A stretch of 64,000 bases of DNA from Terriglobia bacterium. Its GTDB lineage: Bacteria > Acidobacteriota > Thermoanaerobaculia > Thermoanaerobaculales > Thermoanaerobaculaceae. The notes below the pieces were generated by a model. That model saw only the letters and a list, made by a program, of their open reading frames with translations. It was not told the DNA's origin and did not search any database. Location: contig JAIQFQ010000009.1 in the NCBI GenBank assembly GCA_020073245.1, positions 39,703 through 103,702 on the forward strand. The letters run 5' to 3'. This document shows, piece by piece, positions 1-64,000 of this stretch (position 1 is its first letter; each line of letters starts with the position of its first letter). A program made the translations under genes and the position numbers.

Positions 1-2
1 CC

Positions 3-377
3 GGCCACGTGCACGTGGGCGACTATGTGACGGTGGGCGCGCTGACCGCGATCCACCAGTTCTGCAACGTGGGGGAGCACGCGTTCATCGGCGGGGGCAC
101 CATCGCGACCAAGGACATCCTGCCGTTCATGAAGACAGTCGGCAGCCGCCCGGCCCGCTGCTTCGGACCGAACACGGTGGGCCTCGAGCGCCGGGGGTTC
201 TCCGAGGATCGCATCCGGGCCCTCAAGGCGGCGTGGCGATTCCTCCACAGCGCCAAGCTCACCACAACCGAGGCCCTCGCACGAATCGCCGCGGAACTCG
301 GCGACGCGCCCGACGCGATGCGACTCCTCGAGTTCATCAAGGCCAGCGAGCGCGGCGTCATCTTGGCGAACGGGTAG
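3..377 (+). CDS. lpxA: UDP-N-acetylglucosamine acyltransferase LpxA, C-terminal part
   Basis: This is the last ~124 residues of LpxA, which transfers a hydroxyacyl chain from acyl-ACP to UDP-GlcNAc in the first step of lipid A synthesis. The gene begins before the window. The sequence shows the end of the left-handed beta-helix (GDYVTVGALTAIHQFCNVGEHAFIGG without its middle would still be recognisable; note AIHQFC and FIGGG), then the helical C-terminal segment with LERRGFS, which matches the family's GLKRRGFS stretch. The reading frame stays open to the first base, so the ATG/GTG at base 9 is not a real start. It shows that the organism makes lipid A, so it has an outer membrane. Confident. 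Confidence 0.95.
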   Translation, partial: GHVHVGDYVTVGALTAIHQFCNVGEHAFIGGGTIATKDILPFMKTVGSRPARCFGPNTVGLERRGFSEDRIRALKAAWRFLHSAKLTTTEALARIAAELGDAPDAMRLLEFIKASERGVILANG

Positions 378-413
378 AGACGGGGGACCGGGGTCCGGGC
401 ACCGGGGAAAGAC
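378..413. repeat. GGGGTCCGGG-type short intergenic repeat
   Basis: Immediately after the lpxA stop lies a run of near-repeats, GGGGACCGGGGTCCGGGCACCGGGG. The same wording (GACCGGGGTCCGGG) recurs at 49279-49312 after another stop codon. See the finding on short-period intergenic repeats. Confidence 0.5.
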
Positions 414-499
414 CAAGCCACAAATCTCGGGGTGTGCGGGGCGCCGCTCCGAGGCTCAGAAGTTCGGGTGGCGAACGTGAAGGGCGGCGAGGGGATCCC

Positions 500-937
500 T
501 CAGGCAGGCGGTCGGGGTCCGGATGCCGCGTCCCGTGGGCGTGGCGGCAGGAGCTTGGCGACGATCACGCCGTAGCAAGTGAACTCGGCCAGACCCCCGA
601 GGAACCACTGGAGCGCCACCGAGGCCGGGATTGGGAACAACACGTACTGATTGAGATCCACGAGCACTCCGGCCACCAACGCGAAGTAGAGACCGTACCG
701 AACCCCCTCTTTCACGGAGCCATCTCGCGCGAAACGGGTGTAGCCCCATGCGAACAGGATGACGATGCAGGCCGTGACGACGAGGGACAGCCAGAGCTTG
801 TCGGAGAGATCCGGCCGCCGCAGGTGCTGGACCGAGACATTGGCCGCGCGGAGCACGACGAGATGGACGAACCCGTTCCAGGCGAGCGCCAGAACGAACA
901 GAAGAGCCGAGGTGAGCAAGAAGCGCCTGGTCCGCAT
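500..937 (-). CDS. Small integral membrane protein, unknown function
   Basis: The protein has 145 residues from the ATG at 937. The track ORF begins 21 codons earlier, inside the neighbouring gene. It has about four hydrophobic helices (roughly residues 7-27, 45-65, 75-97 and 103-125), a short positively charged N terminus (MRTRRF) and a proline-rich tail. I do not recognise the family. It starts 5 bases after the stop of the upstream gene (943-1449) and may be cotranscribed with it. No attC site follows it, so it is either the last gene of the cassette array or the first resident chromosomal gene beside it. Confidence 0.6.
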   Translation of the reverse strand: MRTRRFLLTSALLFVLALAWNGFVHLVVLRAANVSVQHLRRPDLSDKLWLSLVVTACIVILFAWGYTRFARDGSVKEGVRYGLYFALVAGVLVDLNQYVLFPIPASVALQWFLGGLAEFTCYGVIVAKLLPPRPRDAASGPRPPA

Positions 938-942
938 GTCGT

Positions 943-1449
943 TCACCGTCCCGTCCTGCCGCTCGGTCCCAGCGACCGCGCGGGTAACCCGAAGAGACAC
1001 CGGAAATCATGGATCACGAACAGAGGATAGACCACCGAACCGGCCAAGCCGGCCAGCACCGCTCGCTGCAAACGGCTGTTGGGCGCTCGACCGCTCAAGC
1101 TCTGCCCATAGCTCACCTGGAAGTTCGGCGAGATCTCGAGTATCAGCTTCGCCGGCAACCCACAGTCTTGGCAAGGCTGGATGTAGACGCCCGTGCCGAC
1201 CTCTACCGCAACCGACAGGCCACCCTTCCGCGCCACCCACAGCTTGAAGGAAACGCTCGCTCCGGGCGCGAGCGGCCCTGTGCTCACACGCCTTCCCGGC
1301 AAGCTCACCTCCACGTTCTTGATCGCCACGCCCGCCGAGTTGCGGACCTGCAGAGTGCAAGGCTGGTGGGTCCGCCTCCAACCACCGCTCACCATCGCCA
1401 GAAGCGCCAACGCCGCGATGGCAAACCAGGTCACCTTCCGTCGTCTCAT
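943..1449 (-). CDS. Hypothetical secreted or membrane-anchored protein (cassette region)
   Basis: This 168-residue protein has an N-terminal hydrophobic segment (FAIAALALLAMVSGGW) after an MRRRK start, so it is probably exported or anchored. The middle is beta-rich and contains CTLQVRNSAGVAIKNVEVSLPG, which resembles a carboxypeptidase-regulatory or Ig-like fold, and a CQDCGLP motif. Residues ~130-150 form a second hydrophobic stretch. The start lies 20 bases downstream of attC site 1 on the minus strand, the usual position for a cassette gene. No family is recognised. The two Cys in CQDC could form a disulfide or bind metal; that is inference. Confidence 0.55.
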   Translation of the reverse strand: MRRRKVTWFAIAALALLAMVSGGWRRTHQPCTLQVRNSAGVAIKNVEVSLPGRRVSTGPLAPGASVSFKLWVARKGGLSVAVEVGTGVYIQPCQDCGLPAKLILEISPNFQVSYGQSLSGRAPNSRLQRAVLAGLAGSVVYPLFVIHDFRCLFGLPARSLGPSGRTGR

Positions 1450-1468
1450 CAGGAGGCCCCAACGGTCC

Positions 1469-1596
1469 GTCTAACGCTGCGCTTCAGCGGCACGCCGGCT
1501 AACCGGTTGGAATTCAGCATGGCAGGATGATGAACTGAGGCACCGGCGCCGCACAAGCACACCGGCCGGCGTGCCTGCTGCAAGCGCTGGTTAGGT
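1469..1596 (-). repeat. Integron attC recombination site 1
   Basis: The 128-bp imperfect palindrome is bounded by core sites GTCTAAC (1469-1475) and GTTAGGT (1590-1596), which fit RYYYAAC and GTTRRRY. The arms CTGCGCTTCAGCGGCACGCCGG and the complement of the opposite arm pair almost completely, with unpaired extra bases only in the 3' plus-strand arm. This asymmetry agrees with sites 2 and 3 and with the minus-strand gene order. The site begins 7 bases after the stop codon of the 1604-2140 gene. Confidence 0.88.
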
Positions 1597-1603
1597 GCGC
1601 AGG

Positions 1604-2140
1604 TCACAGACCCACTAGCTCCAGCGGGTACCGCAGGCCGCACTGAGGACAACGGCGTGCGAACGGCGAAAACGCGTGGCCCTCTTGGCAACGCTTGACG
1701 ATGCCGCGCTGGATGATGACGAGCGAGGTCTGGTACACGCACGCCGGAACAAGGAAGAAAAGCGCCAAAAAGAGAGCCCCAAGGACACCCCGTTCGAGAG
1801 CTATCGACAACCAACCGGGCCAGTGAATGAACTTGTCGTCGACGAGCAGGATGAGTAGAAGGGTCCCATAAAGGCCGTATGCGGTCCGCAGGCCTGCCGG
1901 GACGCCAAACAGCATGAGTTGCTGTTGCCGGGAGAAGCTGTACCGCGTTCCAGAGCCGATCGCGTTGATGAGGAAACACGCCCAAGGAAAGAGGAGGATC
2001 AAGGGGACCAGAAACAGGAGGAAGCCAAACCCCTTGCTCTCTGGAACCGGGGGAACCAGCGGTGACGTTAGGCCAAGGACCACAAAGAGGACGCCCACTG
2101 CAAGCGACGCAGCACGAAAAACGCGAAGGAGCAGTCTCAA
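1604..2140 (-). CDS. Cassette-borne membrane protein with C-terminal zinc ribbon
   Basis: The 178-residue protein starts at a TTG, 20 bases after the core site of attC 2 (the ORF has no in-frame ATG nearby; AGGAAA lies upstream). It has about four hydrophobic segments (near residues 10-30, 40-62, 88-102 and 118-140). It ends in a soluble tail CQEGHAFSPFARRCPQCG, with Cys/His pairs that look like a zinc ribbon. The stop is followed directly by attC 1, the classic one-gene cassette layout. Function is unknown. A redox or metal role for the ribbon is only a guess. Confidence 0.65.
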   Translation of the reverse strand: MRLLLRVFRAASLAVGVLFVVLGLTSPLVPPVPESKGFGFLLFLVPLILLFPWACFLINAIGSGTRYSFSRQQQLMLFGVPAGLRTAYGLYGTLLLILLVDDKFIHWPGWLSIALERGVLGALFLALFFLVPACVYQTSLVIIQRGIVKRCQEGHAFSPFARRCPQCGLRYPLELVGL

Positions 2141-2159
2141 CGTAGGCTTTCCTCAGCGC

Positions 2160-2257
2160 ACCTAACGCCGCCGTTCAGCCGCCCGCTGGCTGGCGCGACG
2201 CGTGCCCTTGCACGCGGCGTGACAGCCGAGTGGGGCGGCTGCAACGGCCTGTTAGGC
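2160..2257 (-). repeat. Integron attC recombination site 2
   Basis: The 98-bp site has core sites GCCTAAC (2257-2251 on the minus strand) and GTTAGGT (2166-2160). Inner arms GTTGCAGCCGCC and GGCGGCTGAAC pair except for one extra G, the extrahelical base typical of attC folding. It lies 23 bases past the stop of the 2280-2768 gene. Confidence 0.92.
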
Positions 2258-2279
2258 GCCACGCACTGTCGGCGAAAAC

Positions 2280-2768
2280 TCATGGGCCTGGGAAACAAGA
2301 AAGTCCGAGCGACCGTGCGGCGGCTCTTGCCTTGGTGATCTCGGAATATGTGCGTTTGATTTGGGTATCAAGCCACGGCAGGGTCAGTTGTTCGGCGACG
2401 GTGACCTTGACGACGCCGGCCTTCGGCTTGGAGAACTTCACGAGCGAAAACGGGCCGGTTGGGTGTGACGCCAGTACCCTGCCGTGTGCGATCGCGTCAC
2501 GAAGATGCGCCAAAGACGGGTCGATCCGTTCCGGCTTCGCGTGAGCTTCAAGCAGTTCGTTGACCTTCCGAATCACATCGCCGAAGGAGTCGTAGTTGGT
2601 GATCGGGTTCTCCGGAACGGTCTCACCAACCGACAGCTTCTCAAGGTCAAGAGAAAGCGTCTTCGGGCCGACCAAATCGTGGAGCAGAAGCCTTAGGACG
2701 AACTCCAACGACTGCAGATTCGTGACGAGCCGGCCTAGGGCGAGGGGTTCGGGGTCGTCTGTCGTCAT
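2280..2768 (-). CDS. Cassette-borne HEPN-like protein
   Basis: The 162-residue, mostly helical, soluble protein has the segment LAHLRDAIAHGRVLA. R-D-A-I-A-H matches the Rx4H signature of HEPN domains, many of which are RNases in toxin-antitoxin and anti-phage systems, and the motif sits on a predicted helix as expected. The N-terminal half (LGRLVTNLQSLEFVLRLLL) is also helical. The gene starts at ATG 2768 with GGAGAG upstream and is followed by its own attC (site 2). No nucleotidyltransferase (MNT) antitoxin partner sits in this cassette or the next. The HEPN call rests on one motif plus helix pattern, so enzymatic activity is not established. Confidence 0.6.
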   Translation of the reverse strand: MTTDDPEPLALGRLVTNLQSLEFVLRLLLHDLVGPKTLSLDLEKLSVGETVPENPITNYDSFGDVIRKVNELLEAHAKPERIDPSLAHLRDAIAHGRVLASHPTGPFSLVKFSKPKAGVVKVTVAEQLTLPWLDTQIKRTYSEITKARAAARSLGLSCFPGP

Positions 2769-2805
2769 GCGTTGGACTCTCCGTGGGCGCAGTCGTGCTG
2801 GTGGC

Positions 2806-2900
2806 GCCTAACGCCGCCGTTCAGCCGCTGGCGCGAGCCTGCCCGGCGCGCAGCGCCGGCTTGCAGGCGAGTGCCAGGCGGCTGCAACGGCATGTTAGGC
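2806..2900 (-). repeat. Integron attC recombination site 3
   Basis: The 95-bp site has core sites GCCTAAC (2900-2894, minus) and GTTAGGC (2812-2806, minus). Arms CCGTTGCAGCCGCC and CGGCTGAACGGCGGC are nearly identical to those of site 2, with the same single extra G. It starts 10 bases after the stop of the 2911-3552 gene. Confidence 0.93.
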
Positions 2901-2910
2901 ACCAAGCGGC

Positions 2911-3552
2911 CTACTCCACATTACGTCTCCCTCTCCCACCGGATTTCGCCATGACTTCTGCCAGCGAACTCGATATAAGCTCACCCTTGACTTGCAGCTG
3001 CCCGCTGTCCGGGTGGCTACCGGGAGGAGCGGCTTCCGCACGAGGCGACCTGTACTGCAGGTCGTAGATGACGACTTCGCCGGTGCTGCTTCGCCATTCC
3101 GCCATCCACTGGTGAACCATGCTCGGCGGCTGGTGCAGCGGGTCATAGAATTCGAACCAGCCCGCCGTGTGGGACGACGGCTCATTGGGGTTGAGCCAAG
3201 CGTGGGCGACAGGCTGCCAGCCGCGCATCTCGAGCCTCATCCGGAGAAGCCCGAGTGCGTTTCGCGCCGGGTACGGTTCTGCGAGCTTGTATCGGACCCA
3301 AATTAGGCCGTCAGGAACACTGGAGGCGTCAGCATCAAGCGCCCCAGAAAGAGGCCGCAGCTCATTCGGGAGTGAAAGCAGCGTCACTGGCACATAGCCT
3401 GTCGACCTTCGACAGGCGGCGAACGCTGCGACCAGGATGAGGGCCGCTAACAGAGATCTTGAAACCTGGTGCCTAACGCGGATTAGATGGACTAATGGGA
3501 ACGGGCAAACCGAGATTCGGAGGCTCGGTTTGCTGGTTGGCAATAGAGTCAT
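2911..3552 (-). CDS. Cassette-borne putative lipoprotein
   Basis: The 213-residue protein starts at ATG 3552 behind a strong ribosome site (GGAGGTCTTCATG). A hydrophobic stretch SLLAALILVAAFAAC ends in a lipobox-like AFAAC at about residues 42-46, so the mature part is probably a lipoprotein. The mature domain carries several aromatic segments (WMAEWRSSTGEVVIYDLQY). The signal region is preceded by ~30 residues, longer than usual. Codons 26-27 fall on a GCGTTAGGC core site at 3477-3471, so the reading frame appears to cross a cassette junction. No family recognised. Confidence 0.6.
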   Translation of the reverse strand: MTLLPTSKPSLRISVCPFPLVHLIRVRHQVSRSLLAALILVAAFAACRRSTGYVPVTLLSLPNELRPLSGALDADASSVPDGLIWVRYKLAEPYPARNALGLLRMRLEMRGWQPVAHAWLNPNEPSSHTAGWFEFYDPLHQPPSMVHQWMAEWRSSTGEVVIYDLQYRSPRAEAAPPGSHPDSGQLQVKGELISSSLAEVMAKSGGRGRRNVE

Positions 3553-3657
3553 GAAGACCTCCGAAGTCGTTCCAGGATATCACCCTGTGCACCGTTGGGC
3601 TTATTGGAGGGTACCGGGAAAGCGGGGACTAAGAGTTCCGCCTAATCCGTCCACAGC
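3471..3657 (-). repeat. Possible degenerate attC site at the array edge
   Basis: On the minus strand a good right core (GCGTTAGGC, 3479-3471) is preceded by TCCATCTAATCCG. The facing arm CGGATTAGGCGGA lies about 150 bases upstream and pairs with it, again with one extra base. The left core site that should precede it is degraded (GCTGTGGA in place of GCCTAACG). An internal hairpin GCAAACCGAG/CTCGGTTTGC sits in the loop. The span is longer than normal attC sites, so this is uncertain. Confidence 0.35.
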
Positions 3658-3660
3658 CCG

Positions 3661-4091
3661 GCCGCACTGATCGTCACTCGGCGTTCGACTCTGGTTCACC
3701 GGATGGGGCCTGGCTGGCCGCCGAGGTCGTGGGTGGGGGGTATTCAAACCCGCCCCTGGGGTGCGGCGGCCATAGGTCCGGCGACCGCGGGTCACCGCAC
3801 GCGCGAGCCGGGACGGGGTGCCGGTGCCGCCGCTTCATGCGGACGCCGAGGGGCCCCGTCCCGGATCGCGCTCCTGCGGTCGCGGTCGCCGGACTCTCGG
3901 GCCGCGGCGAGCAGGGGCGAGCACGGCCCGAGCGGCGCCGCACCCAAGGGGCAAGAAAGCAGGCCTCCACGCAGTGGAACCACAAGTCAACTGCACCGCC
4001 CAGATTCCTCGGCCTGCCCGGGGTAGCCCTCGGAATGACATCGGGGGGGAGATGCCACGCGGGGGACCCTGGGGCACCTTCCCCGGAAGGG
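3661..4091. other. Gene-poor spacer between the cassette array and htpX
   Basis: I see no convincing gene here. ORFs on both strands are Arg/Pro-rich and lack ribosome sites or familiar domains. There is no integrase relic. Near 4000-4060 the pair AGATTCCTCGG...CCCTCGGAATGACAT resembles the inverted intergenic words seen in other environmental genomes, just downstream of the htpX stop. Confidence 0.5.
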
Positions 4092-4943
4092 CTACATCCT
4101 CCCGACCATCGCTTCGAGGCGGGCGATGCGCTTCTCCATCGGGGGATGAGTGCTGAACAGCTGCATCAAACCTCTGCCGGAGAACGGGTTCGCGATCATC
4201 ATGTGAGCGGTCGTGGGCTGCGCGGTGGCCATCGGGACGCGCTCGGTGTAGGCGCCCAGCTTGCGCAACGCGGAGATGAGGCCCGTCGGTGAGCCTGTGA
4301 GCTTGGAGCCACCCTCGTCGGCCGCGAACTCCCGTGAGCGTGAGATGGCGAGCTGGATGACCATCGCGGCGATCGGCGCCACGATGATGAAGAAGAGTCC
4401 GCCGAACCCGCCGCCGCGGTCCTCGCGGTCGCCGCGACCGGCGAACATCATGGCGTAGCCGGCCATGCGGGCCAGCATCGCGAGCGCACCCGCGATCGTC
4501 GCGGCCACCGACGAGATCAGGATGTCGCGGTGCAGCACATGGGTCAGCTCGTGGGCGAGCACGCCCTTCAGCTCGTCACGGTCCATCACGCGCAGCAACC
4601 CCTCGGTAACCGCCACCGCGGCGTGCTGGGGGTTCCTCCCGGTCGCGAAGGCGTTGGGTTGCGCCTCGGGGATCACGTACAGCCTCGGCATCGGAATGCC
4701 GGCGCGCTGTGAGAGCTCGGCAACCACTGCAAAGAGCTGCGGGGCAGAAGCTTCCTCGACGGGTTGCGCTCGGTGCATGGCCAGCGCGATCTTGTCCGAG
4801 AAGAAGTACGCGGCGAGGTTCATGAGGCCTGCGAAAGCCAGCGCCATCAGGAGCCCCTGCTGTCCCCCGAGGAGGTCACCAAGCCATAAGAGGAGGCCGG
4901 TGAGCAGGGCCAGGAGAAGCGTCGTCTTCAGCCAGTTCGACAT
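4092..4943 (-). CDS. htpX: Protease HtpX (M48 family membrane metalloprotease)
   Basis: The 283-residue protein is a zinc metalloprotease of the inner membrane that degrades damaged membrane proteins. The start is the ATG at 4943, preceded by GGAGGA. The track ORF adds 64 spurious residues. Two N-terminal membrane helices (residues ~5-50) lead to the catalytic HELTHVLHRD motif near residue 130, where both His bind zinc and the Glu is catalytic. A further helix pair and SREFAADEGG supply the third ligand Glu. Length and order match HtpX. It stands alone on this strand with no coupled partner. Confidence 0.95.
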   Translation of the reverse strand: MSNWLKTTLLLALLTGLLLWLGDLLGGQQGLLMALAFAGLMNLAAYFFSDKIALAMHRAQPVEEASAPQLFAVVAELSQRAGIPMPRLYVIPEAQPNAFATGRNPQHAAVAVTEGLLRVMDRDELKGVLAHELTHVLHRDILISSVAATIAGALAMLARMAGYAMMFAGRGDREDRGGGFGGLFFIIVAPIAAMVIQLAISRSREFAADEGGSKLTGSPTGLISALRKLGAYTERVPMATAQPTTAHMMIANPFSGRGLMQLFSTHPPMEKRIARLEAMVGRM

Positions 4944-5085
4944 CACATTCCTCCACGCCAGGGCTCGTGCCGCATAACGCCGACCTGCGCTGCCCCGGCT
5001 TCGGCCCCGGTGCCCGGCACCCAGGCCACAGTAGTAAACGCAAGGAGCATGCCAGATGTTGCCGTGCCGCGGTCCTGACGCCGCG

Positions 5086-5265
5086 TCACGATGACGCCGT
5101 CGGCGTCGGATGCGGCACGGGAGGCTGGATACCAAGCTCCGGTGAGACGCGCACCTTGCATGATCCCGACGTCGCGATCATGGCAACCACGAAGACGATG
5201 ATGGCCAGGCCAAGGAACGCCACAAAGTACTCGGACGCCGAGCGGCCCCGCCGTCTCTTTCTCAC
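5086..5265 (-). CDS. Possible 59-residue single-span membrane protein
   Basis: A frame missing from the track opens at GTG 5265 and runs to TGA 5086. It encodes a basic N terminus (VRKRRRGRSASEYF), one clear membrane helix (FLGLAIIVFVVAMIA) and a Pro/Thr-rich tail. The positive-inside charge pattern argues that it is real. There is no good ribosome site and the start is GTG, so confidence is limited. No family recognised. Confidence 0.4.
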   Translation of the reverse strand: MRKRRRGRSASEYFVAFLGLAIIVFVVAMIATSGSCKVRVSPELGIQPPVPHPTPTASS

Positions 5266-5289
5266 GGCTGCGATGGTACATCAGTTCTC

Positions 5290-5588
5290 ATTGGCGCCGC
5301 CGATAGCGGATCTTCTATTCGGGCGAGGGTCCCGCGGGCTCTCCGCCACCCGTCCGGCCGCTCCAGACCCCAGTGGCCCCCGCGAGCCGCGGCAATGATG
5401 CGTCTTGGCCTCGCGTTGCACTCGCCGGTACGCATCCCCGACGCACCCTCCGGGTACGCCTCCTGTGGGACCGGCTCGCGCTCTGCGATAGGCCCACCCG
5501 CGGTGGCGCGGCTTCCCGCACCATGCCTTCCGGCTGCCTCACGTGCCTCTTCGGGCAACGGTCCACGGACCACTGACCACGGTCTTTG
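5290..5588. repeat. Intergenic stretch with inverted words and GGACCACG repeat
   Basis: I see no gene here. The stretch holds TACGCATCCCCGACGCACCCTCCGGGTACGCC, a short inverted arrangement related in style to the one at 55750. At 5559-5584 it also holds CGGTCCACGGACCACTGACCACGG, a copy of the GGACCACG word family found at 13091, 25239 and 56473. It lies just beyond the oppC stop. Confidence 0.45.
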
Positions 5589-6557
5589 TCACGTCTCGCT
5601 GCGGCTCAGTTCCTGCAGGCCGTCCGCCGCCAGAGCCGCAGCGATCACCGTGGCCGCCACCAGTGCGGTGGGCAAGAGGGTCAGCCACCATGCGTTGGCG
5701 AGGACCTCCTGGCCCTCGGCGACCATGGTGCCCCACGACGCGGCTGGCGGCTGGACCCCAAGGCCCAGGAACGAGAGCGACGCCTCCACAAGGATGAGGT
5801 CGCCGAGGCGGAGCGCCCCGTCCTGGGCGATCGGCGTGAGGGCGTTGGGGAGCAGGTGCCGGAACGCGATGCGCCACGGACCTGCGCCCAGCGCCCGGGC
5901 CGCCAGCACGAAATCGCGCTCCTTCAGCGACAGGACTTGACCGCGGACCAGACGCGCCACCCCCATCCAGGAGGAGAAGCCCAGAAAGAGCACGAGGACC
6001 GCAAGCGACGGCCGGAAGACGGCGGCGAGGAAGAGGAGGAGGAACAGCATCGGGATCGCGAGAAGAGCGTCCACGAACCGCATCAGGATGGCGTCAGGGA
6101 GACCGCCGGTCCAGCCGGCGAACAATCCGGCACCGACGCCCAGGACGAGGGCAACGAGCAGGGCGAGGCCGCCGATCCCGAGCGATACCCGGGCTCCAGC
6201 GACGAGTCGTGCCAGGACGTCCCTGCCGACGCTGTCCGTTCCCAGCCAGAATCGCCTGATACCGGCCGCCGCAACCTCGCTTTCAGGAACGGTCTCATCG
6301 GCCCCGTCACGTGTGAGGACCCAGCCTGTAGCGGTTCGCCGGATCGCCTGGCCGGCCCGGGTCGTGCCGTCACGGAGTACCACGACTGCCCTGCTGGCGC
6401 CGGGCGGCAGCAGGCCCGCCCGCCTCGGGTCAACGATGCCCGTCGGGTCTCCAGCGAACCACGGGCCGACCACCGCAACCGCGATCAGCACCGACAGGAG
6501 GGTAAGGCCGGTGCGCAGTCGGCGCGGCCAGCGCTGGGCTGTGGTCAGCAGGCTCAC
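5589..6557 (-). CDS. Peptide/nickel-type ABC transporter permease (OppC/DppC family)
   Basis: This 322-residue inner-membrane permease forms the translocation pore with the OppB-like partner. The GTG start at 6557 overlaps the upstream stop (GTGA), so the two are translationally coupled. The track ORF runs upstream through the oppB gene. About six membrane helices are visible. The ATPase-contact loop ERDFVLAARALGAGPWRIAFRHLLPN carries the EAA-type motif. Between TM1 and TM2 there is a periplasmic insert (residues ~40-95). The OppD/OppF ATPases are not downstream, so they must be encoded elsewhere. Confidence 0.9.
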   Translation of the reverse strand: MSLLTTAQRWPRRLRTGLTLLSVLIAVAVVGPWFAGDPTGIVDPRRAGLLPPGASRAVVVLRDGTTRAGQAIRRTATGWVLTRDGADETVPESEVAAAGIRRFWLGTDSVGRDVLARLVAGARVSLGIGGLALLVALVLGVGAGLFAGWTGGLPDAILMRFVDALLAIPMLFLLLFLAAVFRPSLAVLVLFLGFSSWMGVARLVRGQVLSLKERDFVLAARALGAGPWRIAFRHLLPNALTPIAQDGALRLGDLILVEASLSFLGLGVQPPAASWGTMVAEGQEVLANAWWLTLLPTALVAATVIAAALAADGLQELSRSET

Positions 6558-7516
6558 ACGCGCACCCGTGGATCGGCCACGGCGTACGCCACGTCGGCGA
6601 GGAAGTTGCCGACTACAACCGCGACCGTGGCGACGATCGTCCCGCCGAGCAGGAGGGGGAGGTCGCGGCTGAGCGCAGCCGTGAACATCACCTGGCCCAT
6701 CCCCGGCCACGAAAACACCACCTCGATGACGAGTGATCCGGACACCAGGAACGGGAGCGACATTCCCATCATGGTGATGAGCGGGAGCAGGGCGTTGGGA
6801 AGCGCGTGGCGTACGAGGGCCTGCCGCTGGGAGCATCCACGCGCACGCGCTGCCAGCACGTACTGCTCCCTGCGCTCGTCGAGAAGCGAGCCACGAAGGT
6901 ATCGAGCGACTGCACCTACGCCAGTCACACCGATTGCCGTCACGGGCAGCACCAGATGCCGGGCGAGGTCGAGCAGGCGCGCCCCGCCGTGCGCCATCTC
7001 GCCGTCGAGGGAGAGCATATGCGAGGGTGGGAAGAGCTGGAGACGATATGAGAGCAACGCGATCAGGCCGAGCGCGACGCCGAATGCCGGCAGCGCGTAC
7101 GCCGTGAGGGTGGCAAGGGTGATGAGGCGGTCCCCGGTTCCGTGCGGCCGCCGAAGCTGCACGATTGCGAGCGCGACGCCGCCGACGAACTCGAGGGCCA
7201 GGCCCAGCGAGGTCAGGAGGAGGGTGTTGGGCAACACCTCCGCGAGGACCGTCGTAACCTTCTGCTTGTAGGTCCACGAGGTCCCCAGGTCCCCGGTGGC
7301 GGCAGTGGCCAGCCAACTGGCATACCGAAGAGGCAGCGGCCGGTCGAGGCCGAACTGTCGGCGCCACCGGAGTCGCGCGGCGGGCGAGATCCGCGGGTCG
7401 TTGAGCCTGCTGGCGAAATCGCCCGGCGCCACGCTGACGAGGAGGAACGTGACGGTGGCGACGAGCCAGACGAGCGCCACCCCGGCCCCTACGCGGCGGA
7501 GCGACCAGCGCAGCAT
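6554..7516 (-). CDS. Peptide/nickel-type ABC transporter permease (OppB/DppB family)
   Basis: The 320-residue permease begins with MLRWSLRRVGAGVALVWLV, the usual first helix of the OppB family. It ends with the conserved FSWPGMGQVMF and ADVAYAVADPRVRV. The loop EQYVLAARARGCSQRQALVRHALPN is the ATPase-coupling EAA motif. The start ATG overlaps the binding-protein stop (TGATG) and its own stop overlaps the OppC start, so the three genes form one tightly coupled operon. The substrate is probably an oligopeptide, dipeptide or related solute and cannot be decided from the permease. Confidence 0.92.
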   Translation of the reverse strand: MLRWSLRRVGAGVALVWLVATVTFLLVSVAPGDFASRLNDPRISPAARLRWRRQFGLDRPLPLRYASWLATAATGDLGTSWTYKQKVTTVLAEVLPNTLLLTSLGLALEFVGGVALAIVQLRRPHGTGDRLITLATLTAYALPAFGVALGLIALLSYRLQLFPPSHMLSLDGEMAHGGARLLDLARHLVLPVTAIGVTGVGAVARYLRGSLLDERREQYVLAARARGCSQRQALVRHALPNALLPLITMMGMSLPFLVSGSLVIEVVFSWPGMGQVMFTAALSRDLPLLLGGTIVATVAVVVGNFLADVAYAVADPRVRV

Positions 7517-9150
7517 CAGCTACCCCAGTACCACTCGTCCACGTTGAAGAAGAGGCCGGCGGCGTTGATGTCCGCCCCGCGCAGCTGGCGGCTGGTGGCG
7601 ACGAGCAGCCTCGCCTCGTACAGGAACGTTGCAGGCTGGTCCGCGACGATCAGCTCCTGAATGCGGTCGAGGAGCACCTTCGCTCGGGTGTAGTCGGGCT
7701 CTTCCCGCGCGGCCGCATTCAGGCGGTCGACGTCAGGGTTCGAGTAGCCGATGAAGTTGTTCGAGCCCTGGGAAGGGCTCGGGGTGCTCCAGACGCTCGT
7801 CAGATCGACCTTTGTGGCGTCGACCCACACCCATATCGTCGCGTCGAAGTCACCGGCCTCCGTGCGGGCGATCAGCGAGGTGAACTCCATCTGAACGGGA
7901 CGGACCCTGACGCCGAGACGGGCGAGATCGGCCTGGATCAGGAGAGCCATCTGGCGCCGCAGGGTGTTGCTGGCCGGGTAGAACAGGTCGAAGGCGAAAG
8001 GCTTCCCGTCGCGCTCGAGGATACCGTCGCCGTCGATGTCGCGCCAACCGGCCTGCGCGAGGAGCTGCGCGGCCTGTGCGGGGTCGTACGGGATCTGGGG
8101 CAGGTTCTCGTTGTGCGCCCACATGGTCGACAGAACCGGGCCGCTCCCGAGCTCGGCGTGCCCGCGAAAGACCGTATCGACGAGTGATTTGCGGTTGATT
8201 CCGAGGCTGAGCGCCCGCCGCACCCTGCGGTCGGCGAACATCGGCCGCCGGTTGTTCCAGCCCACCATGCCCCACATCCTCGAGGGGAACTCGACCAGGT
8301 TGAGGTCGCGGTTGGCCTTCACGCGGTCGGCCTCTTGGGGTGACACCGCCTGCACCACGTTGACCTCGCCGGCGATCAGCTGCGCCAACTGGCTCGCCAT
8401 CTCCGGGACCACGCGCAGGACGAGACGGTCGAGGTAGGGGCGCGGCGAGCCCCAGTATCCCGGGTCGCGCTCGAGGATGATGGTCTGCTGCGGCGTATGG
8501 GCCGCGAGTCTGAACGGGCCTGCGGTGACCACGATCTTCTCGAAATCCGTGGCACGCCACTTGTCGAACGGCACCTTCCCCCATGCGTGCGCGGGAACGA
8601 TGTGGCCATCGTTGGCGTCCATCAGCTGATAGGGATAGACACGGGTGAAGTTGAACCGCACCGTGTGCGGGTCCACGACCTCGACGTCCTTGATGAAGTC
8701 CTTCATCTCCATGCCCAGGGAGCCGACTCTGGGGTCCTTCTGTGCGAGAAAGGTGAAGCGGACGTCCTCGGCCGTCACGGGCACCCCGTCGGACCACCGG
8801 GCGTCCGGCCGGAGGTGAAACGTCAGCGTGTGGTTGTCGGACGAGAACTCCCACGAAGTGGCGAGACGCGGGGCAAACGACGGCGGGTGGAGCTGGTAGT
8901 CGGGTTGCTCGGTCATCAGCAAGGGGAAGAGGAGATCGATGGTTTCGGCCTCGCCCAACTCGCCTGTGGACTGGTACTCGTTGAACGTCGTGACGTCGGC
9001 GAGCGACGCGACGATCACCTGGCCCCCGGGTCTGGCTCCTTCTCGAGGTTGTTCCTCGCGGACCCTGTCGGGTGGCCGCCGGCACGAGGACCACCCCAAC
9101 GATGCGGCGATGATGACCACCGCGACCAGCGTTCGACGGTCTTCTCGCAT
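7516..9150 (-). CDS. Extracellular solute-binding protein, family 5
   Basis: The 544-residue substrate-binding lipoprotein captures peptides or similar solutes and delivers them to the OppB/OppC permeases. The N terminus has a signal with lipobox-like GWSSC (residues ~19-23). Family 5 hallmarks are present: LATSWEFSSDNHTLTFHLRPDARWSDG without its first part is the classic region, with ARWSDGVPVTAEDV, later RRALSLGINRKSLVD, and GYSNPDVDRLNAAAREE. It is the first gene of the operon, with an AAGGAG site before ATG 9150. It is transcribed divergently from the kinase at 9232. Confidence 0.92.
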   Translation of the reverse strand: MREDRRTLVAVVIIAASLGWSSCRRPPDRVREEQPREGARPGGQVIVASLADVTTFNEYQSTGELGEAETIDLLFPLLMTEQPDYQLHPPSFAPRLATSWEFSSDNHTLTFHLRPDARWSDGVPVTAEDVRFTFLAQKDPRVGSLGMEMKDFIKDVEVVDPHTVRFNFTRVYPYQLMDANDGHIVPAHAWGKVPFDKWRATDFEKIVVTAGPFRLAAHTPQQTIILERDPGYWGSPRPYLDRLVLRVVPEMASQLAQLIAGEVNVVQAVSPQEADRVKANRDLNLVEFPSRMWGMVGWNNRRPMFADRRVRRALSLGINRKSLVDTVFRGHAELGSGPVLSTMWAHNENLPQIPYDPAQAAQLLAQAGWRDIDGDGILERDGKPFAFDLFYPASNTLRRQMALLIQADLARLGVRVRPVQMEFTSLIARTEAGDFDATIWVWVDATKVDLTSVWSTPSPSQGSNNFIGYSNPDVDRLNAAAREEPDYTRAKVLLDRIQELIVADQPATFLYEARLLVATSRQLRGADINAAGLFFNVDEWYWGS

Positions 9151-9231
9151 GTCAGCTCCTTCCCATTATCCCGCGGCCCGACCCGGCGAGCCCATGGTAT
9201 CTCAGCGAAGCAGGCTCGCAAGAGCATTACA

Positions 9232-10542
9232 ATGCCGGTCGTGCGCTGGGGCGGCTGGAAGCTCGGACGGCAGTACGTCGCGGTTGCGGCCGTTTTCGCG
9301 GTCCTGTCGGCGATCAGCTTCGCCTCGTTCGGATACCTCGTGGTGGAGCAGTTGTCCCGCTCGTACCTGGAGGACGTGCTGCTCTCGGGCAAGGAGCAGG
9401 CCGAAGACCTGGCCCGGCAGCTCAAGGGTCCGGGCAACCTCTACAAGGTCATCGAGACGAAGCGGACGGCGTTGGCGCAGATCTCGTCTGCTCTGTCGCG
9501 GCAGCAGGTCATCGACAGGGTGCAGGTCTTCGACAATGAGGGCAAGCTCGTTTACTCGTCGGAGTTCCGGACGGAAGGGCTCAAAGGGGGCTTCCCGGAG
9601 AGCAGCGGCGAGCTGCTGGTGCCGAGTTCGCCGGAGAGGGTGGTCGAAAGCTCCACGAGCTACCAGATCCGCGCCCCCCTCGAGGACATCGGGACGGTGG
9701 TCGTGAGCATCTCGAAGCCCGCGATGGCCGCCCGCATTGCGATCCTCCGCCGCAACCTCCTGATTCAGACGGCGGTGGCCGGCGGCACCTCTTTGGCGCT
9801 GCTCTTGGGGGCGGTCATGTTCATCTGGCACCTCGTCCAGCGCAACAACCAGCTGGAGGACAAGCGGCGCCTGAACGAGGAGCTGGCCGCCCTCGGCAGC
9901 CTGGCCGCAAACCTGGCGCACGAGATTCGGAACCCTCTCAATGCGCTTTCGATCAACCTGGAGCTTCTGCAGGAGGATATCGAAAACCGCCAGGGGCCGG
10001 TGGACACGGTCGGCATGGCGCGTCGGGAGGTTGGGCGCCTCTCCCGGCTCGTCAACGACTTCCTTGTGTACGCGAGACCCGCGCCACCGCTCGTCGAGGA
10101 GTTCGACGGCGAGGGCCTGCTTCGCGACGCTGCGGCGCTGCTGGCGCCAGTCTGCGAGCGATTCGGGGTCGAGCTCAGAGTCGCCGAGGGTAGCGTCCGC
10201 GTGCGCGGGGACCGCGGGCAGCTGGGACAAGTCCTGACGAACCTGGCGCTCAACTCCGTCCAAGCGATGGACGGCTGCTCCGTCAGGCGCGTCGAGCTGA
10301 GGGCCTTCCGGGAAGAGGAGAAGGCTGTTCTCGAGGTGAGCGACACCGGCCCCGGCATCCCCAGGCACGAGCTTGCACAGGTGCGGGAGGCATTCTTCAC
10401 ACGTCGGAAGGGCGGCACCGGTCTCGGTCTGGCCATCGCCGACCGCATCGTGACGGCTCACGGCGGCACGCTTGAGCTCGCCAACCGCAAGACCGGAGGT
10501 CTGGTGGCGCAGGTGGTTCTGCCGGCCGCCAAGGTCGAGTGA
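9232..10542 (+). CDS. Membrane sensor histidine kinase
   Basis: The 436-residue kinase starts at ATG 9232 (the track ORF begins far upstream inside the opposite-strand gene). TM1 is at residues ~15-40 and TM2 at ~177-203, framing a ~135-residue periplasmic sensor region. It is followed by the phospho-acceptor helix LAHEIRNPLNALSINLELL (His near residue 231) and an HATPase domain with DTGPGIPRHEL and GGTGLGLAIADRIV. No response regulator lies next to it, so its partner is elsewhere. It is followed 24 bases later by a secreted-protein gene. The divergent opp operon could share regulation. Confidence 0.9.
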   Translation: MPVVRWGGWKLGRQYVAVAAVFAVLSAISFASFGYLVVEQLSRSYLEDVLLSGKEQAEDLARQLKGPGNLYKVIETKRTALAQISSALSRQQVIDRVQVFDNEGKLVYSSEFRTEGLKGGFPESSGELLVPSSPERVVESSTSYQIRAPLEDIGTVVVSISKPAMAARIAILRRNLLIQTAVAGGTSLALLLGAVMFIWHLVQRNNQLEDKRRLNEELAALGSLAANLAHEIRNPLNALSINLELLQEDIENRQGPVDTVGMARREVGRLSRLVNDFLVYARPAPPLVEEFDGEGLLRDAAALLAPVCERFGVELRVAEGSVRVRGDRGQLGQVLTNLALNSVQAMDGCSVRRVELRAFREEEKAVLEVSDTGPGIPRHELAQVREAFFTRRKGGTGLGLAIADRIVTAHGGTLELANRKTGGLVAQVVLPAAKVE

Positions 10543-10566
10543 GGTAAACTCCGCGCGGAGGTGTCT

Positions 10567-11634
10567 ATGAAGTTGGGTCACACGTTGCCGGTCGCGATCG
10601 TTGGGCTGCTGATGTCGTCCGGGGCGTTCGCGATGTTCAGGGCGGCGAGCCTGGTGGTCGTTCCGGCTGCGGCATCGACCGCTGGCCTCAACGGCTCCAA
10701 CTGGCGGACCGATATCGAGATCTTGAACGTTGATACCGTGGACATCGACGTCGAGGTCGTGATTTTGGAGTGCTGTGGCATCAACAACACGACGTGGTTC
10801 GACACCATTAAGAACCATCTGGGTGGGAGGACATCGGACGGGTTCGGACACATCGACGAAAAGCTGAAGGACATCCCACCGGGTCGGGCCGTCACCATCA
10901 CCGACATCGTCGGTACCAGTTTCGGACTCTCAGGGGTGAAAGGCGCGCTGCTCGTGTTCGCTTACCAGGCGGGAACGCTCCAGACGACCACGCCCCCGGG
11001 CGGCAACCCGAAGAACATCGTCGTGAACAGCCGAACCTACACGTCGGGCACCAACTCGAGCAACGCCACGTTCACCTACGGTCAGCAGGTCGACGGCCTT
11101 CCATGGTACGACTACATTGACCCTGGTCTGAAGAGCAAGGGCCTCGACCACGTCATATTCACGGGCCTGCGGGAGGATGCGGCATATCGAACGGCTTTCG
11201 GGCTCGTGAACGTCTCGGACCGAACCACAACCCTCTCCGTACTTCTGCAGCTGACCGGAAGCGACGGCACGGTACTCTCGACAAGGACCGTCGCGCTGGC
11301 ACCGCTCGCACACTATCAGGTCGACCAGGCGATCATCAACTTCTTCGGGAAGACGCTGGCGGATGCCGTTCAGGGCGCAACCTTGACGATCACGGTAACC
11401 AACTACCAGAGCGGAGCCCAGAATCCGGCGCCGGCGTTAATGGCCTACGTCTCACGGATCGATAACGTATCGAACGACCCGATCACGATGGAGCAGACCT
11501 TCACGCAGCCGTTGCCGTGGGACTGCGTCTTCAACGGCAATTGCTTGGGCTCGACCGCCGGGCTCAGCCTGGATCTGTCGCCGACCCCGGAGATCTCGCC
11601 GCGCCTGCTGCCGCCGACGCCCCGCGGGCAATGA
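10567..11634 (+). CDS. Secreted protein of unknown function
   Basis: The 355-residue protein starts at ATG 10567 with GGAGG six bases upstream. The GTG at 10561 given by the track overlaps that ribosome site. The signal peptide is TLPVAIVGLLMSSGAFA, with cleavage likely after AFA. The mature protein begins SLVVVPAAASTAGLNGSNW and continues as beta-rich repeats (TDIEILNVD, LQLTGSDGTVLSTRTVAL). This arrangement is familiar from secreted proteins of Acidobacteriota-like genomes, but I know no function. The C terminus is Pro-rich. Codon use looks like that of its neighbours. Confidence 0.75.
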   Translation: MKLGHTLPVAIVGLLMSSGAFAMFRAASLVVVPAAASTAGLNGSNWRTDIEILNVDTVDIDVEVVILECCGINNTTWFDTIKNHLGGRTSDGFGHIDEKLKDIPPGRAVTITDIVGTSFGLSGVKGALLVFAYQAGTLQTTTPPGGNPKNIVVNSRTYTSGTNSSNATFTYGQQVDGLPWYDYIDPGLKSKGLDHVIFTGLREDAAYRTAFGLVNVSDRTTTLSVLLQLTGSDGTVLSTRTVALAPLAHYQVDQAIINFFGKTLADAVQGATLTITVTNYQSGAQNPAPALMAYVSRIDNVSNDPITMEQTFTQPLPWDCVFNGNCLGSTAGLSLDLSPTPEISPRLLPPTPRGQ

Positions 11635-11648
11635 GGGCAATAGACTTG

Positions 11649-11657
11649 TGCTAACAT
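11649..11657 (+). promoter_or_regulatory. Extended -10-like element TGCTAACAT
   Basis: It fits the TGnTAnnnT pattern seen before several genes in this window. It lies ~50 bases before the ferredoxin start. No good -35 box is visible. Confidence 0.3.
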
Positions 11658-11708
11658 TCACCGCCGTCCGGACGTCGGACGACGTCGCGGCGAGAAGGGG
11701 GTTTGGGC

Positions 11709-11942
11709 ATGGCCAACAAGGACGATCGGCTTCCTGACAACGCACCGGGAAAGTGGTACGTGGATTCGAGCTGCATCGACTGCGACGTCTGTCGCACAAC
11801 CGCTCCGAACAACTTCAAGGCCAACGAAGATGAGGGCCACTCGTTCCTCTTCAAGCAGCCCGAAAACGCTGAGGAAGAGGCCCAGTGTGACGAGGCGAAG
11901 GCCTCCTGTCCGGTCGAGGCCATCGGCGACGACGGCGCGTGA
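11709..11942 (+). CDS. Ferredoxin, single [4Fe-4S] cluster
   Basis: The 77-residue small electron carrier starts at ATG 11709 behind AAGGGGG. Cluster ligands are CIDCDVC (CxxCxxC) near residues 22-28 and CP in ASCPVEAIG near residue 69, one cluster only. The second, normal CxxCxxC set is absent, as in monocluster ferredoxins. The protein is acidic (NAEEEAQCDEAK). A lone extra Cys in the acidic loop (AQCDEA) may form a disulfide. A strong terminator follows, so it is monocistronic at its 3' end. Confidence 0.92.
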   Translation: MANKDDRLPDNAPGKWYVDSSCIDCDVCRTTAPNNFKANEDEGHSFLFKQPENAEEEAQCDEAKASCPVEAIGDDGA

Positions 11943-11963
11943 GCGAGACGTATCGATGATCCG

Positions 11964-11990
11964 ACGGCCGGCATTGCGCCGGCCGTTTTT
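11964..11990 (+). terminator. Rho-independent terminator after the ferredoxin
   Basis: A 9-bp GC-rich stem ACGGCCGGC/GCCGGCCGT with a 5-base loop is followed by TTTTCTT. It begins 21 bases after the ferredoxin stop. Confidence 0.92.
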
Positions 11991-12019
11991 CTTCTGGAGA
12001 CGTTCGCCCATGGCCATCC

Positions 12020-12120
12020 GGCTCAAGGTCGAAAGCTCAAAGTCGAAGGCAGGACGGAGGACGGGGCAGGACCGGGCCGGGCTCGGACCCCCAACTTTCA
12101 ACTTTCGGCGTTCGACTGTA
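12020..12120. repeat. Intergenic inverted short-word repeat (GTCGAAAG/AACTTTC)
   Basis: The left arm is CTCAAGGTCGAAAGCTCAAAGTCGAAGG. The right arm is CCAACTTTCAACTTTCGGCG with the 7-nt unit AACTTTC twice. The two arms are roughly complementary across ~50 bases. It lies between the ferredoxin terminator and the next start. Confidence 0.55.
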
Positions 12121-12176
12121 AGCTTGCCGGGCATTGCGGCATTCGGGCGAGCCCGTGGTTGCATGGGGGACAGGCG

Positions 12177-13025
12177 ATGGAAGTCAAACGAATCGGTGTG
12201 GTCGGGGCCGGGCAGATGGGTGCAGGGATCGCCCACGTCGGGGCGCTCTCGGGATTCGATATCGTGCTCTGCGACGTGTCGAGCGAACTCGTGGACAGAG
12301 GGCTTGCCACAATCGCCCGAAACATCGACCGGCAGGTGACGAAGGGCGCCGTGACCGCAGCGGCCAAGGTCGAGGCGCTGACACGGATCACGCCGACGGT
12401 CGCCGCTGGTGACCTCTCGAGGTGTCACGTCGTCGTCGAAGCGGTCGTCGAGGATCTCGCCGTGAAAACCGCCGTGTTCACGGCGCTGGATCGGCTCCTC
12501 CCGGCCGAAGCCATCCTCGCGTCGAACACGTCCTCGATATCGATTACGAAGCTGGGCGGCGCCACGTCGAGGCCTGACCGCTTCATCGGCATGCACTTCA
12601 TGAACCCTGTGCCGGTGATGCAGCTCGTGGAGGTGATCCGGGGCCTCGCCACGAGCGATGAGACGTTCCGGACGATCGAGGACCTGGCCAAGCGCCTGGG
12701 CAAGGTGCCGGTGGAGGTGAAAGACTTTCCCGGCTTCGTGTCCAATCGGGTGCTGATGCCCATGATCAACGAGGCGATCTGCGCCGTCCATGAGGGTGTC
12801 GCAAGCGCCGAGGCAGTCGACACGGTGATGAAGCTCGGGATGAATCACCCCATGGGACCGCTCGCTCTCGCGGACCTCATCGGGCTCGACACCTGCCTCG
12901 CCATCTTGCGCGTCCTGCACGATGGCCTCGGCGACCCCCGGTACAGGCCGTGCCCGCTGCTGGTGAAGATGGTGGATGCCGGCTGGCTCGGCAGGAAGTC
13001 GGGCCGCGGCTTCTACAAGTACTGA
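12177..13025 (+). CDS. 3-hydroxybutyryl-CoA / 3-hydroxyacyl-CoA dehydrogenase
   Basis: The 282-residue NAD-dependent enzyme interconverts 3-hydroxyacyl-CoA and acetoacetyl-CoA-type 3-ketoacyl-CoA in fatty-acid or butyrate metabolism. The start is ATG 12177 after GGGGGA. The Rossmann motif [10 protein letters not shown] sits near residues 9-18, the catalytic region [16 protein letters not shown] near 140, and the C-terminal signature [16 protein letters not shown] near 222. Length matches the single-function PaaH/Hbd type, not the large FadB fusion. It stands alone here, but gcdH (46 kb) and ptb/buk (52.5 kb) could act in the same C4-acyl-CoA route. Confidence 0.93.
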
Positions 13026-13090
13026 CAGGAAATGCGGTCAGCGCCTTTCGCCGCCGCTCGTGGCATGCCGGGATCCGCTCCGGGTTGCGC

Positions 13091-13183
13091 CGTGGTCCGT
13101 GGTTCGTGGTCCGTGGTCCGCACGCGACGTCCCGGGTCCGAGAGTTGTGGTTTCAACGGTCCACGGTCCACGGACCACGGGTC
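13091..13183. repeat. GGTCCGTG/CGGACCAC inverted tandem repeat
   Basis: The left arm holds CGTGGTCCGTGG-type units (GGTCCGTG about four times). The right arm holds the complementary CGGTCCACGGTCCACGGACCACGG. The arms can form a long hairpin between the dehydrogenase stop and the TPR gene start. Confidence 0.65.
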
Positions 13184-13195
13184 GGGAGGGGGCGG

Positions 13196-15052
13196 GTGAC
13201 CGTCCTCTGCCAGTGGTGCGGGGCGCCGAACCCTGACGGCCGCGAGCTGTGCCTCAAGTGCAACTCGCGTCTGCTGGTGGTGTCGGGCACCAACGGCGAG
13301 TTCTCCGAAGAGACGCTCGAGGAGGAGGAGGCCAGTCTCGAGAGCGAGAAGCTCGCCTTCGACGAGCATCTCCTCGAACGTCTTTCCGGCGGAGAAGAGG
13401 CCGCCAAGAGGCTCCACAGCGCCCTGGCACGCCTCGAGGAACGAGTGGCCGACCTGGAGCGCGGACTCGCGCTTCTTGACTCGGGCCTGCAGGCTTTGGT
13501 TGACCTGCTGAACCGCCGCAAGGTGATCCGCGAGACCGAGGTCATGGCCGCCTGGGAGCGCGCCGCCAAGACCGAGATGGCCCGCGAGGAGCTCCTGGAT
13601 CGCTTGCGAGAGAAGCGGGAGGCGATCGTCTCGCGTGCACGCGCAGGCGGGCGGGGTGCCGCCGCCGCGTGTGGGCGGGCGCTGCAAAGCGCCGAGCTCG
13701 CTCTGCTCGCGGGTCAGCCGATGCGGGCGTCGGAGGTGCTGGCTGAGACGCTTCGTCGCTTCCCCCGCAACCCGGAGCTCGCCGAGCTGCTCGGGGAGCT
13801 GGCTTTTGAGCGCGGTGATCTCATGGCCGCCGAGAACTCGTTCCGCCAGGTGCTGCGCTGGAACCCCGACGACGTTGAGGCTCGGATCTACCTCGGAACA
13901 ATCCTGGCCGATACCCGACGCGAAGCCGAGGCGATAGAGAACCTCGAACGGGCCGTGACCCTGACACCCGACAACTTCCTGCCGCACTTTTCCCTTGGGG
14001 CGCTTCACGCCGCTGCAGGCCGGAGGGAGCCCGCGAGGCGCTTTCTGAGGGCGGCGATCGAGCGGGAGGAGATCCCGCAGGCGTACTTTCTGCTCGGGAT
14101 GGTCGAACTCGATGGAGGCCGCCCAGGCACGGCCGCGGCCGCTCTGGAGCGGGCGGTGGCGCTGGACGGCGAGTTCGAGGATGCGATCTACTACCTCGGC
14201 CTGGCCTATCTGGAGCGGCGCTGGCACAAGAAGGCGCTCGAGTGCTTCCGGCGGGTGCAGGAGATGGATCCCCAGCGCCTCCAGTACCAGGAAGCGGTCC
14301 GCCTCGTCGAAGGCGGGAGCGAGGGAACAGGGCAGTTGCCGCCGGAGGCCGAAGTGCTTGTACGTGAAGCGTCACAGGCGTCCGAGGCAGGCGAGATCGA
14401 ACGGGCCCTGGCCCAGCTCCAGAGGGCCTCGCGCCTGACCGAGCATCCGACGATCCTGGCCTCGCTCGCATTGCTGGCCGCCTCGGCTGACCGGCCGCGC
14501 CAGGCGCTCGCCGCCGCGCACCGCCTCCTGCGACTGGGGGGGCGGGGCACTCCCATGCTCGCGGCATGGACCGCGGTTCTCGAGACGATGCGGGCCGCCC
14601 GGCGGTACCGAGTCGTGGAGCGCTGGGGAGGGCGGCTCTTTGCCGAGGGCCCCGGACCCCTCGAGCGAGGACTCGCGGCGTACGAGCTCGCGCTCGCCGA
14701 GCTGGAGCGTAGCGGTCAGACCGAGCGGGCGCTCGAGTTCGCCCACGCGTCGCTGGAACTCATCCCGCGAGAGCTTCGGGCCTACCCCCTTGCAGCCCTC
14801 GGGCGGATCCACATGGCACGCGAGGAGTACTCGGACGCGGTGGACTACCTGGAGCAGGCGGTTGCGATTTCCTCGTCGCCGGCTATCCTGACGCAGCTCG
14901 GTCTCGCGCTGCTCGAGATGGGCGAGGGCGAGCGTGCGCGGGAGGTCCTGCAGCGGGCGCGCCACGGCGCGGCCCGGGATTTGAAGACCGACGTTCTGAC
15001 CCACCTCGCGCGCGTGGGCTGGCTGGCCGGACACGGCAGGCGGAAGGGCTGA
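13196..15052 (+). CDS. Zinc-ribbon tetratricopeptide repeat protein
   Basis: The 618-residue protein starts at GTG 13196, right after GGGAGGGGG. The track ORF starts inside the previous gene and reads through the repeat. Residues ~5-22 form a zinc ribbon (CQWCGAPNPDGRELCLKC). Residues ~45-150 are strongly charged coiled-coil helix. From ~190 to ~600 there are many TPR helical pairs (for example ARIYLGTILADTRREAEAIENLERAV). TPR domains usually serve as protein scaffolds. The stop is 2 bases before proS, so the two are cotranscribed. No membrane segment or signal is visible, so it is cytoplasmic. Confidence 0.85.
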   Translation: MTVLCQWCGAPNPDGRELCLKCNSRLLVVSGTNGEFSEETLEEEEASLESEKLAFDEHLLERLSGGEEAAKRLHSALARLEERVADLERGLALLDSGLQALVDLLNRRKVIRETEVMAAWERAAKTEMAREELLDRLREKREAIVSRARAGGRGAAAACGRALQSAELALLAGQPMRASEVLAETLRRFPRNPELAELLGELAFERGDLMAAENSFRQVLRWNPDDVEARIYLGTILADTRREAEAIENLERAVTLTPDNFLPHFSLGALHAAAGRREPARRFLRAAIEREEIPQAYFLLGMVELDGGRPGTAAAALERAVALDGEFEDAIYYLGLAYLERRWHKKALECFRRVQEMDPQRLQYQEAVRLVEGGSEGTGQLPPEAEVLVREASQASEAGEIERALAQLQRASRLTEHPTILASLALLAASADRPRQALAAAHRLLRLGGRGTPMLAAWTAVLETMRAARRYRVVERWGGRLFAEGPGPLERGLAAYELALAELERSGQTERALEFAHASLELIPRELRAYPLAALGRIHMAREEYSDAVDYLEQAVAISSSPAILTQLGLALLEMGEGERAREVLQRARHGAARDLKTDVLTHLARVGWLAGHGRRKG

Positions 15053-15054
15053 TC

Positions 15055-16767
15055 ATGCGTTGGAGCCGGTACTTTCTTTACACCCTGCGGGACAACCCCT
15101 CGGACGCGGAGGTCGTCTCCCACCAGCTGCTGGCCCGCGCAGGGATGATCGATAAGGTCGCGGCCGGGATCTACACGTACCTGCCGCTCGGGTGGCGTTC
15201 CATCGACAAGCTGTCGCGCATCATCCGTGAGGAGATGAACGCCGCGGGCTCGGTGGAGGTCGTGATGCCGTGCATCCAGCCCGCGGAGCTGTGGCAGGAG
15301 TCCGGGCGCTTCCAGAAGTACGGCAGGGAGCTGCTGCGGATCAAGGACCGCCACGACCGCGACTTCTGCTTCGGCCCCACCCACGAGGAGGTCATCACCG
15401 ACTTCGTGCGCCGTCGCGTCACCTCCTACCGCCAGCTCCCGGCCAACCTCTACCAGATCCAGACCAAGTTCCGGGACGAGATCCGCCCCCGCTTCGGGCT
15501 GATGCGCGGGCGCGAGTTCCTGATGAAGGACGCGTACTCGTTCCACAGCTCGGCAGGGAGCCTCGACGAGGCCTACCGTGCCATGGAGAACGCCTACCGG
15601 CGGGTCTTCGATCGCTGCGAGCTCTCGTACACCGCTGTGGAGGCCGACACGGGCAACATCGGCGGCAGCGAGAGCCATGAGTTCATGGTCCTGGCCGACA
15701 CCGGCGAGGATGCGGTGGCGGCGTGCGAGTGCGGCTACGGCGCCAACGTCGAGAAGGCGACCGCCGGCGCGATCGCGCCGCCGCCCCCGTGGCCCGGCAA
15801 GGTGCCGGCGAAGCCCGAGGCGGTACACACGCCTGGGGCGAGCTCGGTGCCGGACGTGGCGGCGTTCCTGAAGCTCGACCCGGCGCACTTCATCAAGACC
15901 ATGATCGTGGAGACGGATCGCGAGTTCGCCATCGCCCTGGTGCGCGGCGACGACGAGATCAACGAGGTCAAGCTCAAGAACGTGCTCGACGCCACGCACA
16001 TCCAGCTCGCGGCCGAGTCCAAGGTGGAGCAGGTCACCGGCGGCGCGATGGGGTTTTCCGGCCCGGTCGGTTTGAAGGGCATCCGGATCGTGGCCGACCC
16101 CGAGGTGATGCGGATGACCGTCGCCGCCGCCGGCGCGAACCGCGCCGATTACCACCTGGTCGGTGTCGTTCCCGGTCGGGAGTTCGCGCCCGACCTGGTG
16201 GCCGACGTGCGCAAGGCGCGAGCCGGCGACCCCTGTCCGCGATGCGGCGCGCCGCTCGTGCTCAAGCGTGGCATCGAGGTCGGGCACATCTTCAAGTTGG
16301 GTACCAAGTACTCCGAGCCGATGGCGTGCAACTTCCTCGACGAGAAGGGCGAGACGCATCCGATGATGATGGGGTGCTACGGCCTCGGCGTCGGCCGGAC
16401 GGTGGCCGCCGCGGTGGAGCAGAACCACGACGCCGCCGGGATCATCTGGCCCCGGCCGCTTGCGCCGTTCGAGGTCGAGCTGATCGCGCTCAACCCCGAC
16501 GTTCCGGCGGTCCGGGATGCCGCGGAGAAGCTCTACGGCGACCTCCAGGGCGCCGGCTGCGAGGTGTTCTACGACGACCGCGACGAGCGTCCGGGCGTGA
16601 AGTTCAACGACGCCGACCTCGTCGGTTTCCCGGTGCGTGTGGTGGTCGGCAAGAAGGGCGTCGAGCAGGGGCAGGCCGAGCTCTCCCTGCGCCGCGACAA
16701 GGTCAAGGTCCCGACGGCATTGCCCGACGCGGTCGCGAAGACGCGGGAGCTCCTGTCAGGCGTCTGA
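15055..16767 (+). CDS. proS: Prolyl-tRNA synthetase
   Basis: The 570-residue class II aminoacyl-tRNA synthetase charges tRNA-Pro. The start begins MRWSRYFLYTLRDNPSDAEVVSHQLL, a typical bacterial ProS N terminus. Motif 2 (TKFRDEIRPRFGLMRGREF) and the EAFSFH-like MKDAYSFH are present, as is motif 3 (GLGVGRTVAAAVEQNHD). Residues ~225-390 form the insertion editing domain that hydrolyses Ala-tRNA-Pro. The C-terminal anticodon-binding domain contains GVKFNDADLVGFPVRVVVG. It is translated from an ATG 2 bases after the TPR gene and followed by a good terminator. Confidence 0.97.
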   Translation: MRWSRYFLYTLRDNPSDAEVVSHQLLARAGMIDKVAAGIYTYLPLGWRSIDKLSRIIREEMNAAGSVEVVMPCIQPAELWQESGRFQKYGRELLRIKDRHDRDFCFGPTHEEVITDFVRRRVTSYRQLPANLYQIQTKFRDEIRPRFGLMRGREFLMKDAYSFHSSAGSLDEAYRAMENAYRRVFDRCELSYTAVEADTGNIGGSESHEFMVLADTGEDAVAACECGYGANVEKATAGAIAPPPPWPGKVPAKPEAVHTPGASSVPDVAAFLKLDPAHFIKTMIVETDREFAIALVRGDDEINEVKLKNVLDATHIQLAAESKVEQVTGGAMGFSGPVGLKGIRIVADPEVMRMTVAAAGANRADYHLVGVVPGREFAPDLVADVRKARAGDPCPRCGAPLVLKRGIEVGHIFKLGTKYSEPMACNFLDEKGETHPMMMGCYGLGVGRTVAAAVEQNHDAAGIIWPRPLAPFEVELIALNPDVPAVRDAAEKLYGDLQGAGCEVFYDDRDERPGVKFNDADLVGFPVRVVVGKKGVEQGQAELSLRRDKVKVPTALPDAVAKTRELLSGV

Positions 16768-16801
16768 GCACGCCGGAGCGGAAACCGAGTGGGAAGTGAA
16801 C

Positions 16802-16830
16802 GGGCCGGGCGATTGCCCGGCCCTTCGTTT
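16802..16830 (+). terminator. Rho-independent terminator after proS
   Basis: The stem GGGCCGGGC... GCCCGGCCC with loop GATT is followed by TTCGTTT, 34 bases past the proS stop. It may also act on the converging pseudogene transcript. Confidence 0.85.
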
Positions 16831-16846
16831 CATCCGGCGGGAACCG

Positions 16847-17729
16847 TCAGGGCTTGGGCGCCTGCTCGGTCTCCCGCCTCGCCTTCAGCTCCCGCACGGT
16901 CCCCGGGTTGTGCGGCCGGTCGAGCCCCTTCTCCTCTGGCTGGCCGAGGACGTCGGGGTGGAACCGGCGTCGGTGGTGGGCGACGACACGGTGACGGTGT
17001 TGCCGACGGTGGTCACGGTGGCCGAGCCTGAGCCCGAGACCGTTACGGCGCCGGTGATCCCGTTGACGCTCGTGACTTCCGATCCGCCTCCTCCGCCTGG
17101 GGCCGCGATCGTGAGCGTCTGGCCGGACCGGGTGAACGTGATGTTTGCACCCGCCGCGAGCGTCACCGCGTCGTGCAAGCCGTTGAGGCTGCACACCACC
17201 TGACCGCTGGCGATGCCGAGCGGAGCCAAGGTCGTGCCATCGGCGGTGAGCGACGCGTCGTGCGTGACGGCCGAAAGTCCCCCCGTGCCGCCCAGCAGCG
17301 AGTCCGCGAACTGCACCTCGCCCGTCGTTGAGTCGTTCGACACGTTCGCCGTCCCGGAACCGACCGGGATCACCTTCCCGGTCCCGCTCACGACCGCCAC
17401 CTGCAGCGTCAGGTTGCTTGGGTCGACCGCGGGGTAGAGATCCTCGATCGGGTCGTACCGGGCCTCGTACGCTCCCGTCGTGGGGTACGTCTTGCTCGCT
17501 ACCTGCGTCCCACTCTCGTCGAACGCGATTACCCGCGCGTCGGCCGTGCCTCCTGCGGCCTCCACAGGTCCGAACGAGTACCGGACTCGGAATCCGCCTT
17601 CGGGTTGGTCTGCGACACTCCCATCAGCTTCGTGGACTGCGCGGAGCCGATCGCAAACGAGGCCGGGATCGCGTTGTACCCCTGCCCCTGGGTGTCCCTC
17701 TCTTGTCCCCCGGAAGGCAGGCTGTACAT
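16847..17729 (-). pseudogene. Frameshifted secreted beta-rich protein gene
   Basis: One protein is spread over three minus-strand frames. It opens at ATG 17729 (MYSLPSGGQERD... FAIGSAQSTKLMGVSQ), shifts near 17590 to continue FRVRYSFGPVEAAGG... VVCSLNGLHDAVTLAAGAN... VTSVNGITGAVTVSGSG, then shifts again near 16960 to end QPEEKGLDRPHNPGTVRELKARRE. The middle has the Gly/Thr/Ser-rich beta repeats of surface or tail-fibre-like proteins. No signal peptide remains at the N terminus, so the 5' end is probably missing too. Decay is the simplest reading, but two single-base sequencing errors would also explain the shifts. Confidence 0.65.
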
Positions 17730-17799
17730 CCGACGGCCGGCGTGCCGCCTGAGTGCAGTCAGGGCGCCCCCGGTCGGTTCGGCGCGCCCGAGAAGTTCC

Positions 17800-17808
17800 T
17801 GGTAGAGT
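17800..17808 (+). promoter_or_regulatory. Extended -10-like TGGTAGAGT, leaderless candidate
   Basis: It matches TGnTAnnnT and ends 7 bases before the RDD gene ATG at 17816. That gene has no Shine-Dalgarno sequence. Transcription would begin at or next to the start codon. Confidence 0.4.
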
Positions 17809-17815
17809 CGGTCCG

Positions 17816-18580
17816 ATGAGTCTCCGACTGCTGAGCGACGAACCTCTGGAGGTGGCGCCCGAACTCGTCGGCCTCCTGCTGGCCTCCCCGCTGCGGCGCG
17901 CCGTCGCGTTCGCGTTGGACCTCGCGATCGTCGTCGTTCCGAGCGTCGCGGTGGCCGTGGCGGTCGCGGCGGCCGCGCTCGCGCTGAAACAACCCCGCTC
18001 GCTGGCCGCGCTGAGGACGCTGATCTTTGACGAATCGACCGCCACGGCGTTCGAGAGCCACGCCGCGATGCTCGAGCTGGCACCGCTGCTCGTCCAACTG
18101 GACGCTGACGGCGTGCCTGTCGAGGTCCTCGCGGCGGTGCGCACCGGCGAGCTGGACCGCGCCGCGGACGAGCTCGGCAAGCACAAGCTGATCGTCGCGA
18201 TGTCGCTCTCCGAGGGCACGAAAACGGCGGCGCCGGAGGGCGCGGTGCGTTTCCCGTTCGAGCGGTTGATCCCGGAGCAGGTGCGGTTCGTGACGCTGTA
18301 CGGCGTGGCCGCGCTGTACTTCGGCATCCTCACCCGGGGGAGGCGGGGAGCCACGCCGGGCAAGCGCATGGTGGGGATCCGCGTCGCGCGCCTCGACGGC
18401 GAGCGGCTCTCGCTGGTCGAGAGCCTCGAGCGCTTCGCGGGCTACCTGCACGTTCCGGGCAGCCTGGGGTTGTCGTTGATCTACCTCTGGCGCGACCCCA
18501 ACCGCCGCCTGCCGCACGACCGCGTCGCGAACACCGCGGTGCTCAGAGTCCTGCGGCCGGCGACGAGGGCGAGGTCGTGA
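17816..18580 (+). CDS. RDD-family integral membrane protein
   Basis: The 254-residue protein starts at ATG 17816 (the track ORF begins upstream in the pseudogene). The first RDD helix is LRRAVAFALDLAIVVVPSVAVAVAVAAAA (residues ~26-54), with the Arg and Asp that name the family. A long soluble loop rich in charged residues (~60-150) separates it from the second hydrophobic stretch RFVTLYGVAALYFGIL. The conserved RGATPGKRMVGIRV is near residue 182. RDD proteins are thought to move ions or solutes; the substrate is unknown. The loop is much longer than in most members. Confidence 0.85.
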   Translation: MSLRLLSDEPLEVAPELVGLLLASPLRRAVAFALDLAIVVVPSVAVAVAVAAAALALKQPRSLAALRTLIFDESTATAFESHAAMLELAPLLVQLDADGVPVEVLAAVRTGELDRAADELGKHKLIVAMSLSEGTKTAAPEGAVRFPFERLIPEQVRFVTLYGVAALYFGILTRGRRGATPGKRMVGIRVARLDGERLSLVESLERFAGYLHVPGSLGLSLIYLWRDPNRRLPHDRVANTAVLRVLRPATRARS

Positions 18581-18753
18581 CGTACAACTTCGATGCGGAG
18601 CGCTGGTTCGAAAACCAGAAGGCGCTACTCGAGGCACGGCGGCAGCGCGGTGAGCTCGACGACGCTGCGTTCGATGAGGCGCTCGAGGAGCTCCGCCGGC
18701 GGTACGAGGAGATGACGGCCCGACTGGACCGCTCGTTCGAGCTGCCGCGCTAG
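18577..18753 (+). CDS. 58-residue helical protein coupled to the RDD gene
   Basis: This gene is too short for the ORF track. GTG 18577 overlaps the RDD stop (GTGA), and the frame runs to TAG 18753. The product VTYNFDAERWFENQKAL... is a single amphipathic helix pair with strong heptads (GELDDAAFDEALEELRRRYEEM) and no membrane segment. The pattern is reminiscent of SHOCT-like short helical domains (...G.ld..eFe..l..L...). The overlap and clean codon use support it as real. Its role, perhaps stabilising or regulating the RDD protein, is inference. Confidence 0.7.
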   Translation: MTYNFDAERWFENQKALLEARRQRGELDDAAFDEALEELRRRYEEMTARLDRSFELPR

Positions 18754-18761
18754 ACCGCAAG

Positions 18762-19409
18762 CTATCGCCGCGGTCTGTACAAACCTTTCGGGTTCGAGCC
18801 CATCAGCCCCGCGCGGTAGCGACGAACATCCACGGGCGCCAGCTCGCCGGCCTGCCGCCGCGTGAGCACGCCGAAGTGGCGGGCCGAGTCGAGACGCTCC
18901 GCGATCAGCTCGAGGCCCTCTTCGCTCGTCTCCCACCGGACCGCGTCGAACCGAGTGAGGTCGAGAGGCACCGAGTACGAGCGGAGCGTCTTCTGGCGCG
19001 CCACGTTGTAGAAGTCCTCGAAGAAGGAGAGCACCAGCTCCCGGAGGTCACGGAAGAGCGGTTCACGATAGCGGAGGCCGACGAAGTTCGACTTCGCGAC
19101 GGCCCCCAACCGGCCGCCGTGGCGAAACACGGCGATCATGTGGTCGTCGTCGTTCTCGGCGCGCAAGTCAACGACGAGCGGACGGTGGCCGAGTCGGCGG
19201 ATCGCCGCCGCCGCGAAGAGGGCACCGTCGAAGCAGTGCGCCTTGCGGTCGCGCAGGACGCGACGGGGAGAGCGGTAGAAGGGGTCGGCGCTGTACTCGA
19301 TGCGGTCCAGAAAGCCCTGGATCGCCTGCGGGCTCCTCAGACGGTCCAGGATCGCCAGCTCGCGCCGGGTCCAGGCGCCACCCGCCGGGCTCCCGAGTGC
19401 GGGGCGCAC
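18762..19409 (-). CDS. Transglutaminase-like domain protein
   Basis: The 215-residue protein starts at GTG 19409, one base after the stop of the cytochrome gene upstream. The track start lies inside that gene. It carries a papain-like transglutaminase triad pattern: Cys in KAHCFDGALFAAAAIRRLG (near residue 60), His in DDDHMIAVF, and a following polar residue in VAKSNFVGLRYREP. Such bacterial proteins may be proteases, ligases or inactive scaffolds. There is no signal peptide. Coupling to the multihaem cytochrome suggests a role connected with that complex, but this is unproven. Confidence 0.7.
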   Translation of the reverse strand: MRPALGSPAGGAWTRRELAILDRLRSPQAIQGFLDRIEYSADPFYRSPRRVLRDRKAHCFDGALFAAAAIRRLGHRPLVVDLRAENDDDHMIAVFRHGGRLGAVAKSNFVGLRYREPLFRDLRELVLSFFEDFYNVARQKTLRSYSVPLDLTRFDAVRWETSEEGLELIAERLDSARHFGVLTRRQAGELAPVDVRRYRAGLMGSNPKGLYRPRR

Positions 19410-19410
19410 G

Positions 19411-21276
19411 TCAGGCCCCGTGGCTGGCCGCGGCCGCGGTTCCCAGGCGCGCGCTCCTCGCGGCCGGCGCCTTGAACTCGTGGCACGTAGCGCAGTCGCC
19501 GCCATCCGCGTAGTGCGCCTTCTTGTCGTCGTGGCAGGCGATACAAGTGTCCCTTCCGCTCACCTTCCAGGTGTGGGGCTTGTGGCAGTCCGTGCACGAG
19601 GCGTCGGGGTGGCCGCCCTTGGCGTGCAACTCGGGCAGCTTCTCGTGGCATGCCTTGCAGTCGTTGAGAGGCTTGATCTCCTGCTCCGTCGCGTGGCAGG
19701 AGTCGCACCCGCCCGACATCATCGGGGCCCTTGCGTCGAGCTTGTGGCAGGTGGCGCAGTCGGACGACGGCCGGATGCCCGGCTTGTGGCATCGGTCGCA
19801 CATCATCGTCACATGCTTCCCCTTCAACTGGAACGGGTGCCACGCCTCCTCGGAGACCGGGGGCAAAGCGCCGAGCGCCTCGAGGGGGCCACGCTGTGGC
19901 ATCGTGTGGCAGGCCGTGCACGAGCGGGTGAGGACGTCGCCGTCCGAGGTGGCGTGCCGCCCGTCGTGGCAGCGGAAGCACCCCGGCCAGTTGCGGTGCC
20001 CGATGTTGTCCGGATACGTGGCCCAGTCCACTTTCATCTTGGGGAACACGCTCCGGCTGTAGATGTCGGTGGTGACGGCCACCGCGTTCTCGATGTCCGG
20101 GGCCCTGCTATTGGACACGTCGGGATAGTTCTTGGCGTAGAAGTTGAAGATCCTGTCGCGGATTTGCTTGCCGGCGGTGGCCTGGTCGGGGTAGCCCGCC
20201 ATCAGCGCCTCCGCCGTCGTCTTCTTGATCCAAGGGAGGTCCCGCTTGATGCTGCCGTTGTTGAGGGCGAGGTCGATGGCCCGGTCGGGCGGCGTGAAGA
20301 TGTGGGTGGGACGGTTGTGGCAGTCCATGCAGTCCATGGTCTTCTTCGGCAGCTTTGCCAACTCCTCGGGGGAGATCGGCTTGTCGAGTGAGGTGTACTC
20401 CCGCTCCTGCCCGTAGGACCCGACTACCTTGAACCACGCGATGTCCAGCTCCTGCTCGTCGCGGGCGGCGTATATGATCTTGTTGTCGATCACCATGTGC
20501 CAGTGGATCCCGGCGCTCTGGCCGAGCTTCGAGCTGCCGCCGCCGGTCTTCATCATGAGGCTGATCTGATCGCTGGTGTTGGCCTGGTCGTATCGGAAGT
20601 AGGGGATCTGGAGCAGCTGAGCGCCGTAGAACTTCTGGGGCCAGTGGCACTCCTCGCACGTCTCCCGCGCCGGGCGCAGGTTCTTCACGGGTACCGGGAT
20701 CGGAGTGGGATACGTGTGGAACGTCACGGCCAGCACCTGGCGCGCCCCGGAGAGCTTGGACTTCACGTAGAACGAGGCCCCGGAGCCGACGTGGCAGTCC
20801 ACGCAGCGGACCTTGGCGTGGGGTGAGTGCTGGTACGCCGCGAACTCCGGTTCCATGACGGTATGGCAAAGCCTTCCGCAGAACGTGACGGACTCGGTGA
20901 AGAGGAAGCCGTGGTACCCGGCGACCCCGAGGACGAGGAGGACCAGAAGGCCGCTCACGAGGGCGTAGCCGAACTTTCTGCGCTGGCGAGCGTCGTTGAG
21001 ATCCACGGTGGGATACGGGGCCGGCGCCTCGGCCCCGAGACCGCGGCGCCGCCGGCTCTCGCGCCACATCCCGAAGACCACGATCATGATGCCGAACACC
21101 AGGAAGGCCGGGAAGATCATGTAGGTAACGATCCCAAAGTACGGGCTCGTCTGCTTCATGACGAGCTGCGCCACCGCCGCGAAGACGATCAGCAATGCGC
21201 TCCCGGCCACGACGAGCCCGCCGAAGTAGCTCAGCGGGTTCCGGTACAGCCCGGTTCCTGTTCTTGCCTTGGTCAC
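19411..21276 (-). CDS. NapC/NirT-type multihaem cytochrome c with 13 haem motifs
   Basis: The 621-residue membrane-anchored electron carrier probably takes electrons from quinol to the periplasm. Three hydrophobic helices lie at residues ~22-45, 50-72 and 103-125. Then comes the NapC/NirT-like haem core: a CX3CH site (CGRLCH), CVDCH, CEECH and CMDCH. The C-terminal third adds CFRCH, CTACH, CDRCH, CATCH, CDSCH, CKACH, CTDCH, CIACH and CATCH. That gives 12 CxxCH sites plus one CX3CH. Quinol-oxidising NapC members usually have four or five haems, so the tail is an added wire. No terminal reductase is nearby. Confidence 0.93.
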   Translation of the reverse strand: MTKARTGTGLYRNPLSYFGGLVVAGSALLIVFAAVAQLVMKQTSPYFGIVTYMIFPAFLVFGIMIVVFGMWRESRRRRGLGAEAPAPYPTVDLNDARQRRKFGYALVSGLLVLLVLGVAGYHGFLFTESVTFCGRLCHTVMEPEFAAYQHSPHAKVRCVDCHVGSGASFYVKSKLSGARQVLAVTFHTYPTPIPVPVKNLRPARETCEECHWPQKFYGAQLLQIPYFRYDQANTSDQISLMMKTGGGSSKLGQSAGIHWHMVIDNKIIYAARDEQELDIAWFKVVGSYGQEREYTSLDKPISPEELAKLPKKTMDCMDCHNRPTHIFTPPDRAIDLALNNGSIKRDLPWIKKTTAEALMAGYPDQATAGKQIRDRIFNFYAKNYPDVSNSRAPDIENAVAVTTDIYSRSVFPKMKVDWATYPDNIGHRNWPGCFRCHDGRHATSDGDVLTRSCTACHTMPQRGPLEALGALPPVSEEAWHPFQLKGKHVTMMCDRCHKPGIRPSSDCATCHKLDARAPMMSGGCDSCHATEQEIKPLNDCKACHEKLPELHAKGGHPDASCTDCHKPHTWKVSGRDTCIACHDDKKAHYADGGDCATCHEFKAPAARSARLGTAAAASHGA

Positions 21277-21346
21277 GCCCGCACCTCCAGCAGCGCCTTC
21301 GTCAGTTTAGCGTTGCCCAAGGCGCCCGCGGAAGCCCTCAGTCGGA

Positions 21347-22342
21347 TCAGATCTCCTGCGAAGGTACGACCTGGCAGGCCTCGAGGGCGGCACCCAGAAG
21401 CCCTGCCGCCGGGTCGAGCACGACCATCACCGGGATCCGGCCCATCAGCTCGCTCATCCGCCCCTTGTTCCGGAAGGCGGCCATGAAGCGGCCCTCCTGC
21501 AGGCTGGGCAGGATCTTGGGCGCGATGCCACCTGCCAGGTAGACGCCGCCCACTGCCAGACATCGGAGCGCCAGATTGCCGGCCTCGGCCCCGTACGCCG
21601 TGACGAAGAGATCGAGAGCCTGCTCGCAGGCGAGGTCCGTACGTGCAAGCGCATGGCTCGCTATCACCGCCCCGGGGTCCCCGACGGACATGGCGTGCTC
21701 GATCTCAGGCCAGGTCGATACACCGCGTTCGACCAGGAACCGGTAGATTCGGATGAGGCCGGGGCCGGAGACCACCCGCTCTACCGACACCGGGCGGTGC
21801 GTCCTCTCGAGGTGCGCGAGCAGCTCGCGCTGGAGTTCGCCGACGGGCGCGAACCCTCCGTGGCCGCCCTCGGTGGCGTTCACCCGGTAGCGCGAGCCGG
21901 CCCAGAAGAGCTGCGCCTGTCCCAGACCGGTCCCGGCGCCGAGCACCGCTCGCGTCGCTTGCGGGACGGCCTCGCCCTCCTGGAGAGTGGCGAGACGGTC
22001 CGCAGGGGTGGCCAGCACACCCAGGGCCGCCGCCGCGAAGTCGTTGATCAGGCGAACGGACTCGAGGCCGGTTTCGGCGGCCAACTCGGTCTCGGTGACG
22101 ACCCAGGGGAGGTTGGGTGTCGTGCATGTCCCCTTGAGCACGGCGCCAGGGACCCCGAAGCAGGCGGCGGTGACCTGCGCCCCCACCCTGCTCATGAACT
22201 CGCGCACGATCGGAGCGAGGCCGGGGTATTCAGGGCTCGCGAACCGTTCCTCCTCCAGGATCCTGACGTTCTGCCCTTCGCGCTCGGCCAGGGCGAGCAG
22301 CGCTTTTGTCCCTCCGATGTCACCCGCGAGCACCACAGCCAC
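21347..22342 (-). CDS. glk: Glucokinase
   Basis: The 331-residue enzyme phosphorylates glucose with ATP. I chose GTG 22342 because GGAGG lies 5 bases before it. The track uses a TTG four codons earlier that overlaps this site. The phosphate motif LAGDIGGTKALLAL is at the N terminus, the adenosine region at LGAGTGLGQAQLFW (near residue 134), and the sugar-binding ATEGGHGGFAP near 155. The Glk family (not ROK) fits the lack of the zinc-binding CxCGxxGC motif. It follows the GapN-like gene by 60 bases and may share its transcript. Confidence 0.93.
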   Translation of the reverse strand: MAVVLAGDIGGTKALLALAEREGQNVRILEEERFASPEYPGLAPIVREFMSRVGAQVTAACFGVPGAVLKGTCTTPNLPWVVTETELAAETGLESVRLINDFAAAALGVLATPADRLATLQEGEAVPQATRAVLGAGTGLGQAQLFWAGSRYRVNATEGGHGGFAPVGELQRELLAHLERTHRPVSVERVVSGPGLIRIYRFLVERGVSTWPEIEHAMSVGDPGAVIASHALARTDLACEQALDLFVTAYGAEAGNLALRCLAVGGVYLAGGIAPKILPSLQEGRFMAAFRNKGRMSELMGRIPVMVVLDPAAGLLGAALEACQVVPSQEI

Positions 22343-22402
22343 TATGGCCTCCAATCAACTTCAACGGTCCCGAGTGATTATCGCCCGGGCTGCGCCATCG
22401 TC

Positions 22403-24022
22403 CTAGAGGATGAAGTCCGTGGAGAGGAAGTTCGAGGTGTGATCCCTCACGGTTTTCGTGATGATCCTCTTGTTGATGTCGTTGGCCTTGGCCGCGACCA
22501 GCGTCCGGATCGTGAACACCCGCAGCGCGTCGGAGACGGACAGTGTCCCTTCGGCGGAGTCCTTGCGGCCCGTGAAGGGAAACTTGTCCGGGCCGCGCTG
22601 GCACTGGGAGTTGATGTTGAGGCGGCAGACCTGGTTCACCAGCGGGTCGATCAGGTGCGCGATGGCATCCGGGTCGCTGCCGAAGATGGAGAGCTGCTGC
22701 CCGTAGTTGGACTCCGCGACGTACCGGATCGGGTCTTCGATGTCCTCGAACGGAACCACCGGCACGACAGGCCCGAACTGCTCCTCGCGGTACAACCTCG
22801 AGTCAGGGCTGGTGGGATACACGACCGCCGGGAGGAAGAACGTGCCGCGGCTGGCCCCGCCGCCGTCGTTGACGATCCGGCCGCCGAGCCGCACGGCGTC
22901 ATCGACCATCGCCCTGAGCTTCTCCGGCTTCCCGGGCTCCGGAAGGGGTGTGACCCCAACGCCGTCGTCCCACGGCATGCCTGCCTTGAGGGAGTTGACG
23001 GCCCGGCACAGGCGGTCCAGGAACTCGTTCGCCACCGGGCGGTGAACGAAGAGGATCTTGAGCGCCGTGCAGCGCTGGCCGTTGAACGACAGGGCCCCCA
23101 TGACGCACTCCCTGACCGCGAGGTCGAGGTCGGCGTCGCCGAGGATGATCGCCGGGTTCTTCGCCTCCAGGCCGAGCACGCACCGCAGCCGATGCGGCTG
23201 CGGGTGCTGCTTCCGCAGCGCGTCCGCCGCCGGGCTCGTGCCGATGAACGCAAGGACGTTGATCTTGCCGGAGGCCATGAGCGGCCCCATCGTCTGGCGG
23301 CCGCTCCCGTACACGGTGTTGACGACCCCGGGCGGGAACGAGTCGCGGAACGCCTCGAGCAGCGGCCTGTGCAGCAACACGCCCAATCTGGGCGGCTTGA
23401 ACACGACCGTGTTGCCCATGATCAGTGCGGGGATCAACGTCGTGAACGTCTCGTTCAGGGGGTAGTTGAAGGGGCCGGCCGACAGCACCACCCCAAGGGG
23501 CGCGCGGCGGATCTGCGCGATGATCCCCTGTTCGATGACAAAGCGGGAGGAGGCCCGGTCGAGGTCCTTGAGGGCGTCGATCGTGTCGCGGATGTAGTCG
23601 ACGGTGCGGTCGAACTCCTTCTCCGAGTCGGAGCGGGCCTTTCCGATCTCCCACATCAGCAGCAGCACGATCTCGGCGCGCCGATCGATCATCCGGTGGA
23701 CGAACCCCTCCATGGCCGCGATGCGGGCCGGCACCGACATCGTGGGCCATGCCCCACGCCCGTTGTCGTACGCGGCGACAGCCGCATCGAGAGCCGCGAG
23801 CGTCTCCTTCTCGCCGAACAGGGGGAAGCTCCCGATCACGTGTTGGACCGGGCCGGCCGGCGTCTCCCGGCAGATCGGCGAGAGAACCTCCTGCGACGGC
23901 CCGTCCCACCGGCGGATCTCACCGCCGATCAGGTACTCCCTCTGGTCCACCGGTGCGGGAAGGCGGACCTCGGCGGGAAGGCCGTCCAGCGAGGGGAAGC
24001 TGAGCTTCGGTTCCGGGTTCAT
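22403..24022 (-). CDS. Aldehyde dehydrogenase, GapN-like (non-phosphorylating GAPDH)
   Basis: The 539-residue enzyme starts at ATG 24022 behind AGGAGG. The track ORF adds ~130 spurious residues. Catalytic Cys is in FNGQRCTALKI and the general base Glu in LGLEAKNPAIILG. The later INSQCQRGPDKFPFTGRKDS stretch is the pattern of NADP-dependent glyceraldehyde-3-phosphate dehydrogenase of the plant/bacterial GapN group, which yields 3-phosphoglycerate and NADPH while bypassing ATP formation. Substrate choice is inferred from this pattern, and other aldehydes are possible. Adjacency to glucokinase supports a glycolytic role. Confidence 0.85.
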   Translation of the reverse strand: MNPEPKLSFPSLDGLPAEVRLPAPVDQREYLIGGEIRRWDGPSQEVLSPICRETPAGPVQHVIGSFPLFGEKETLAALDAAVAAYDNGRGAWPTMSVPARIAAMEGFVHRMIDRRAEIVLLLMWEIGKARSDSEKEFDRTVDYIRDTIDALKDLDRASSRFVIEQGIIAQIRRAPLGVVLSAGPFNYPLNETFTTLIPALIMGNTVVFKPPRLGVLLHRPLLEAFRDSFPPGVVNTVYGSGRQTMGPLMASGKINVLAFIGTSPAADALRKQHPQPHRLRCVLGLEAKNPAIILGDADLDLAVRECVMGALSFNGQRCTALKILFVHRPVANEFLDRLCRAVNSLKAGMPWDDGVGVTPLPEPGKPEKLRAMVDDAVRLGGRIVNDGGGASRGTFFLPAVVYPTSPDSRLYREEQFGPVVPVVPFEDIEDPIRYVAESNYGQQLSIFGSDPDAIAHLIDPLVNQVCRLNINSQCQRGPDKFPFTGRKDSAEGTLSVSDALRVFTIRTLVAAKANDINKRIITKTVRDHTSNFLSTDFIL

Positions 24023-24108
24023 GATCCGCCTCCTGGTTTCCGGTGCGCGTCGGTGGGGCGTCCGGCACCCGCGATCGAGCTTACCGCAGGTAAGGGCGAG
24101 CGGGCTGC

Positions 24109-25203
24109 CTACTCGAGGCGTCTGCGGAAGCGGACGCGCGCCAGGAGAAGAATGCCGACGCCCATCACAACGAGAGTCAACGCCTCCGGCCAGAGCACCG
24201 CGAAGCCGACGCCCTTGAGGAACACGCCGCGGAGGATCACGAGGTAGTAGCGCAGCGGGACCAGGTAGGTGAGGATCTGGAACACCCACGGCATGTTCTG
24301 GATGGGGAACGCGAACCCGGACAGGAGCATCTGCGGGAGAATGAAGACGAACGCCGTCAGCATCATCGCCTGCTGTTGCGTCTGCGCCAGGGTCGAGATG
24401 AAGAGCCCGAGGCCGAGCGTGCATAGCATGAACGGGAGCGTGAGCAGGGCCAGGGTGACGAAGGAACCAGAAAGTGGCACCTTGAACCAGAACAGGACCA
24501 CGGGCAGGGCCGTGAGGAACTCCACGAGCCCGACGAGCGCGAACGGGATGAGCTTGCCGACGATGAGGTGTTGCGGCTTCAAAGGCGTGACCAGGAGCTG
24601 CTCCATCGTTCCCATCTCGGTCTCCCGCACCAGCGCCATCGCGGTCAGCAACATCGTCATCACCATGAGGATCATCGAGAGCGTGGCCGGGACCATGTAG
24701 TTGCGGCTCACGAGGTCGGGGTTGTAGAGGACGTTTGGCCGCAGCTCGATGAGCGGCCTCGCTCCGGCGAGGGCCGATGCGCTTTGGAGGACCGATGCGG
24801 CGTACGAAAGGCCGAGCGTCCCCGTCATCGCGTCCGCGCCGTCGGCGAGCAGCTGCACCGCGCCGGGCCGCCCGGAGCTGCGTTGGGCGGCGTAACCCGA
24901 AGGTATCGTGAGAGCAACCCTGGCCGCGCCGGATCGGAGGAGGGCATCAAGCGCCGGCTGGGCGTCCACGGCACCGGTCACCCTGAAGTACGTGGACCTC
25001 GTGAAGCTCTCGACCAGCTCGCGGCTCTCGGCGGTGCGGTCGAGGTCACAGACCGCCAGCTCGACCTGACGGACGTCGGTCGTAGCAGCGTAGCCGAGGA
25101 TCAGGAGCTGCATCACCGGGGCAACGAAGAGGATCGGGAGGATCTTCGGGTCGCGCCGCAGCTGCAGCAGCTCCTTCACCAGTATGTTGATGAGCGTCCT
25201 CAC
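24109..25203 (-). CDS. ABC-2 type export permease (YbhR-like)
   Basis: The 364-residue permease starts at GTG 25203. The longer track start reads through the GGACCACG repeat. One N-terminal helix follows VRTLINILVKELLQLRRDPK, then a ~140-residue periplasmic domain, then five helices. RETEMGTMEQLLVTPLKP is the ABC-2 coupling motif. It is the last gene of the tetR-hlyD-ABC-tolC-ABC operon, 76 bases beyond its partner permease. The family exports drugs, bile salts, cholates or ions; the substrate here is unknown. Confidence 0.9.
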   Translation of the reverse strand: MRTLINILVKELLQLRRDPKILPILFVAPVMQLLILGYAATTDVRQVELAVCDLDRTAESRELVESFTRSTYFRVTGAVDAQPALDALLRSGAARVALTIPSGYAAQRSSGRPGAVQLLADGADAMTGTLGLSYAASVLQSASALAGARPLIELRPNVLYNPDLVSRNYMVPATLSMILMVMTMLLTAMALVRETEMGTMEQLLVTPLKPQHLIVGKLIPFALVGLVEFLTALPVVLFWFKVPLSGSFVTLALLTLPFMLCTLGLGLFISTLAQTQQQAMMLTAFVFILPQMLLSGFAFPIQNMPWVFQILTYLVPLRYYLVILRGVFLKGVGFAVLWPEALTLVVMGVGILLLARVRFRRRLE

Positions 25204-25238
25204 CGCGCACACCCTCGCACGGGACCCGCGGGTCGTCT

Positions 25239-25274
25239 CGGACCACGGACCACGGACCACGGACCACGGTTTTC
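25239..25274. repeat. GGACCACG tandem repeat inside the efflux operon
   Basis: Four tandem copies of the 8-nt unit GGACCACG lie between the two ABC-2 permease genes, followed by GGTTTT. The same word occurs at 5559, 13091 and 56473. Confidence 0.7.
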
Positions 25275-25279
25275 CCGCA

Positions 25280-26380
25280 TCACAAGCTCCTCACGGTCCT
25301 GAACGTGGCAAGGCCCAGCACCGCCGCGCCGTAGATCACGAGGCCGACGACCTGAGGCCACCATGTCGCCGGGCCTGCCCCTTTCAGGACGATCTCCCGC
25401 AGCGCAACCAGGAAGTACCGGGCCGGGACGATGTGAGTGATGATCCGAAGACCGGCGGGCATCGAGGAGATGGGGAATATGAAGCCGGACAGGAGAAGGG
25501 TAGGGAGCATAGAGGAGAGCAGGCCGAGCTGGAACGCCACCTGTTGGGTGTCCGCGAGCGTAGAGATGAAGATCCCCCAGCCGAGGCTGACGGCGAGGAA
25601 CAGGACCATAACGCACGCAAGCCAGACGAGCGAGCCGCGCACCGGCACGTCGAATAGCAGGTGCGCGACGAGCAGCGAGGCCGAGGCCGCGACGAAGGAG
25701 ACCAGCAGGTAGGGGAGCGTCTTGCCGGCGAGCAGCTCGACCGCGACCAGCGGGGTCGCGCGGAGCGACTCCATGGTCCCGCGCTCCTTCTCGCGAACCA
25801 CAGCCAGGGCGGTGGCAATCACCGCGGTCACCATCATGATGAACGCCAGCAGGCCGGGGACCAGGAAGCGAGCGGAAGCGAGGTCGGGGTTGTACCAGAC
25901 GAGGGGCACTCCCGCCACGACGCCCCCAGCGCCCGCACGGACGACCGGCGACACGGACGCGACGATCTGTCGCGCATAGCCGAGGATGGTGTTGGCGGTC
26001 TGGGAATCCGAGCCGTCCAGGACGAACTGCAGCGTTGTCGGCCTGAGCGCCACCATGTCGACGCCGTATCTCGGGGGAACCACGAGGGCGGCCTGCGCGC
26101 GGCCGGTGTCGAAGAGACGATCGAGGACGCGTACGTCGTGGGTGTGTAACACGAGGTCGAAGTAGCCGCTCCTCAGGAACGCCTCGCTCACATCACGCGC
26201 AGCGCGGCTGCCGTCCTGGTCCACCACCGCAAGCCGGATGTGCTGGACGTCGAACGAGAGGGCGTACCCGTAGATGAAAAGGAGCAGGATCGGCATGCCG
26301 ATGAGGGTCAGCGCCGTGCGAGGGTCGCGGCGGAGCTGGAGCAGCTCTTTGACGGCGATGGCGAGCGTGCGTCGGAGCAT
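25280..26380 (-). CDS. ABC-2 type export permease (YbhS-like)
   Basis: This 366-residue paralogue of the following permease starts at ATG 26380 in TGATG overlap with the ATPase stop. It opens MLRRTLAIAVKELLQLRRDPRTALTL and carries a large periplasmic domain (residues ~45-170), then helices with the coupling motif REKERGTMESLRATPL. The two permeases probably form the heterodimeric pore. The track ORF extends upstream through the ATPase gene in another frame and should be ignored. Confidence 0.92.
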   Translation of the reverse strand: MLRRTLAIAVKELLQLRRDPRTALTLIGMPILLLFIYGYALSFDVQHIRLAVVDQDGSRAARDVSEAFLRSGYFDLVLHTHDVRVLDRLFDTGRAQAALVVPPRYGVDMVALRPTTLQFVLDGSDSQTANTILGYARQIVASVSPVVRAGAGGVVAGVPLVWYNPDLASARFLVPGLLAFIMMVTAVIATALAVVREKERGTMESLRATPLVAVELLAGKTLPYLLVSFVAASASLLVAHLLFDVPVRGSLVWLACVMVLFLAVSLGWGIFISTLADTQQVAFQLGLLSSMLPTLLLSGFIFPISSMPAGLRIITHIVPARYFLVALREIVLKGAGPATWWPQVVGLVIYGAAVLGLATFRTVRSL

Positions 26381-27324
26381 CAGGCCGCCCTGCCCTCGGC
26401 CAGGGCGATCATGTGGATGAAGACGTCCTCCAGCGAAGGCGCGATCGCCGTCACGGTGGCGTCTGCGCAGCCGGCCTGGGTGATTCGAATCGCGAGACCG
26501 TCGACGAACCTCGCCTCGGCGAGAACGATATGGAGGCGCTCTCCGAAAAGCGCAACCTCCTCGACCCCCGGCAGCCCCTCGAGCGCGGTCATCGCGCGGG
26601 CGGGGTTCGTGCAGGCCAGCTCGACGATGGTTCCGGTGGGGAACACCTGCTTGAGCGCCGGTACGGCGTCGAGGGCGAGAAGCCGGCCGGCGTGCATCAG
26701 AGCCACCCGGTGGCAGCGCTCCGCCTCGTCCATGTAGTGAGTCGTGACGAACACCGTCGTGCCGGCGCCCGCGAGCTCGTCGATGAAGTCCCAGAAGCGT
26801 CGGCGCGCCTCGGGATCCACGCCCCCGGTCGGCTCGTCCAGGAAGACGATCGGCGGGCGGTGGAGAAGCGCCGCGACCAGCGCCAGGCGCTGACGGAAGC
26901 CGACCGGAAGATCCCGGATCAGCGTCGAGCGGCGCTCCTGGAGGCCCGCCTGGGCCACGGCCCACTCCTGCCGCTCGGCCATCGCCTTGCCGAACAGGCC
27001 GTACGTTCCCCCCCAGAACCGGAGGTTCTCCTCGACGGTCAGGTCGCCGTAGAGGGAGAACCTCTGCGACATGTACCCGATTCGCTGCTTGATGTCGTCG
27101 GGCTTGCGCGCAACGTCGAAGCCGAGCACGGTGGCGGAACCGGAACTCGGCGACAGGAGGCCGCAGAGCATTCGGATCGTCGTGGTCTTGCCTGCGCCGT
27201 TGGAGCCCAGGAAGCCGAAGATTTCGCCGGGCCGGACGGCGAACGACACATGGTCCACCGCCACGAACGGGCCGAACGTCCGTGTCAGGTCCTTCACGAC
27301 GACCGCCGGGGCCGATGCGCTCAT
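26380..27324 (-). CDS. ABC transporter ATP-binding protein (second ATPase of operon)
   Basis: The 314-residue ATPase energises the ABC-2 exporter. Walker A is GSNGAGKTT near residue 39 and Walker B VFLDEPTGGVDPEA near 160. The ABC signature is unusual: the expected LSGGx is LPVGFRQRLAL, so the SGG is replaced by PVG. The next residues are otherwise normal and the second ATPase gene has a canonical LSGGMKQK. The start ATG overlaps the tolC stop (ATGA). With the 28715-29659 gene it corresponds to the two halves of a YbhF-type double ATPase. Confidence 0.92.
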   Translation of the reverse strand: MSASAPAVVVKDLTRTFGPFVAVDHVSFAVRPGEIFGFLGSNGAGKTTTIRMLCGLLSPSSGSATVLGFDVARKPDDIKQRIGYMSQRFSLYGDLTVEENLRFWGGTYGLFGKAMAERQEWAVAQAGLQERRSTLIRDLPVGFRQRLALVAALLHRPPIVFLDEPTGGVDPEARRRFWDFIDELAGAGTTVFVTTHYMDEAERCHRVALMHAGRLLALDAVPALKQVFPTGTIVELACTNPARAMTALEGLPGVEEVALFGERLHIVLAEARFVDGLAIRITQAGCADATVTAIAPSLEDVFIHMIALAEGRAA

Positions 27325-28718
27325 TGTCCGGCCGCCCGCGCGAGGTAGGCCGACGCGATCCACGACGAGGCCCGAGCGTTGATCTGCTGCTGCTCCGCGC
27401 CCGCGAGGCCGGCCTGGGCGTCGAGGACCTCGAGCATCGTGGCCAGGCCGGCTGCGTGCCGCTCGCTCGCCGCAACCTCGCGCTTCTCCGCCGCCGCTCG
27501 GGCGGCGTCGGCCGCCGTCACGGCCGCCAGCGCGCTTTCGAGGTTGCGGCGGTTGGTCTCCACCTCGAGGAGGATCCGGCGAGTGAGATCCTCCCGGTCG
27601 CGTTGGGCGGCTTGCTGGTTGAGCCGGAAAGCCGCCGTGTCGGCGCGGGTCCTCCCGCCGTCGAACAACGTCAGCGAGGCGGCGAGTCCGACGCTCCACG
27701 AGTCCTTCCACTGGTCGGCCTGGGGGAAGTACCGCTGGTTGGGGCGGCTGTAGTCCCATTGGGCGACAGCGCCAACCGTCGGGCGCATCCCGGCCCGCGC
27801 GATCTCCTCTCGGGCGTGGAGGGCCGCCAGTTGCGCCGCCGTCACGGCGAGCTCGTGCCTCCGCGCGAGCGCCTGGCCCTCGAGGTCCGCGAGGGCGCCG
27901 GGGAGCGCCGGCAGGCCCCTCGCCAGCGAGTCAGCGAGCTCGACGGCGTCCTGATCGGGGAGCTGGAGCAACGACCGCAGTCGGGCCAGAGAGTTGGCGG
28001 CCGAGTTCTCGGCGGCGATCACCTGGACCCGTGCCGAGGCAGCCCGCTCCTCTGCCGCCAGGACGTCGGCCTCAAGAGTCATCCCGGCGGTCAGAAGAGC
28101 GCGCGTGTCGTCGAGAAGCCGCTTCGCTCTTTCCTCTTGGGAGCGCGCCGCGCCGACGTTCGCCGCGTCGCGCACGGCCTCCCAGTACCCCAGACGGGCC
28201 GTGAGCCTGACGTCTGCAACGGTTTGGCCGGTGACGGCGAGCGAGGCATCGGTGTCGTGGCGTGTCGCCGTGCGCTGGGCGGTGATCGCTCCCCCGGCGT
28301 AGAGCGCCTCCGAGAGCCTGAAGCTGGCGCCGTAGGTCGTGGTGATGTCGGGAACGAGGACGAGCGGTTGCTGGCCGGGCAACGCGAAGGGGAGCGCGAA
28401 CTCCGGCACCGAGCTTCGCTGGGCGAGCGTGGCGGTGCCCGCGATCAGCGGCAGGCGAGCCGCATCGGCCGCGTTGACGGATTCGGCCGCAGCGCGAGCA
28501 CGGTCGAGCGCAGCAGCGGCAACGTGGGAGACCTCCGCCGCGCGGGACGCAGCGCCCTCGGCCGTCAGCTTGACTGTTTCTGCGTTGGCCGTGGAGGCAA
28601 TGAGTGCGATGAATACCCCTGCAATGGCTGCCGTCCCTGCGATCGTTGAAGACACTCGGGCGGGTGGGGGAACTGAGCCCTGTGCCCTGAGCCCTGTGCC
28701 CTGCATTGGAGTTCTCAT
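27321..28718 (-). CDS. TolC-family outer-membrane efflux protein
   Basis: The 465-residue trimeric outer-membrane channel has a signal peptide TAAIAGVFIALIASTANA ending near residue 46. Two structurally repeated halves follow, with alternating helices and beta segments, for example RLSEALYAGGAITAQRT and SLTLFDGGRTRADTAAFRL, each ending in the hairpin-barrel motif. The start ATG overlaps the previous ATPase stop (ATGA). The pre-signal residues MQGTGLRAQGSVPP are encoded by a tandem GCCCTGT/GCCCTGA repeat (28674-28705), so the N terminus may in fact start later. Lying between two ATPase genes is unusual. Confidence 0.88.
   Translation of the reverse strand: MRTPMQGTGLRAQGSVPPPARVSSTIAGTAAIAGVFIALIASTANAETVKLTAEGAASRAAEVSHVAAAALDRARAAAESVNAADAARLPLIAGTATLAQRSSVPEFALPFALPGQQPLVLVPDITTTYGASFRLSEALYAGGAITAQRTATRHDTDASLAVTGQTVADVRLTARLGYWEAVRDAANVGAARSQEERAKRLLDDTRALLTAGMTLEADVLAAEERAASARVQVIAAENSAANSLARLRSLLQLPDQDAVELADSLARGLPALPGALADLEGQALARRHELAVTAAQLAALHAREEIARAGMRPTVGAVAQWDYSRPNQRYFPQADQWKDSWSVGLAASLTLFDGGRTRADTAAFRLNQQAAQRDREDLTRRILLEVETNRRNLESALAAVTAADAARAAAEKREVAASERHAAGLATMLEVLDAQAGLAGAEQQQINARASSWIASAYLARAAGQ
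28674..28705. repeat. GCCCTGA/GCCCTGT 7-nt tandem repeat in the tolC 5' end
   Basis: Units TGAGCCC TGTGCCC TGAGCCC TGTGCCC form about four 7-nt periods. The complement contains AGGGCACAGGG, which also occurs at 54750-54770 between ptb-buk and ptb. Confidence 0.6.
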
Positions 28719-29659
28719 GCTGCCTCCCCAACGACGTGGTTGCCCTTGGTGCGGGTGAGATGGAGGAACGTGTCCTCCAACCCTGCCGGGATCGCCCGCA
28801 CCTCCTCGACGACCGCACCTGCCTGTTCAAGCGCGGACCGGATCGCATCGATCGCCCCCTCGCCGAGTTCGAGCCGCACGTGAAAGCGGGCCGCGAACGA
28901 GCGCACGTCGACGACGCCCGGCACTCCGGTCAAGGCGCGGGCGACCAGCGTGCGGGGCTGGGCAGACACCTCGACGACGACGCCGGGGAGCAGGCGGATG
29001 AGCTGGCCAGGCGGCGCGTCGGCGAGGACGCGCCCTTCGTGCATGAGGACCACTCGGGAGCACCTCTCCGCCTCGTCCAGGTAGGGCGTGGCGACCACGA
29101 GGGTGAGGCCCTCGGCGACCAGGTCGGCGAGCAGCCGCCAGAACTCCCGCCGCGTCACCGGATCGACGCCGGTCGTCGGCTCGTCCAGAAGGAGGATGTC
29201 CGGGGAGTGCATCAGGCTACAGGCAAGGGCAAGCTTCTGTTTCATCCCGCCGGAGAGCCGGTCGGCCTGGCGCGACCGGAACGCAGCGAGTCCCACGCGT
29301 TCGAGCAGGAGGTCCCTCCGCGCTCGCCACCCCTTCACCCCGAGCAGCAGGGCGAAGAACTCGACGTTCTCGTCCACGGTCAGGTCACCGTAGAGAGCGA
29401 AGCGCTGGGCGAGGTAGCCGAGGCGGTGGTGGAGGGCCCTCCGATGTTGCCAGGCATGACGTCCGAGCACCTCGACGGAGCCGGCGGTCGGGCGCAGGAG
29501 GCCTGCAAAGACGCGGAGGGAGGAGGTCTTGCCGGCGCCGTCGGGTCCGATGAGGCCGATCACCTGGCCGCGCTCGACCGCGAAATCGAGTCTGTGGACC
29601 GCCGTTATCTCGCCGTAACGCACGACGAGACCGCTCGCCGCGATTACCGCATTGGACAT
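28715..29659 (-). CDS. ABC transporter ATP-binding protein (first ATPase of operon)
   Basis: The 314-residue ATPase starts at ATG 29659 in TGATG overlap with the hlyD stop. Walker A is GPDGAGKTS near residue 38, the signature LSGGMKQKLALACSLMH near 138 and Walker B LLLDEPTTGVDPVT near 158. YGDLTVDENVEFFALLLG is the Q-loop neighbourhood. It has a complete motif set, unlike the second ATPase. It is read before the tolC gene in the operon. Confidence 0.92.
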   Translation of the reverse strand: MSNAVIAASGLVVRYGEITAVHRLDFAVERGQVIGLIGPDGAGKTSSLRVFAGLLRPTAGSVEVLGRHAWQHRRALHHRLGYLAQRFALYGDLTVDENVEFFALLLGVKGWRARRDLLLERVGLAAFRSRQADRLSGGMKQKLALACSLMHSPDILLLDEPTTGVDPVTRREFWRLLADLVAEGLTLVVATPYLDEAERCSRVVLMHEGRVLADAPPGQLIRLLPGVVVEVSAQPRTLVARALTGVPGVVDVRSFAARFHVRLELGEGAIDAIRSALEQAGAVVEEVRAIPAGLEDTFLHLTRTKGNHVVGEAA

Positions 29660-30645
29660 CAGGACTTCCCCCCGGCTGCAACGTCGAAATACGCATCTGC
29701 CGGCATCCCCGGTTTGAAAACGCAGCCCGAGTTCTCCAGGCCCACCTTGACGCGGAAGACGAGCTTGGCCCGTTCCTCCGGCGTCTGGACGTTCTTCGGT
29801 GTGAACTCGGCGACGTCGGACACGTAGGTCACCTTCCCGGTGAAGTCGCTGGGACGACCGTCGATGCGGACCCTGACCGCGTCGCCGAGGCGAACCCTCG
29901 CGAGGGACGGCTCGTCGACGTAAACGCTGAGCCACGGGTGGGCGATGTCGGTGAGCACGTAGAGGAGCGCACCGGGCGCCAGAACCTCGCCCGGCTCGGC
30001 CGCCCGCTGGGTGATCACGCCCTCGCGAGGTGCCTGGACGATGGCATCGGTGATGCGCTGCTGGATGGCGGCCACCGTGGCCTCGGCCGCCGCTCTGGCG
30101 GCACGGGCCTGTTCGATCTCCTCGGGACGGAAGCCGGCCCTTGCCTTCGCCAGCTCGGCCCGGTCGGCGGCTGCGATCCGTCCGAGCACCTCCGCCCTTG
30201 TGCGTGCGTCGTCGCGCGCCTTCAAAGTCGCCGTGCCGCGATCCGCCAGGCCCTCGAGGCGGTGGAGATCGAGCGTCGCCCCGTCGAGCTCCGCCTCGGC
30301 TCGGGCAAGCTCGGCCTCGGCACGCGCGATGTCCTCCTCGCGGGTTCCGGCCCGCATCAGGCGGAGTCGAGCGTCCGCGTTGTCCAGCTCGGCCCGTCCT
30401 CGGGCCAGATCGTGCTCGGCGTCGACGGTGTCCAGGCGAGCGAGGACGTCGCTGGCCTTGACCGCATCGCCCTCCCAGAACGGGAGCTGGACGAGCTTCC
30501 CACCGACCTTCGCGGCGATCCGGACCTCCGTCGCCTCGATGTGGCCGGACGCGTGAATGGCGTCGCGGCCACCCGCGCCGTGGCACCCCAGGTGGGTCAG
30601 CGCGGCGGCCGCGACGGCAAGAATCGTGGCGAGTTGGTTGCGCAT
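29659..30645 (-). CDS. HlyD-family periplasmic adaptor lipoprotein (YbhG-like)
   Basis: The 328-residue protein starts at ATG 30645 after GAGGAGG. The signal peptide carries a lipobox-like LTHLGC (residues ~17-22). HIEATEVRIAAKVGGKL is the barrel-sandwich opening. Residues ~80-200 form a long coiled-coil hairpin (LARAEAELARAEAELDGATLDL), and VQAPREGVITQRAAEPGEVL closes the sandwich. It bridges the inner-membrane exporter and the TolC channel. It begins 10 bases after the tetR stop, so it is the second gene of the operon. Confidence 0.92.
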   Translation of the reverse strand: MRNQLATILAVAAAALTHLGCHGAGGRDAIHASGHIEATEVRIAAKVGGKLVQLPFWEGDAVKASDVLARLDTVDAEHDLARGRAELDNADARLRLMRAGTREEDIARAEAELARAEAELDGATLDLHRLEGLADRGTATLKARDDARTRAEVLGRIAAADRAELAKARAGFRPEEIEQARAARAAAEATVAAIQQRITDAIVQAPREGVITQRAAEPGEVLAPGALLYVLTDIAHPWLSVYVDEPSLARVRLGDAVRVRIDGRPSDFTGKVTYVSDVAEFTPKNVQTPEERAKLVFRVKVGLENSGCVFKPGMPADAYFDVAAGGKS

Positions 30646-30655
30646 CAAAACCTCC

Positions 30656-31294
30656 TCAGTTTCCCTTTCGAGAGATGCCGTCGAGCACGATGTCGAGGAC
30701 GGACTCGGAGAGCGTCTCGAGGTCGGCCGGAGAGGCCGGGGGGAGCGGGAGCTTGTCTCCAAACCTGTCGCGGAGTCGTAAGGCGTTTGCCATGAACATC
30801 ATCGCGCCCACCAGCATGAGATGCGTCGCGAACGGATTCACACGCCGGAACGCGCCGCGGGAGGCACCGTCGTCGAGCACCTGCTTGGTCATCAGCATGA
30901 CCTCGGCGATCTGGCGGATGGCGGCGTCAGGCATGTTCGGCCCGCCTGCCGTGATCTCGCGAAGCATGAGCTGCGGGAGGTAGGGGTGCTCGCGGACGGC
31001 GCGGGCGAACGCTCGGGGGATCGCCCCAAGACGCCTGCGTGGCTCGTCTGACTCGGTGAGGGCGGCGGCCACGAGCGTCCGGATGCGGCTCACGTGGGTG
31101 CTGACGACCTCGGCGAAGAGCGCGGCCTTGTCCCCGACGTGGTAGTACAGCATCGCCTTGTTGACGCCGGCCCGCCGCGCGATCTCGTCGACCGTCGCCC
31201 CACCGAACCCCTGTTCCGCGAACAGTTGGCCGGCGGCGTCGAGGATGCGGTCACGCGCCGCCGACCCGGGTTGTGCAACCTCGTTGGTTCCCAC
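30656..31294 (-). CDS. TetR-family transcriptional regulator of the efflux operon
   Basis: The 212-residue repressor starts at GTG 31294 behind GGGAGG (the track ATG is upstream of this site). The helix-turn-helix RDRILDAAGQLFAEQGFGGATVDEIARRAGVNKAMLYYHVGDK is complete by eye; the recognition helix includes VNKAMLYYHV (note AGVNKAMLYYH). The C-terminal domain is long and helical, with a DUF-type (YbiH/CecR-like) shape. It heads the operon and a quasi-palindrome covers its own promoter, so autorepression is likely. The ligand is unknown. Confidence 0.93.
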   Translation of the reverse strand: MGTNEVAQPGSAARDRILDAAGQLFAEQGFGGATVDEIARRAGVNKAMLYYHVGDKAALFAEVVSTHVSRIRTLVAAALTESDEPRRRLGAIPRAFARAVREHPYLPQLMLREITAGGPNMPDAAIRQIAEVMLMTKQVLDDGASRGAFRRVNPFATHLMLVGAMMFMANALRLRDRFGDKLPLPPASPADLETLSESVLDIVLDGISRKGN

Positions 31295-31307
31295 CCCGCA
31301 CCTCCCA

Positions 31308-31345
31308 TTAACCAATCGGTTAGACCGACTAGTTAGTTATCCCAC
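31308..31345 (-). promoter_or_regulatory. TetR operator overlapping the -10 box
   Basis: TTAACCAATCGGTTAG and the nearby GACCGACTAGTTAGTTA form two linked quasi-palindromic half-site pairs. TAACC-AAT-CGGTTA is nearly its own complement. The element lies between the -10 box and the tetR start, where a bound repressor would block polymerase. Confidence 0.65.
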
Positions 31346-31364
31346 CGCTCACAAGGGATGTCAA
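31336..31364 (-). promoter_or_regulatory. Sigma-70 type promoter of the tetR efflux operon
   Basis: The -35 box TTGACA (31364-31359) and the -10 box GATAAC (31341-31336) are 17 bases apart, with TGG before the -10 giving an extended -10. This is the best promoter in the window. Confidence 0.75.
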
Positions 31365-31463
31365 GTGCTCGCTTGGAGTGTTGCACTTCTCTTCCAAGGA
31401 ACGATCGAGCTGAGCTGATTCCCCCGTATCGGGGACCCCAATCGAAGTCCGGGACCGCGTGGC

Positions 31464-32117
31464 TCAGCGGGTGGCCGGGGCCCTGTGACGGTCGATCCAG
31501 TACCCCCAGGGGACGAGCAGCCACATCGCGAGGCCCACCCACGCGAGGGCCTTTTCGCTCGGAGGCGGTGGACCGAGAAGGTTGCCGATGTAGCCTGCGG
31601 CCAGGAACACGACGAGAGCCCACAACGACCACCCGCCGACGCGGTCTCGTGCCCGGGTCGATCTGGAATAGAGCGCCAGCCCGAGGCCGAAGATTGCCCC
31701 CTCAAGGAGGACCGTGGCGGCGACGGAGTTCCACAGGCCGAGGCCCACCTTCGGCCCTCCGGGCAGCAACGGAAGGTCGGGGCGATGGGAGATCCAATCC
31801 AGCACCCAGTGGCTCACTACCGCGAGGCCGACGACGCTGGCTCCGCGGCGATCGCGACGGGCCGCGAAATAGACGAGCCCCGCGAGGAGTCCCCACCCAA
31901 GGCACGCGAGCAGGCTGTGCGTGTAAGGGTATAGCACGAAGTCGAGCGGTGTCACCGCCGTGTTGCCGGGGTCGATGCGGACGCGCTCCAGACCCACCAG
32001 GAGGAAGACAGGCCAGAGCAGATCGACGAGTTGCGCGGACAACAGCAGGGTGCCAAGCGAGACCCGGGGCGCAAACTGCTTCGCGCCCAGACCGACACCG
32101 AAGTGTCCGATGAACAT
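31464..32117 (-). CDS. Polytopic membrane protein (metal-dependent hydrolase-like, YdjM type)
   Basis: The 217-residue protein starts at ATG 32117 after GAGGAGG. It has about six to seven hydrophobic helices. It begins MFIGHFGVGLGAKQFAP, and the His/Asp-containing LYPYTHSLLACLGWG and SHWVLDWISHRPDLPL recall the YdjM/DUF457 family of membrane-bound putative metal-dependent hydrolases, whose members share HxxxH...D motifs. The enzymatic activity is unknown. The gene is divergent from nnr and sits tail-to-head beside the tetR promoter. Confidence 0.75.
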   Translation of the reverse strand: MFIGHFGVGLGAKQFAPRVSLGTLLLSAQLVDLLWPVFLLVGLERVRIDPGNTAVTPLDFVLYPYTHSLLACLGWGLLAGLVYFAARRDRRGASVVGLAVVSHWVLDWISHRPDLPLLPGGPKVGLGLWNSVAATVLLEGAIFGLGLALYSRSTRARDRVGGWSLWALVVFLAAGYIGNLLGPPPPSEKALAWVGLAMWLLVPWGYWIDRHRAPATR

Positions 32118-32205
32118 GGCAAACCTCCTCGAGGTGGGCCAAGCATACTTCCGAGTCTGGCACGGCGATTGTGCGGGTTCGCGGGCTTCACCGTGTCGGG
32201 GGCGG

Positions 32206-32211
32206 TACGAT
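32206..32211 (+). promoter_or_regulatory. -10-like TACGAT before nnr
   Basis: The element CGGTACGAT lies 18 bases before the nnr ATG and resembles the TGGTACGAT element upstream of 47327. No -35 box is obvious. Confidence 0.3.
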
Positions 32212-32229
32212 AGCGGAGCGGGAGGGTCG

Positions 32230-33765
32230 ATGATCCCAATCCTGGACAGCGGCGGCATGCGCGAGGCGGATCGCGTCACCATCAGCGAACTCGGGCTGCC
32301 CAGCCTCGTGCTGATGGAATCGGCGGCCTCCGCGGTGACCGAGGTTGTAGCGGAGCGAATTCCCGACGCGGGGCGCGTCGTGATCGTATGCGGCCCGGGA
32401 AACAACGGCGGGGATGGGCTTGCGGTTGCGCGGCAGCTGCGATGTCGGGGGTTCGATGTCGTGGTCGGCATGGTCGCCGCGAACCGCGAGGTGAAGGGAG
32501 ATGCGGCGGTCCAGCTCGCTCTCGCGCGGAGCTTCGACGTGCGGATCCGCGACTGCGCCCGGGGGACCCAAGCCCACCTCGCACAGCTGCTGGTCGGTTC
32601 CGACGTGGTCGTCGATGCTCTCTTCGGTACCGGCCTCGATCGACCCCTCTCAGGGCGCTGGGCTCAGGCGGTCCGCGCCATCAACCGAGCTGGGGTCCCA
32701 GTGGTCGCGGTCGACATCCCATCGGGCCTTGAGGGCTCCTCGGCAAGCGTGCCGGACGTAGCGGTGAAGGCTTCGGTGACCGTCACGTTCGGTGCGCCCA
32801 AGATCGCCCACGTCTTGCCGCCCGCGTGCTGGCTGTGCGGTGAGGTTGCGGTGGCCGACATCGGGATCCCGCCGTGGGTCGTCGAGCGCCAGGCGAACGT
32901 GGCGCTCGTCGAGGCCGAGGACGTGATGGAGTGGCTCCCCAGGCGCCCCGCGGACTCCCACAAGGGACGGTTCGGGCACCTGCTGGTCGTCGCCGGGCGC
33001 GAGGGTAGGGCCGGTGCGGCGGCGCTCGCCGCTCGCGCCGCGGTCGCCCTCGGCTCGGGTCTCGTTACGGTCGCGACGGTGCGCGCCGCGATGAGACCGA
33101 TCCAGTCCCTGGTACCGGAAGCGATGGTGGACCCGCTCCCGGAAGGCGAGGACGGTGCCGTGAGCGGCGAGGGGATCGACGCCTCGCTCGAAAAGGCCAC
33201 GGCTCTCGCGGTCGGCCCCGGTCTGGGTCTCGGTGACGGGCCGCGCCGGTTGCTCACGACGATCCTGGAGAAGTGGCACGGCCCGCTGCTTCTCGATGCG
33301 GACGCACTGACCCTCCTCGCGGGCAAGCTCAAGCCGCTGCGCGGTCGCGACGTCCCGGCGGTGCTGACGCCCCACCCGGGCGAACTGGGGCGGCTGCTCG
33401 GCGTTCCGACCGCCGAGGTGACCCGGGATCGCCTCCGCGCCGCGCTCGCTGCCGGCAGGAAGGCAGGCGCCGTCGTGCTCGCCAAAGGGGCGCGCACGGT
33501 GATTGTCGGCGGCGAGGGCTGGAGCCTGGTCAACCCCACGGGCACGCCAGGCCTCGCTTCCGGCGGCGCCGGTGACGTGCTTACGGGAGCCATCGGCGCC
33601 TTCCTCGCGCAAGGCGTCCCTCCCAAGGAGGCGGCAGCCGCCGGCGCGTGGCTCCACGGGCGAGCGGCGGAACTGGCAGGCGAGCGCCATTCGGGTGCCG
33701 TCCCGGCAGGCGCGCTCGCGAGGCAGCTGGCGAAGGCCGAGGCCGAGGTGCGGCGGCTGGCGTGA
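32230..33765 (+). CDS. nnr: Bifunctional NAD(P)HX epimerase / ADP(ATP)-dependent dehydratase
   Basis: The 511-residue two-domain enzyme repairs hydrated NAD(P)H. The start is ATG 32230 after GGAGGG. Residues 1-210 are the epimerase with VCGPGNNGGDGLAVARQL and DALFGTGLDRPLSG. Residues ~235-511 are the dehydratase, a ribokinase-like fold with NPTGTPGLASGGAGDVLTG near residue 440. This fusion order (epimerase then dehydratase) is the standard bacterial YjeF type. The stop overlaps tsaE (GTGA), a common genomic pairing. Confidence 0.95.
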   Translation: MIPILDSGGMREADRVTISELGLPSLVLMESAASAVTEVVAERIPDAGRVVIVCGPGNNGGDGLAVARQLRCRGFDVVVGMVAANREVKGDAAVQLALARSFDVRIRDCARGTQAHLAQLLVGSDVVVDALFGTGLDRPLSGRWAQAVRAINRAGVPVVAVDIPSGLEGSSASVPDVAVKASVTVTFGAPKIAHVLPPACWLCGEVAVADIGIPPWVVERQANVALVEAEDVMEWLPRRPADSHKGRFGHLLVVAGREGRAGAAALAARAAVALGSGLVTVATVRAAMRPIQSLVPEAMVDPLPEGEDGAVSGEGIDASLEKATALAVGPGLGLGDGPRRLLTTILEKWHGPLLLDADALTLLAGKLKPLRGRDVPAVLTPHPGELGRLLGVPTAEVTRDRLRAALAAGRKAGAVVLAKGARTVIVGGEGWSLVNPTGTPGLASGGAGDVLTGAIGAFLAQGVPPKEAAAAGAWLHGRAAELAGERHSGAVPAGALARQLAKAEAEVRRLA

Positions 33766-34244
33766 CCGTCGGGGGCCTTCCTTCTCGAGTCGAGCTTCCC
33801 GAAGCCACGGCCACCGAGGCCCTCGGTGCTCGCCTGGCGCCACTCCTGCGGCCTGGCGACCTGATCCTGCTGGAAGGACCTCTCGGGGCAGGGAAGACGA
33901 CCCTGGTCCGCGGGCTCGTGGCTGCCCTCGGGGGTGACGCCGCCGAGGTGTGCTCGCCGACGTTCGTGCTGTTGGAAAGCTATGCCTTGAGCGCGGGCGG
34001 CATTCGTCGTCTCCACCACGCCGACCTCTACCGGTTGCGCGGGCGGGGAAGCGCACCTCTCGACGAGGTGGGTCTCGGCGACGCGCTCGACGATCCGTGG
34101 GCGGTGACGGCGGTGGAGTGGCCCGAATCCTGGGCGTGGCTGGGCGGTCTTGCCCAGCGGGTCCTCCACGTGCGGCTCGACTACCGCAACGACGGCAGGT
34201 CTGCCCGGGTTGAGTGGCTCGACTCGCAGGAAGATGAAAGGTAA
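33762..34244 (+). CDS. tsaE: tRNA threonylcarbamoyladenosine biosynthesis ATPase TsaE
   Basis: The 160-residue ATPase is needed for t6A modification of tRNA. GTG 33762 overlaps the nnr stop. Walker A is LEGPLGAGKTTLVRGL near residue 40. The family motifs CSPTFVLLESY and HHADLYRL are present, as is AVTAVEWPE. The N terminus (VTVGGLPSRVELPEA) is a little longer than usual. TsaB, TsaC and TsaD are not in this window. Confidence 0.95.
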   Translation: MTVGGLPSRVELPEATATEALGARLAPLLRPGDLILLEGPLGAGKTTLVRGLVAALGGDAAEVCSPTFVLLESYALSAGGIRRLHHADLYRLRGRGSAPLDEVGLGDALDDPWAVTAVEWPESWAWLGGLAQRVLHVRLDYRNDGRSARVEWLDSQEDER

Positions 34245-34429
34245 GAAGGGAGAGGTCAAAGGGAGGACAAGACAATCCACGTAACTTCGAAATAGTGTCT
34301 TGTGTCTTCCTTTTGACCTTTTACCTTTGACGTTTGACCCTCTACTTCATTGAACCTTCGGACATTCGAACGTGCGAACCTGCGAACGTCGCCTGTCAGG
34401 CGTGAAGCAGCCGGTGATGGTGGTGCCGG
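34245..34429. repeat. Converging-gene spacer with long inverted short-word repeat
   Basis: The left arm GGTAAGAAGGGAGAGGTCAAAGGGAGGACAAGACA faces TGTCTTGTGTCTTCCTTTTGACCTTTTACC. The arms pair across ~25 bases and could end both the tsaE and pilT transcripts. After it, CGAACGTG CGAACCTG CGAACGTC is an 8-nt tandem repeat. No gene. Confidence 0.65.
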
Positions 34430-35890
34430 TTAGCGCTTGAAGAACCCGGTCTGCGGCTTCTCGGGGGCCGCCTTGGCCCCTCCCGCGAGTTGCTGGTTCA
34501 GCTCGCGGATGCGCTCGTTCAGCTTCTCGATGCGCCCTTCCGCATCGCGCGTCTGCCGGTCTTTCTCGACCCGGGCCGCTTCGAGCTGGTTGCGGAGCTC
34601 GGCGGCGGTCGTGTTGGTGGTGGCCATCTCCTGTCTCATGGTGGCAACCTGGCCCTCGAGCTGGGCGATGAGCTCGTCCTTCTCGAGCGTGCGCTGCCGC
34701 CACCGCTCTTCCTGCTCCTCGTAAAGGTGTTTGATCTCCATGAGCTCGACGATGCTCGCAAAGTCGGCGGGCGATGGTGCCATTGTGCCCTCCCGCTGCG
34801 CTTCCTCGATGCTGGGAAAGAGCTTGCGCAGCTTCAGCGACAGGTCGTCCGGGTCGTTCGACCTCTCCCGGGCCACGTCGTAGGTGATGACCCCGTTCGC
34901 GAGCAACGCGACGAGGCTCTGGTTCATGCTCTGCATGCGGAAGTAGGCGACCGAGTTCTCGATCTCTTCGTGGATCTCCTTGATCTCGCCGTGCTCGATG
35001 TGGGTGGAGATCTTGGGGGAGTGGGTGAGGATTTCGACGGCGGCCACGAGTCCCTGACCGTCGGCGCGGTTCACCAGCTGCATCGACGCGACGGCCCGCA
35101 GCACCTGGGCGAGCTGGGAGCGCACTTGCCCCTGCTGGTCGGGCGGGAACAGATCGATGACGCGGTCGATCGTCTGGCTGGCGTTGTTGGTGTGGAGGGT
35201 GGAGAAGACGAGGTGGCCTGTCTCGGCCGCGGTGATCACGGTGGAGACGGTGTCAAGGTCGCGCATCTCGCCGACCATGATGACGTCCGGGTCCTGGCGC
35301 ATCGTGTTGCGCAGCGCGTCGTGGAAACCGGGCGTGTCGGTGCCGACCTCGCGCTGAGAGATCGTCGCCATGTGATCGGTGAAGAGAAACTCGATGGGGT
35401 CCTCGATCGTGACGATGTGGCACGGCCTCGTCCGGGCGATGTCCTGAATGATCGCGGCGAGGGTCGTGGACTTGCCGGATCCCGTGGGCCCGGTGATCAG
35501 CACGAGACCGGCAGGCAGTGCGGCGAAGCTCGCCACCACGTCGGGAAGCAGCAACTCCTCGTAGTTCTTGATTTCGAACGGGATGCGGCGAAAGACGGCG
35601 GCGATCGAGCCGCGCTGCTGATAGAAGTTGCAGCGGAAGCGAGCGACGCCCGCCACGCCGTAGCCGATGTCGACCGATTGGAACTCCTCGAACTTCTTGC
35701 GTTGCAAGGGAGTGAGGAGTGGCATCACCATGTCCTCGATGTCCTTCGGCTTGAGAGCGACTGACTTGATCGGCACGAGCTTGCCCTGCAGCCGGAGCAG
35801 CGGAGGACGCGTGGGCTTCAGGTGAAGGTCAGACGCGCCCTTCTTCGTCATGAACTTGAGCAGGTCGTCCAAGCCCAGCGGCGCGTCCAT
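34430..35890 (-). CDS. PilT-like twitching motility ATPase with C-terminal coiled coil
   Basis: The 486-residue hexameric ATPase retracts type IV pili or drives related machinery. The N-terminal domain (LLKFMTKKGASDLHLKPTRPP) is of the PilT/PilU type. Walker A is GPTGSGKST near residue 133, the Asp box VIMVGEMRDLDT and the His box LVFSTLHTNNASQ follow. Normal PilT ends near residue 370. Here an extra ~110 residues of charged coiled coil (ELIAQLEGQVATMRQEM) end with GFFKR. No other pilus gene is adjacent. It follows the CCA-transferase gene by 32 bases, so it may share its transcript. Confidence 0.92.
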   Translation of the reverse strand: MDAPLGLDDLLKFMTKKGASDLHLKPTRPPLLRLQGKLVPIKSVALKPKDIEDMVMPLLTPLQRKKFEEFQSVDIGYGVAGVARFRCNFYQQRGSIAAVFRRIPFEIKNYEELLLPDVVASFAALPAGLVLITGPTGSGKSTTLAAIIQDIARTRPCHIVTIEDPIEFLFTDHMATISQREVGTDTPGFHDALRNTMRQDPDVIMVGEMRDLDTVSTVITAAETGHLVFSTLHTNNASQTIDRVIDLFPPDQQGQVRSQLAQVLRAVASMQLVNRADGQGLVAAVEILTHSPKISTHIEHGEIKEIHEEIENSVAYFRMQSMNQSLVALLANGVITYDVARERSNDPDDLSLKLRKLFPSIEEAQREGTMAPSPADFASIVELMEIKHLYEEQEERWRQRTLEKDELIAQLEGQVATMRQEMATTNTTAAELRNQLEAARVEKDRQTRDAEGRIEKLNERIRELNQQLAGGAKAAPEKPQTGFFKR

Positions 35891-35922
35891 GACATGAATC
35901 TAGCATCGCGCGGCGATGCCGG

Positions 35923-37170
35923 TCAACGAACGGTGCGGCTCAGCAGGAATCGGCGCGCCTGGCTCCGGGTGCGCGCCTCGCCGCGCGCCTGGGCCGCACG
36001 GAGCGCCAGGACAGCCTCGGACCGCGCCTCACCCGGCGCCAGGCCGAGGAGTTCCGCGACCTCATCGCCGTTCAGGAGTGCAGGCCGGGCATCGAACCGC
36101 CGGTGCCACTGCAGGAACGCCCTGGCCGCGCCGCCGATGGGCGCTCCGCCGAGATTGGCCCGGGCGACCACCCAGGCCATGGCCGGCTCCACCAGCTCAC
36201 CGGCGCGGGCGGCAAGCTCCCTGGCGGTGCTGGAGTCGCGGCTCAGCAGGATCTGCAGCCGCTCCCCAAGGGCAGCGGCCTCCACCGCACGGCGTGCGGC
36301 ACGGGCAGGCCACCCGATCGCGGCCAGCGCCGTGGCCGCGGGGTCCGGCTGCCAGGTCCCCGGAAACCCGGCAGAGGGCGCGGCCAGCAAAGCGGCCGCG
36401 ACCTCACGTGCACCACGGGCCAGGCCGCCTCGGCCTGATCTTCGCAACGTTTGCAGAGCACCGGCCAGAAGAGCCACGTCACCCGCGTGACCGTAGCCTT
36501 CCCACGCAGGCACGAGCAGCTGGAGGATCCCGAGACGTGCCGCTGCCGAGAGCGCGCGTGGGACCGCAGGGCCGGCAAGCAGCCTACGGAACTCTTCGCA
36601 GACACGTTCGGCGGCAACCGTCCGGAGGCCGCGGGCGGCTCCCCGCAGCAGGAGTTCGCTCTCGGAGGTGAGGCGCAGGCGCGGATGCGTGGCCAGAAGG
36701 CGGACACCGCGCAGCACGCGTAGCGGATCGTCGAACAGGTTCTCCGGGCGGACGACACGGATGCGGCCTGCGGCCAGGTCGTCGAGGCCCCCCACGAGGT
36801 CCAGCAGCGGCCCGCGGGGCAGGCGCCAGAAGAGCGCATTGATCGTGAAGTCCCTTCGGAAGATATCCTGCTCGAGACCGCCGGTGATGCCCCAGACATC
36901 GACCTGAGGGTGGCCTCCTGCCACCCGCCAGGTCGCGAGGGGGGGTCGTCCGAGCGGAAAGCAACGGCCGCCGACCAACTCTGCGAGGGCGACAGCGGCG
37001 GCCTGTGGGTCGCCCGTGACCGAAAGATCGAGATCCCGCGTCGGGAGGCCCAGGAGACGGTCGCGCAGTGAGCCGCCTGTCAGGAAGAGTTGACCGCCGC
37101 CCGCGAGCGGGGCGAGCTTCCGCAAGGCGACGGAAGCGAGGAGCCGGCGGGCGGCCTCGGGGCCGGTCAC
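35923..37170 (-). CDS. tRNA CCA-adding enzyme / poly(A) polymerase family
   Basis: The 415-residue class II nucleotidyltransferase adds CCA to tRNA 3' ends or poly(A) to RNA. GTG 37170 overlaps the kinase stop (GTGA). The head domain shows LFLTGGSLRDRLLGLPTRDLDLSVTG, whose GGxxRD and DxD are the catalytic features, and RRDFTINALFW. The neck motif FDDPLRVLRGVRLLATHPRLRL follows, and the C-terminal half is helical and Ala/Arg-rich. No HD domain is visible. Which of the two activities it has cannot be read here. It sits in an unexpected operon with a kinase and PilT. Confidence 0.85.
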   Translation of the reverse strand: MTGPEAARRLLASVALRKLAPLAGGGQLFLTGGSLRDRLLGLPTRDLDLSVTGDPQAAAVALAELVGGRCFPLGRPPLATWRVAGGHPQVDVWGITGGLEQDIFRRDFTINALFWRLPRGPLLDLVGGLDDLAAGRIRVVRPENLFDDPLRVLRGVRLLATHPRLRLTSESELLLRGAARGLRTVAAERVCEEFRRLLAGPAVPRALSAAARLGILQLLVPAWEGYGHAGDVALLAGALQTLRRSGRGGLARGAREVAAALLAAPSAGFPGTWQPDPAATALAAIGWPARAARRAVEAAALGERLQILLSRDSSTARELAARAGELVEPAMAWVVARANLGGAPIGGAARAFLQWHRRFDARPALLNGDEVAELLGLAPGEARSEAVLALRAAQARGEARTRSQARRFLLSRTVR

Positions 37171-38861
37171 CCCTCGCCCGTCCAGAGCGGAAGCTCGACG
37201 AAGAAGCGGCTCCCCGTGCCGGCCTGACTCTCGGCCCACACCCGGCCGCCCATCGCGAAGACGAGTCTGCGCACGATGGCCAGTCCAAGGCCAGAGCCGT
37301 CGGAGAGGTTGTTGCCGGGGACCCGGACGAACTCCTCGAAGATGTGGGGCAGCGAGGCGGCCGGAATGCCGACTCCGGTGTCGCAAACGGACACAACCGC
37401 ATGGTCGTCACCGGACTGCACGGCCACCGTCACGGCCCCGGGCGGGTGGGTGTACTTGAGCCCGTTCTCCAGCAGGTTGCGCAAGATCTGCCGGAGACGT
37501 TCGTCGTCGGCACGCACCAGGACTTCGGCCACATCGTCGTGCCTGAGGGTGACTTGCGCGGCAAGCGCCAGGGGCTCCAACTCGTCGATCACGGCATCGA
37601 TCGCGGTCCGGATCGAAACAGGGCCCAGGGACAGCGGAAGATGGCCGCTTCCGAGGGCCGCGAGATCGAGCAACTCCTCTGTGAGACGCTGCAGGCGCTT
37701 CGCGCCGTGGGCCGCGGCCCGGACAAACTCGAGCTGCTGCTCCGAGAGTCCCGCCGCGAGGTCGTCGGAGAGCGCCTCGAGGTACGGACGCAGGATCGCC
37801 ACCGGTGTCTTGAGTTCGTGGGCGGCATCCGAGACGAACCGGTCCCGCACTCTGGCGTGTTCGGCCAAGAGAACGTTGGCCTTCTCGAGCTCACGCAGTT
37901 TCTCAGCCAGCGTGCGACGGATGGCACGCTCCCGCACACGACGCCGGGCCTCGGGGTGGGGCTCGAGCAGCACGAGGTGGCGGTCTCCCGGGAGGCTGGC
38001 GGACCAGCCAAGGACCTCCACCTCATCCTGTCCCCGGAGGAGCGCCGCCTCCCAGCGCGAGCCGTGCGTCTCCCACATCTGATCGGGGCGAAGCCGGAGG
38101 CGCGGCAACTCACCTGAGCCCGCGGGCTCGCGCTCGCGGAGGAGCCAGCGCGCACGCGCGTTCGTGCTCAGCACCTGACCGGACGCATCGAGGACGAGAG
38201 CGGGTAAGGGGAGGAGCCGAAGTTGCGTCGCCGCGGCGGTCTCGGGCGGTGCGGGCAGGCCGAGCTGGCTCGCGACCTCGGCCAGCGGAACACGCGACAG
38301 TCGGTGCAGCAGGAGGTGAGCCACGAGCGTCGCGAGGGCAAGGTGTTCGTCTCGAGCGGGTCGATAGAACGAGACCTTGAGGACGGCAGACTCTGCAGAG
38401 GGACTGGTCCTGAAGATAGGGTACGTAGCCAAGCTCTTCACGCCAGCCTTCTCGAGGACATCACGTGCCGTCCTCAGTTCGCCGGCCATTCCGACATCCG
38501 CCGCGACAAACGGTGTGCTGGTGCGACTGGTCTCGAGCAGCTCCGGGTAGCGATCGGAGTAGACGACGAGGTCATGGGTCTCGTGCTCCGCCGAACTGGC
38601 GAAGACGCGCCACGTGCCCGCCGTTTCGGGAACCAGGAGGGAGACCCGTCCCGGTGCGAGAGCGCGGGAGAGATGGGAGATCACAGCGCGGAGAACCGAC
38701 CCGACCATAGCACGGGCGACGAGGTCGACGGCGATCTCGCCGGCAACCTCAGTACCCTCGGGGGAGAGACGCGCACGGGCCTCGGCGCACAACGAACAAT
38801 CCGAGGGTTCCAACGAGGGGAACCATGTGGTGGCGGAGATCCCTTCTACCATCGGCTGCAC
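37167..38861 (-). CDS. Soluble GAF/PAS sensor histidine kinase
   Basis: The 564-residue kinase has no obvious membrane segment. Residues ~50-200 look like a GAF domain (LSRALAPGRVSLLVPETAGTW) and ~225-300 like a PAS-type region (LPALVLDASGQVLSTNARARWLL). The dimer/phospho-acceptor helix is FVSDAAHELKTPVAILRPYLEAL near residue 345. The ATPase domain has LRNLLENGLKYTH, DTGVGIPAASLPHIFEEF and GSGLGLAIVRRL. The start could also be ATG 38852. An extended -10-like TGTTAGACT lies just upstream. No response regulator is adjacent. Confidence 0.88.
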   Translation of the reverse strand: MQPMVEGISATTWFPSLEPSDCSLCAEARARLSPEGTEVAGEIAVDLVARAMVGSVLRAVISHLSRALAPGRVSLLVPETAGTWRVFASSAEHETHDLVVYSDRYPELLETSRTSTPFVAADVGMAGELRTARDVLEKAGVKSLATYPIFRTSPSAESAVLKVSFYRPARDEHLALATLVAHLLLHRLSRVPLAEVASQLGLPAPPETAAATQLRLLPLPALVLDASGQVLSTNARARWLLREREPAGSGELPRLRLRPDQMWETHGSRWEAALLRGQDEVEVLGWSASLPGDRHLVLLEPHPEARRRVRERAIRRTLAEKLRELEKANVLLAEHARVRDRFVSDAAHELKTPVAILRPYLEALSDDLAAGLSEQQLEFVRAAAHGAKRLQRLTEELLDLAALGSGHLPLSLGPVSIRTAIDAVIDELEPLALAAQVTLRHDDVAEVLVRADDERLRQILRNLLENGLKYTHPPGAVTVAVQSGDDHAVVSVCDTGVGIPAASLPHIFEEFVRVPGNNLSDGSGLGLAIVRRLVFAMGGRVWAESQAGTGSRFFVELPLWTGEG

Positions 38862-38876
38862 GCGCAGAACACGGTC

Positions 38877-38885
38877 AGTCTAACA
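38877..38885 (-). promoter_or_regulatory. Extended -10-like TGTTAGACT before the sensor kinase
   Basis: It fits TGnTAnnnT and lies 16-24 bases before the kinase start. The spacer is divergent with the amidase gene. Confidence 0.3.
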
Positions 38886-38963
38886 CCGAGTCGACCGGTC
38901 GTTCCGGCTTCGGGGGGCTGGGTCGGGGTGCTCGGGCGAGCCGGGAGCGGTTGCTCAGGAGCG

Positions 38964-38972
38964 TGCTAGTAT
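38964..38972 (+). promoter_or_regulatory. Extended -10-like TGCTAGTAT before the amidase gene
   Basis: It fits TGnTAnnnT, ~84 bases before the amidase GTG. A 14-codon ORF (MDVTERLLRLLARP, 39015-39059) between them ends in CGTGA, overlapping the amidase start codon, and could act as a leader. Confidence 0.35.
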
Positions 38973-39055
38973 CGAACCGGATTGCAGCGGGTACGGCCCC
39001 GAGGCGGGGTGGGGATGGATGTCACCGAACGGCTCCTGAGGCTCTTGGCGCGCCC

Positions 39056-40864
39056 GTGACCGCGGCGCCACTCATGCTCGCCGTTCTGCTTGCAACCGAT
39101 CACGCTGTGGTGGTTTCTCTGCCGGACGGCGAACGGGTCGAGTGGCGGCGCGGCGACGCGCCGCAGCTTCTCGTGCTCCCGCGCTCGGGCGAGGGATGGA
39201 CAAAGCTCGCCCTCAGGGTCACCGGCAGAAGCAAGAACGCCGTGGACCTTCGCTCCGCCAACGAGCCGGCGGTAACTCCCCTCACAGGCATTCGAGTGCG
39301 GGTACCGTGGCCGTTGCTCACGGGCGACCTGCGCCTTAAGTGCGTTCGCGCGCTCTTCCCCCGCGACCAGAGAACCGAATCCGGCTGGGAACACGAGATC
39401 CTGGCTCCCTGGGGTGGCGACGGGGAGTCATGGTGGGAGCTCGCCGAGTGGTTCTGTGGGGATGGCGGTCACTACCCTGCGATCCGGGAGGCGAACCCGG
39501 CGTTGGGGCTCTTTCCGCCGGCGGGGAGCCGAATCTTGATCCCAGGCACGCTCCTGCTGCCGGAGTTTGCGGGGTGTCCGGCGGTGGCCGCACGCGAAGC
39601 CATCCGGCGGACAGGTGAGCCGGCCCCGAGTCAGGCGCCGAGGGAAACGGCACGACCGGTGGTTCCGGTCCTCGAAGGTCGTCCTGCCTCGCCGGCGCCC
39701 CCGTCAGCGTCGAGGGAGCACGCGACACCGCCGGCTCAAGGAGCGGTCCAGGGAGCCGCTGGGCTGCGCTACGAGGACGGTGAGGCCGTCTACAACCTGC
39801 GTGCCGGTGAGGCTCTCTACTCCGCCGTGGTGGTACGGTTCACCGGTCAGCTGCATGCCGCGGACGTCAATTCCACGGCGCTGGAGATAGCTCGGAACTC
39901 CGGAATAAGCGACGTTACAACGATCCCAGTCGGCTACCCCGTCCGGGTTCCGTTTGACCTGCTGCTCCCTGAGTTCCTCCCGCCGGGTCACCCGCGGCGA
40001 GCGGCCTGGGAGAAGGACAGGGAGGAACTCGCCACCATCAAGCGGGTCATCCGCGCTGCGAATCTGAACGGGATACACGTCATCCTCGACGCCGGCCATG
40101 GCGGCGCCGACACCGGAGCGATCGCGGACGGCGTTTGGGAGAGCACATACGTCTACGACGTCATGAGCCGGGTCAAACGGGTCCTCGAGGAGCAAACCAA
40201 GGCCACCGTGTGGACGACGGTGCGGGATCCCGCGTTCACACCCTCGAACCTGCAGAGGGACGTCCTGCCCCAGACCCGGAGCCAGCGGCTGCTGGTCGAC
40301 CCCCCGTACGACCTCTCGGACCCGACGACAGGCGTCCACCTGCGCTGGGTCCTGACCAACTCGCTGTTGCAGGGGCTCACCCGGCAGAAGGTCAGCCCGG
40401 AGAGGATCGTGTTCGTCTCGATCCACGCCGACTCGCTGCACCCGGCTGTGCGAGGCATGATGGTGTACGTTCCATCGCGGTCGCTCCGGGGCTCGCGCGC
40501 CCCATGGCAGGAGGTTGCGTACCGATGCCGCGAAGCCCGCTCGCTGGCGGTTCCGCGCTACCCCCCGGTCTTCCGGTCTCGTGCGGAGGCGCTGTCGACC
40601 CAGCTTGGCGACGCGATCGTTCGGTCGGCCGGCCGGTTCTCTGTGCCTGTGCATCCCTATGAGCCAGTCCGGTCCTCGGTCCTGCGCGGCGGCTCGCGCT
40701 GGGTTCCCGCCGTGTTGCGGTACTCGCTGGTCCCGAGCTCGGTGCTGATCGAGATCTGCAACCTCAACAACGAGCAGGACCGACAGGCCCTCCTGACGTG
40801 GAGGTTCCGGGAAAAGCTCGCTCACTCCATCGCGGCCGGGCTGGCGGAGGGATTCTCGCGATGA
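39056..40864 (+). CDS. LysM N-acetylmuramoyl-L-alanine amidase (Amidase_3)
   Basis: The 602-residue secreted zinc amidase cleaves the amide bond between MurNAc and the stem peptide. The GTG start gives a hydrophobic segment APLMLAVLLATDHA; the track ORF begins inside the opposite-strand kinase. Residues ~240-290 form a LysM-type repeat (YNLRAGEALYSAVVVRFTG). The catalytic domain from ~345 has VILDAGHGGADTGAIA, a Glu in DGVWESTYVYD, SIHADSLHPAVRG and the distal VLIEICNLNNEQD. A Pro/Ala-rich linker precedes the catalytic domain. The stop overlaps the transporter ATG (ATGA). Confidence 0.88.
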   Translation: MTAAPLMLAVLLATDHAVVVSLPDGERVEWRRGDAPQLLVLPRSGEGWTKLALRVTGRSKNAVDLRSANEPAVTPLTGIRVRVPWPLLTGDLRLKCVRALFPRDQRTESGWEHEILAPWGGDGESWWELAEWFCGDGGHYPAIREANPALGLFPPAGSRILIPGTLLLPEFAGCPAVAAREAIRRTGEPAPSQAPRETARPVVPVLEGRPASPAPPSASREHATPPAQGAVQGAAGLRYEDGEAVYNLRAGEALYSAVVVRFTGQLHAADVNSTALEIARNSGISDVTTIPVGYPVRVPFDLLLPEFLPPGHPRRAAWEKDREELATIKRVIRAANLNGIHVILDAGHGGADTGAIADGVWESTYVYDVMSRVKRVLEEQTKATVWTTVRDPAFTPSNLQRDVLPQTRSQRLLVDPPYDLSDPTTGVHLRWVLTNSLLQGLTRQKVSPERIVFVSIHADSLHPAVRGMMVYVPSRSLRGSRAPWQEVAYRCREARSLAVPRYPPVFRSRAEALSTQLGDAIVRSAGRFSVPVHPYEPVRSSVLRGGSRWVPAVLRYSLVPSSVLIEICNLNNEQDRQALLTWRFREKLAHSIAAGLAEGFSR

Positions 40865-41721
40865 GCTGGAGGACGCTCGCCGGCCTGGCTGCGGCGGTGG
40901 TCGCGGTGTCCTTCGGCGCCCCGCTGGCCCGCGTGACCGACGCGGCGCCACTCGCGGTGGCGATGTGGCGGATGACCCTCTCCACGGCAATCCTGCTTCC
41001 GGCCGTGACGCTCGGAGGCGGTTGGCGTGTGACGGCCCAGCACCGGCCGGCGGCACTGCTGGCCGGAGTCTTGCTCGGGATGCACTTCGGCCTTTGGATC
41101 CCTTCGCTCTGGTTGACGAGTGTCTCGGCCTCTGTCGTGCTGGTCACGACGGGCCCGTTGTGGGTGCTGCTGCTTTCGCCTCGGTTCCTTGGGTCGCCGA
41201 TCCTTGGCCGCAACCTGGCGAGCTTCCTCCTGGCGCTCGGAGGCGTCGTGATCATCGTGGGAGGCGACTTCACGCTCTCGCCGAAGGCGCTGTTGGGCGA
41301 TGTAATGGCCCTGACCGCGGCGGGGTGCATGGCGGGGTACCTTGTCGTGGGCAAGAGGCTGCGCACCGAGGTTCCCCTCGCCAGCTACCTCGCAGCGGTG
41401 TACGGGGGCGCGACCGTGGTTCTGATCGCCGCGGTAGCGCTCCTTGGCGTCGCTCCGTGGCCCGCCTCGCGAGGCGCCTGGCTACCACTGGTCGGAATGG
41501 CCATCGGCCCCACACTGACGGGTCACTCGCTCCTGAACTGGGCGCTGGCGCACACCCAGGCGTACCGGGTGAACCTCGCCGTGCTGCTGGAACCTGTGCT
41601 CGCTTCGTTCTGGACGTGGCTCTTCGTGGGCGAGGTGCCTCCGCTCCACGTGGTGCCAGGAGCGGCGCTCGTTCTCGGGGCTGTGGCCCTCGAATATCTG
41701 CCTGCCGTGAGGCGGGCGTGA
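40861..41721 (+). CDS. EamA/DMT-family transporter
   Basis: The 286-residue membrane protein has ten helices in two EamA halves, starting MSWRTLAGLAAAVVAVSFGAPLARVTDAAPLAVAMWRM; the second half starts KALLGDVMALTAAGCMAGYLVVG. Conserved GGVVIIVGGD and EPVLASFWTWLFVGE residues fit the drug/metabolite transporter superfamily. Start and stop overlap (ATGA) couples it to the amidase. The substrate is unknown. The next gene is 66 bases beyond its end, on the opposite strand. Confidence 0.9.
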   Translation: MSWRTLAGLAAAVVAVSFGAPLARVTDAAPLAVAMWRMTLSTAILLPAVTLGGGWRVTAQHRPAALLAGVLLGMHFGLWIPSLWLTSVSASVVLVTTGPLWVLLLSPRFLGSPILGRNLASFLLALGGVVIIVGGDFTLSPKALLGDVMALTAAGCMAGYLVVGKRLRTEVPLASYLAAVYGGATVVLIAAVALLGVAPWPASRGAWLPLVGMAIGPTLTGHSLLNWALAHTQAYRVNLAVLLEPVLASFWTWLFVGEVPPLHVVPGAALVLGAVALEYLPAVRRA

Positions 41722-41787
41722 CCCCGAAACGACCGAAAGAGATCGGCGCCGCTGGGCTGCCGTTCGAGTTCTCCGGCGCGCTGGCGC

Positions 41788-42171
41788 CTAGTGGATTGAG
41801 AAGTTGAAGCTCGCGAGTACCTTGCCGCTTGCGTCCCGGGCTTCGAGCCGCCACGGACCCGTCATGTCCCTTGACACCGTGACGGTTGACCACACTTTGT
41901 AGTGAACTGCCTTGATCGGCAGGTCGACGCGCCCGAGGAACCTATCCTTATGGAACCAGTAGTGGACGATCTTGTCGGTGACGTTGGCAACCTGTGAGAA
42001 ACCGTAGATCTTCCCGACTTCGACAGGGAACGTCGTATTGCCGCCCTCGCAGTTGCCTTTGGGGGTGATGGAGGTGCAGACGGCGGCAGTGGCGCTGGGG
42101 GCCTCCTGGCCCAAAGCCGGGAGCGCGAAGGTGATCAAGAGCAGGGCAAGGCAGGAATACGCAGATCTCAT
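41788..42171 (-). CDS. DUF2914-domain secreted protein
   Basis: The 127-residue protein has signal peptide LALLLITFALPALG, then a domain recognised by VHYWFHKDRFLGRVDLPIKA...VWSTVTVS...GPWRLEARDASGKVLASFNF. These are the DUF2914 features: a Trp/His-rich start, a mid Trp and a GxW...G final strand. It is a paralogue of the next gene (42249-42629), 77 bases away. The family's role is unknown. CTSITPKGNCEGGN has two Cys that may form a disulfide. Being small and periplasmic, it could bind an envelope partner; that is inference. Confidence 0.8.
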   Translation of the reverse strand: MRSAYSCLALLLITFALPALGQEAPSATAAVCTSITPKGNCEGGNTTFPVEVGKIYGFSQVANVTDKIVHYWFHKDRFLGRVDLPIKAVHYKVWSTVTVSRDMTGPWRLEARDASGKVLASFNFSIH

Positions 42172-42248
42172 CTTTTACCCCCTTCCAAGGCCATGCTAGC
42201 GCAACTCGGCCCGGAGCGGGTAGCGCTACCGGTGGTTCCCCGCGCCTT

Positions 42249-42629
42249 TCACCTGATCGCGAACTTCACGGTTGCGAGGACCGCCCCTGCCTTGTCGCGT
42301 ACTTCGACGTGCCAGTCTCCGGTCATGGCCGGCGGTATGTTCTTGGCCGACCACGTGCGCCAGCGCGCCGCCTTGACCGGCAGCTCCATCGTCCTTACTT
42401 CCTTGGCGCCGTGAAACCAGGCGTGGACGACGGTTCCCGAGCCGCCGATCACCTCGGTGAAGCAGTAGAGCTCGCCGACAGTGGCGGGGAAGGAGTCGCC
42501 CTCGCCCACCGGAGCCCGATCCTTCACCGCCGTGCATACCTTGGCGGTCACCTTGGGTTGGTCGGCCGCGATCAGCGGTCCCGTTACGACCAGGGCAATC
42601 AGGGCCACCAGAACGACGGTCCGTTTCAT
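42249..42629 (-). CDS. DUF2914-domain secreted protein (paralogue)
   Basis: The 126-residue protein has signal peptide VVLVALIALVVTGPLIA. The domain is VVHAWFHGAKEVRTMELPVKAARWRTWSAKN...GDWHVEVRDKAGAVLATVKF. It has the same core as the downstream neighbour but differs in most surface residues, so the pair is an old duplication. Both have a paired-Cys region (KVCTAV...GELYCF). It starts at ATG 42629 with GGAGG and is divergent from pyrR. Confidence 0.8.
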   Translation of the reverse strand: MKRTVVLVALIALVVTGPLIAADQPKVTAKVCTAVKDRAPVGEGDSFPATVGELYCFTEVIGGSGTVVHAWFHGAKEVRTMELPVKAARWRTWSAKNIPPAMTGDWHVEVRDKAGAVLATVKFAIR

Positions 42630-42683
42630 CTCTCGTTCCTCCGAATTGCGATCATCTTACATCACGGCTTTGCGCGCAGCGTA

Positions 42684-42692
42684 TGCTACGAT
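42684..42692 (+). promoter_or_regulatory. Extended -10-like TGCTACGAT before pyrR
   Basis: It fits TGnTAnnnT. The distance to the pyrR ATG is 44 bases. No attenuator-like terminator hairpin is visible in the leader. Confidence 0.4.
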
Positions 42693-42735
42693 GAGCCCCC
42701 GATGCGAAGCGGTTCAAAGGCCTGGAGGAGTTCCC

Positions 42736-43287
42736 ATGCATAGGGTTCAAGTCCTCGATGCGCGTGGCGTGGCAAGGGCGCTGGAGCGAATGGCCGCGGA
42801 GCTCGTCGAGCGGGTGGGGGACGAGAAGCTGCTCTACTTCGTGGGTGTTCAGACCCGCGGCGTCCCGATCGCGCACCGGCTAGCAAAGCTGGTGGCGGCC
42901 GCGACCGGTCACGAACCGCCGGTAGGAGCTCTCGACATCGCGCTGTACCGGGACGACGTCGGACCTTGGCGCGCGGCTCACCAGCAACCCATCCTGCGTG
43001 ACACCGAGCTGCCCGTGACCGTGGACGGCAAGGTGGTCTGCCTGGTGGATGACGTGCTCTATACGGGGCGTACGATACGAGCGGCTCTCGACACCCTGAT
43101 GGACTACGGGCGACCTCGCGCGATCCATCTCGCTGTGCTCGTGGACCGGGGCCACCGCGAGCTTCCGATCGCGGCAGAGTTTGTGGGCAGGACGGTTCCC
43201 ACCTCGCACGCCGAGGACGTCCAGGTGCGCCTCAAGGAGAGCGACGGCGAGGAGGGCGTCTGGATCGCCAAGGAGGTGGCGGAATGA
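42736..43287 (+). CDS. pyrR: PyrR-type uracil phosphoribosyltransferase / pyr regulator
   Basis: The 183-residue protein starts at ATG 42736 behind GGAGGAG. PyrR binds UMP/PRPP and regulates pyr genes by attenuation in many bacteria, with uracil phosphoribosyltransferase activity. The PRPP loop [19 protein letters not shown] is near residue 105. It heads pyrR-pyrB-pyrC, with ATGA overlap to pyrB. No classic attenuator is visible upstream, so its mode of regulation here is unclear. Confidence 0.93.
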
Positions 43288-44240
43288 GCGTGAAGGCGGC
43301 ACCGCGGCTGCGCGGCAAGGACCTGGTCGGCATCGACCCTCTTTCCCCTGGGGAGATCCAGCTCATCCTCGAAACGGCCGAGCAGATGCGGGACATCGCC
43401 GCACGGCCGATCAAGAAGGTCCCTGCTCTGCGAGGCAAGACGGTCGTCAACCTCTTCATGGAGGCCTCGACGCGCACCCGCTTCTCGTTCGAGGTCGCGG
43501 AGAAGCGCCTCTCGGCGGACTCGCTCAACTTCTCGGCCACGACCTCGTCGGTCAGCAAGGGCGAGACGCTTGTGGACACCGCCTTGAACCTCGAGGCGAT
43601 GCAGCCGGACTTTCTCGTGATCCGCCACCAGTACGCGGGCGCTCCGCACCAGCTGGCCCGCATCCTGAAGTCGTCGGTGATCAATGCGGGCGACGGGGCG
43701 CACGAGCACCCGACGCAGGCGCTGCTCGACGCCCTCACGATCCGGATGAGGCGCGGCGGCCTCGAAGGGCAGGTGGTTTCGATCGTAGGCGACCTTCAGC
43801 ACTCGCGGGTCGTACGTTCCAACATCCTGCTCCTGAACAGAATGGGGGCGACGGTCCGCGTGGCGGGGCCGCCGAGCCTGATCCCGCTCGAGATGGACAA
43901 GCTCGGCTGCCAGGTCTATACGCGCATGGAGGAGGCCATCGCCGGGGCGGATGTCGTGATGATGCTCCGCATTCAGCTCGAGCGGCAGGGGAGGATGAAC
44001 TTCCCGACCGTGCGGGAGTACTACGACTTCTTCGCCCTCACTCCTGAAAGGCTCAAGCTCGCGAAGAAGGACTGCCTCGTGATGCACCCGGGGCCGATGA
44101 ACCGCGGCGTCGAGATCGACTCGCGGGTGGCGGACGGTCCGCAGTCGGTGATCCTGGAGCAGGTCACTAACGGCGTCGCGGTGAGGATGGCGGTGCTGTA
44201 CTTGTTGGCGGGAGGACACGGTGAGCCGACTGCTGATTAA
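43284..44240 (+). CDS. pyrB: Aspartate carbamoyltransferase catalytic subunit
   Basis: The 318-residue enzyme joins carbamoyl phosphate and aspartate in pyrimidine synthesis. STRTR (in [18 protein letters not shown]) binds carbamoyl phosphate near residue 58. [10 protein letters not shown] and [13 protein letters not shown] are present. Length matches the class that lacks a fused regulatory domain, and no pyrI is adjacent. ATGA overlap with pyrR upstream, and a 20-base overlap with pyrC downstream, show tight translational coupling. Confidence 0.97.
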
Positions 44241-45513
44241 GCACGGACGGGTCGTGGACCCGAGCCAGCGGCTGGACGAGGGTCTCAACGTTCTGATCGT
44301 GGACGGCAAGGTGGCGCGCCTCGCGGAGCGCATCGAGGACAAGGGGACCGAGGTTCTCGACGCCACCGGCCTCGTGATCGCCCCCGGTTTCGTCGACGTC
44401 CACGTGCACCTGCGCGAGCCCGGGTTCGAGTACAAGGAAACGGTTGCGACCGGCGCCGCCGCAGCGGTCGCCGGCGGCTTCGCCTCCGTCTGCTGCATGC
44501 CCAACACTCAGCCGGTCAACGACAGTGCGGCCGTGACCGAGTTCATCCGGGCGCGTGCGACCGAGGCCGGGCTCGCCCGCGTCTACCCGATCGGCGCGGT
44601 TTCCAAGGGGCTCCAGGGCGAGGAGCTCGCCGAGATGGGCGAGATGGTTCGGGCTGGCGCGGTGGGCTTCTCGGATGACGGGAGGCCTGTCCACAACTCC
44701 TACCTGATGCGCCGGGCGCTCGAGTACGCACAGTTGTTCGGCGTGCCCGTGGTGGACCACTGCGAGGATCCCAGCCTTACCGGCAAGGGAGTCATGCACG
44801 AGGGCGGCGTCGCGACCCGTCTGGGCCTGCGCGGCATCCCGGCCGCGGCTGAGGAGATCATGGCGGCCCGGGACGTCGTGCTCGCGGAGCTGACGGGCGG
44901 GAAGGTCCACATCGCCCATGTATCCACACGCGGAGCGCTCGACCGTGTCCGCGACGGGAAGGGAAGAGGCGTGGCGGTCACTTGCGAAGTGACGCCTCAC
45001 CACCTCGCGCTCACCGACCAGGCGGTGGCCGATTCCGAGTACGACACCGACACCAAGATGAACCCGCCGCTGCGCAGCCCGGACCATGTCGAGGCTCTCA
45101 TCCGGGGTGTTCTGGACGGCACCGTGGACTGCCTCGCGACCGACCACGCACCACACCACGCCGACGAGAAGGTGCTCGAGTACGACCTTGCGCCATTCGG
45201 AGTCGTGGGCCTCGAGACGGCGATCCCGGTGACGTACGACCTGCTCGTTCGCCGCCACAAACTCCCGTTGCGGATGTTCGTCGCGCTGTGGTCGTCGAAC
45301 CCGGCCCGGCTGTTCCGGCTTCCGGGCGGTTCTCTCAAGGTCGGCAGCCCCGCCGACATTACACTCCTGGATCTCGAAGCGCGAGCCACGGTCAACCCCG
45401 ACAGGTTCCGTTCGCTGTCCAGGAACACACCCTTCGCCGGCCAACGTCTCAAGGGTTGGCCGGCCGCCACGCTGGTAGGCGGCAAGGTGGTGTGGAGGCG
45501 TGAGCGAAGGTAG
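44221..45513 (+). CDS. pyrC: Dihydroorotase (class I)
   Basis: The 430-residue zinc enzyme cyclises carbamoylaspartate. GTG 44221 lies inside the 3' end of pyrB. Zinc ligands are in [28 protein letters not shown] and [13 protein letters not shown]. The stretch [12 protein letters not shown] also fits, and the class I length (about 430) agrees. Its own 3' end overlaps the response-regulator start by 14 bases. It completes a three-enzyme stretch of pyrimidine synthesis together with pyrB. Confidence 0.96.
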
Positions 45514-45889
45514 CCCGCGCCGCGTCCTCGTGGTGGACGACTCGCCGGTCCAGTGCGCCTTCTGGCGGCAGTTGTTGGAGCGGCGCTACGGTGCCAGGGT
45601 GGCGGTGGAGACGTTCAGTGACCCGCGGGCGGCGATCAACCAGCTCAGAGCGGACATCCATCTGATGCTGCTCGACTGGGAGATGCCGGAGCTTGACGGC
45701 GCGGCCGTCCTCGAAGAAGCGCGTCGCCGAGGTGTGAACCTCCGGCGGGTGATCATCTCCTCGGCGCATCCGGCTGACGAACTTCACCGCGCGTTCGATG
45801 CCTCCGGCTGTCTGGCAGTGATCGATAAGACGGAGCCCGAACAGCAGGCGGCATTCATGATGATCCTCGACTCGATCATGAAGCGGTAG
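45500..45889 (+). CDS. Single-domain response regulator (CheY-like)
   Basis: The 129-residue receiver starts at GTG 45500 inside pyrC (14-base overlap). It has the DD pair in LVVDDSPVQCAFW, the phospho-acceptor Asp in LMLLDWEMPELDG near residue 56, the Ser in IISSAHPAD and the Lys in VIDKTEPEQQ. There is no output domain, so it would act by phosphorylation or protein contact. Coupling to pyrC is odd and may reflect only overlap. The gene is followed by an inverted-repeat spacer. Confidence 0.88.
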   Translation: MSEGSPRRVLVVDDSPVQCAFWRQLLERRYGARVAVETFSDPRAAINQLRADIHLMLLDWEMPELDGAAVLEEARRRGVNLRRVIISSAHPADELHRAFDASGCLAVIDKTEPEQQAAFMMILDSIMKR

Positions 45890-45902
45890 CCGAAAGCAAA
45901 AA

Positions 45903-45998
45903 AAAGTCAAGGGTCAAGAGTCAAGAGTCAAAAGCGAGGCCGTCATCTGGGTGGGCCAAATTCCTCGACTCTCGGCTTTGAACTCTGGACTCTCAATC
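45903..45998. repeat. GTCAAGA-type inverted short-word repeat
   Basis: The left arm AAGTCAAGGGTCAAGAGTCAAGAGTCAAAAG has a 7-nt period (GAGTCAA). The right arm CTCGACTCTCGGCTTTGAACTCTGGACTCTCAAT includes the gcdH stop and is roughly its complement. It lies between converging genes and could be a bidirectional terminator. Confidence 0.65.
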
Positions 45999-47180
45999 GT
46001 CTTGCCGGGGAGGCATGAACGCCGGAATCCCAGTCAGGTGCTCCCCGAGGATCAGCGTATGCATGTCGTGCGTCCCTTCGTACGTGTAGACCGACTCGAT
46101 GTTCATCAGGTGTCGCATCACCGGGAACTCGTTGACGATCCCGTTCGCCCCGTGGATCTCGCGCGCCAGGAGCGCGCACTCCCGCGCGACCCAGCACGAG
46201 TTGCGCTTGGCCTGCGAGATCTGAACGAACGTGGCCTTTGCTTCATCCTTGAGCCGGCCGAGCCGCCACACCATCAGCTGGCCCTTGCTGATCTCGTTGG
46301 CCATCCACACGAGGCGTTCCTGGACGATCTGGTGCGACGCGATCGGTCGGTCGCCGAACTGCTTCCGGGTGGTCGCATAGTCGAGCGCGGCATGGAACGT
46401 CGCCAGCGCCGAGCCGAGGGCGCCCCACGCGATCCCGTATCGGGCCTGGCTGAGACACGCGAGCGGGCACCTCAGGCCGTTTGCTGCGGGCAGGCGACTG
46501 GCCTCCGGGACGCGACAGTCGGAAAGGACTAGCTGCGAGGTGACCGACGCGCGCAACGAGTACTTGCCTTTGTGCTCGACGGTCGAGAACCCCGGAGCGC
46601 CGCGCTCGACGAGGAAGCCGCGGATGGTACCTTCGTCGTCCTTGGCCCAGACGACCGCAACGTCTGCGATCGAACCGTTCGTGATCCACGCCTTCTCGCC
46701 GGAGAGGAGCCAGCCGTCGCCGTCACGTCGGGCGCGAGTCCGCATGGCGCCGGGGTTGGAGCCGAAGTCCGGCTCGGTGAGGCCGAAGCACCCGATCGCC
46801 TCGCCGCGGGCGAGCAGCGGGATCCAGTGATCCTTCTGGTCTGGCGAGCCCCACGTCATGATCGGGTGCATCACCAGCGCCGACTGAACCGAAACGAAGG
46901 AGCGCAGGCCGGAGTCGCCGCGCTCGAGCTCCTGCATCACGAGGCCGTACCCGACGTTCGAGAGGCCGGGAAGCCCGTACTCCGTGAGCGTCGCGCCGAA
47001 AAGGCTCAGCCGGGCCATCTCGGGCACCAGCTCGCTGGGGAAGTGCCCGTCCCATGCCCACGCCTCGATGTTGGGAAGGACGCGCTCGCGCACCCACTCC
47101 CGAACGGTGTCGCGAACCAGGCGCTCCTCGTCCGTGAACAGATCGCCGACTGCGAAGAGGTCGAGGGTCTCGTGTGCCAT
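45993..47180 (-). CDS. gcdH: Glutaryl-CoA dehydrogenase (acyl-CoA dehydrogenase family)
   Basis: The 395-residue flavoenzyme oxidises and decarboxylates glutaryl-CoA to crotonyl-CoA. ATG 47180 is chosen; the track ORF has 63 extra codons. TEPDFGSNPGAMRTRARRD and KAWITNGSIADVAVVWAKD match the GcdH subtype over other acyl-CoA dehydrogenases. The catalytic Glu is in TYEGTHDMHTLILG near residue 370. Its product feeds the 3-hydroxyacyl-CoA dehydrogenase step found at 12 kb. An extended -10-like TGCTAGGTT lies 33 bases before the start. Confidence 0.93.
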   Translation of the reverse strand: MAHETLDLFAVGDLFTDEERLVRDTVREWVRERVLPNIEAWAWDGHFPSELVPEMARLSLFGATLTEYGLPGLSNVGYGLVMQELERGDSGLRSFVSVQSALVMHPIMTWGSPDQKDHWIPLLARGEAIGCFGLTEPDFGSNPGAMRTRARRDGDGWLLSGEKAWITNGSIADVAVVWAKDDEGTIRGFLVERGAPGFSTVEHKGKYSLRASVTSQLVLSDCRVPEASRLPAANGLRCPLACLSQARYGIAWGALGSALATFHAALDYATTRKQFGDRPIASHQIVQERLVWMANEISKGQLMVWRLGRLKDEAKATFVQISQAKRNSCWVARECALLAREIHGANGIVNEFPVMRHLMNIESVYTYEGTHDMHTLILGEHLTGIPAFMPPRQDD

Positions 47181-47212
47181 CGTGGTGCCCTCCGGACGAA
47201 CCGAACTGGACC

Positions 47213-47221
47213 AACCTAGCA
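47213..47221 (-). promoter_or_regulatory. Extended -10-like TGCTAGGTT before gcdH
   Basis: It fits TGnTAnnnT on the minus strand, 33 bases before the gcdH ATG. Confidence 0.35.
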
Positions 47222-47272
47222 TTTCCGCCCTCGCCGCGTCACCAGCGTGCGGTCCGAGCCCCGTCAGCCCGG

Positions 47273-47281
47273 TGGTACGAT
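47273..47281 (+). promoter_or_regulatory. Extended -10-like TGGTACGAT before the 47327 gene
   Basis: It fits TGnTAnnnT, 46 bases before ATG 47327. It resembles the elements before pyrR (TGCTACGAT) and nnr (CGGTACGAT). Confidence 0.4.
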
Positions 47282-47326
47282 GATCTGGCGAGTACGCCGT
47301 CGGAAAGTGAAAGCGGGAGGGCGGGC

Positions 47327-47602
47327 ATGAGTCCCTACATGGGCGGTTCGGCACCGGCGATGGCCGCACAGGTGGCTGACGGCTACACCCTGATCAGCGC
47401 GGTCCAACTCAAGCGCCTGCTCGACAACGAGCTCGACCAGCTCCAGATCGAGCTCGAGCGGATCATACGCGACATCAGATCCGAGCCAATGAACCTCGAG
47501 GACATCCCGGCGATCAACGCGCGGAACCGGAAGATCGCGCGCATCTCGGGCGCTCTCCAGCAGCTCCAGATGACCAAGGCGAAGCGGAGGAGGGGCGCGT
47601 GA
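47327..47602 (+). CDS. Small helical protein, first gene of a coupled cluster
   Basis: The 91-residue protein starts at ATG 47327 after GGGAGG. It is mainly one amphipathic helix with heptads (LLDNELDQLQIELERIIRDI) and a basic C-terminal tail (KAKRRRGA). There is no membrane segment or signal. The stop overlaps the next gene's GTG start. I do not recognise the family. Charge pattern and length suggest a dimeric coiled-coil or nucleic-acid binder, but that is inference. Confidence 0.65.
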   Translation: MSPYMGGSAPAMAAQVADGYTLISAVQLKRLLDNELDQLQIELERIIRDIRSEPMNLEDIPAINARNRKIARISGALQQLQMTKAKRRRGA

Positions 47603-48558
47603 GCGAGGCGACGTGGTGGCGCCACCTCAAGGGCGACCCCACGCGCTTCCTGCTCTCTGACGACGAACCCGGGGTGATTTGGCGGACGCTCACGGTCCTG
47701 CTCGGCCGACCGCACGACAGCCCGGCGGTGGTTCGCGCGAAGCTTGCCGCGCGGGAGACCGGAATGGCCGCGCGCCTGCTGGCGACGCAGGACCCGATGG
47801 GCTATTGGGGCTCACCCGGGGGGTACGGAGCCCGCTGGGGCGGGACGGCGTGGCACGTGATCGCCGTGGCCGCGCTCGGCGCCGACCCGGAGGATCCTCG
47901 TGTCCAGCGCGGAGCGCAGGGGCTGCTCGAATCACTGCAACCCCGCTCGGGAGGGTTCTCCGCGGCGCGAGGCCGACCGCCGGCCGCCTGCTTCACGGCC
48001 GAGGTTTGCGCCGCTCTGGCCCGGCTCGGTTTCGCGCATAGCCCGCGCGTGCGTGAGGCGATCGCATGGCTCGCCGAGCGCGACGGCGGAAACGGCGGAT
48101 GGTCATGCCCCGAGCTGCGCCACCTCGTCGGCGGCGTGTGCCCTGTGGCGTGCGTCGGCGCTCTCCGTTTCGTGGCCGAGCTGGCGCCCCCGGACCGGAC
48201 GGCGCTCACCGGGATGGCGAAACGAGCCGCGCGCGTCCTGCTCGACCGCGGGTTGTGGCTGGAGGGCAACGCCCCGAGGGGGTGGTGGGCGCTCTCCCAT
48301 CCGAACCTCGGCAGGAGCGACCTCCTGGACGCGCTGTGGGCTCTGGCGAGGGTCGGGTGGCCCGCCGAACCGCCGATCCTGAACGCACTTCTCGGCGTGC
48401 TCGCCCGGCAGGACACCCTGGGCCGCTGGGTCCAGCAGCAGCCGGCGCCGTTCGGTGAGCCGGGAGGCGAACCGTCCCGGTGGATCACGCTGAAGGCCCT
48501 TGTGGCGGTTGCGGCGTATGGGGACTCGCTGGCCGTCCACCGTCAGGAGGAGGGATGA
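47599..48558 (+). CDS. Prenyltransferase/squalene-cyclase-like alpha-toroid repeat protein
   Basis: The 319-residue protein starts at GTG 47599 overlapping the previous stop. It has several QW/GGxW-type repeats: QDPMGYWGSPGGYGARWGGTAWHVIAV, DGGNGGWSCPELRH and QDTLGRWVQQQPAPFGEPGGEPSRW. These fit the (alpha/alpha)6 toroid of squalene cyclases and prenyltransferases. The usual catalytic DxDD is not visible, so enzymatic activity is doubtful. There is no membrane segment. Its stop overlaps the next ATG. Confidence 0.75.
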   Translation: MSEATWWRHLKGDPTRFLLSDDEPGVIWRTLTVLLGRPHDSPAVVRAKLAARETGMAARLLATQDPMGYWGSPGGYGARWGGTAWHVIAVAALGADPEDPRVQRGAQGLLESLQPRSGGFSAARGRPPAACFTAEVCAALARLGFAHSPRVREAIAWLAERDGGNGGWSCPELRHLVGGVCPVACVGALRFVAELAPPDRTALTGMAKRAARVLLDRGLWLEGNAPRGWWALSHPNLGRSDLLDALWALARVGWPAEPPILNALLGVLARQDTLGRWVQQQPAPFGEPGGEPSRWITLKALVAVAAYGDSLAVHRQEEG

Positions 48559-49277
48559 GCCGCGTTATTGTGACTGGAGCATCGAGCGGGATCGGCCTGG
48601 CGTGCGCGAGGGGGTTCCTCGAGGCCGGGCACACCGTCGTGGCGCACTACAGGACGGGCGCCACGGCTGCCGGGGCGCTTCGGGAGGAGTTCGGGCGAGA
48701 CCGCGTCGTAGCCGTGGCTACGGACCTCGCGACGGAGGCCGGGTGCATGGCGCTCGTGCGCGCCGCAGGAGCTCTCGACGTGCTCGTGCATTCGGCCGGA
48801 ATCTGGAACGACGGCGCGATCCGGACGCTCACCGCGGCCAACCTGGAGGAGATGTTCCGCACGAATACCTTTTCCGCCTACTACCTGGCCCGCGAGGCCG
48901 CGAATGCCATGAAGACCGGGAGCATCGTGTTCATCGGGTCGACCGCCGGTGAGCGCGGGGAACCGGGCCACAGCCACTACGCCGGTTCCAAGGCCGCACT
49001 CTGGGGGCTCGTGCAGTCGCTGGCTCAGGAGTTGGCCCCGGATGTCCGCGTCAACCTGGTGTCGCCGGGGTGGGTTCGGACGCCGATGGCCGAGGCCACC
49101 TTTGCGATCCCCGGCAAACTCGACGCGATTGTGTCCGCCATCCCCCTTCACCGCGTGGCGGAGCCGGAGGACGTCGCGTCGGCGGTCCTGTTCCTCGCGG
49201 ACGCCCGTCAGCGCCACCTCACCGGCGTGGACCTCGCGGTCTCGGGCGGTGCGTTGCTGCCGATGCCGCGGGGGTAG
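48555..49277 (+). CDS. Short-chain dehydrogenase/reductase
   Basis: The 240-residue NAD(P)-dependent enzyme starts at ATG 48555 in ATGA overlap. TGASSGIGLACARGF is the cofactor glycine motif. The Ser-Tyr-Lys triad is present as FIGSTAG, SHYAGSKAAL. LVSPGWVRTPM follows, as in the FabG-like classical SDRs, and the C terminus contains LTGVDLAVSGGALL. The substrate is unknown. It is the third gene of the coupled cluster. Confidence 0.9.
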   Translation: MSRVIVTGASSGIGLACARGFLEAGHTVVAHYRTGATAAGALREEFGRDRVVAVATDLATEAGCMALVRAAGALDVLVHSAGIWNDGAIRTLTAANLEEMFRTNTFSAYYLAREAANAMKTGSIVFIGSTAGERGEPGHSHYAGSKAALWGLVQSLAQELAPDVRVNLVSPGWVRTPMAEATFAIPGKLDAIVSAIPLHRVAEPEDVASAVLFLADARQRHLTGVDLAVSGGALLPMPRG

Positions 49278-49278
49278 A

Positions 49279-49312
49279 GACCGGGGTCCGGGATCCGGGG
49301 TCAGGGGTCCGA
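49279..49312. repeat. GGGTCCGGGATCCGG short intergenic repeat
   Basis: GACCGGGGTCCGGGATCCGGGGTCAGGGGTCCG lies after the SDR stop. It closely resembles the repeat after lpxA (378-413). Confidence 0.5.
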
Positions 49313-49369
49313 GAAAGGCGAAGAGGAAAGCTCCGATGCGCCGGACCAGAAGGTGAGGAGCGGGGAAAG

Positions 49370-50146
49370 GTGGGGAAGCGGGACCTGCTGATCCGGCGAC
49401 TGGAACAGATTGCCGGCGCCCTCGCGTCCACCGGGCGGGGGTTGGCACTGCTGGGGCTCGGCTCGTCGGGTCTCGATCTGGAGCGGATGGACCATTTCTC
49501 GGACCTCGACTTCTTCGCGATCGTCCCTCCGGGGAGCAAGGCGGGTTTTCTCGACGACCTCGGCTGGCTCTCGACCGTCGCGCCGATAGCGTTCTCGTAC
49601 AGGAACACTCCGGACGGTCACAAGGTGCTCTTCGCCGACGGCGTGTTCTGCGAGTTCGCGGTGTTCGAGCCCCAGGAGCTCGATGCGATCCCCTTCGCGC
49701 CCGGGCGGGTGATCTGGAAGGCTCCCGGTTTCGACGAGACGGCGTGCGCACCTCGGCCGCGGCCCGGCCCTGCGGAGGACGACAGGGACTGGTTGGTAGG
49801 GGAGGCGCTCACCAACCTATACGTTGGCCTCTCACGCCTCCGCCGGGGCGAGAAGCTGGCCGCGGAGCGCGCGATCCAGGTGAGCGCCGTGAACGCGGTC
49901 CTGAGGCTCGCGCCGCGGATCGAGACGGAGCGCGTGATCGCACGTGACCCGTTCGCCGAGGAGCGGCGGTTCGAGAGCCGCTTCCCCGGTCTCGCGGCGG
50001 ACCTCCCGTCGTTCGTGCAGGGGCTCGAGCGCAGCAGTGAGTCCGCGCTGGCGATCCTGCGTTTCCTCGAACGTCACTTCCCCGTCAACGACGCGATGGC
50101 GTCCGCAGTCCGCGTGCTGGCCGGCGGATCTCCCGGCGCTCGCTAG
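49370..50146 (+). CDS. Nucleotidyltransferase-fold protein of unknown function
   Basis: The 258-residue protein starts at GTG 49370 (weak GAGGAG upstream). The track ORF extends back into the SDR gene. The pattern LLGLGSSGLDLERMDHFSDLDFFAIV has the GS...D-L-D of nucleotidyltransferases (GSx10DxD). Aromatic segments follow, and the C-terminal half is helical with LVGEALTNLYVGLSRLRRGEKLAAERAI, which recalls aminoglycoside-nucleotidyltransferase-like helical domains. It is a soluble protein. The substrate is unknown. It lies 92 bases after the SDR gene, past the repeat. Confidence 0.75.
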   Translation: MGKRDLLIRRLEQIAGALASTGRGLALLGLGSSGLDLERMDHFSDLDFFAIVPPGSKAGFLDDLGWLSTVAPIAFSYRNTPDGHKVLFADGVFCEFAVFEPQELDAIPFAPGRVIWKAPGFDETACAPRPRPGPAEDDRDWLVGEALTNLYVGLSRLRRGEKLAAERAIQVSAVNAVLRLAPRIETERVIARDPFAEERRFESRFPGLAADLPSFVQGLERSSESALAILRFLERHFPVNDAMASAVRVLAGGSPGAR

Positions 50147-50157
50147 CCCAGGCCCAC

Positions 50158-51135
50158 TCAGCGGCCGGCCCGCACTCCGACGAGCAGTGAGGTCCGTGCG
50201 TCGAGGCGGTGCGACCCCCAGTCCCCGAACCCGGCGCCGCCGAAGATCCTCTCGAGCTCGCTCGGCGCCCAGCACTGACCATCGGGCGTGCCGGAGAGCA
50301 TGTTGACGGCGAAGAGCGCGGTGGTCGGAGGCCCCGAGTGGGCCTCGTCGTCCCACATGAACTCACGGATCAAGACCAGACCTCCGGGCCGTACCCCGGC
50401 CGCCACGTTGCGGGCGATCTTGGCGACGCCATCCGGGCCGTAGGAATGGAGGAGCGACGAAACGAGCGCGACGTCGCAGGGTGGGATCCGGCTCTTGAGG
50501 GCGTCTCCGACCTTGAAGTCGAGCCGCCTACCGACGGCACGCCCGGCCGCATACCCGCGCGCGATGGGGAGCACGTCGGGCAGGTCGAAAACGGTGGCCG
50601 TCAGGTTTGGGAAGCGCTCCAGCGCCGCCAACGTGAGCTCTCCCGGTCCGCCGCCGACATCCACGAGGTGCCCGAAGGCGCCCAGATCCACGTTGTCCCA
50701 GAGGGTCCATGCGCCGCGGCGGGCCATGTCGGCCATTGCGAGGATGAAGGCGCGCAGCTGCTCGTCGTCTTGGCGGCCCCGGGGGAGCGGTCTACCCGTT
50801 TCCAGGACCGCGTCGAGCCTCGCCCAACGCTGGAGAACGTGCCACTGGTGGGTGAAGGCGCTGTCCATCGAGGTTGAGGAAGCGGGGTCGAAGGTTGCCC
50901 GTAGCGCCTCTGGGACCGCGAGCAGGCCGTCCCTCCGCTCGAGTGCCCCCAGGCACACCAGGGCGTCGGCGAGGGTCGCGAGCGCGCGGGCGTCCAACCC
51001 CAACCGGGCGGCCAGGGCGTCCGGGGCCATCGGGCTCCCGACTAGCGTGGTGAAGACACCGGCATGGTTGGCGGCGAGGATGACGATCGAAGGCTGGAAA
51101 CCTCCGACGACCCTTTCGAGTTCCTGCGGCGTCAT
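50158..51135 (-). CDS. SAM-dependent O-methyltransferase family protein
   Basis: The 325-residue enzyme starts at ATG 51135 after AAGGAGG. The N-terminal helical region (residues ~1-100) is a winged-helix dimerisation domain. The SAM-binding motif LVDVGGGPGELTLAALERFP is near residue 158. The remaining Rossmann fold has LLHSYGPDGVAKIARNVAAGVRPGGLVLI and the C-terminal WAPSELERIFGGAGF. The layout matches the methyltransf_2/CrtF group of small-molecule methyltransferases. The product is unknown. It is convergent with the nucleotidyltransferase gene (stop codons 11 bases apart). Confidence 0.88.
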   Translation of the reverse strand: MTPQELERVVGGFQPSIVILAANHAGVFTTLVGSPMAPDALAARLGLDARALATLADALVCLGALERRDGLLAVPEALRATFDPASSTSMDSAFTHQWHVLQRWARLDAVLETGRPLPRGRQDDEQLRAFILAMADMARRGAWTLWDNVDLGAFGHLVDVGGGPGELTLAALERFPNLTATVFDLPDVLPIARGYAAGRAVGRRLDFKVGDALKSRIPPCDVALVSSLLHSYGPDGVAKIARNVAAGVRPGGLVLIREFMWDDEAHSGPPTTALFAVNMLSGTPDGQCWAPSELERIFGGAGFGDWGSHRLDARTSLLVGVRAGR

Positions 51136-51266
51136 CACGACCTCCTTCAAGCAGAGTAGCGCACCGCGGCGCAGCACCGGGATTCCGAGGCTCGCCGCTC
51201 CCGCCCGGAGCCAGGGGCGGCCTCCCTCCCGCGTCGAGACGGGCTATACCAGGGGCACGACGCATC

Positions 51267-51275
51267 TGCTATAAA
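51267..51275 (+). promoter_or_regulatory. Extended -10-like TGCTATAAA before the mini-ferritin
   Basis: It is close to TGnTAnnnT (last base A), 30 bases before ATG 51306. Confidence 0.35.
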
Positions 51276-51305
51276 GGTCCTTGCGAGGTTCGCCAGGGGG
51301 TTGGC

Positions 51306-51533
51306 ATGAGCGGCACCAGCGAATTCGGCGTCAACGAGCATACCCGTCCCGAAGAAGCGGTCAGGATCGCCATGGAGCGGGAGAAGAAGGCGCGGGAGTT
51401 CTACCTCACCTGCGCCGGGATCGTCACGGACCCTGGCGTCAAGAAGATGTTCGAGTTCCTGGCGCGCGAGGAGGGGAAGCACTTCGACCTGCTCGAGAGG
51501 GAGCACGACCGCTTCATCTCCGGGGATAACTGA
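51306..51533 (+). CDS. Half-length ferritin/rubrerythrin-like protein
   Basis: The 75-residue protein has two helices only: EEAVRIAMEREKKAREFYLTCA and KKMFEFLAREEGKHFDLLEREHDRF. The EREKKAREFY and EEGKH patterns are the metal-ligand helices of rubrerythrin-type ferritins, which normally need a four-helix bundle. Two copies would be required to make a diiron site. GGGGG precedes the start. The next gene starts 2 bases after its stop, so they are cotranscribed. No encapsulin gene is adjacent. Confidence 0.75.
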   Translation: MSGTSEFGVNEHTRPEEAVRIAMEREKKAREFYLTCAGIVTDPGVKKMFEFLAREEGKHFDLLEREHDRFISGDN

Positions 51534-51535
51534 CC

Positions 51536-52246
51536 GTGCCCGGCCGGGTCATCGTCTGCGGTGATCTGCCCGACCGGTACGAGGCCGAGCGGCTGCTCGC
51601 CGAACATCAACCCGGGCTGCACCTTGACAGCGTGGCGCGGCCGTGGGAGATGGTCGAGCGAGCGATGTCGGGAAGCTACGACGTCGCGCTGCTCCTCAAG
51701 GGACCGATCGCGGCGCACGAGGCGAGGCTGGAGGGCGTGGCGGGCTTGCGCCGCAACGGGTTCACGGGCAAGATCCTGGCCGGCGGGGCTTTTCTCACCG
51801 AGAAGCAAGACGCGGTGCGCGCCGGCGCCGACTACGCCTTCGATCCCGACAGACAGGCGCTGGAGCGGGTCGTCGGCGCCGCGCTCGTAAGACCAGCGGT
51901 CGCCGCCGACCACCCCTATCTGAGGTACCTCGTGGTCGGGGAGTGGGCGCGGTCGGTCGCCTATGCCGCGGAGCTCCCGACACCCCCAACCGACATCCTT
52001 CTCGCGGCCACGTCGTGCCACACCGGCGCCGCGTTCTGGAGCACGCTGGCGGCGTACGTGAGGGCGAACCCCTCAATGCGCTGCGTCGTGGTGGAAGACG
52101 ACGGCGGGGTGGACGCGCGGACCGAGGCTCTCGCGACAGGAATCCAGCCGTACGTTGTCCTGGAGCAGGAGGGGCTGGGCAAGGTGACGGAGTTGGTCCG
52201 GAGGTTCCTCCGCGAGTCCTGGCTCGCCACCGTGACGGCCGCCTGA
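51536..52246 (+). CDS. Receiver-like protein lacking the phospho-acceptor, with extra C-terminal domain
   Basis: The 236-residue protein starts at GTG 51536. Residues ~1-115 have the alternating strand/helix order of a CheY receiver (RVIVCGDLPDRYEAERLLAE...YDVALLLKGPIAAHEARL...GKILAGGAFLTEKQDAVRAGADYAFDPD), but the acidic pair and the phospho-acceptor Asp are missing (ALLLKGP where LLLD.. is expected). The C-terminal ~115 residues are unrecognised. This is probably a pseudo-receiver. It is cotranscribed with the mini-ferritin. Confidence 0.6.
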   Translation: MPGRVIVCGDLPDRYEAERLLAEHQPGLHLDSVARPWEMVERAMSGSYDVALLLKGPIAAHEARLEGVAGLRRNGFTGKILAGGAFLTEKQDAVRAGADYAFDPDRQALERVVGAALVRPAVAADHPYLRYLVVGEWARSVAYAAELPTPPTDILLAATSCHTGAAFWSTLAAYVRANPSMRCVVVEDDGGVDARTEALATGIQPYVVLEQEGLGKVTELVRRFLRESWLATVTAA

Positions 52247-52260
52247 TCCTGACGCCAACT

Positions 52261-52400
52261 GAGAGTGAAGAGTCAAGAGTTGAGAGTTGAGAGTTGAGAG
52301 TTAACGACAATGACGTCCAAGGGTGCACTCGTTTCGTCACGGCACTGAGCCGGGCCGGTGTCTTCCAACTCTTCACTCTTCACTCTGGACTCTTAACTTC
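52261..52400. repeat. GAGTTGA/ACTCTTC long inverted short-word repeat
   Basis: The left arm is GAGAGTGAAGAGTCAAGAGTTGAGAGTTGAGAGTTGAGAG with a 7-nt period. The right arm CCAACTCTTCACTCTTCACTCTGGACTCTTAAC is the rough complement. The two are 60 bases apart. Confidence 0.7.
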
Positions 52401-52471
52401 GGCCGTTAGGCTCTGAAACGTGAGCGCCTTCTAACGCCGAAGTGCGCTTGTTCGTGTTCGTCACATTCTCT

Positions 52472-52480
52472 TGGTAGAAT
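52472..52480 (+). promoter_or_regulatory. Extended -10-like TGGTAGAAT before ptb-buk
   Basis: It fits TGnTAnnnT, 53 bases before ATG 52534. No clear -35 box. Confidence 0.4.
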
Positions 52481-52533
52481 TATTGGGTGGAGCAGTCTGC
52501 TCCTGTGCTCCCAGGCCGGAACGGGAGGTTCGA

Positions 52534-54747
52534 ATGTTCGACATCGAGGCGTCGCTGGACCGACAGATCCTGGCGGTCCCGCGCAACCGGCCGACCGTCA
52601 TCTTCATCGAGCCGCTGGACCCGCGTGTGCTCGAAGCGGCGTGCTACCTGACGCGCTTCATCCGGCCCGTCTTCCTGGCGAAGGAGGACGCCGTTCGCCA
52701 GGTCGCTGCGCGCGACCTCGGCCATGTGGACCCCAACCGGCTCGAATTTGCCTTCTCGGAAAGTGCCTTCCTCGACCTCGCGGCCCAGGAAGCACTCGTC
52801 GAAGAGTTCATGAACGACTACCTCGAGAGCTGCCGCGAGGGAGGCCAAGGGAGGACACCGGCAGAGGCGCGCCGGTTCGTCTCGACCTCGGCACACTTCG
52901 GGATCTGTGCGGTCCGGCTGGGCCACGCGGACATGGTCGTCGGCGGCGCCACGCACGAGCCGAAGGACTTCTTCCGGCCGATGGTGCGGGCGCTGACCCA
53001 CCGGTACATGCCGTGCGAGGCGGGAGTGTTCGTCCTCCCGGACGACCACCCGGACACGATCTTCCCGCACAACATCGTGGTCTTCGGGGATGTCGGGGTA
53101 ACCGCGACCATGACGCCCGAGGCGCTGGCAAACGTCGCAGTAGGGACGTGCGCCATCGCACGGGACCTCATCCCCGACGACGTGCTGCCGGAGATTCACG
53201 GCGCCATCGTGTCGTACTCCCACCGCGGCTCCGACGAAGGACCGTCCGCGGAGCTGGTGCGGCGGGCCGCGGAGTTGATCCCTGGAGTCCTGGCGGAGCG
53301 CGTTCGGCGTGGTAGGCGCTACGCGTCCATCAAGATCGAGGCCGAGGTCAAGGTGAGCGTCGCGCTGTCGCAGCGGTCCGCGACCTACTACAAGGCGGGC
53401 GCGCAGGCGGGGTGGACGGGCGGCACCAACGTCATCATCTGCCCAAACCTCGACATGGGGAACCTGCTCTACCACCTCTACGCCACGCGCTACCCGACCG
53501 CGAAGAAGTTCGCGGTGATGTTCGGTCTTCAGTTCCGGGGCGTGGACCTTGCAATGGACTGCACGCCGGAGGACGTACGGCTGGCGGTGAAGGCCTCCGT
53601 CCTGCGACTGCATCGATTCGGCGCATGGAAGCAGACACCGAAAGACACCCTTTTCCGCAGGCATCGGGTGCTCGCCATCAACCCCGGCTCGACCTCCACC
53701 AAGATCAGCGTCTACGAGGGCGAGCAGGAGAGCTTCACCGTCGAGCTGCAACACCCTGCGGCCGAGCTCGCGCCGTTCGAGGGAAAGCCGATCACGGAGC
53801 AGTTTGCGTTCCGTAAGGAGGTGATCGGGAAGGAACTCGCCGGTCACGGGCTCTCGATGGGGGAGATCGACGCCGTCGCGGCGCGAGGCGGTCTCCTGAG
53901 GCCTATCTCGCACGGCACCTACCGGGTCAGCGAAGCCATGACCGCGGAGCTCAGGGCCGGGGTGCTGGGCGAGCACGCCTCGAACCTCGGAGCGCTGATC
54001 GCCAACGAGCTGGTGGCCGGGACCGGCAAGCCCGCCTACATCGTCGACCCAGTCGTCGTGGACGAGGCACCCGAGCGGGTGAAGATCGCGGGGATCAAGG
54101 CGATCCGGCGCAAGGTGATAAGCCACGCGCTGAACCAGATCGCCACGGCCCACCGCTACGCGGAGGAGAACGAGACGTTCTACGAGAAGGTCAACGTGAT
54201 CGTCGCCCACATGGGGGGCGGTATCTCGATCGGCGCTCACAAGAAGGGCCGCTACATCGACGTCAACAACGCCCTCGACGGCGAGGGCCCCTTCACGCCT
54301 CAGCGCTCGGGTACCCTTCCGGTCGGCCAGCTCATCGACCTCTGCTTCTCCGGCAAGTATGCCAAGGAGGAGTTGAAGAAGCTCAACAAGGGACGCGGAG
54401 GCCTCATCGACCTGCTGGGCACGGCCGATCTGCGCGAGGTGGAGCGTCGGATCGGTGCCGGTGAGAGGGAGGCCGCGGACGTGTTCGAGGCGATGGCCTA
54501 CCAGATCGCCAAGAACATCTCGGCCCTCGTGCCGGCGTTCGACGGCGAGCCGGTTGACCGCATCCTTCTGACAGGCGGTATGGCGCGCTCGCAGAAGCTG
54601 GTGGCTGCGATCACGCAGTTCGTCGCCGCGGTGGGTTGCGGCGTGACGGTCTATCCTGGCGAGAACGAGATGCTGGCCCTCGCGAAGGGGGCGCTCCGGG
54701 TGCTCGACCACAAGGAGGCCGCGCGCGACTACAGGCCGGAGGCTTGA
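52534..54747 (+). CDS. Fused phosphotransacylase (Pta/Ptb-like) and butyrate kinase
   Basis: The 738-residue protein has two enzymes in one chain. ATG 52534 follows GGGAGG; the track ORF starts 21 codons earlier. Residues ~1-370 are a phosphotransacylase-like domain (ADMVVGGATHEPKDFFRPMV, NVIICPNLDMGNLLYHLYA), which converts acyl-CoA and phosphate to acyl phosphate. Residues ~377-738 are butyrate kinase: VLAINPGSTSTKISVYEGE, VIVAHMGGGISIGAHKKGR, RSGTLPVGQLIDLCFSGKY and ILLTGGMARSQKLV, making ATP from acyl phosphate. A direct fusion would channel acyl phosphate. I know of no characterised case. Confidence 0.9.
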   Translation: MFDIEASLDRQILAVPRNRPTVIFIEPLDPRVLEAACYLTRFIRPVFLAKEDAVRQVAARDLGHVDPNRLEFAFSESAFLDLAAQEALVEEFMNDYLESCREGGQGRTPAEARRFVSTSAHFGICAVRLGHADMVVGGATHEPKDFFRPMVRALTHRYMPCEAGVFVLPDDHPDTIFPHNIVVFGDVGVTATMTPEALANVAVGTCAIARDLIPDDVLPEIHGAIVSYSHRGSDEGPSAELVRRAAELIPGVLAERVRRGRRYASIKIEAEVKVSVALSQRSATYYKAGAQAGWTGGTNVIICPNLDMGNLLYHLYATRYPTAKKFAVMFGLQFRGVDLAMDCTPEDVRLAVKASVLRLHRFGAWKQTPKDTLFRRHRVLAINPGSTSTKISVYEGEQESFTVELQHPAAELAPFEGKPITEQFAFRKEVIGKELAGHGLSMGEIDAVAARGGLLRPISHGTYRVSEAMTAELRAGVLGEHASNLGALIANELVAGTGKPAYIVDPVVVDEAPERVKIAGIKAIRRKVISHALNQIATAHRYAEENETFYEKVNVIVAHMGGGISIGAHKKGRYIDVNNALDGEGPFTPQRSGTLPVGQLIDLCFSGKYAKEELKKLNKGRGGLIDLLGTADLREVERRIGAGEREAADVFEAMAYQIAKNISALVPAFDGEPVDRILLTGGMARSQKLVAAITQFVAAVGCGVTVYPGENEMLALAKGALRVLDHKEAARDYRPEA

Positions 54748-54749
54748 AG

Positions 54750-54770
54750 ACAGGGCGTAGGGCACAGGGA
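54750..54770. repeat. AGGGCACAGGG short repeat before ptb
   Basis: CAGGGCGTAGGGCACAGGG lies between ptb-buk and the separate ptb, close to its ribosome site. Its complement matches the GCCCTGT/GCCCTGA repeat at 28674. Confidence 0.5.
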
Positions 54771-54780
54771 ATCAGGAGGG

Positions 54781-55704
54781 ATGATGAGGCCGATTCGGAC
54801 GCTCGAGCAGCTCGCGGAAGGGGTCAAGGGCGCACCGGCCCGCCGTGTCGCGGTCGCCGCCGGGCACGATGAGAACACGATCGAGGCCGCGGCCCGCGCG
54901 GCGAGCGAGGGGATCGCGAAGGTGATCCTGGTGGGGGACGCCCCCCGCATCGAGGCGCTCTGCAAGGAGCTCAAGCTCGACATCGGTGTCTTCTCGGTCA
55001 TCGACGAGCGCGACGAGGCGAAGGCAGGGGCAAAGGCGCGCGACATGGTGCGGGAGGGCGAGGCCGACGTCCTGATGAAAGGGCTCATCGGCACCGACAA
55101 GTACATGCACCTGATCCTGGACAAGGAAAGGGGATTGCTGCCCGCAGGGGCCGTCCTGACACACATCACGGTCCTCGACATCCCGGCGTACCAGAAGACC
55201 CACGGCAAGCTGCTGATCGTCTCCGACGTCGCGGTCATCCCGGCGCCGGACCTGCCGACCAAGGTCAAGATCGTGGGGTACGCCGTGGACGCAGCCCACT
55301 CGTTCGGGATTGAGCGGCCAAAGGTCGCGCTCCTTGCCGCCAACGAGAAGGTGTCCGACAAGATGCCGGCGACCACGGACGCCGCGATCATCTCCAAGAT
55401 GGCCGAGCGCGGGCAGATCAAGGGCGCGATCGTGGACGGGCCGCTGGCCCTCGACGTGGCGCTCTCACGCGAAGCCTGCGAGATCAAGGGGCTTGCCTCG
55501 ATCGTGGAAGGCGACGCGGACGTGCTGATCTTCCCTAACATCGAGACCGGCAACGTCTTCTACAAGGGCGCCACGCTTCTCGGCGGCGCGAGCCTGGCGG
55601 CGGTCGTGGTCGGCACCTCGGCACCGTGCATTCTCACAAGCCGCGCGGATTCGGAGGATTCGAAGTTTTACTCGATCGCCCTCGGCTGCCGCCTCGCCAA
55701 GTAG
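54781..55704 (+). CDS. ptb: Phosphate butyryltransferase
   Basis: The 307-residue enzyme interconverts butyryl-CoA (or a branched acyl-CoA) and the acyl phosphate. The start is ATG 54781 or 54784; AGGAGG directly precedes both. Features of the family are VILVGDAPRIEALCKEL, EADVLMKGLIGTDKYMHLIL, VALLAANEKVSDKMPATTDA and FPNIETGNVFYKGATLLGGA. Full-length, without a fused kinase. It follows the fusion gene by 33 bases and is in the same transcript, so the cell carries two phosphotransacylase domains and one kinase in the operon. Confidence 0.93.
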   Translation: MMRPIRTLEQLAEGVKGAPARRVAVAAGHDENTIEAAARAASEGIAKVILVGDAPRIEALCKELKLDIGVFSVIDERDEAKAGAKARDMVREGEADVLMKGLIGTDKYMHLILDKERGLLPAGAVLTHITVLDIPAYQKTHGKLLIVSDVAVIPAPDLPTKVKIVGYAVDAAHSFGIERPKVALLAANEKVSDKMPATTDAAIISKMAERGQIKGAIVDGPLALDVALSREACEIKGLASIVEGDADVLIFPNIETGNVFYKGATLLGGASLAAVVVGTSAPCILTSRADSEDSKFYSIALGCRLAK

Positions 55705-56000
55705 AAGGCGACGCCGGCGTCGGACCTCTCGCGGCGTTGCGCTTCGGCGGCTCGCATGCTCACGTAGCCTCCGGCTACGCTCCGCTGCGGCCGCCTCGGG
55801 CGCCTTGCATCTGGCCCACTCTCGGCAGCGCGGCTACGTGCCGTAGGCCCTGGCCCTGCTTTTGGTGCTGTGCCGTGTCCGTTCTCGGACCGCGAGCCAC
55901 GGTCCGCGGAGCACAGGTATTGCCAGAGGGGGGGCACGAAATGAGAGCGGCGGGAGGGTGGTTGCAACGGTCAGCCGAGTGGCGCCAGGAGAGGTAAAGC
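55705..56000. repeat. Gene-free spacer with GC hairpins and GGTCCGCGG repeat
   Basis: CGTAGCCTCCGGCTACG (near 55756-55785) and TACGTGCCGTA (near 55832) are hairpins. Degenerate GGACCGCGAGCCACGGTCCGCGG (55871-55912) belongs to the GGACCACG family. I see no gene in this stretch of 296 bases. The track ORFs here lack ribosome sites and domains. Confidence 0.5.
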
Positions 56001-56450
56001 GTGAGGCGACTGATTGGGCTTCCTGTCGATCCGGGTGGACTTGAGGCGGGGTATGTGCTGTTCATTAGACTCGCAGCCGGGCTGATCTTCCTGACGCAGG
56101 GCGTGCTGAAGTACACCGATCCAAAAATGGGGGTGATCCGGTTCACACACATTGGGTTTCCGTACCCGGGATTCACCGCGCATCTTGTTGGCGGCTTCGA
56201 GATCGTCTGTGGTCTGCTGGTGTTGCTCGGGTTGTTCACGAGGCTCGCCACCATTCCGCTGCTCGCCGTCATCTTGACCGCGATCGGGACCACGAAGATC
56301 CCCGAGTTGGTCCGCCCGGGCCAGGGCTTTTGGTTCATGGTCAGCGACGCCCGAACGGACTTCGCGATGCTGTGCTCCCTGCTGTTTCTGCTGTGCTCGG
56401 GGGCGGGCCGGTGGTCGATCGACGCCGCTCGGCGCGGCGATGCGCGCTGA
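56001..56450 (+). CDS. DoxX-family membrane protein
   Basis: The 149-residue protein starts at GTG 56001 behind AGGAGAGG. It has four helices; the first is LFIRLAAGLIFLTQGVLKYTD, followed by the family motif HIGFPYPGFTAHLVGGFEIVCGLLVLLGLFTRLATIPLL. Its length and PYPGF...GGFEIVCG segment fit DoxX/SURF4-like proteins, often linked to thiosulfate oxidation or redox defence, though many have no known function. It is monocistronic. Confidence 0.88.
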   Translation: MRRLIGLPVDPGGLEAGYVLFIRLAAGLIFLTQGVLKYTDPKMGVIRFTHIGFPYPGFTAHLVGGFEIVCGLLVLLGLFTRLATIPLLAVILTAIGTTKIPELVRPGQGFWFMVSDARTDFAMLCSLLFLLCSGAGRWSIDAARRGDAR

Positions 56451-56472
56451 TCCTCGCCGCGGACGGGGTCAT

Positions 56473-56504
56473 TCTCGGACCACGGACCACGGACCACGGT
56501 CTTC
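56473..56504. repeat. GGACCACG tandem repeat after the DoxX gene
   Basis: TCGGACCACGGACCACGGACCACGGTCTTCC has three or more copies of the 8-nt unit. It lies between the DoxX gene and the converging aminotransferase gene. Confidence 0.7.
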
Positions 56505-56529
56505 CGGTGCCCCGACCCCTGGCCCCGAT

Positions 56530-57708
56530 TCAGTCTCTTCGGACCACCTCGGGGAGCAGGTGCGAAAGCGCATGCACGAGAGCATCCACGTCGGCCTCCG
56601 TGTTGTAGGCCTGGATCGAGACGCGGATGTAGGAGCCTCCGTTCCATGCGAACGTCGGGACCTCGATCGAGAACTCGTCCCAAAGGCGGCGTTGGAGCGC
56701 CTCGTGGTCACAGGGGGGGAGCGCCATGGTGACCATCTGGACGAACCATTCCTGGCAGTCGGGCGAAACCGGGGCCTGGCCGGTGATCTTGTCCACGTCG
56801 CGGCGGGCGGCGCGGGCCAGATCGTGGCAGGCGCGGCGGACGGTCGGCCAGTCGTGCTCGTGCAGGAACTCGATGGCGGCCGGAACCGAGAGATAGGCCG
56901 CGACGTCGCGGGTGCCCTGCCACTCGTGCTCGTCCACGAATCTCGAGGGCCCGGGGCGCTCGCTGTGCCACCCCCAGCTCACGACGAGCGGTTCCATGAG
57001 GGGCTGCACCTCCCGGCGAGCGTGGAGAAACGCAGAGCCTTTTGGAGCGTTCATCCATTTGTGGCAGTTGCCGGCGTAGAAGTCGGCGCCGAGGGCGGCG
57101 AGATCCAGAGGGAGCTGACCGGGAGCGTGCGCCCCGTCGATCACCGTGAGAATCCCGCGCTCGCGGGCGCGGCGCACCAGTGGGGCCACGGGGAACACCA
57201 GCGCGGTGGTCGAGGTGAGATGGCTCATGAAGAGGACTCTGGTCCGAGGGGTGACGCCGGCCCAAACGGTCTCGGCGACCTGCTCCGCCGATTCAACGGG
57301 GAGCGGCACAGGCTGTCGGACGTATCGGGCGCCCTGCTTGTCGCAGATGAAGGTCCATGTGCGGTCGAGGGCGCCGTACTCGTGGTCGGTGGACAGGATC
57401 TCGTCGCCGGGCGCCAACCGGAGGGAGCGGGCGACCGCGTTGAGCCCGGTCGTGGCGTTGGGCACGAACACGAGGTCGTCGGGATCCGCGCCGACGAAGG
57501 CGCCGAGCGACTCGCGGGCGGCGCGCATGAGATCCGGGAACCGGCGCCCCAGGAACTCGACCGGCTGTTCCTCCAGCGTGCGCTGCCAAGCCTGATAGCG
57601 CTCGAAGACCGGGCGCGGGCACGCCCCAAACGAACCGTGGTTCAGGTACGTCACGCCGGGTCTCAGGATGAAGATCTCGCGCATCCGGGAAGGGCGGGCG
57701 TCAGGCAT
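56530..57708 (-). CDS. Class V aminotransferase (isopenicillin-N-epimerase-like)
   Basis: The 392-residue PLP enzyme starts at ATG 57708. It opens RPGVTYLNHGSFGACPRPVFERYQ, has VFVPNATTGLNAVARSL, the PLP-binding Asp in TVIDGAHAPGQLPLDL, and the Schiff-base Lys in NCHKWMNAPKGSAFLH near residue 210. It is an aminotransferase of the CefD/CsdA-like subgroup, whose members act as epimerases, desulfurases or transaminases. Which activity it has is not clear. It lies alone on this strand. Confidence 0.88.
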   Translation of the reverse strand: MPDARPSRMREIFILRPGVTYLNHGSFGACPRPVFERYQAWQRTLEEQPVEFLGRRFPDLMRAARESLGAFVGADPDDLVFVPNATTGLNAVARSLRLAPGDEILSTDHEYGALDRTWTFICDKQGARYVRQPVPLPVESAEQVAETVWAGVTPRTRVLFMSHLTSTTALVFPVAPLVRRARERGILTVIDGAHAPGQLPLDLAALGADFYAGNCHKWMNAPKGSAFLHARREVQPLMEPLVVSWGWHSERPGPSRFVDEHEWQGTRDVAAYLSVPAAIEFLHEHDWPTVRRACHDLARAARRDVDKITGQAPVSPDCQEWFVQMVTMALPPCDHEALQRRLWDEFSIEVPTFAWNGGSYIRVSIQAYNTEADVDALVHALSHLLPEVVRRD

Positions 57709-57764
57709 CCGGGTACCGATGCTGTCCGGTCGGCACAGACTTGGACAGAGGGTCGATCCGCCGC

Positions 57765-59465
57765 TCAGTACCCCGCCGCAAAGCCATCCTTCCGCGACTC
57801 GCTGGCGCCGAAATAGACGCCGGTGACGGGGTCCCGCCAGATCGCCTGGTAGCCGCCGAAGACGATGCCGTTGGACTCGACGAGCTTGTGGCCGCGCTTC
57901 AGCAGCGCCTGGCGGACTTCCTGCCGGACGCCCGATTCCAGGCTGAGGACGCCTCCGCTCGTCATCGCAGTGCCGGTGGGCTCGCTGTCCTCGGTGTGGT
58001 AGAAGCGCGGGGCGTCGCCGGCCTCCTGCAAGTTCATCGCGAGGTCGACCAGGTTGACAACGACCTGGGCGTGGCCCTGCGGTTGCATGTCGCCACCCAT
58101 GACGCCGAACGCCATCATCGGCCTTCCGTCCTTCCCGAGGAAGGCGGGGATGATCGTGTGGAACGGTCGCTTACCGGGGGCGAGCACGTTCGGGCTCCCG
58201 GCCTTGAGCGAGAACAGGGCCCCACGGTCGTGGATCCCGAACCCCAGCTCAGGGATGACATAGCCGGAGCCGAACCCCGTGTAGTTGGACTGAATCAGGG
58301 CGACCAGCATCCCGCGTTCGTCCGCCGTGACGAGGAACGTCGTGTCGCCTCGCTGCAGCGCGGGGTTTCCGGGCTCCACCGACCTGGCGGCGCGCGCCAT
58401 GTCGATCCGAGCCGCCTGCTTCGCCGCGTACCCCTTGTCGAGCAGCGCGGCAACCGGCGCCGGGAAGAACGCCGGGTCGGCGTAGTACCTGGCCCTGTCC
58501 GCGAACGCGAGCTTCTTGGCCTCCACCAGCACGTGCCAGAAGTCCGGGTTGTCGCGTCCCATGCCTTTGAGGTCGAAGCGCTCGAGGATGTTGAGCAGTT
58601 CGAGTGCCGCGAGGCCCTGGCCGTTGGGTGGCAGTTCCCATACCGTGGTTCCGCGGTAGGTGGTGGAGATCGGCTCCTGCCACTCGCTGGTGTGCCGGGC
58701 GAAGTCCTCCATGGCGAAGAAACCGCCGACCTTCTTCGAGTACGCCACGATCTTCTCGGCGATCTCTCCCCGGTAGTAGACATCGCGCCCGCCCGCCGCC
58801 AGCAGCTCCAGGGTGTGGGCGAGCGCCGGGTTTGCAAACGGCTCGCCCTCCGCGGGGGCCCTGCCTCCCGGCAGGAAGACCTCGGCGAATCCCGGTTTGT
58901 CCTTGAAGCGAGCGACGCTGCGGGCCCACGAGCCGGCAATGATCTGGGGCACGGGAACGCCTTCCCGGGCATAGGCGACGGTGGGAGCGAGGAGCTCCTT
59001 CATGGGGGTCCGCCCGAAGCGCTTGTGCAGCTCAAACCAGGCGTCGGCGCAGCCGGGGACGGTCCAGGCGTAGGGGGAGTAGATAGGAATCGTTCCGTCC
59101 TTTTCCGGGGGCACCTTGTCGGGGGTCAGGGCGAGAGGTGCGCGGCCGGAGCCGTTGAGCCCGTATAGCTTCCCCGTTGCAGGGTCCCAAACCATGGCGA
59201 ACAGGTCGCCGCCGAGGCCGCACGAGACCGGCTCCATCAGCCCGAGAGCCGCGTCCACCGCGATGGCGGCGTCCACGGCGCTGCCGCCGCTCCTGAGCAC
59301 CTCGAGCCCGATCTGAACGGCGAGCGGGTGGGCGGCGGCCACCATCCCGTGACGTGCCACGGTGACGGAGCGGGTCGCGAACGAACGTCCTTCCGGACGG
59401 TCTGCGGCGCCACCCGGGCCGGCCGCCGCGATCGCTACGAGTGCCACAACCACGAGTGGTCGCAT
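57765..59465 (-). CDS. ggt: Gamma-glutamyltranspeptidase
   Basis: The 566-residue N-terminal-nucleophile hydrolase cleaves gamma-glutamyl bonds (glutathione) in the periplasm. The signal peptide is VVVALVAIAAAGPGGA. SCGLGGDLFAMVWDPATG is the substrate pocket. The autoprocessing Thr is in QRGDTTFLVTADERG near residue 375, which cleaves the precursor into two subunits. MAFGVMGGDMQPQGHAQVV follows. The size is typical. It is divergent from the hybrid kinase gene; the 35-base gap holds that gene's -10-like AGCTAGAAT. Confidence 0.93.
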   Translation of the reverse strand: MRPLVVVALVAIAAAGPGGAADRPEGRSFATRSVTVARHGMVAAAHPLAVQIGLEVLRSGGSAVDAAIAVDAALGLMEPVSCGLGGDLFAMVWDPATGKLYGLNGSGRAPLALTPDKVPPEKDGTIPIYSPYAWTVPGCADAWFELHKRFGRTPMKELLAPTVAYAREGVPVPQIIAGSWARSVARFKDKPGFAEVFLPGGRAPAEGEPFANPALAHTLELLAAGGRDVYYRGEIAEKIVAYSKKVGGFFAMEDFARHTSEWQEPISTTYRGTTVWELPPNGQGLAALELLNILERFDLKGMGRDNPDFWHVLVEAKKLAFADRARYYADPAFFPAPVAALLDKGYAAKQAARIDMARAARSVEPGNPALQRGDTTFLVTADERGMLVALIQSNYTGFGSGYVIPELGFGIHDRGALFSLKAGSPNVLAPGKRPFHTIIPAFLGKDGRPMMAFGVMGGDMQPQGHAQVVVNLVDLAMNLQEAGDAPRFYHTEDSEPTGTAMTSGGVLSLESGVRQEVRQALLKRGHKLVESNGIVFGGYQAIWRDPVTGVYFGASESRKDGFAAGY

Positions 59466-59480
59466 TGGTAAGTCCCCCGG

Positions 59481-59489
59481 AGCTAGAAT
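59481..59489 (+). promoter_or_regulatory. -10-like AGCTAGAAT close to the hybrid kinase start
   Basis: TAGAAT ends 11 bases before ATG 59501, so the transcript would have a very short leader. No Shine-Dalgarno sequence is apparent. Confidence 0.3.
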
Positions 59490-59500
59490 AGACCAGGTCG

Positions 59501-62296
59501 ATGACCAGCCAGGCCCCCCGCCGCTCCACCTGGGTTGTCATGAGCGTGGCCGCGATCGTTCTTGCGATCAGCGCGGGCTACCTTGTGTTCGTGGACGCGG
59601 CAGAACGCATGCTCGAGAGTACATGCATCGAACAGATGGCGGGATCTGTCGGGGTCCTCGCGAGCCGGATCCATGGTCAGTCCGCCGAGGTTGTCGCGGC
59701 GCTCAGCGAGATCGCGACCCGTTGCGCATCGCGGGGCGTGGGACCCGAAGGAGAGTGCGCTGCCGATCTCGATCGCCTGCGCCACGGGCTTCCGGCGCTC
59801 TTCGCTGCGACGATTCTCCTTGACCGTGAGGGTGCGATCCTCAGCTCGGCCCCGCCGCGCCAATGGCGTGCGGACGAGCTCGCCGCGATTCAAGAGGCCC
59901 GTCGCGAGGCGGGACGGGGAGCAGGGCAATCGATCCGCGTCTCGGCAAGCGCACCCCGGGGTGGAAAGACCCTCTTCGCCGTCGCAGCGATCCCGAGTGA
60001 CGCGCCAACCTCGGTCGGTGCCGTCGGCGTCGCGATCGACCTGAACCAGGTGGCGATCATCCTCCTCGAACGCGCGATTCCCAACCCTGAGGGCCTGGCT
60101 TTTCTCGCCCTGCAGGACGGTCGGTTGATCGGCACCGTCGGTGGGGAGCAGTGGCGTTCCGTGGCATCTCTCGGAGACCTCCTCGGCGCTGAATGGGCGG
60201 AGGTGCTTCGAAGGTCGGAGGCGGCATCGGGCTCCGAGCACGGTGTGTTGAGGCTCGCAACCCCAACGGGGCACGGACGGATGCTCGGCGTCGTGGAGCC
60301 GGTCAACGTCCCGGGCGGCAGGTGGATGCTCGGAGCACTGGTGCCCGCCGGATCGCTGGTCCGGGGCGTTCGGCCGATCTTGTTCGGAGGGGCGGTGCTC
60401 GTGGTGGTCACGTTGGCGGGCATCGTGGCTGCGCTGGCCGTTTCGAAGCGCGCGATCAAGGGGCAGGCTTCGGCCCTGCTCGATGCCAACCGCTGGCGCG
60501 ACCTCGCCCAGCAACGACAGCGAGAGGGACGGTGGAGGGGACTGGCCGACCGGTGCCCGACCCCCGTTGTCTGTCTGTCCGGCTCCACCGTCGTGGCGGC
60601 CAACCTCTCGGCGATGGAGAGCCTCGGGAATGGGAATCCGCAGCAACTCGTGGGCACCGACTTCCTCGGCTTCGCGGCCAATGAGGATCGTGAGCTCCTC
60701 CAGCGACACCTCGGGGATCAAGGGAAGGCGGGAGCGACGCGGCGAGTGACCGCTGTCAGGCTCACGACGGCCCGCGGCAGGACGTTCGTGGCCGAGATCG
60801 CCGTGACGGCGGTGCGGGAGCTCGACGAGGAGCTGGTCTACGTCGCCTGGGAGGAGGTGGGGGCACGACGGCGCGGCGAGGCGGTCCTGGCAGCGGTTGC
60901 CGGTGTGGTGCCGCTCGCGCTGGTGCTGACGGATCTGTCCGGGAACCTCTTGTGGGCGAACGGCGCCGCCTTCGACCTGGCCGGCGCCGAACTCCGCCGG
61001 CTGCAAGGGCGGTCGTTGCGGTCCCTCGTCGAGCGCTCGCATTTGCGGGTGGCCATCTCCGCGCTGGCTCGTGCTCGGCGCGGAACGCCGGCGGGTGGAC
61101 ACGTGCGGGTTTTGGGAAACGGCGGGACGGCACTTGCCGCCGAATTCAAGGCGATCCCCGTGCGCACGGACGGCACTCCGACCGGGGTGCTGTTCGTGTT
61201 GTCGGAGATCGAGACTCCACCCGACGGTGGACGGGAGTCGTCTGCGGTAACCCGCGAGAGGGCTCTGGCGCAGCTCAGCACGTCGCTTGCACACAGGGTG
61301 CGGAACGACTTCCAGGCGCTGCTGGGCCTCCTGGATCGGCTCCGCACCGGCGAGGCGGCGGAACACGCTCTTTCTCTCGCGCGGGGCCTTGTTACGGACT
61401 CGGCCGAGGACCTCCGTCGGTTCTTCGTCGCGGTCTCGAAGGGCGAGGACAGCGCGTTGCGCCCGGTTCGGCTTGGACCACTCCTGAACCGCTGGCTCGA
61501 GAAGGTGACGACGGGCGTTCCAGGGAATGTCCGGGTCACGCTGCGCCAGGAGGCGCACGATGACAGGGTGATCGCCGACGCCGAGCAAATCCTCCTCTGG
61601 CTCGACGTGAGCCTGTCTGCGGCTCTCGCCGCTATGGATCTCGGCGGGGCCGTAGAGGTGGAACTCCACGACGGTGGAGAGCAGGGGACCGTGAGGGTGG
61701 CGTTCTCGGACACAGGGTCAACCGGCGAGGCCGCCATGCCCCCTGGGGACCGCCGGCGCTTCTCGTCGCGCCAGACCGCCCAGGCCCTGGCCGAGCTGGT
61801 GGCGGCCCGACTCGGGGGACGCACCGGCGGGACAACCGGGTCGGGTCTGCGCAGTCGGTTCTGGATCGAGCTGCCGTGTGTCCGCTCGGATACGGCCCGG
61901 GGGGAGAGCGCTCCGAGCGCCATCCGGCGCGGCGCGTTACTCCTCGCCGACGACGAAGAGATGGTGCGCATCACGCTGGCGACGGCACTTCGCAGCGCCG
62001 GATACGAGGTCGTCGAAGCCAGGAACGGGCTGGAAGTCGTGGAGAAGGTCCTGGTCGCACCGGACCGTTTTGCCCTCGTTGTTCTCGATCTCGTTATGCC
62101 TGTGATGGATGGGCGCGAGGCACTTCGCCGTTTGCGCGAGTGCGCCCCGGCCCTACCGGTCGTCGTCTGCACCGGTTACGACCCGACCGGAGACGGCGTG
62201 CTTGCCGCCGCCGGCCTCCTCATCAAGCCTTTCAGCATCGCCGAACTGCTGGACAAGGTGTCCGAATTCACTGGGCAGCACCCCGTCGATACCTGA
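59501..62296 (+). CDS. Hybrid histidine kinase with degenerate ATPase and receiver domain
   Basis: The 931-residue protein has TM1 at ~12-32 and TM2 at ~288-310 framing a large periplasmic sensor. Two PAS-like domains lie at ~350-450 and ~455-575 (CPTPVVCLSGSTVVAANLSA, LVLTDLSGNLLWANGAAFDL). The phospho-acceptor region is LSTSLAHRVRNDFQALLGLL near residue 590. The following HATPase region keeps SDTGS but lacks the G1 and G2 ATP boxes; GTTGSGLRSRFWIELP ends it. A complete receiver follows, with LLADDEE and LVVLDLVMPVMDG (Asp near 862). The chain can be phosphorylated, but kinase activity is doubtful. Confidence 0.85.
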   Translation: MTSQAPRRSTWVVMSVAAIVLAISAGYLVFVDAAERMLESTCIEQMAGSVGVLASRIHGQSAEVVAALSEIATRCASRGVGPEGECAADLDRLRHGLPALFAATILLDREGAILSSAPPRQWRADELAAIQEARREAGRGAGQSIRVSASAPRGGKTLFAVAAIPSDAPTSVGAVGVAIDLNQVAIILLERAIPNPEGLAFLALQDGRLIGTVGGEQWRSVASLGDLLGAEWAEVLRRSEAASGSEHGVLRLATPTGHGRMLGVVEPVNVPGGRWMLGALVPAGSLVRGVRPILFGGAVLVVVTLAGIVAALAVSKRAIKGQASALLDANRWRDLAQQRQREGRWRGLADRCPTPVVCLSGSTVVAANLSAMESLGNGNPQQLVGTDFLGFAANEDRELLQRHLGDQGKAGATRRVTAVRLTTARGRTFVAEIAVTAVRELDEELVYVAWEEVGARRRGEAVLAAVAGVVPLALVLTDLSGNLLWANGAAFDLAGAELRRLQGRSLRSLVERSHLRVAISALARARRGTPAGGHVRVLGNGGTALAAEFKAIPVRTDGTPTGVLFVLSEIETPPDGGRESSAVTRERALAQLSTSLAHRVRNDFQALLGLLDRLRTGEAAEHALSLARGLVTDSAEDLRRFFVAVSKGEDSALRPVRLGPLLNRWLEKVTTGVPGNVRVTLRQEAHDDRVIADAEQILLWLDVSLSAALAAMDLGGAVEVELHDGGEQGTVRVAFSDTGSTGEAAMPPGDRRRFSSRQTAQALAELVAARLGGRTGGTTGSGLRSRFWIELPCVRSDTARGESAPSAIRRGALLLADDEEMVRITLATALRSAGYEVVEARNGLEVVEKVLVAPDRFALVVLDLVMPVMDGREALRRLRECAPALPVVVCTGYDPTGDGVLAAAGLLIKPFSIAELLDKVSEFTGQHPVDT

Positions 62297-62301
62297 AACG
62301 G

Positions 62302-62310
62302 TGGTAGCAT
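62302..62310 (+). promoter_or_regulatory. Extended -10-like TGGTAGCAT, leaderless candidate
   Basis: It fits TGnTAnnnT and ends 6 bases before GTG 62317. A transcript starting 7 bases on would begin at the start codon. Confidence 0.4.
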
Positions 62311-62316
62311 GAGGCA

Positions 62317-62856
62317 GTGAAGGTCTACACGCGGGCCGGCGACGACGGGTCCACTGGTCTAGGCGACGGTTCGAGGGTCTCGAAGGCCAATCTGCGTGTC
62401 GCCGCCTACGGTGATGTCGACGAGTTGAACTCGGCCGTGGGCGTCCTGCGGTGCGAGCAGCTGCCGTCGGAGGCGGCCACCGAGTTGGAGAGGATTCAAC
62501 CGCTCCTGTTCGAGGTCGGGGCGTTTCTGGCAGATCCGCGCGGTCGGTTTGCCCTCCCGGAGGACGTCGTCCATCCAGACTGGGCGGAGCGTTGGATCGA
62601 CAGGATGGAAGAGGAGGTTCCGCCGCTGCGGAACTTCGTGCTGCCTGCGGGGACACGCGCCGCAGCCCTTTCACACATGGCCCGGACGGTATGCCGGCGG
62701 GCCGAACGGAACGTTGTCGCTCTTACGGAGCGCGGGGATAAGGTGGGGGCGGTCATTCCGCTGCTCAACCGTCTATCTGACGCGCTATTCGTTCTCGCGC
62801 GGTGGCTCAACAGTCGGGCGGGGGTCGCCGACGTTGTATGGGCCGGTCGCGGCTGA
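62317..62856 (+). CDS. Cob(I)alamin adenosyltransferase, PduO type
   Basis: The 179-residue enzyme makes adenosylcobalamin from cob(I)alamin and ATP. It begins VKVYTRAGDDGSTGLGDGSRVSK, the ATP-binding P-loop-like pattern of this family, and ends with LNRLSDALFVLARWLN. The SHMARTVCRRAERN segment is typical of the trimeric PduO/MMAB helices. No B12-dependent enzyme is adjacent. It starts at GTG 62317, 20 bases past the kinase stop, and may be leaderless. Confidence 0.93.
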   Translation: MKVYTRAGDDGSTGLGDGSRVSKANLRVAAYGDVDELNSAVGVLRCEQLPSEAATELERIQPLLFEVGAFLADPRGRFALPEDVVHPDWAERWIDRMEEEVPPLRNFVLPAGTRAAALSHMARTVCRRAERNVVALTERGDKVGAVIPLLNRLSDALFVLARWLNSRAGVADVVWAGRG

Positions 62857-62915
62857 TCGATCACCATGCAGAGCGTCGAGAGGCTCAGTCTGTTTGGGTC
62901 GATTCCGAGGTCGGG

Positions 62916-63989
62916 ATGACCGCACGGCCGGTCCGGATGGCGGTGGTGCCTGGCGACGGGATCGGGCGTGAGGTTGTCGCTGAGGTGATTCGCCTCGCAG
63001 AAGCGCTGCGCTCGGCCGGCAGCCTGCTCGCGAGCTGGGATGAGTTGGACTGGGGCGCCGATCGCTTTCTCGCGACCGGGCGCGCATTGCCTCCCGACGG
63101 CTTCCAACGCCTGCGCGCTTTCGACGCGATCCTCGCGGGAGCATTCGGCGACCCGCGCGTGCCGGACGCGGAGTACATGCGGGAGATCCTGTTCGGGATG
63201 CGGGTTGAACTCGACCTCTACATCAACCTGAGGCCGGTCCGATGCATCGACGAGCGCCTCAACCCGCTGAAGCACGTTCGGGCGAGCGATATCGACCTGG
63301 TGATCGTGCGTGAGAACACCGAGGGGCTGTACTGCGGCGCGGGTGGGTTGGTGCGGCCGAACTCGGTCCACGAAATGGCTTTGCAGGAGATGGTCGTGAC
63401 CCGGCGCTGCGTGGAACGTATCGTCCGAGCAGCGTTCGAGGTCGCGAGCACGAGGCCCCGGCGAAAGGTGACGCTGGTCGACAAGGGCAACGCGCTCCGC
63501 TTCGCGGGCGAGGTGTGGCAGAACACGTTCCGGCAGGTGGCGGTTGAGTTCCCCGAGGTGATGACGGAGCATCTTTACGCGGACGTCGCGGCGATGGAGA
63601 TGGTGCGGGACCCGGCGCGCTTCGACGTCATCGTCACGGAGAACCTCCTAGGCGATCTCTTGTCGGATCTCGCGGCCATGCTCGGCGGTGGTCTCGGTCT
63701 CGCCGCGTCTGGCAACATCAACCCTGGGCAGGTTTCGATGTTCGAGCCGGTGCACGGCTCTGCCCCCGACATCGCCGGGCGCGGGAGGGCTTGCCCGCTC
63801 GCGGCTTTCGGTGCATTCGCCCTTCTCCTACGCCACGTCCATCGCGGCGACCTTGCGGGCGTGCTGGAGGCGGCCATCGGGGATGTCGTGCGTGCGGGGA
63901 CGGTGACGCCAGACCTCGGCGGCACCAGCACGACCGCCGAGGTCGGCACGGCTGTCCGCGAGAGGACTCTGGAGCGACTCGCGGCATGA
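62916..63989 (+). CDS. Isocitrate/isopropylmalate dehydrogenase family protein
   Basis: The 357-residue beta-decarboxylating dehydrogenase starts at ATG 62916 (the track ORF has 38 extra codons). VVPGDGIGREVVAEV is the N terminus. LYINLRPVRCIDERLNPLK and IVRENTEGLYCGAGG carry the substrate residues, and VTENLLGDLLSDLAAML and EPVHGSAPDIAGRG the metal and cofactor sites. ENTEG suggests an isocitrate or tartrate enzyme; the LRPVR pattern fits isopropylmalate. The substrate cannot be fixed. Its stop overlaps a new ATG at the window edge. Confidence 0.88.
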   Translation: MTARPVRMAVVPGDGIGREVVAEVIRLAEALRSAGSLLASWDELDWGADRFLATGRALPPDGFQRLRAFDAILAGAFGDPRVPDAEYMREILFGMRVELDLYINLRPVRCIDERLNPLKHVRASDIDLVIVRENTEGLYCGAGGLVRPNSVHEMALQEMVVTRRCVERIVRAAFEVASTRPRRKVTLVDKGNALRFAGEVWQNTFRQVAVEFPEVMTEHLYADVAAMEMVRDPARFDVIVTENLLGDLLSDLAAMLGGGLGLAASGNINPGQVSMFEPVHGSAPDIAGRGRACPLAAFGAFALLLRHVHRGDLAGVLEAAIGDVVRAGTVTPDLGGTSTTAEVGTAVRERTLERLAA

Positions 63990-64000
63990 CGTCGCTGACC
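63986..64000 (+). CDS. Start of a next gene, cut by the window edge
   Basis: ATG 63986 overlaps the TGA stop of the dehydrogenase (ATGA) and continues MTSLT to the last base. The overlap matches the usual coupling in this window, so a gene probably continues beyond the window. Only five codons are visible. Confidence 0.4.

Follow-up and report, generated by a model that had tools for sequence, protein, structure and literature searches.

The PTA domain of MaeB lacks critical catalytic residues, senses acetyl-CoA and controls the malic enzyme (PMC7902834, PMC12704298), and PTA-fold domains form the core of the MaeB hexamer (PMC7902834). The gene described here resembles MaeB in that a catalytic domain is fused to a PTA fold short of key catalytic residues, but its partner is an acyl kinase rather than a malic enzyme domain, and its PTA-like domain is N-terminal where that of MaeB is C-terminal. 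It also recalls the Clostridium-type Ptb-Buk system, in which the same two steps are carried out by Ptb and then Buk, often from adjacent genes; here, however, the kinase is joined to a further Pta-like domain, probably without catalysis of its own, and a separate Ptb is present as well. With the Pta enzymes of M. thermophila and T. pallidum the likeness extends to the fold and to part of the ligand cleft, but the fused sequences are without the Ser-Arg pair and the N-terminal domain scores far under the cut-off of the Pta model TIGR00651 (77.2 bits against 311.2). A PTA-fold pseudo-enzyme attached to a catalytic domain is already known from MaeB, and what is new is the kinase partner and the separate clade. 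We found no description of this fusion in the searched, mostly open-access papers on butyrate kinase fusion and bifunctionality, on Geothrix and on Acidobacteria.

Within the window, by which we mean the whole 64,000-nucleotide stretch of DNA that was analysed, the fusion gene occupies positions 52534..54747 of the + strand, and its translation gives 737 residues without an internal stop, beginning with a start (MFDIE) that is conserved in relatives. An earlier sequence-only reading had proposed that a Pta/Ptb-like domain and a full butyrate kinase share one frame, and both family matches bear this out; nor does the translation hold a stop at residues 370-380, where a break would have undone the proposal. 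Residues 1-362 (52534..53619, +) form a PTA_PTB-fold domain, matched by Pfam PF01515 over residues 17-348 (E 4.5e-24), and are followed by a conserved interdomain linker of fixed length (residues 363-377; 53620..53664, +) and by the butyrate kinase domain (residues 378-737; 53665..54744, +). The latter matches NCBIfam TIGR02707 over residues 378-730 with 444.9 bits against a cut-off of 289.1, covering profile positions 1-349 of 351, and the Pfam Acetate_kinase family over residues 541-698. An AlphaFold2 model resolves two domains with confidence (pLDDT 85.7, pTM 0.84); the solved folds nearest to them by Foldseek are Buk and Buk2 for the kinase and, for the N-terminal half, Pta and MaeB PTA domains. 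This half aligns with 1qzt_B at a TM score of 0.84 by target length and has the PTA_PTB fold. Across 46 sequences the ASKHA-type motif residues of the kinase, NPGSTSTK, His559, Gly561-563, Arg591 and Glu712, are invariant; Met560 within the HMGGG motif is variable. Judged by these features, the kinase half is a butyrate kinase with a complete domain, and its predicted substrate range probably takes in branched-chain acyl phosphates too. The host draft genome (89 contigs, 4.38 Mb) has one butyrate kinase, namely the fused copy.

The next gene (54784..55704, +) encodes a stand-alone phosphotransbutyrylase (Ptb) of 306 aa, as the sequence-only reading had it, and the fused domain was rightly said to lack close resemblance to this neighbour: BLASTP aligns the two over 131 columns at 28% identity (E 9e-5), a distant likeness. 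The adjoining gene scores 325 bits with PRK05805 and 311 bits with TIGR02706 in NCBIfam, both under the models' own cut-offs, and the solved structure closest to it is 7vg9, a phosphate butyryltransferase (E 5.7e-73). In 60 of 60 separate Ptb sequences the catalytic Ser and Arg are retained together with Lys257, Asn279 and Lys283, a pattern that makes the adjoining Ptb the likely working transacylase of the pathway. We detected a separate Ptb-type gene in 33 of 35 distinct genomes that carry the fusion, G374 and G444 having been entered once on account of identical contigs; none was found in G430 and G292, both draft assemblies and both with a canonical Pta. Since a Ptb gene is usually present and the fused kinase is the sole Buk of the host, the two-step pathway is complete without the extra domain. 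Three fusion loci at which we saw no adjoining Ptb have a Pta-type gene of 336 aa next to the fusion, on the other strand (L068:5372-6382, L100:11014-12024, L046:1693-2703); the L068 copy falls among canonical Pta in the tree and has the Ser-Arg pair.

The principal observation concerns the catalytic residues of the fused transacylase half, which we numbered through an alignment anchored on M. thermophila Pta; 98 distinct fused domains were compared. Where Pta has Ser309, 51 of them carry Pro, 46 Ala and one Ser; where it has Arg310, 81 carry Met, and the three with Arg are without the Ser, so that the pair never occurs together in any of the 98. Every Pta and Ptb compared retains both. In the window the two positions are Ala340 and Met341 (53551..53556, +). 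Alanine mutants of T. pallidum Pta keep 0.30% of activity at the Ser position, 0.07% at the Arg and 14% at the Asp (PMC10194888). Because the catalytic residues are missing, the fused half is very probably no active transacylase. Much of the cleft is nevertheless preserved: the equivalents of Arg28, Arg133 (Arg148; 52975..52977, +), Ser210, Gly213, Gly278, Asn279 and Asp316 (Asp347; 53572..53574, +) are unchanged in all 98, and further positions carry near-fixed replacements, with Gln244 becoming Lys in 97, Lys257 Tyr in 96 and Ala215 Asp in 98. Such a pattern suggests remodelling and not decay. Two lysines that contact CoA in Pta are altered, Lys257 to Tyr and Lys283 to His, and for this reason the ligand may be something other than a CoA ester. 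The missing pair also makes it unlikely that acyl phosphate is handed directly between two working sites, as had been imagined from the sequence, and, with the position of the fused domain on the Pta side of the tree, disfavours the idea of two active transacylases serving different chain lengths.

In that tree the fused domains form a clade of their own on the Pta side and do not group with Ptb, which is a separate clade (100/100). The host MaeB falls with canonical Pta (96/91), away from the fused clade, and has Gln at the Ser309 position while keeping Asp316, whereas the fused domain is without Arg310 as well. One stand-alone protein, from locus L057, joins the fused domains (99/97), although on a long branch that leaves its placement uncertain. 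It is in the tree with them yet unfused and with the Ser-Arg pair present, keeping Ser309, Arg310 and Lys257 and lacking Arg133 and Asp316. Apart from this protein (L057:2061-3236, 391 aa), 396 genomes of the phylum yielded no stand-alone relative of the fused domain, nor did 247 genomes from the phylum of a Spirochaetales genome.

Full-length fusions were found in all eight genus-mates searched, with 79-92% identity; at L035 and L039 the search alignment shows one TGA each, yet an ORF scan gives uninterrupted frames of 734 aa. The search for fusions in related genomes, which the sequence-only reading had proposed, turned them up also in many other members of the phylum, in named isolates such as Geothrix fermentans DSM 14018 and Geothrix limicola, and in other phyla. 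A scan of public genomes with the N-terminal domain as query gave 111 matches, and at the best 80 of these the domain and the kinase lie in one frame, barring L075 and a few truncated contigs. At L075 the frame is broken within the kinase half (L075:8001-10226; 421 aa, then 312 aa), which may be a sequencing error or a genuine interruption. The closest named relatives among the matches listed are Acidobacteriota, one of them labelled Thermoanaerobaculaceae, and fusion-bearing draft genomes carry the labels, as deposited, of Krumholzibacteriota, Elusimicrobia, Spirochaetales, Myxococcota, Gemmatimonas, Latescibacterota and Fibrobacter.

The fused kinase halves fall into one supported clade (100/99), within which two unfused kinases are nested (G316, L053; G340, L054), both from one genus of Holophagaceae, the family of Geothrix. 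These are best read, from their position in the tree, as cases of secondary loss of the N-terminal domain, and such losses would mean that the domain is not required for the kinase to be retained. In both genomes a Pta-type gene lies near the unfused kinase, on the opposite strand. Pairwise distances among N-terminal domains correlate with those among the kinase halves at 0.91, a value reached by none of 500 Mantel permutations. The single kinase clade and this correlation rule out recent independent fusions, and what we observe fits one ancient fusion that was then inherited vertically, with a measure of lateral spread.

In proposing a role for the fused half, we need to explain why a domain without its catalytic pair has kept so many cleft residues. 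Our contention is that the protein is a butyrate kinase with an N-terminal pseudo-phosphotransacylase that, on the analogy with MaeB, probably serves as a metabolite sensor tuning the kinase; the passing suggestion of a 'regulatory half' in the sequence-only reading thereby gains support, as a putative role. Purifying selection on the domain, the conserved linker of fixed length, and the presence of MaeB PTA domains among the nearest folds count in favour of this reading. Ptb would make acyl phosphate from acyl-CoA and phosphate; the fused kinase would use this product to form ATP together with a fatty acid, short or branched, or run in reverse. In its altered cleft the pseudo-transacylase half would bind a metabolite of the pathway, be it acyl-CoA, CoA, acyl phosphate or phosphate, and the signal would travel through the short rigid linker to tune the kinase in a MaeB-like manner. 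To name acyl-CoA as the ligand is a guess, and acyl phosphate or phosphate are possible in its place. Ligand binding, allostery, the sign of the regulation and the exact acyl substrate are points that we infer. One observation sits awkwardly with an inactive sensor, namely that Asp316, the proposed base, is kept in all fused domains, which would be odd if there were no chemistry for it to perform, although the host MaeB retains it as well.

The main rival to the sensor is a pure scaffold, in which the domain would set the oligomeric state of the kinase and dock Ptb, so that acyl phosphate is passed inside a Ptb-Buk complex without any sensing. Such a role could tolerate the loss of catalytic residues and has a precedent in the hexamer core that PTA-fold domains build in MaeB (PMC7902834). 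The linker, too, is rigid and conserved as a scaffold would have it: its 15 residues have a mean conservation of 0.83, against 0.75 and 0.79 for the two domains, and the stretch R358-N383 has a single length in 112 of 115 sequences. Adjacency of ptb to the fusion, which we see at 46 of the 80 best loci among the 111 matches, likewise favours docking; however, this adjacency is absent from the Spirochaetales and Myxococcota loci. Residues of the cleft, beyond those of surfaces alone, are fixed in all 98 fused domains, which suggests a ligand. We consider the scaffold unlikely on balance, at something like one chance in a handful.

Less likely again is that the fused half remains an active phosphotransacylase, with an altered mechanism or substrate by way of Lys273, Tyr286 and Asp347, making the protein a true bifunctional enzyme. 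The universal Asp316 equivalent and the near-fixed cleft replacements would accord with this, as would the two genomes in which no Ptb-type gene was found (G292, G430). So would purifying selection, which acts on both halves: in four pairs dN/dS is 0.09-0.15 for the fused domain, similar to the 0.07-0.20 of the kinase. But the Ser309-Arg310 pair, present in every Pta and Ptb compared, is in no fusion; single mutants at these two residues in a related Pta lose more than 99.5% of their activity (PMC10194888); and 33 of the 35 fusion-carrying genomes compared have a separate Ptb-type gene. That the domain is a decaying relic of the old fusion, with no present role, is very improbable: the catalytic pair is indeed gone and two genomes of the fused clade lack the domain, but the dN/dS values just given, conservation of 98% or more in 56 of 371 columns and persistence across several phyla are hardly those of a relic. 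Chance or misassembly can be set aside, for although the host genome is a draft, all genus-mates searched share the fusion, and it is present in single-contig genomes (G027, G087, G097, G205, G378) and in the named isolates.

A broader form of the sensor reading, to which we give slightly less than an even chance, is that these proteins constitute a class of allosteric butyrate kinases not described before: the pseudo-phosphotransacylase would read the acyl-CoA or phosphate pool and gate the formation of ATP from acyl phosphates, short and branched, and the PTA fold would have been recruited as a metabolite sensor a second time, separately from MaeB. Were the sensor real, the final step in the fermentation of short- and branched-chain fatty acids would be regulated in many Acidobacteriota, Geothrix among them, and in relatives from other phyla, a regulated step on which the literature searched is silent. 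Butyrate kinase commonly serves as a marker of butyrate formation, and a model score alone would name the fusion 'butyrate kinase'. A second PTA-fold sensor would, in addition, make the route from dead transacylase to allosteric domain testable by comparison.

With regard to the substrate, gene context proved mostly uninformative as a guide, with neighbours other than ptb varying by lineage. The operon of the L057 protein includes subunits of a VOR-type 2-oxoacid:ferredoxin oxidoreductase, one of them above the VorB cut-off, and L065, alone among the fusion loci examined, is near a VOR-type gene set; the host genome has a VorB above the cut-off, located elsewhere than the fusion. Because of these gene sets and the host VorB, a branched-chain acyl-CoA derived from amino acid breakdown is a plausible substrate, as judged from few loci.

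Upstream of the fusion, at window positions 51536-52246, lies a gene for a 236-aa protein that matches nothing in Pfam or NCBIfam and is present at seven loci of the same group. Opposite the fusion, on the - strand, an antisense frame of 761 aa spans window positions 52480-54765, and long antisense frames occur at 74 of the 80 best loci among the 111 matches; high G+C codon usage accounts for them most simply.
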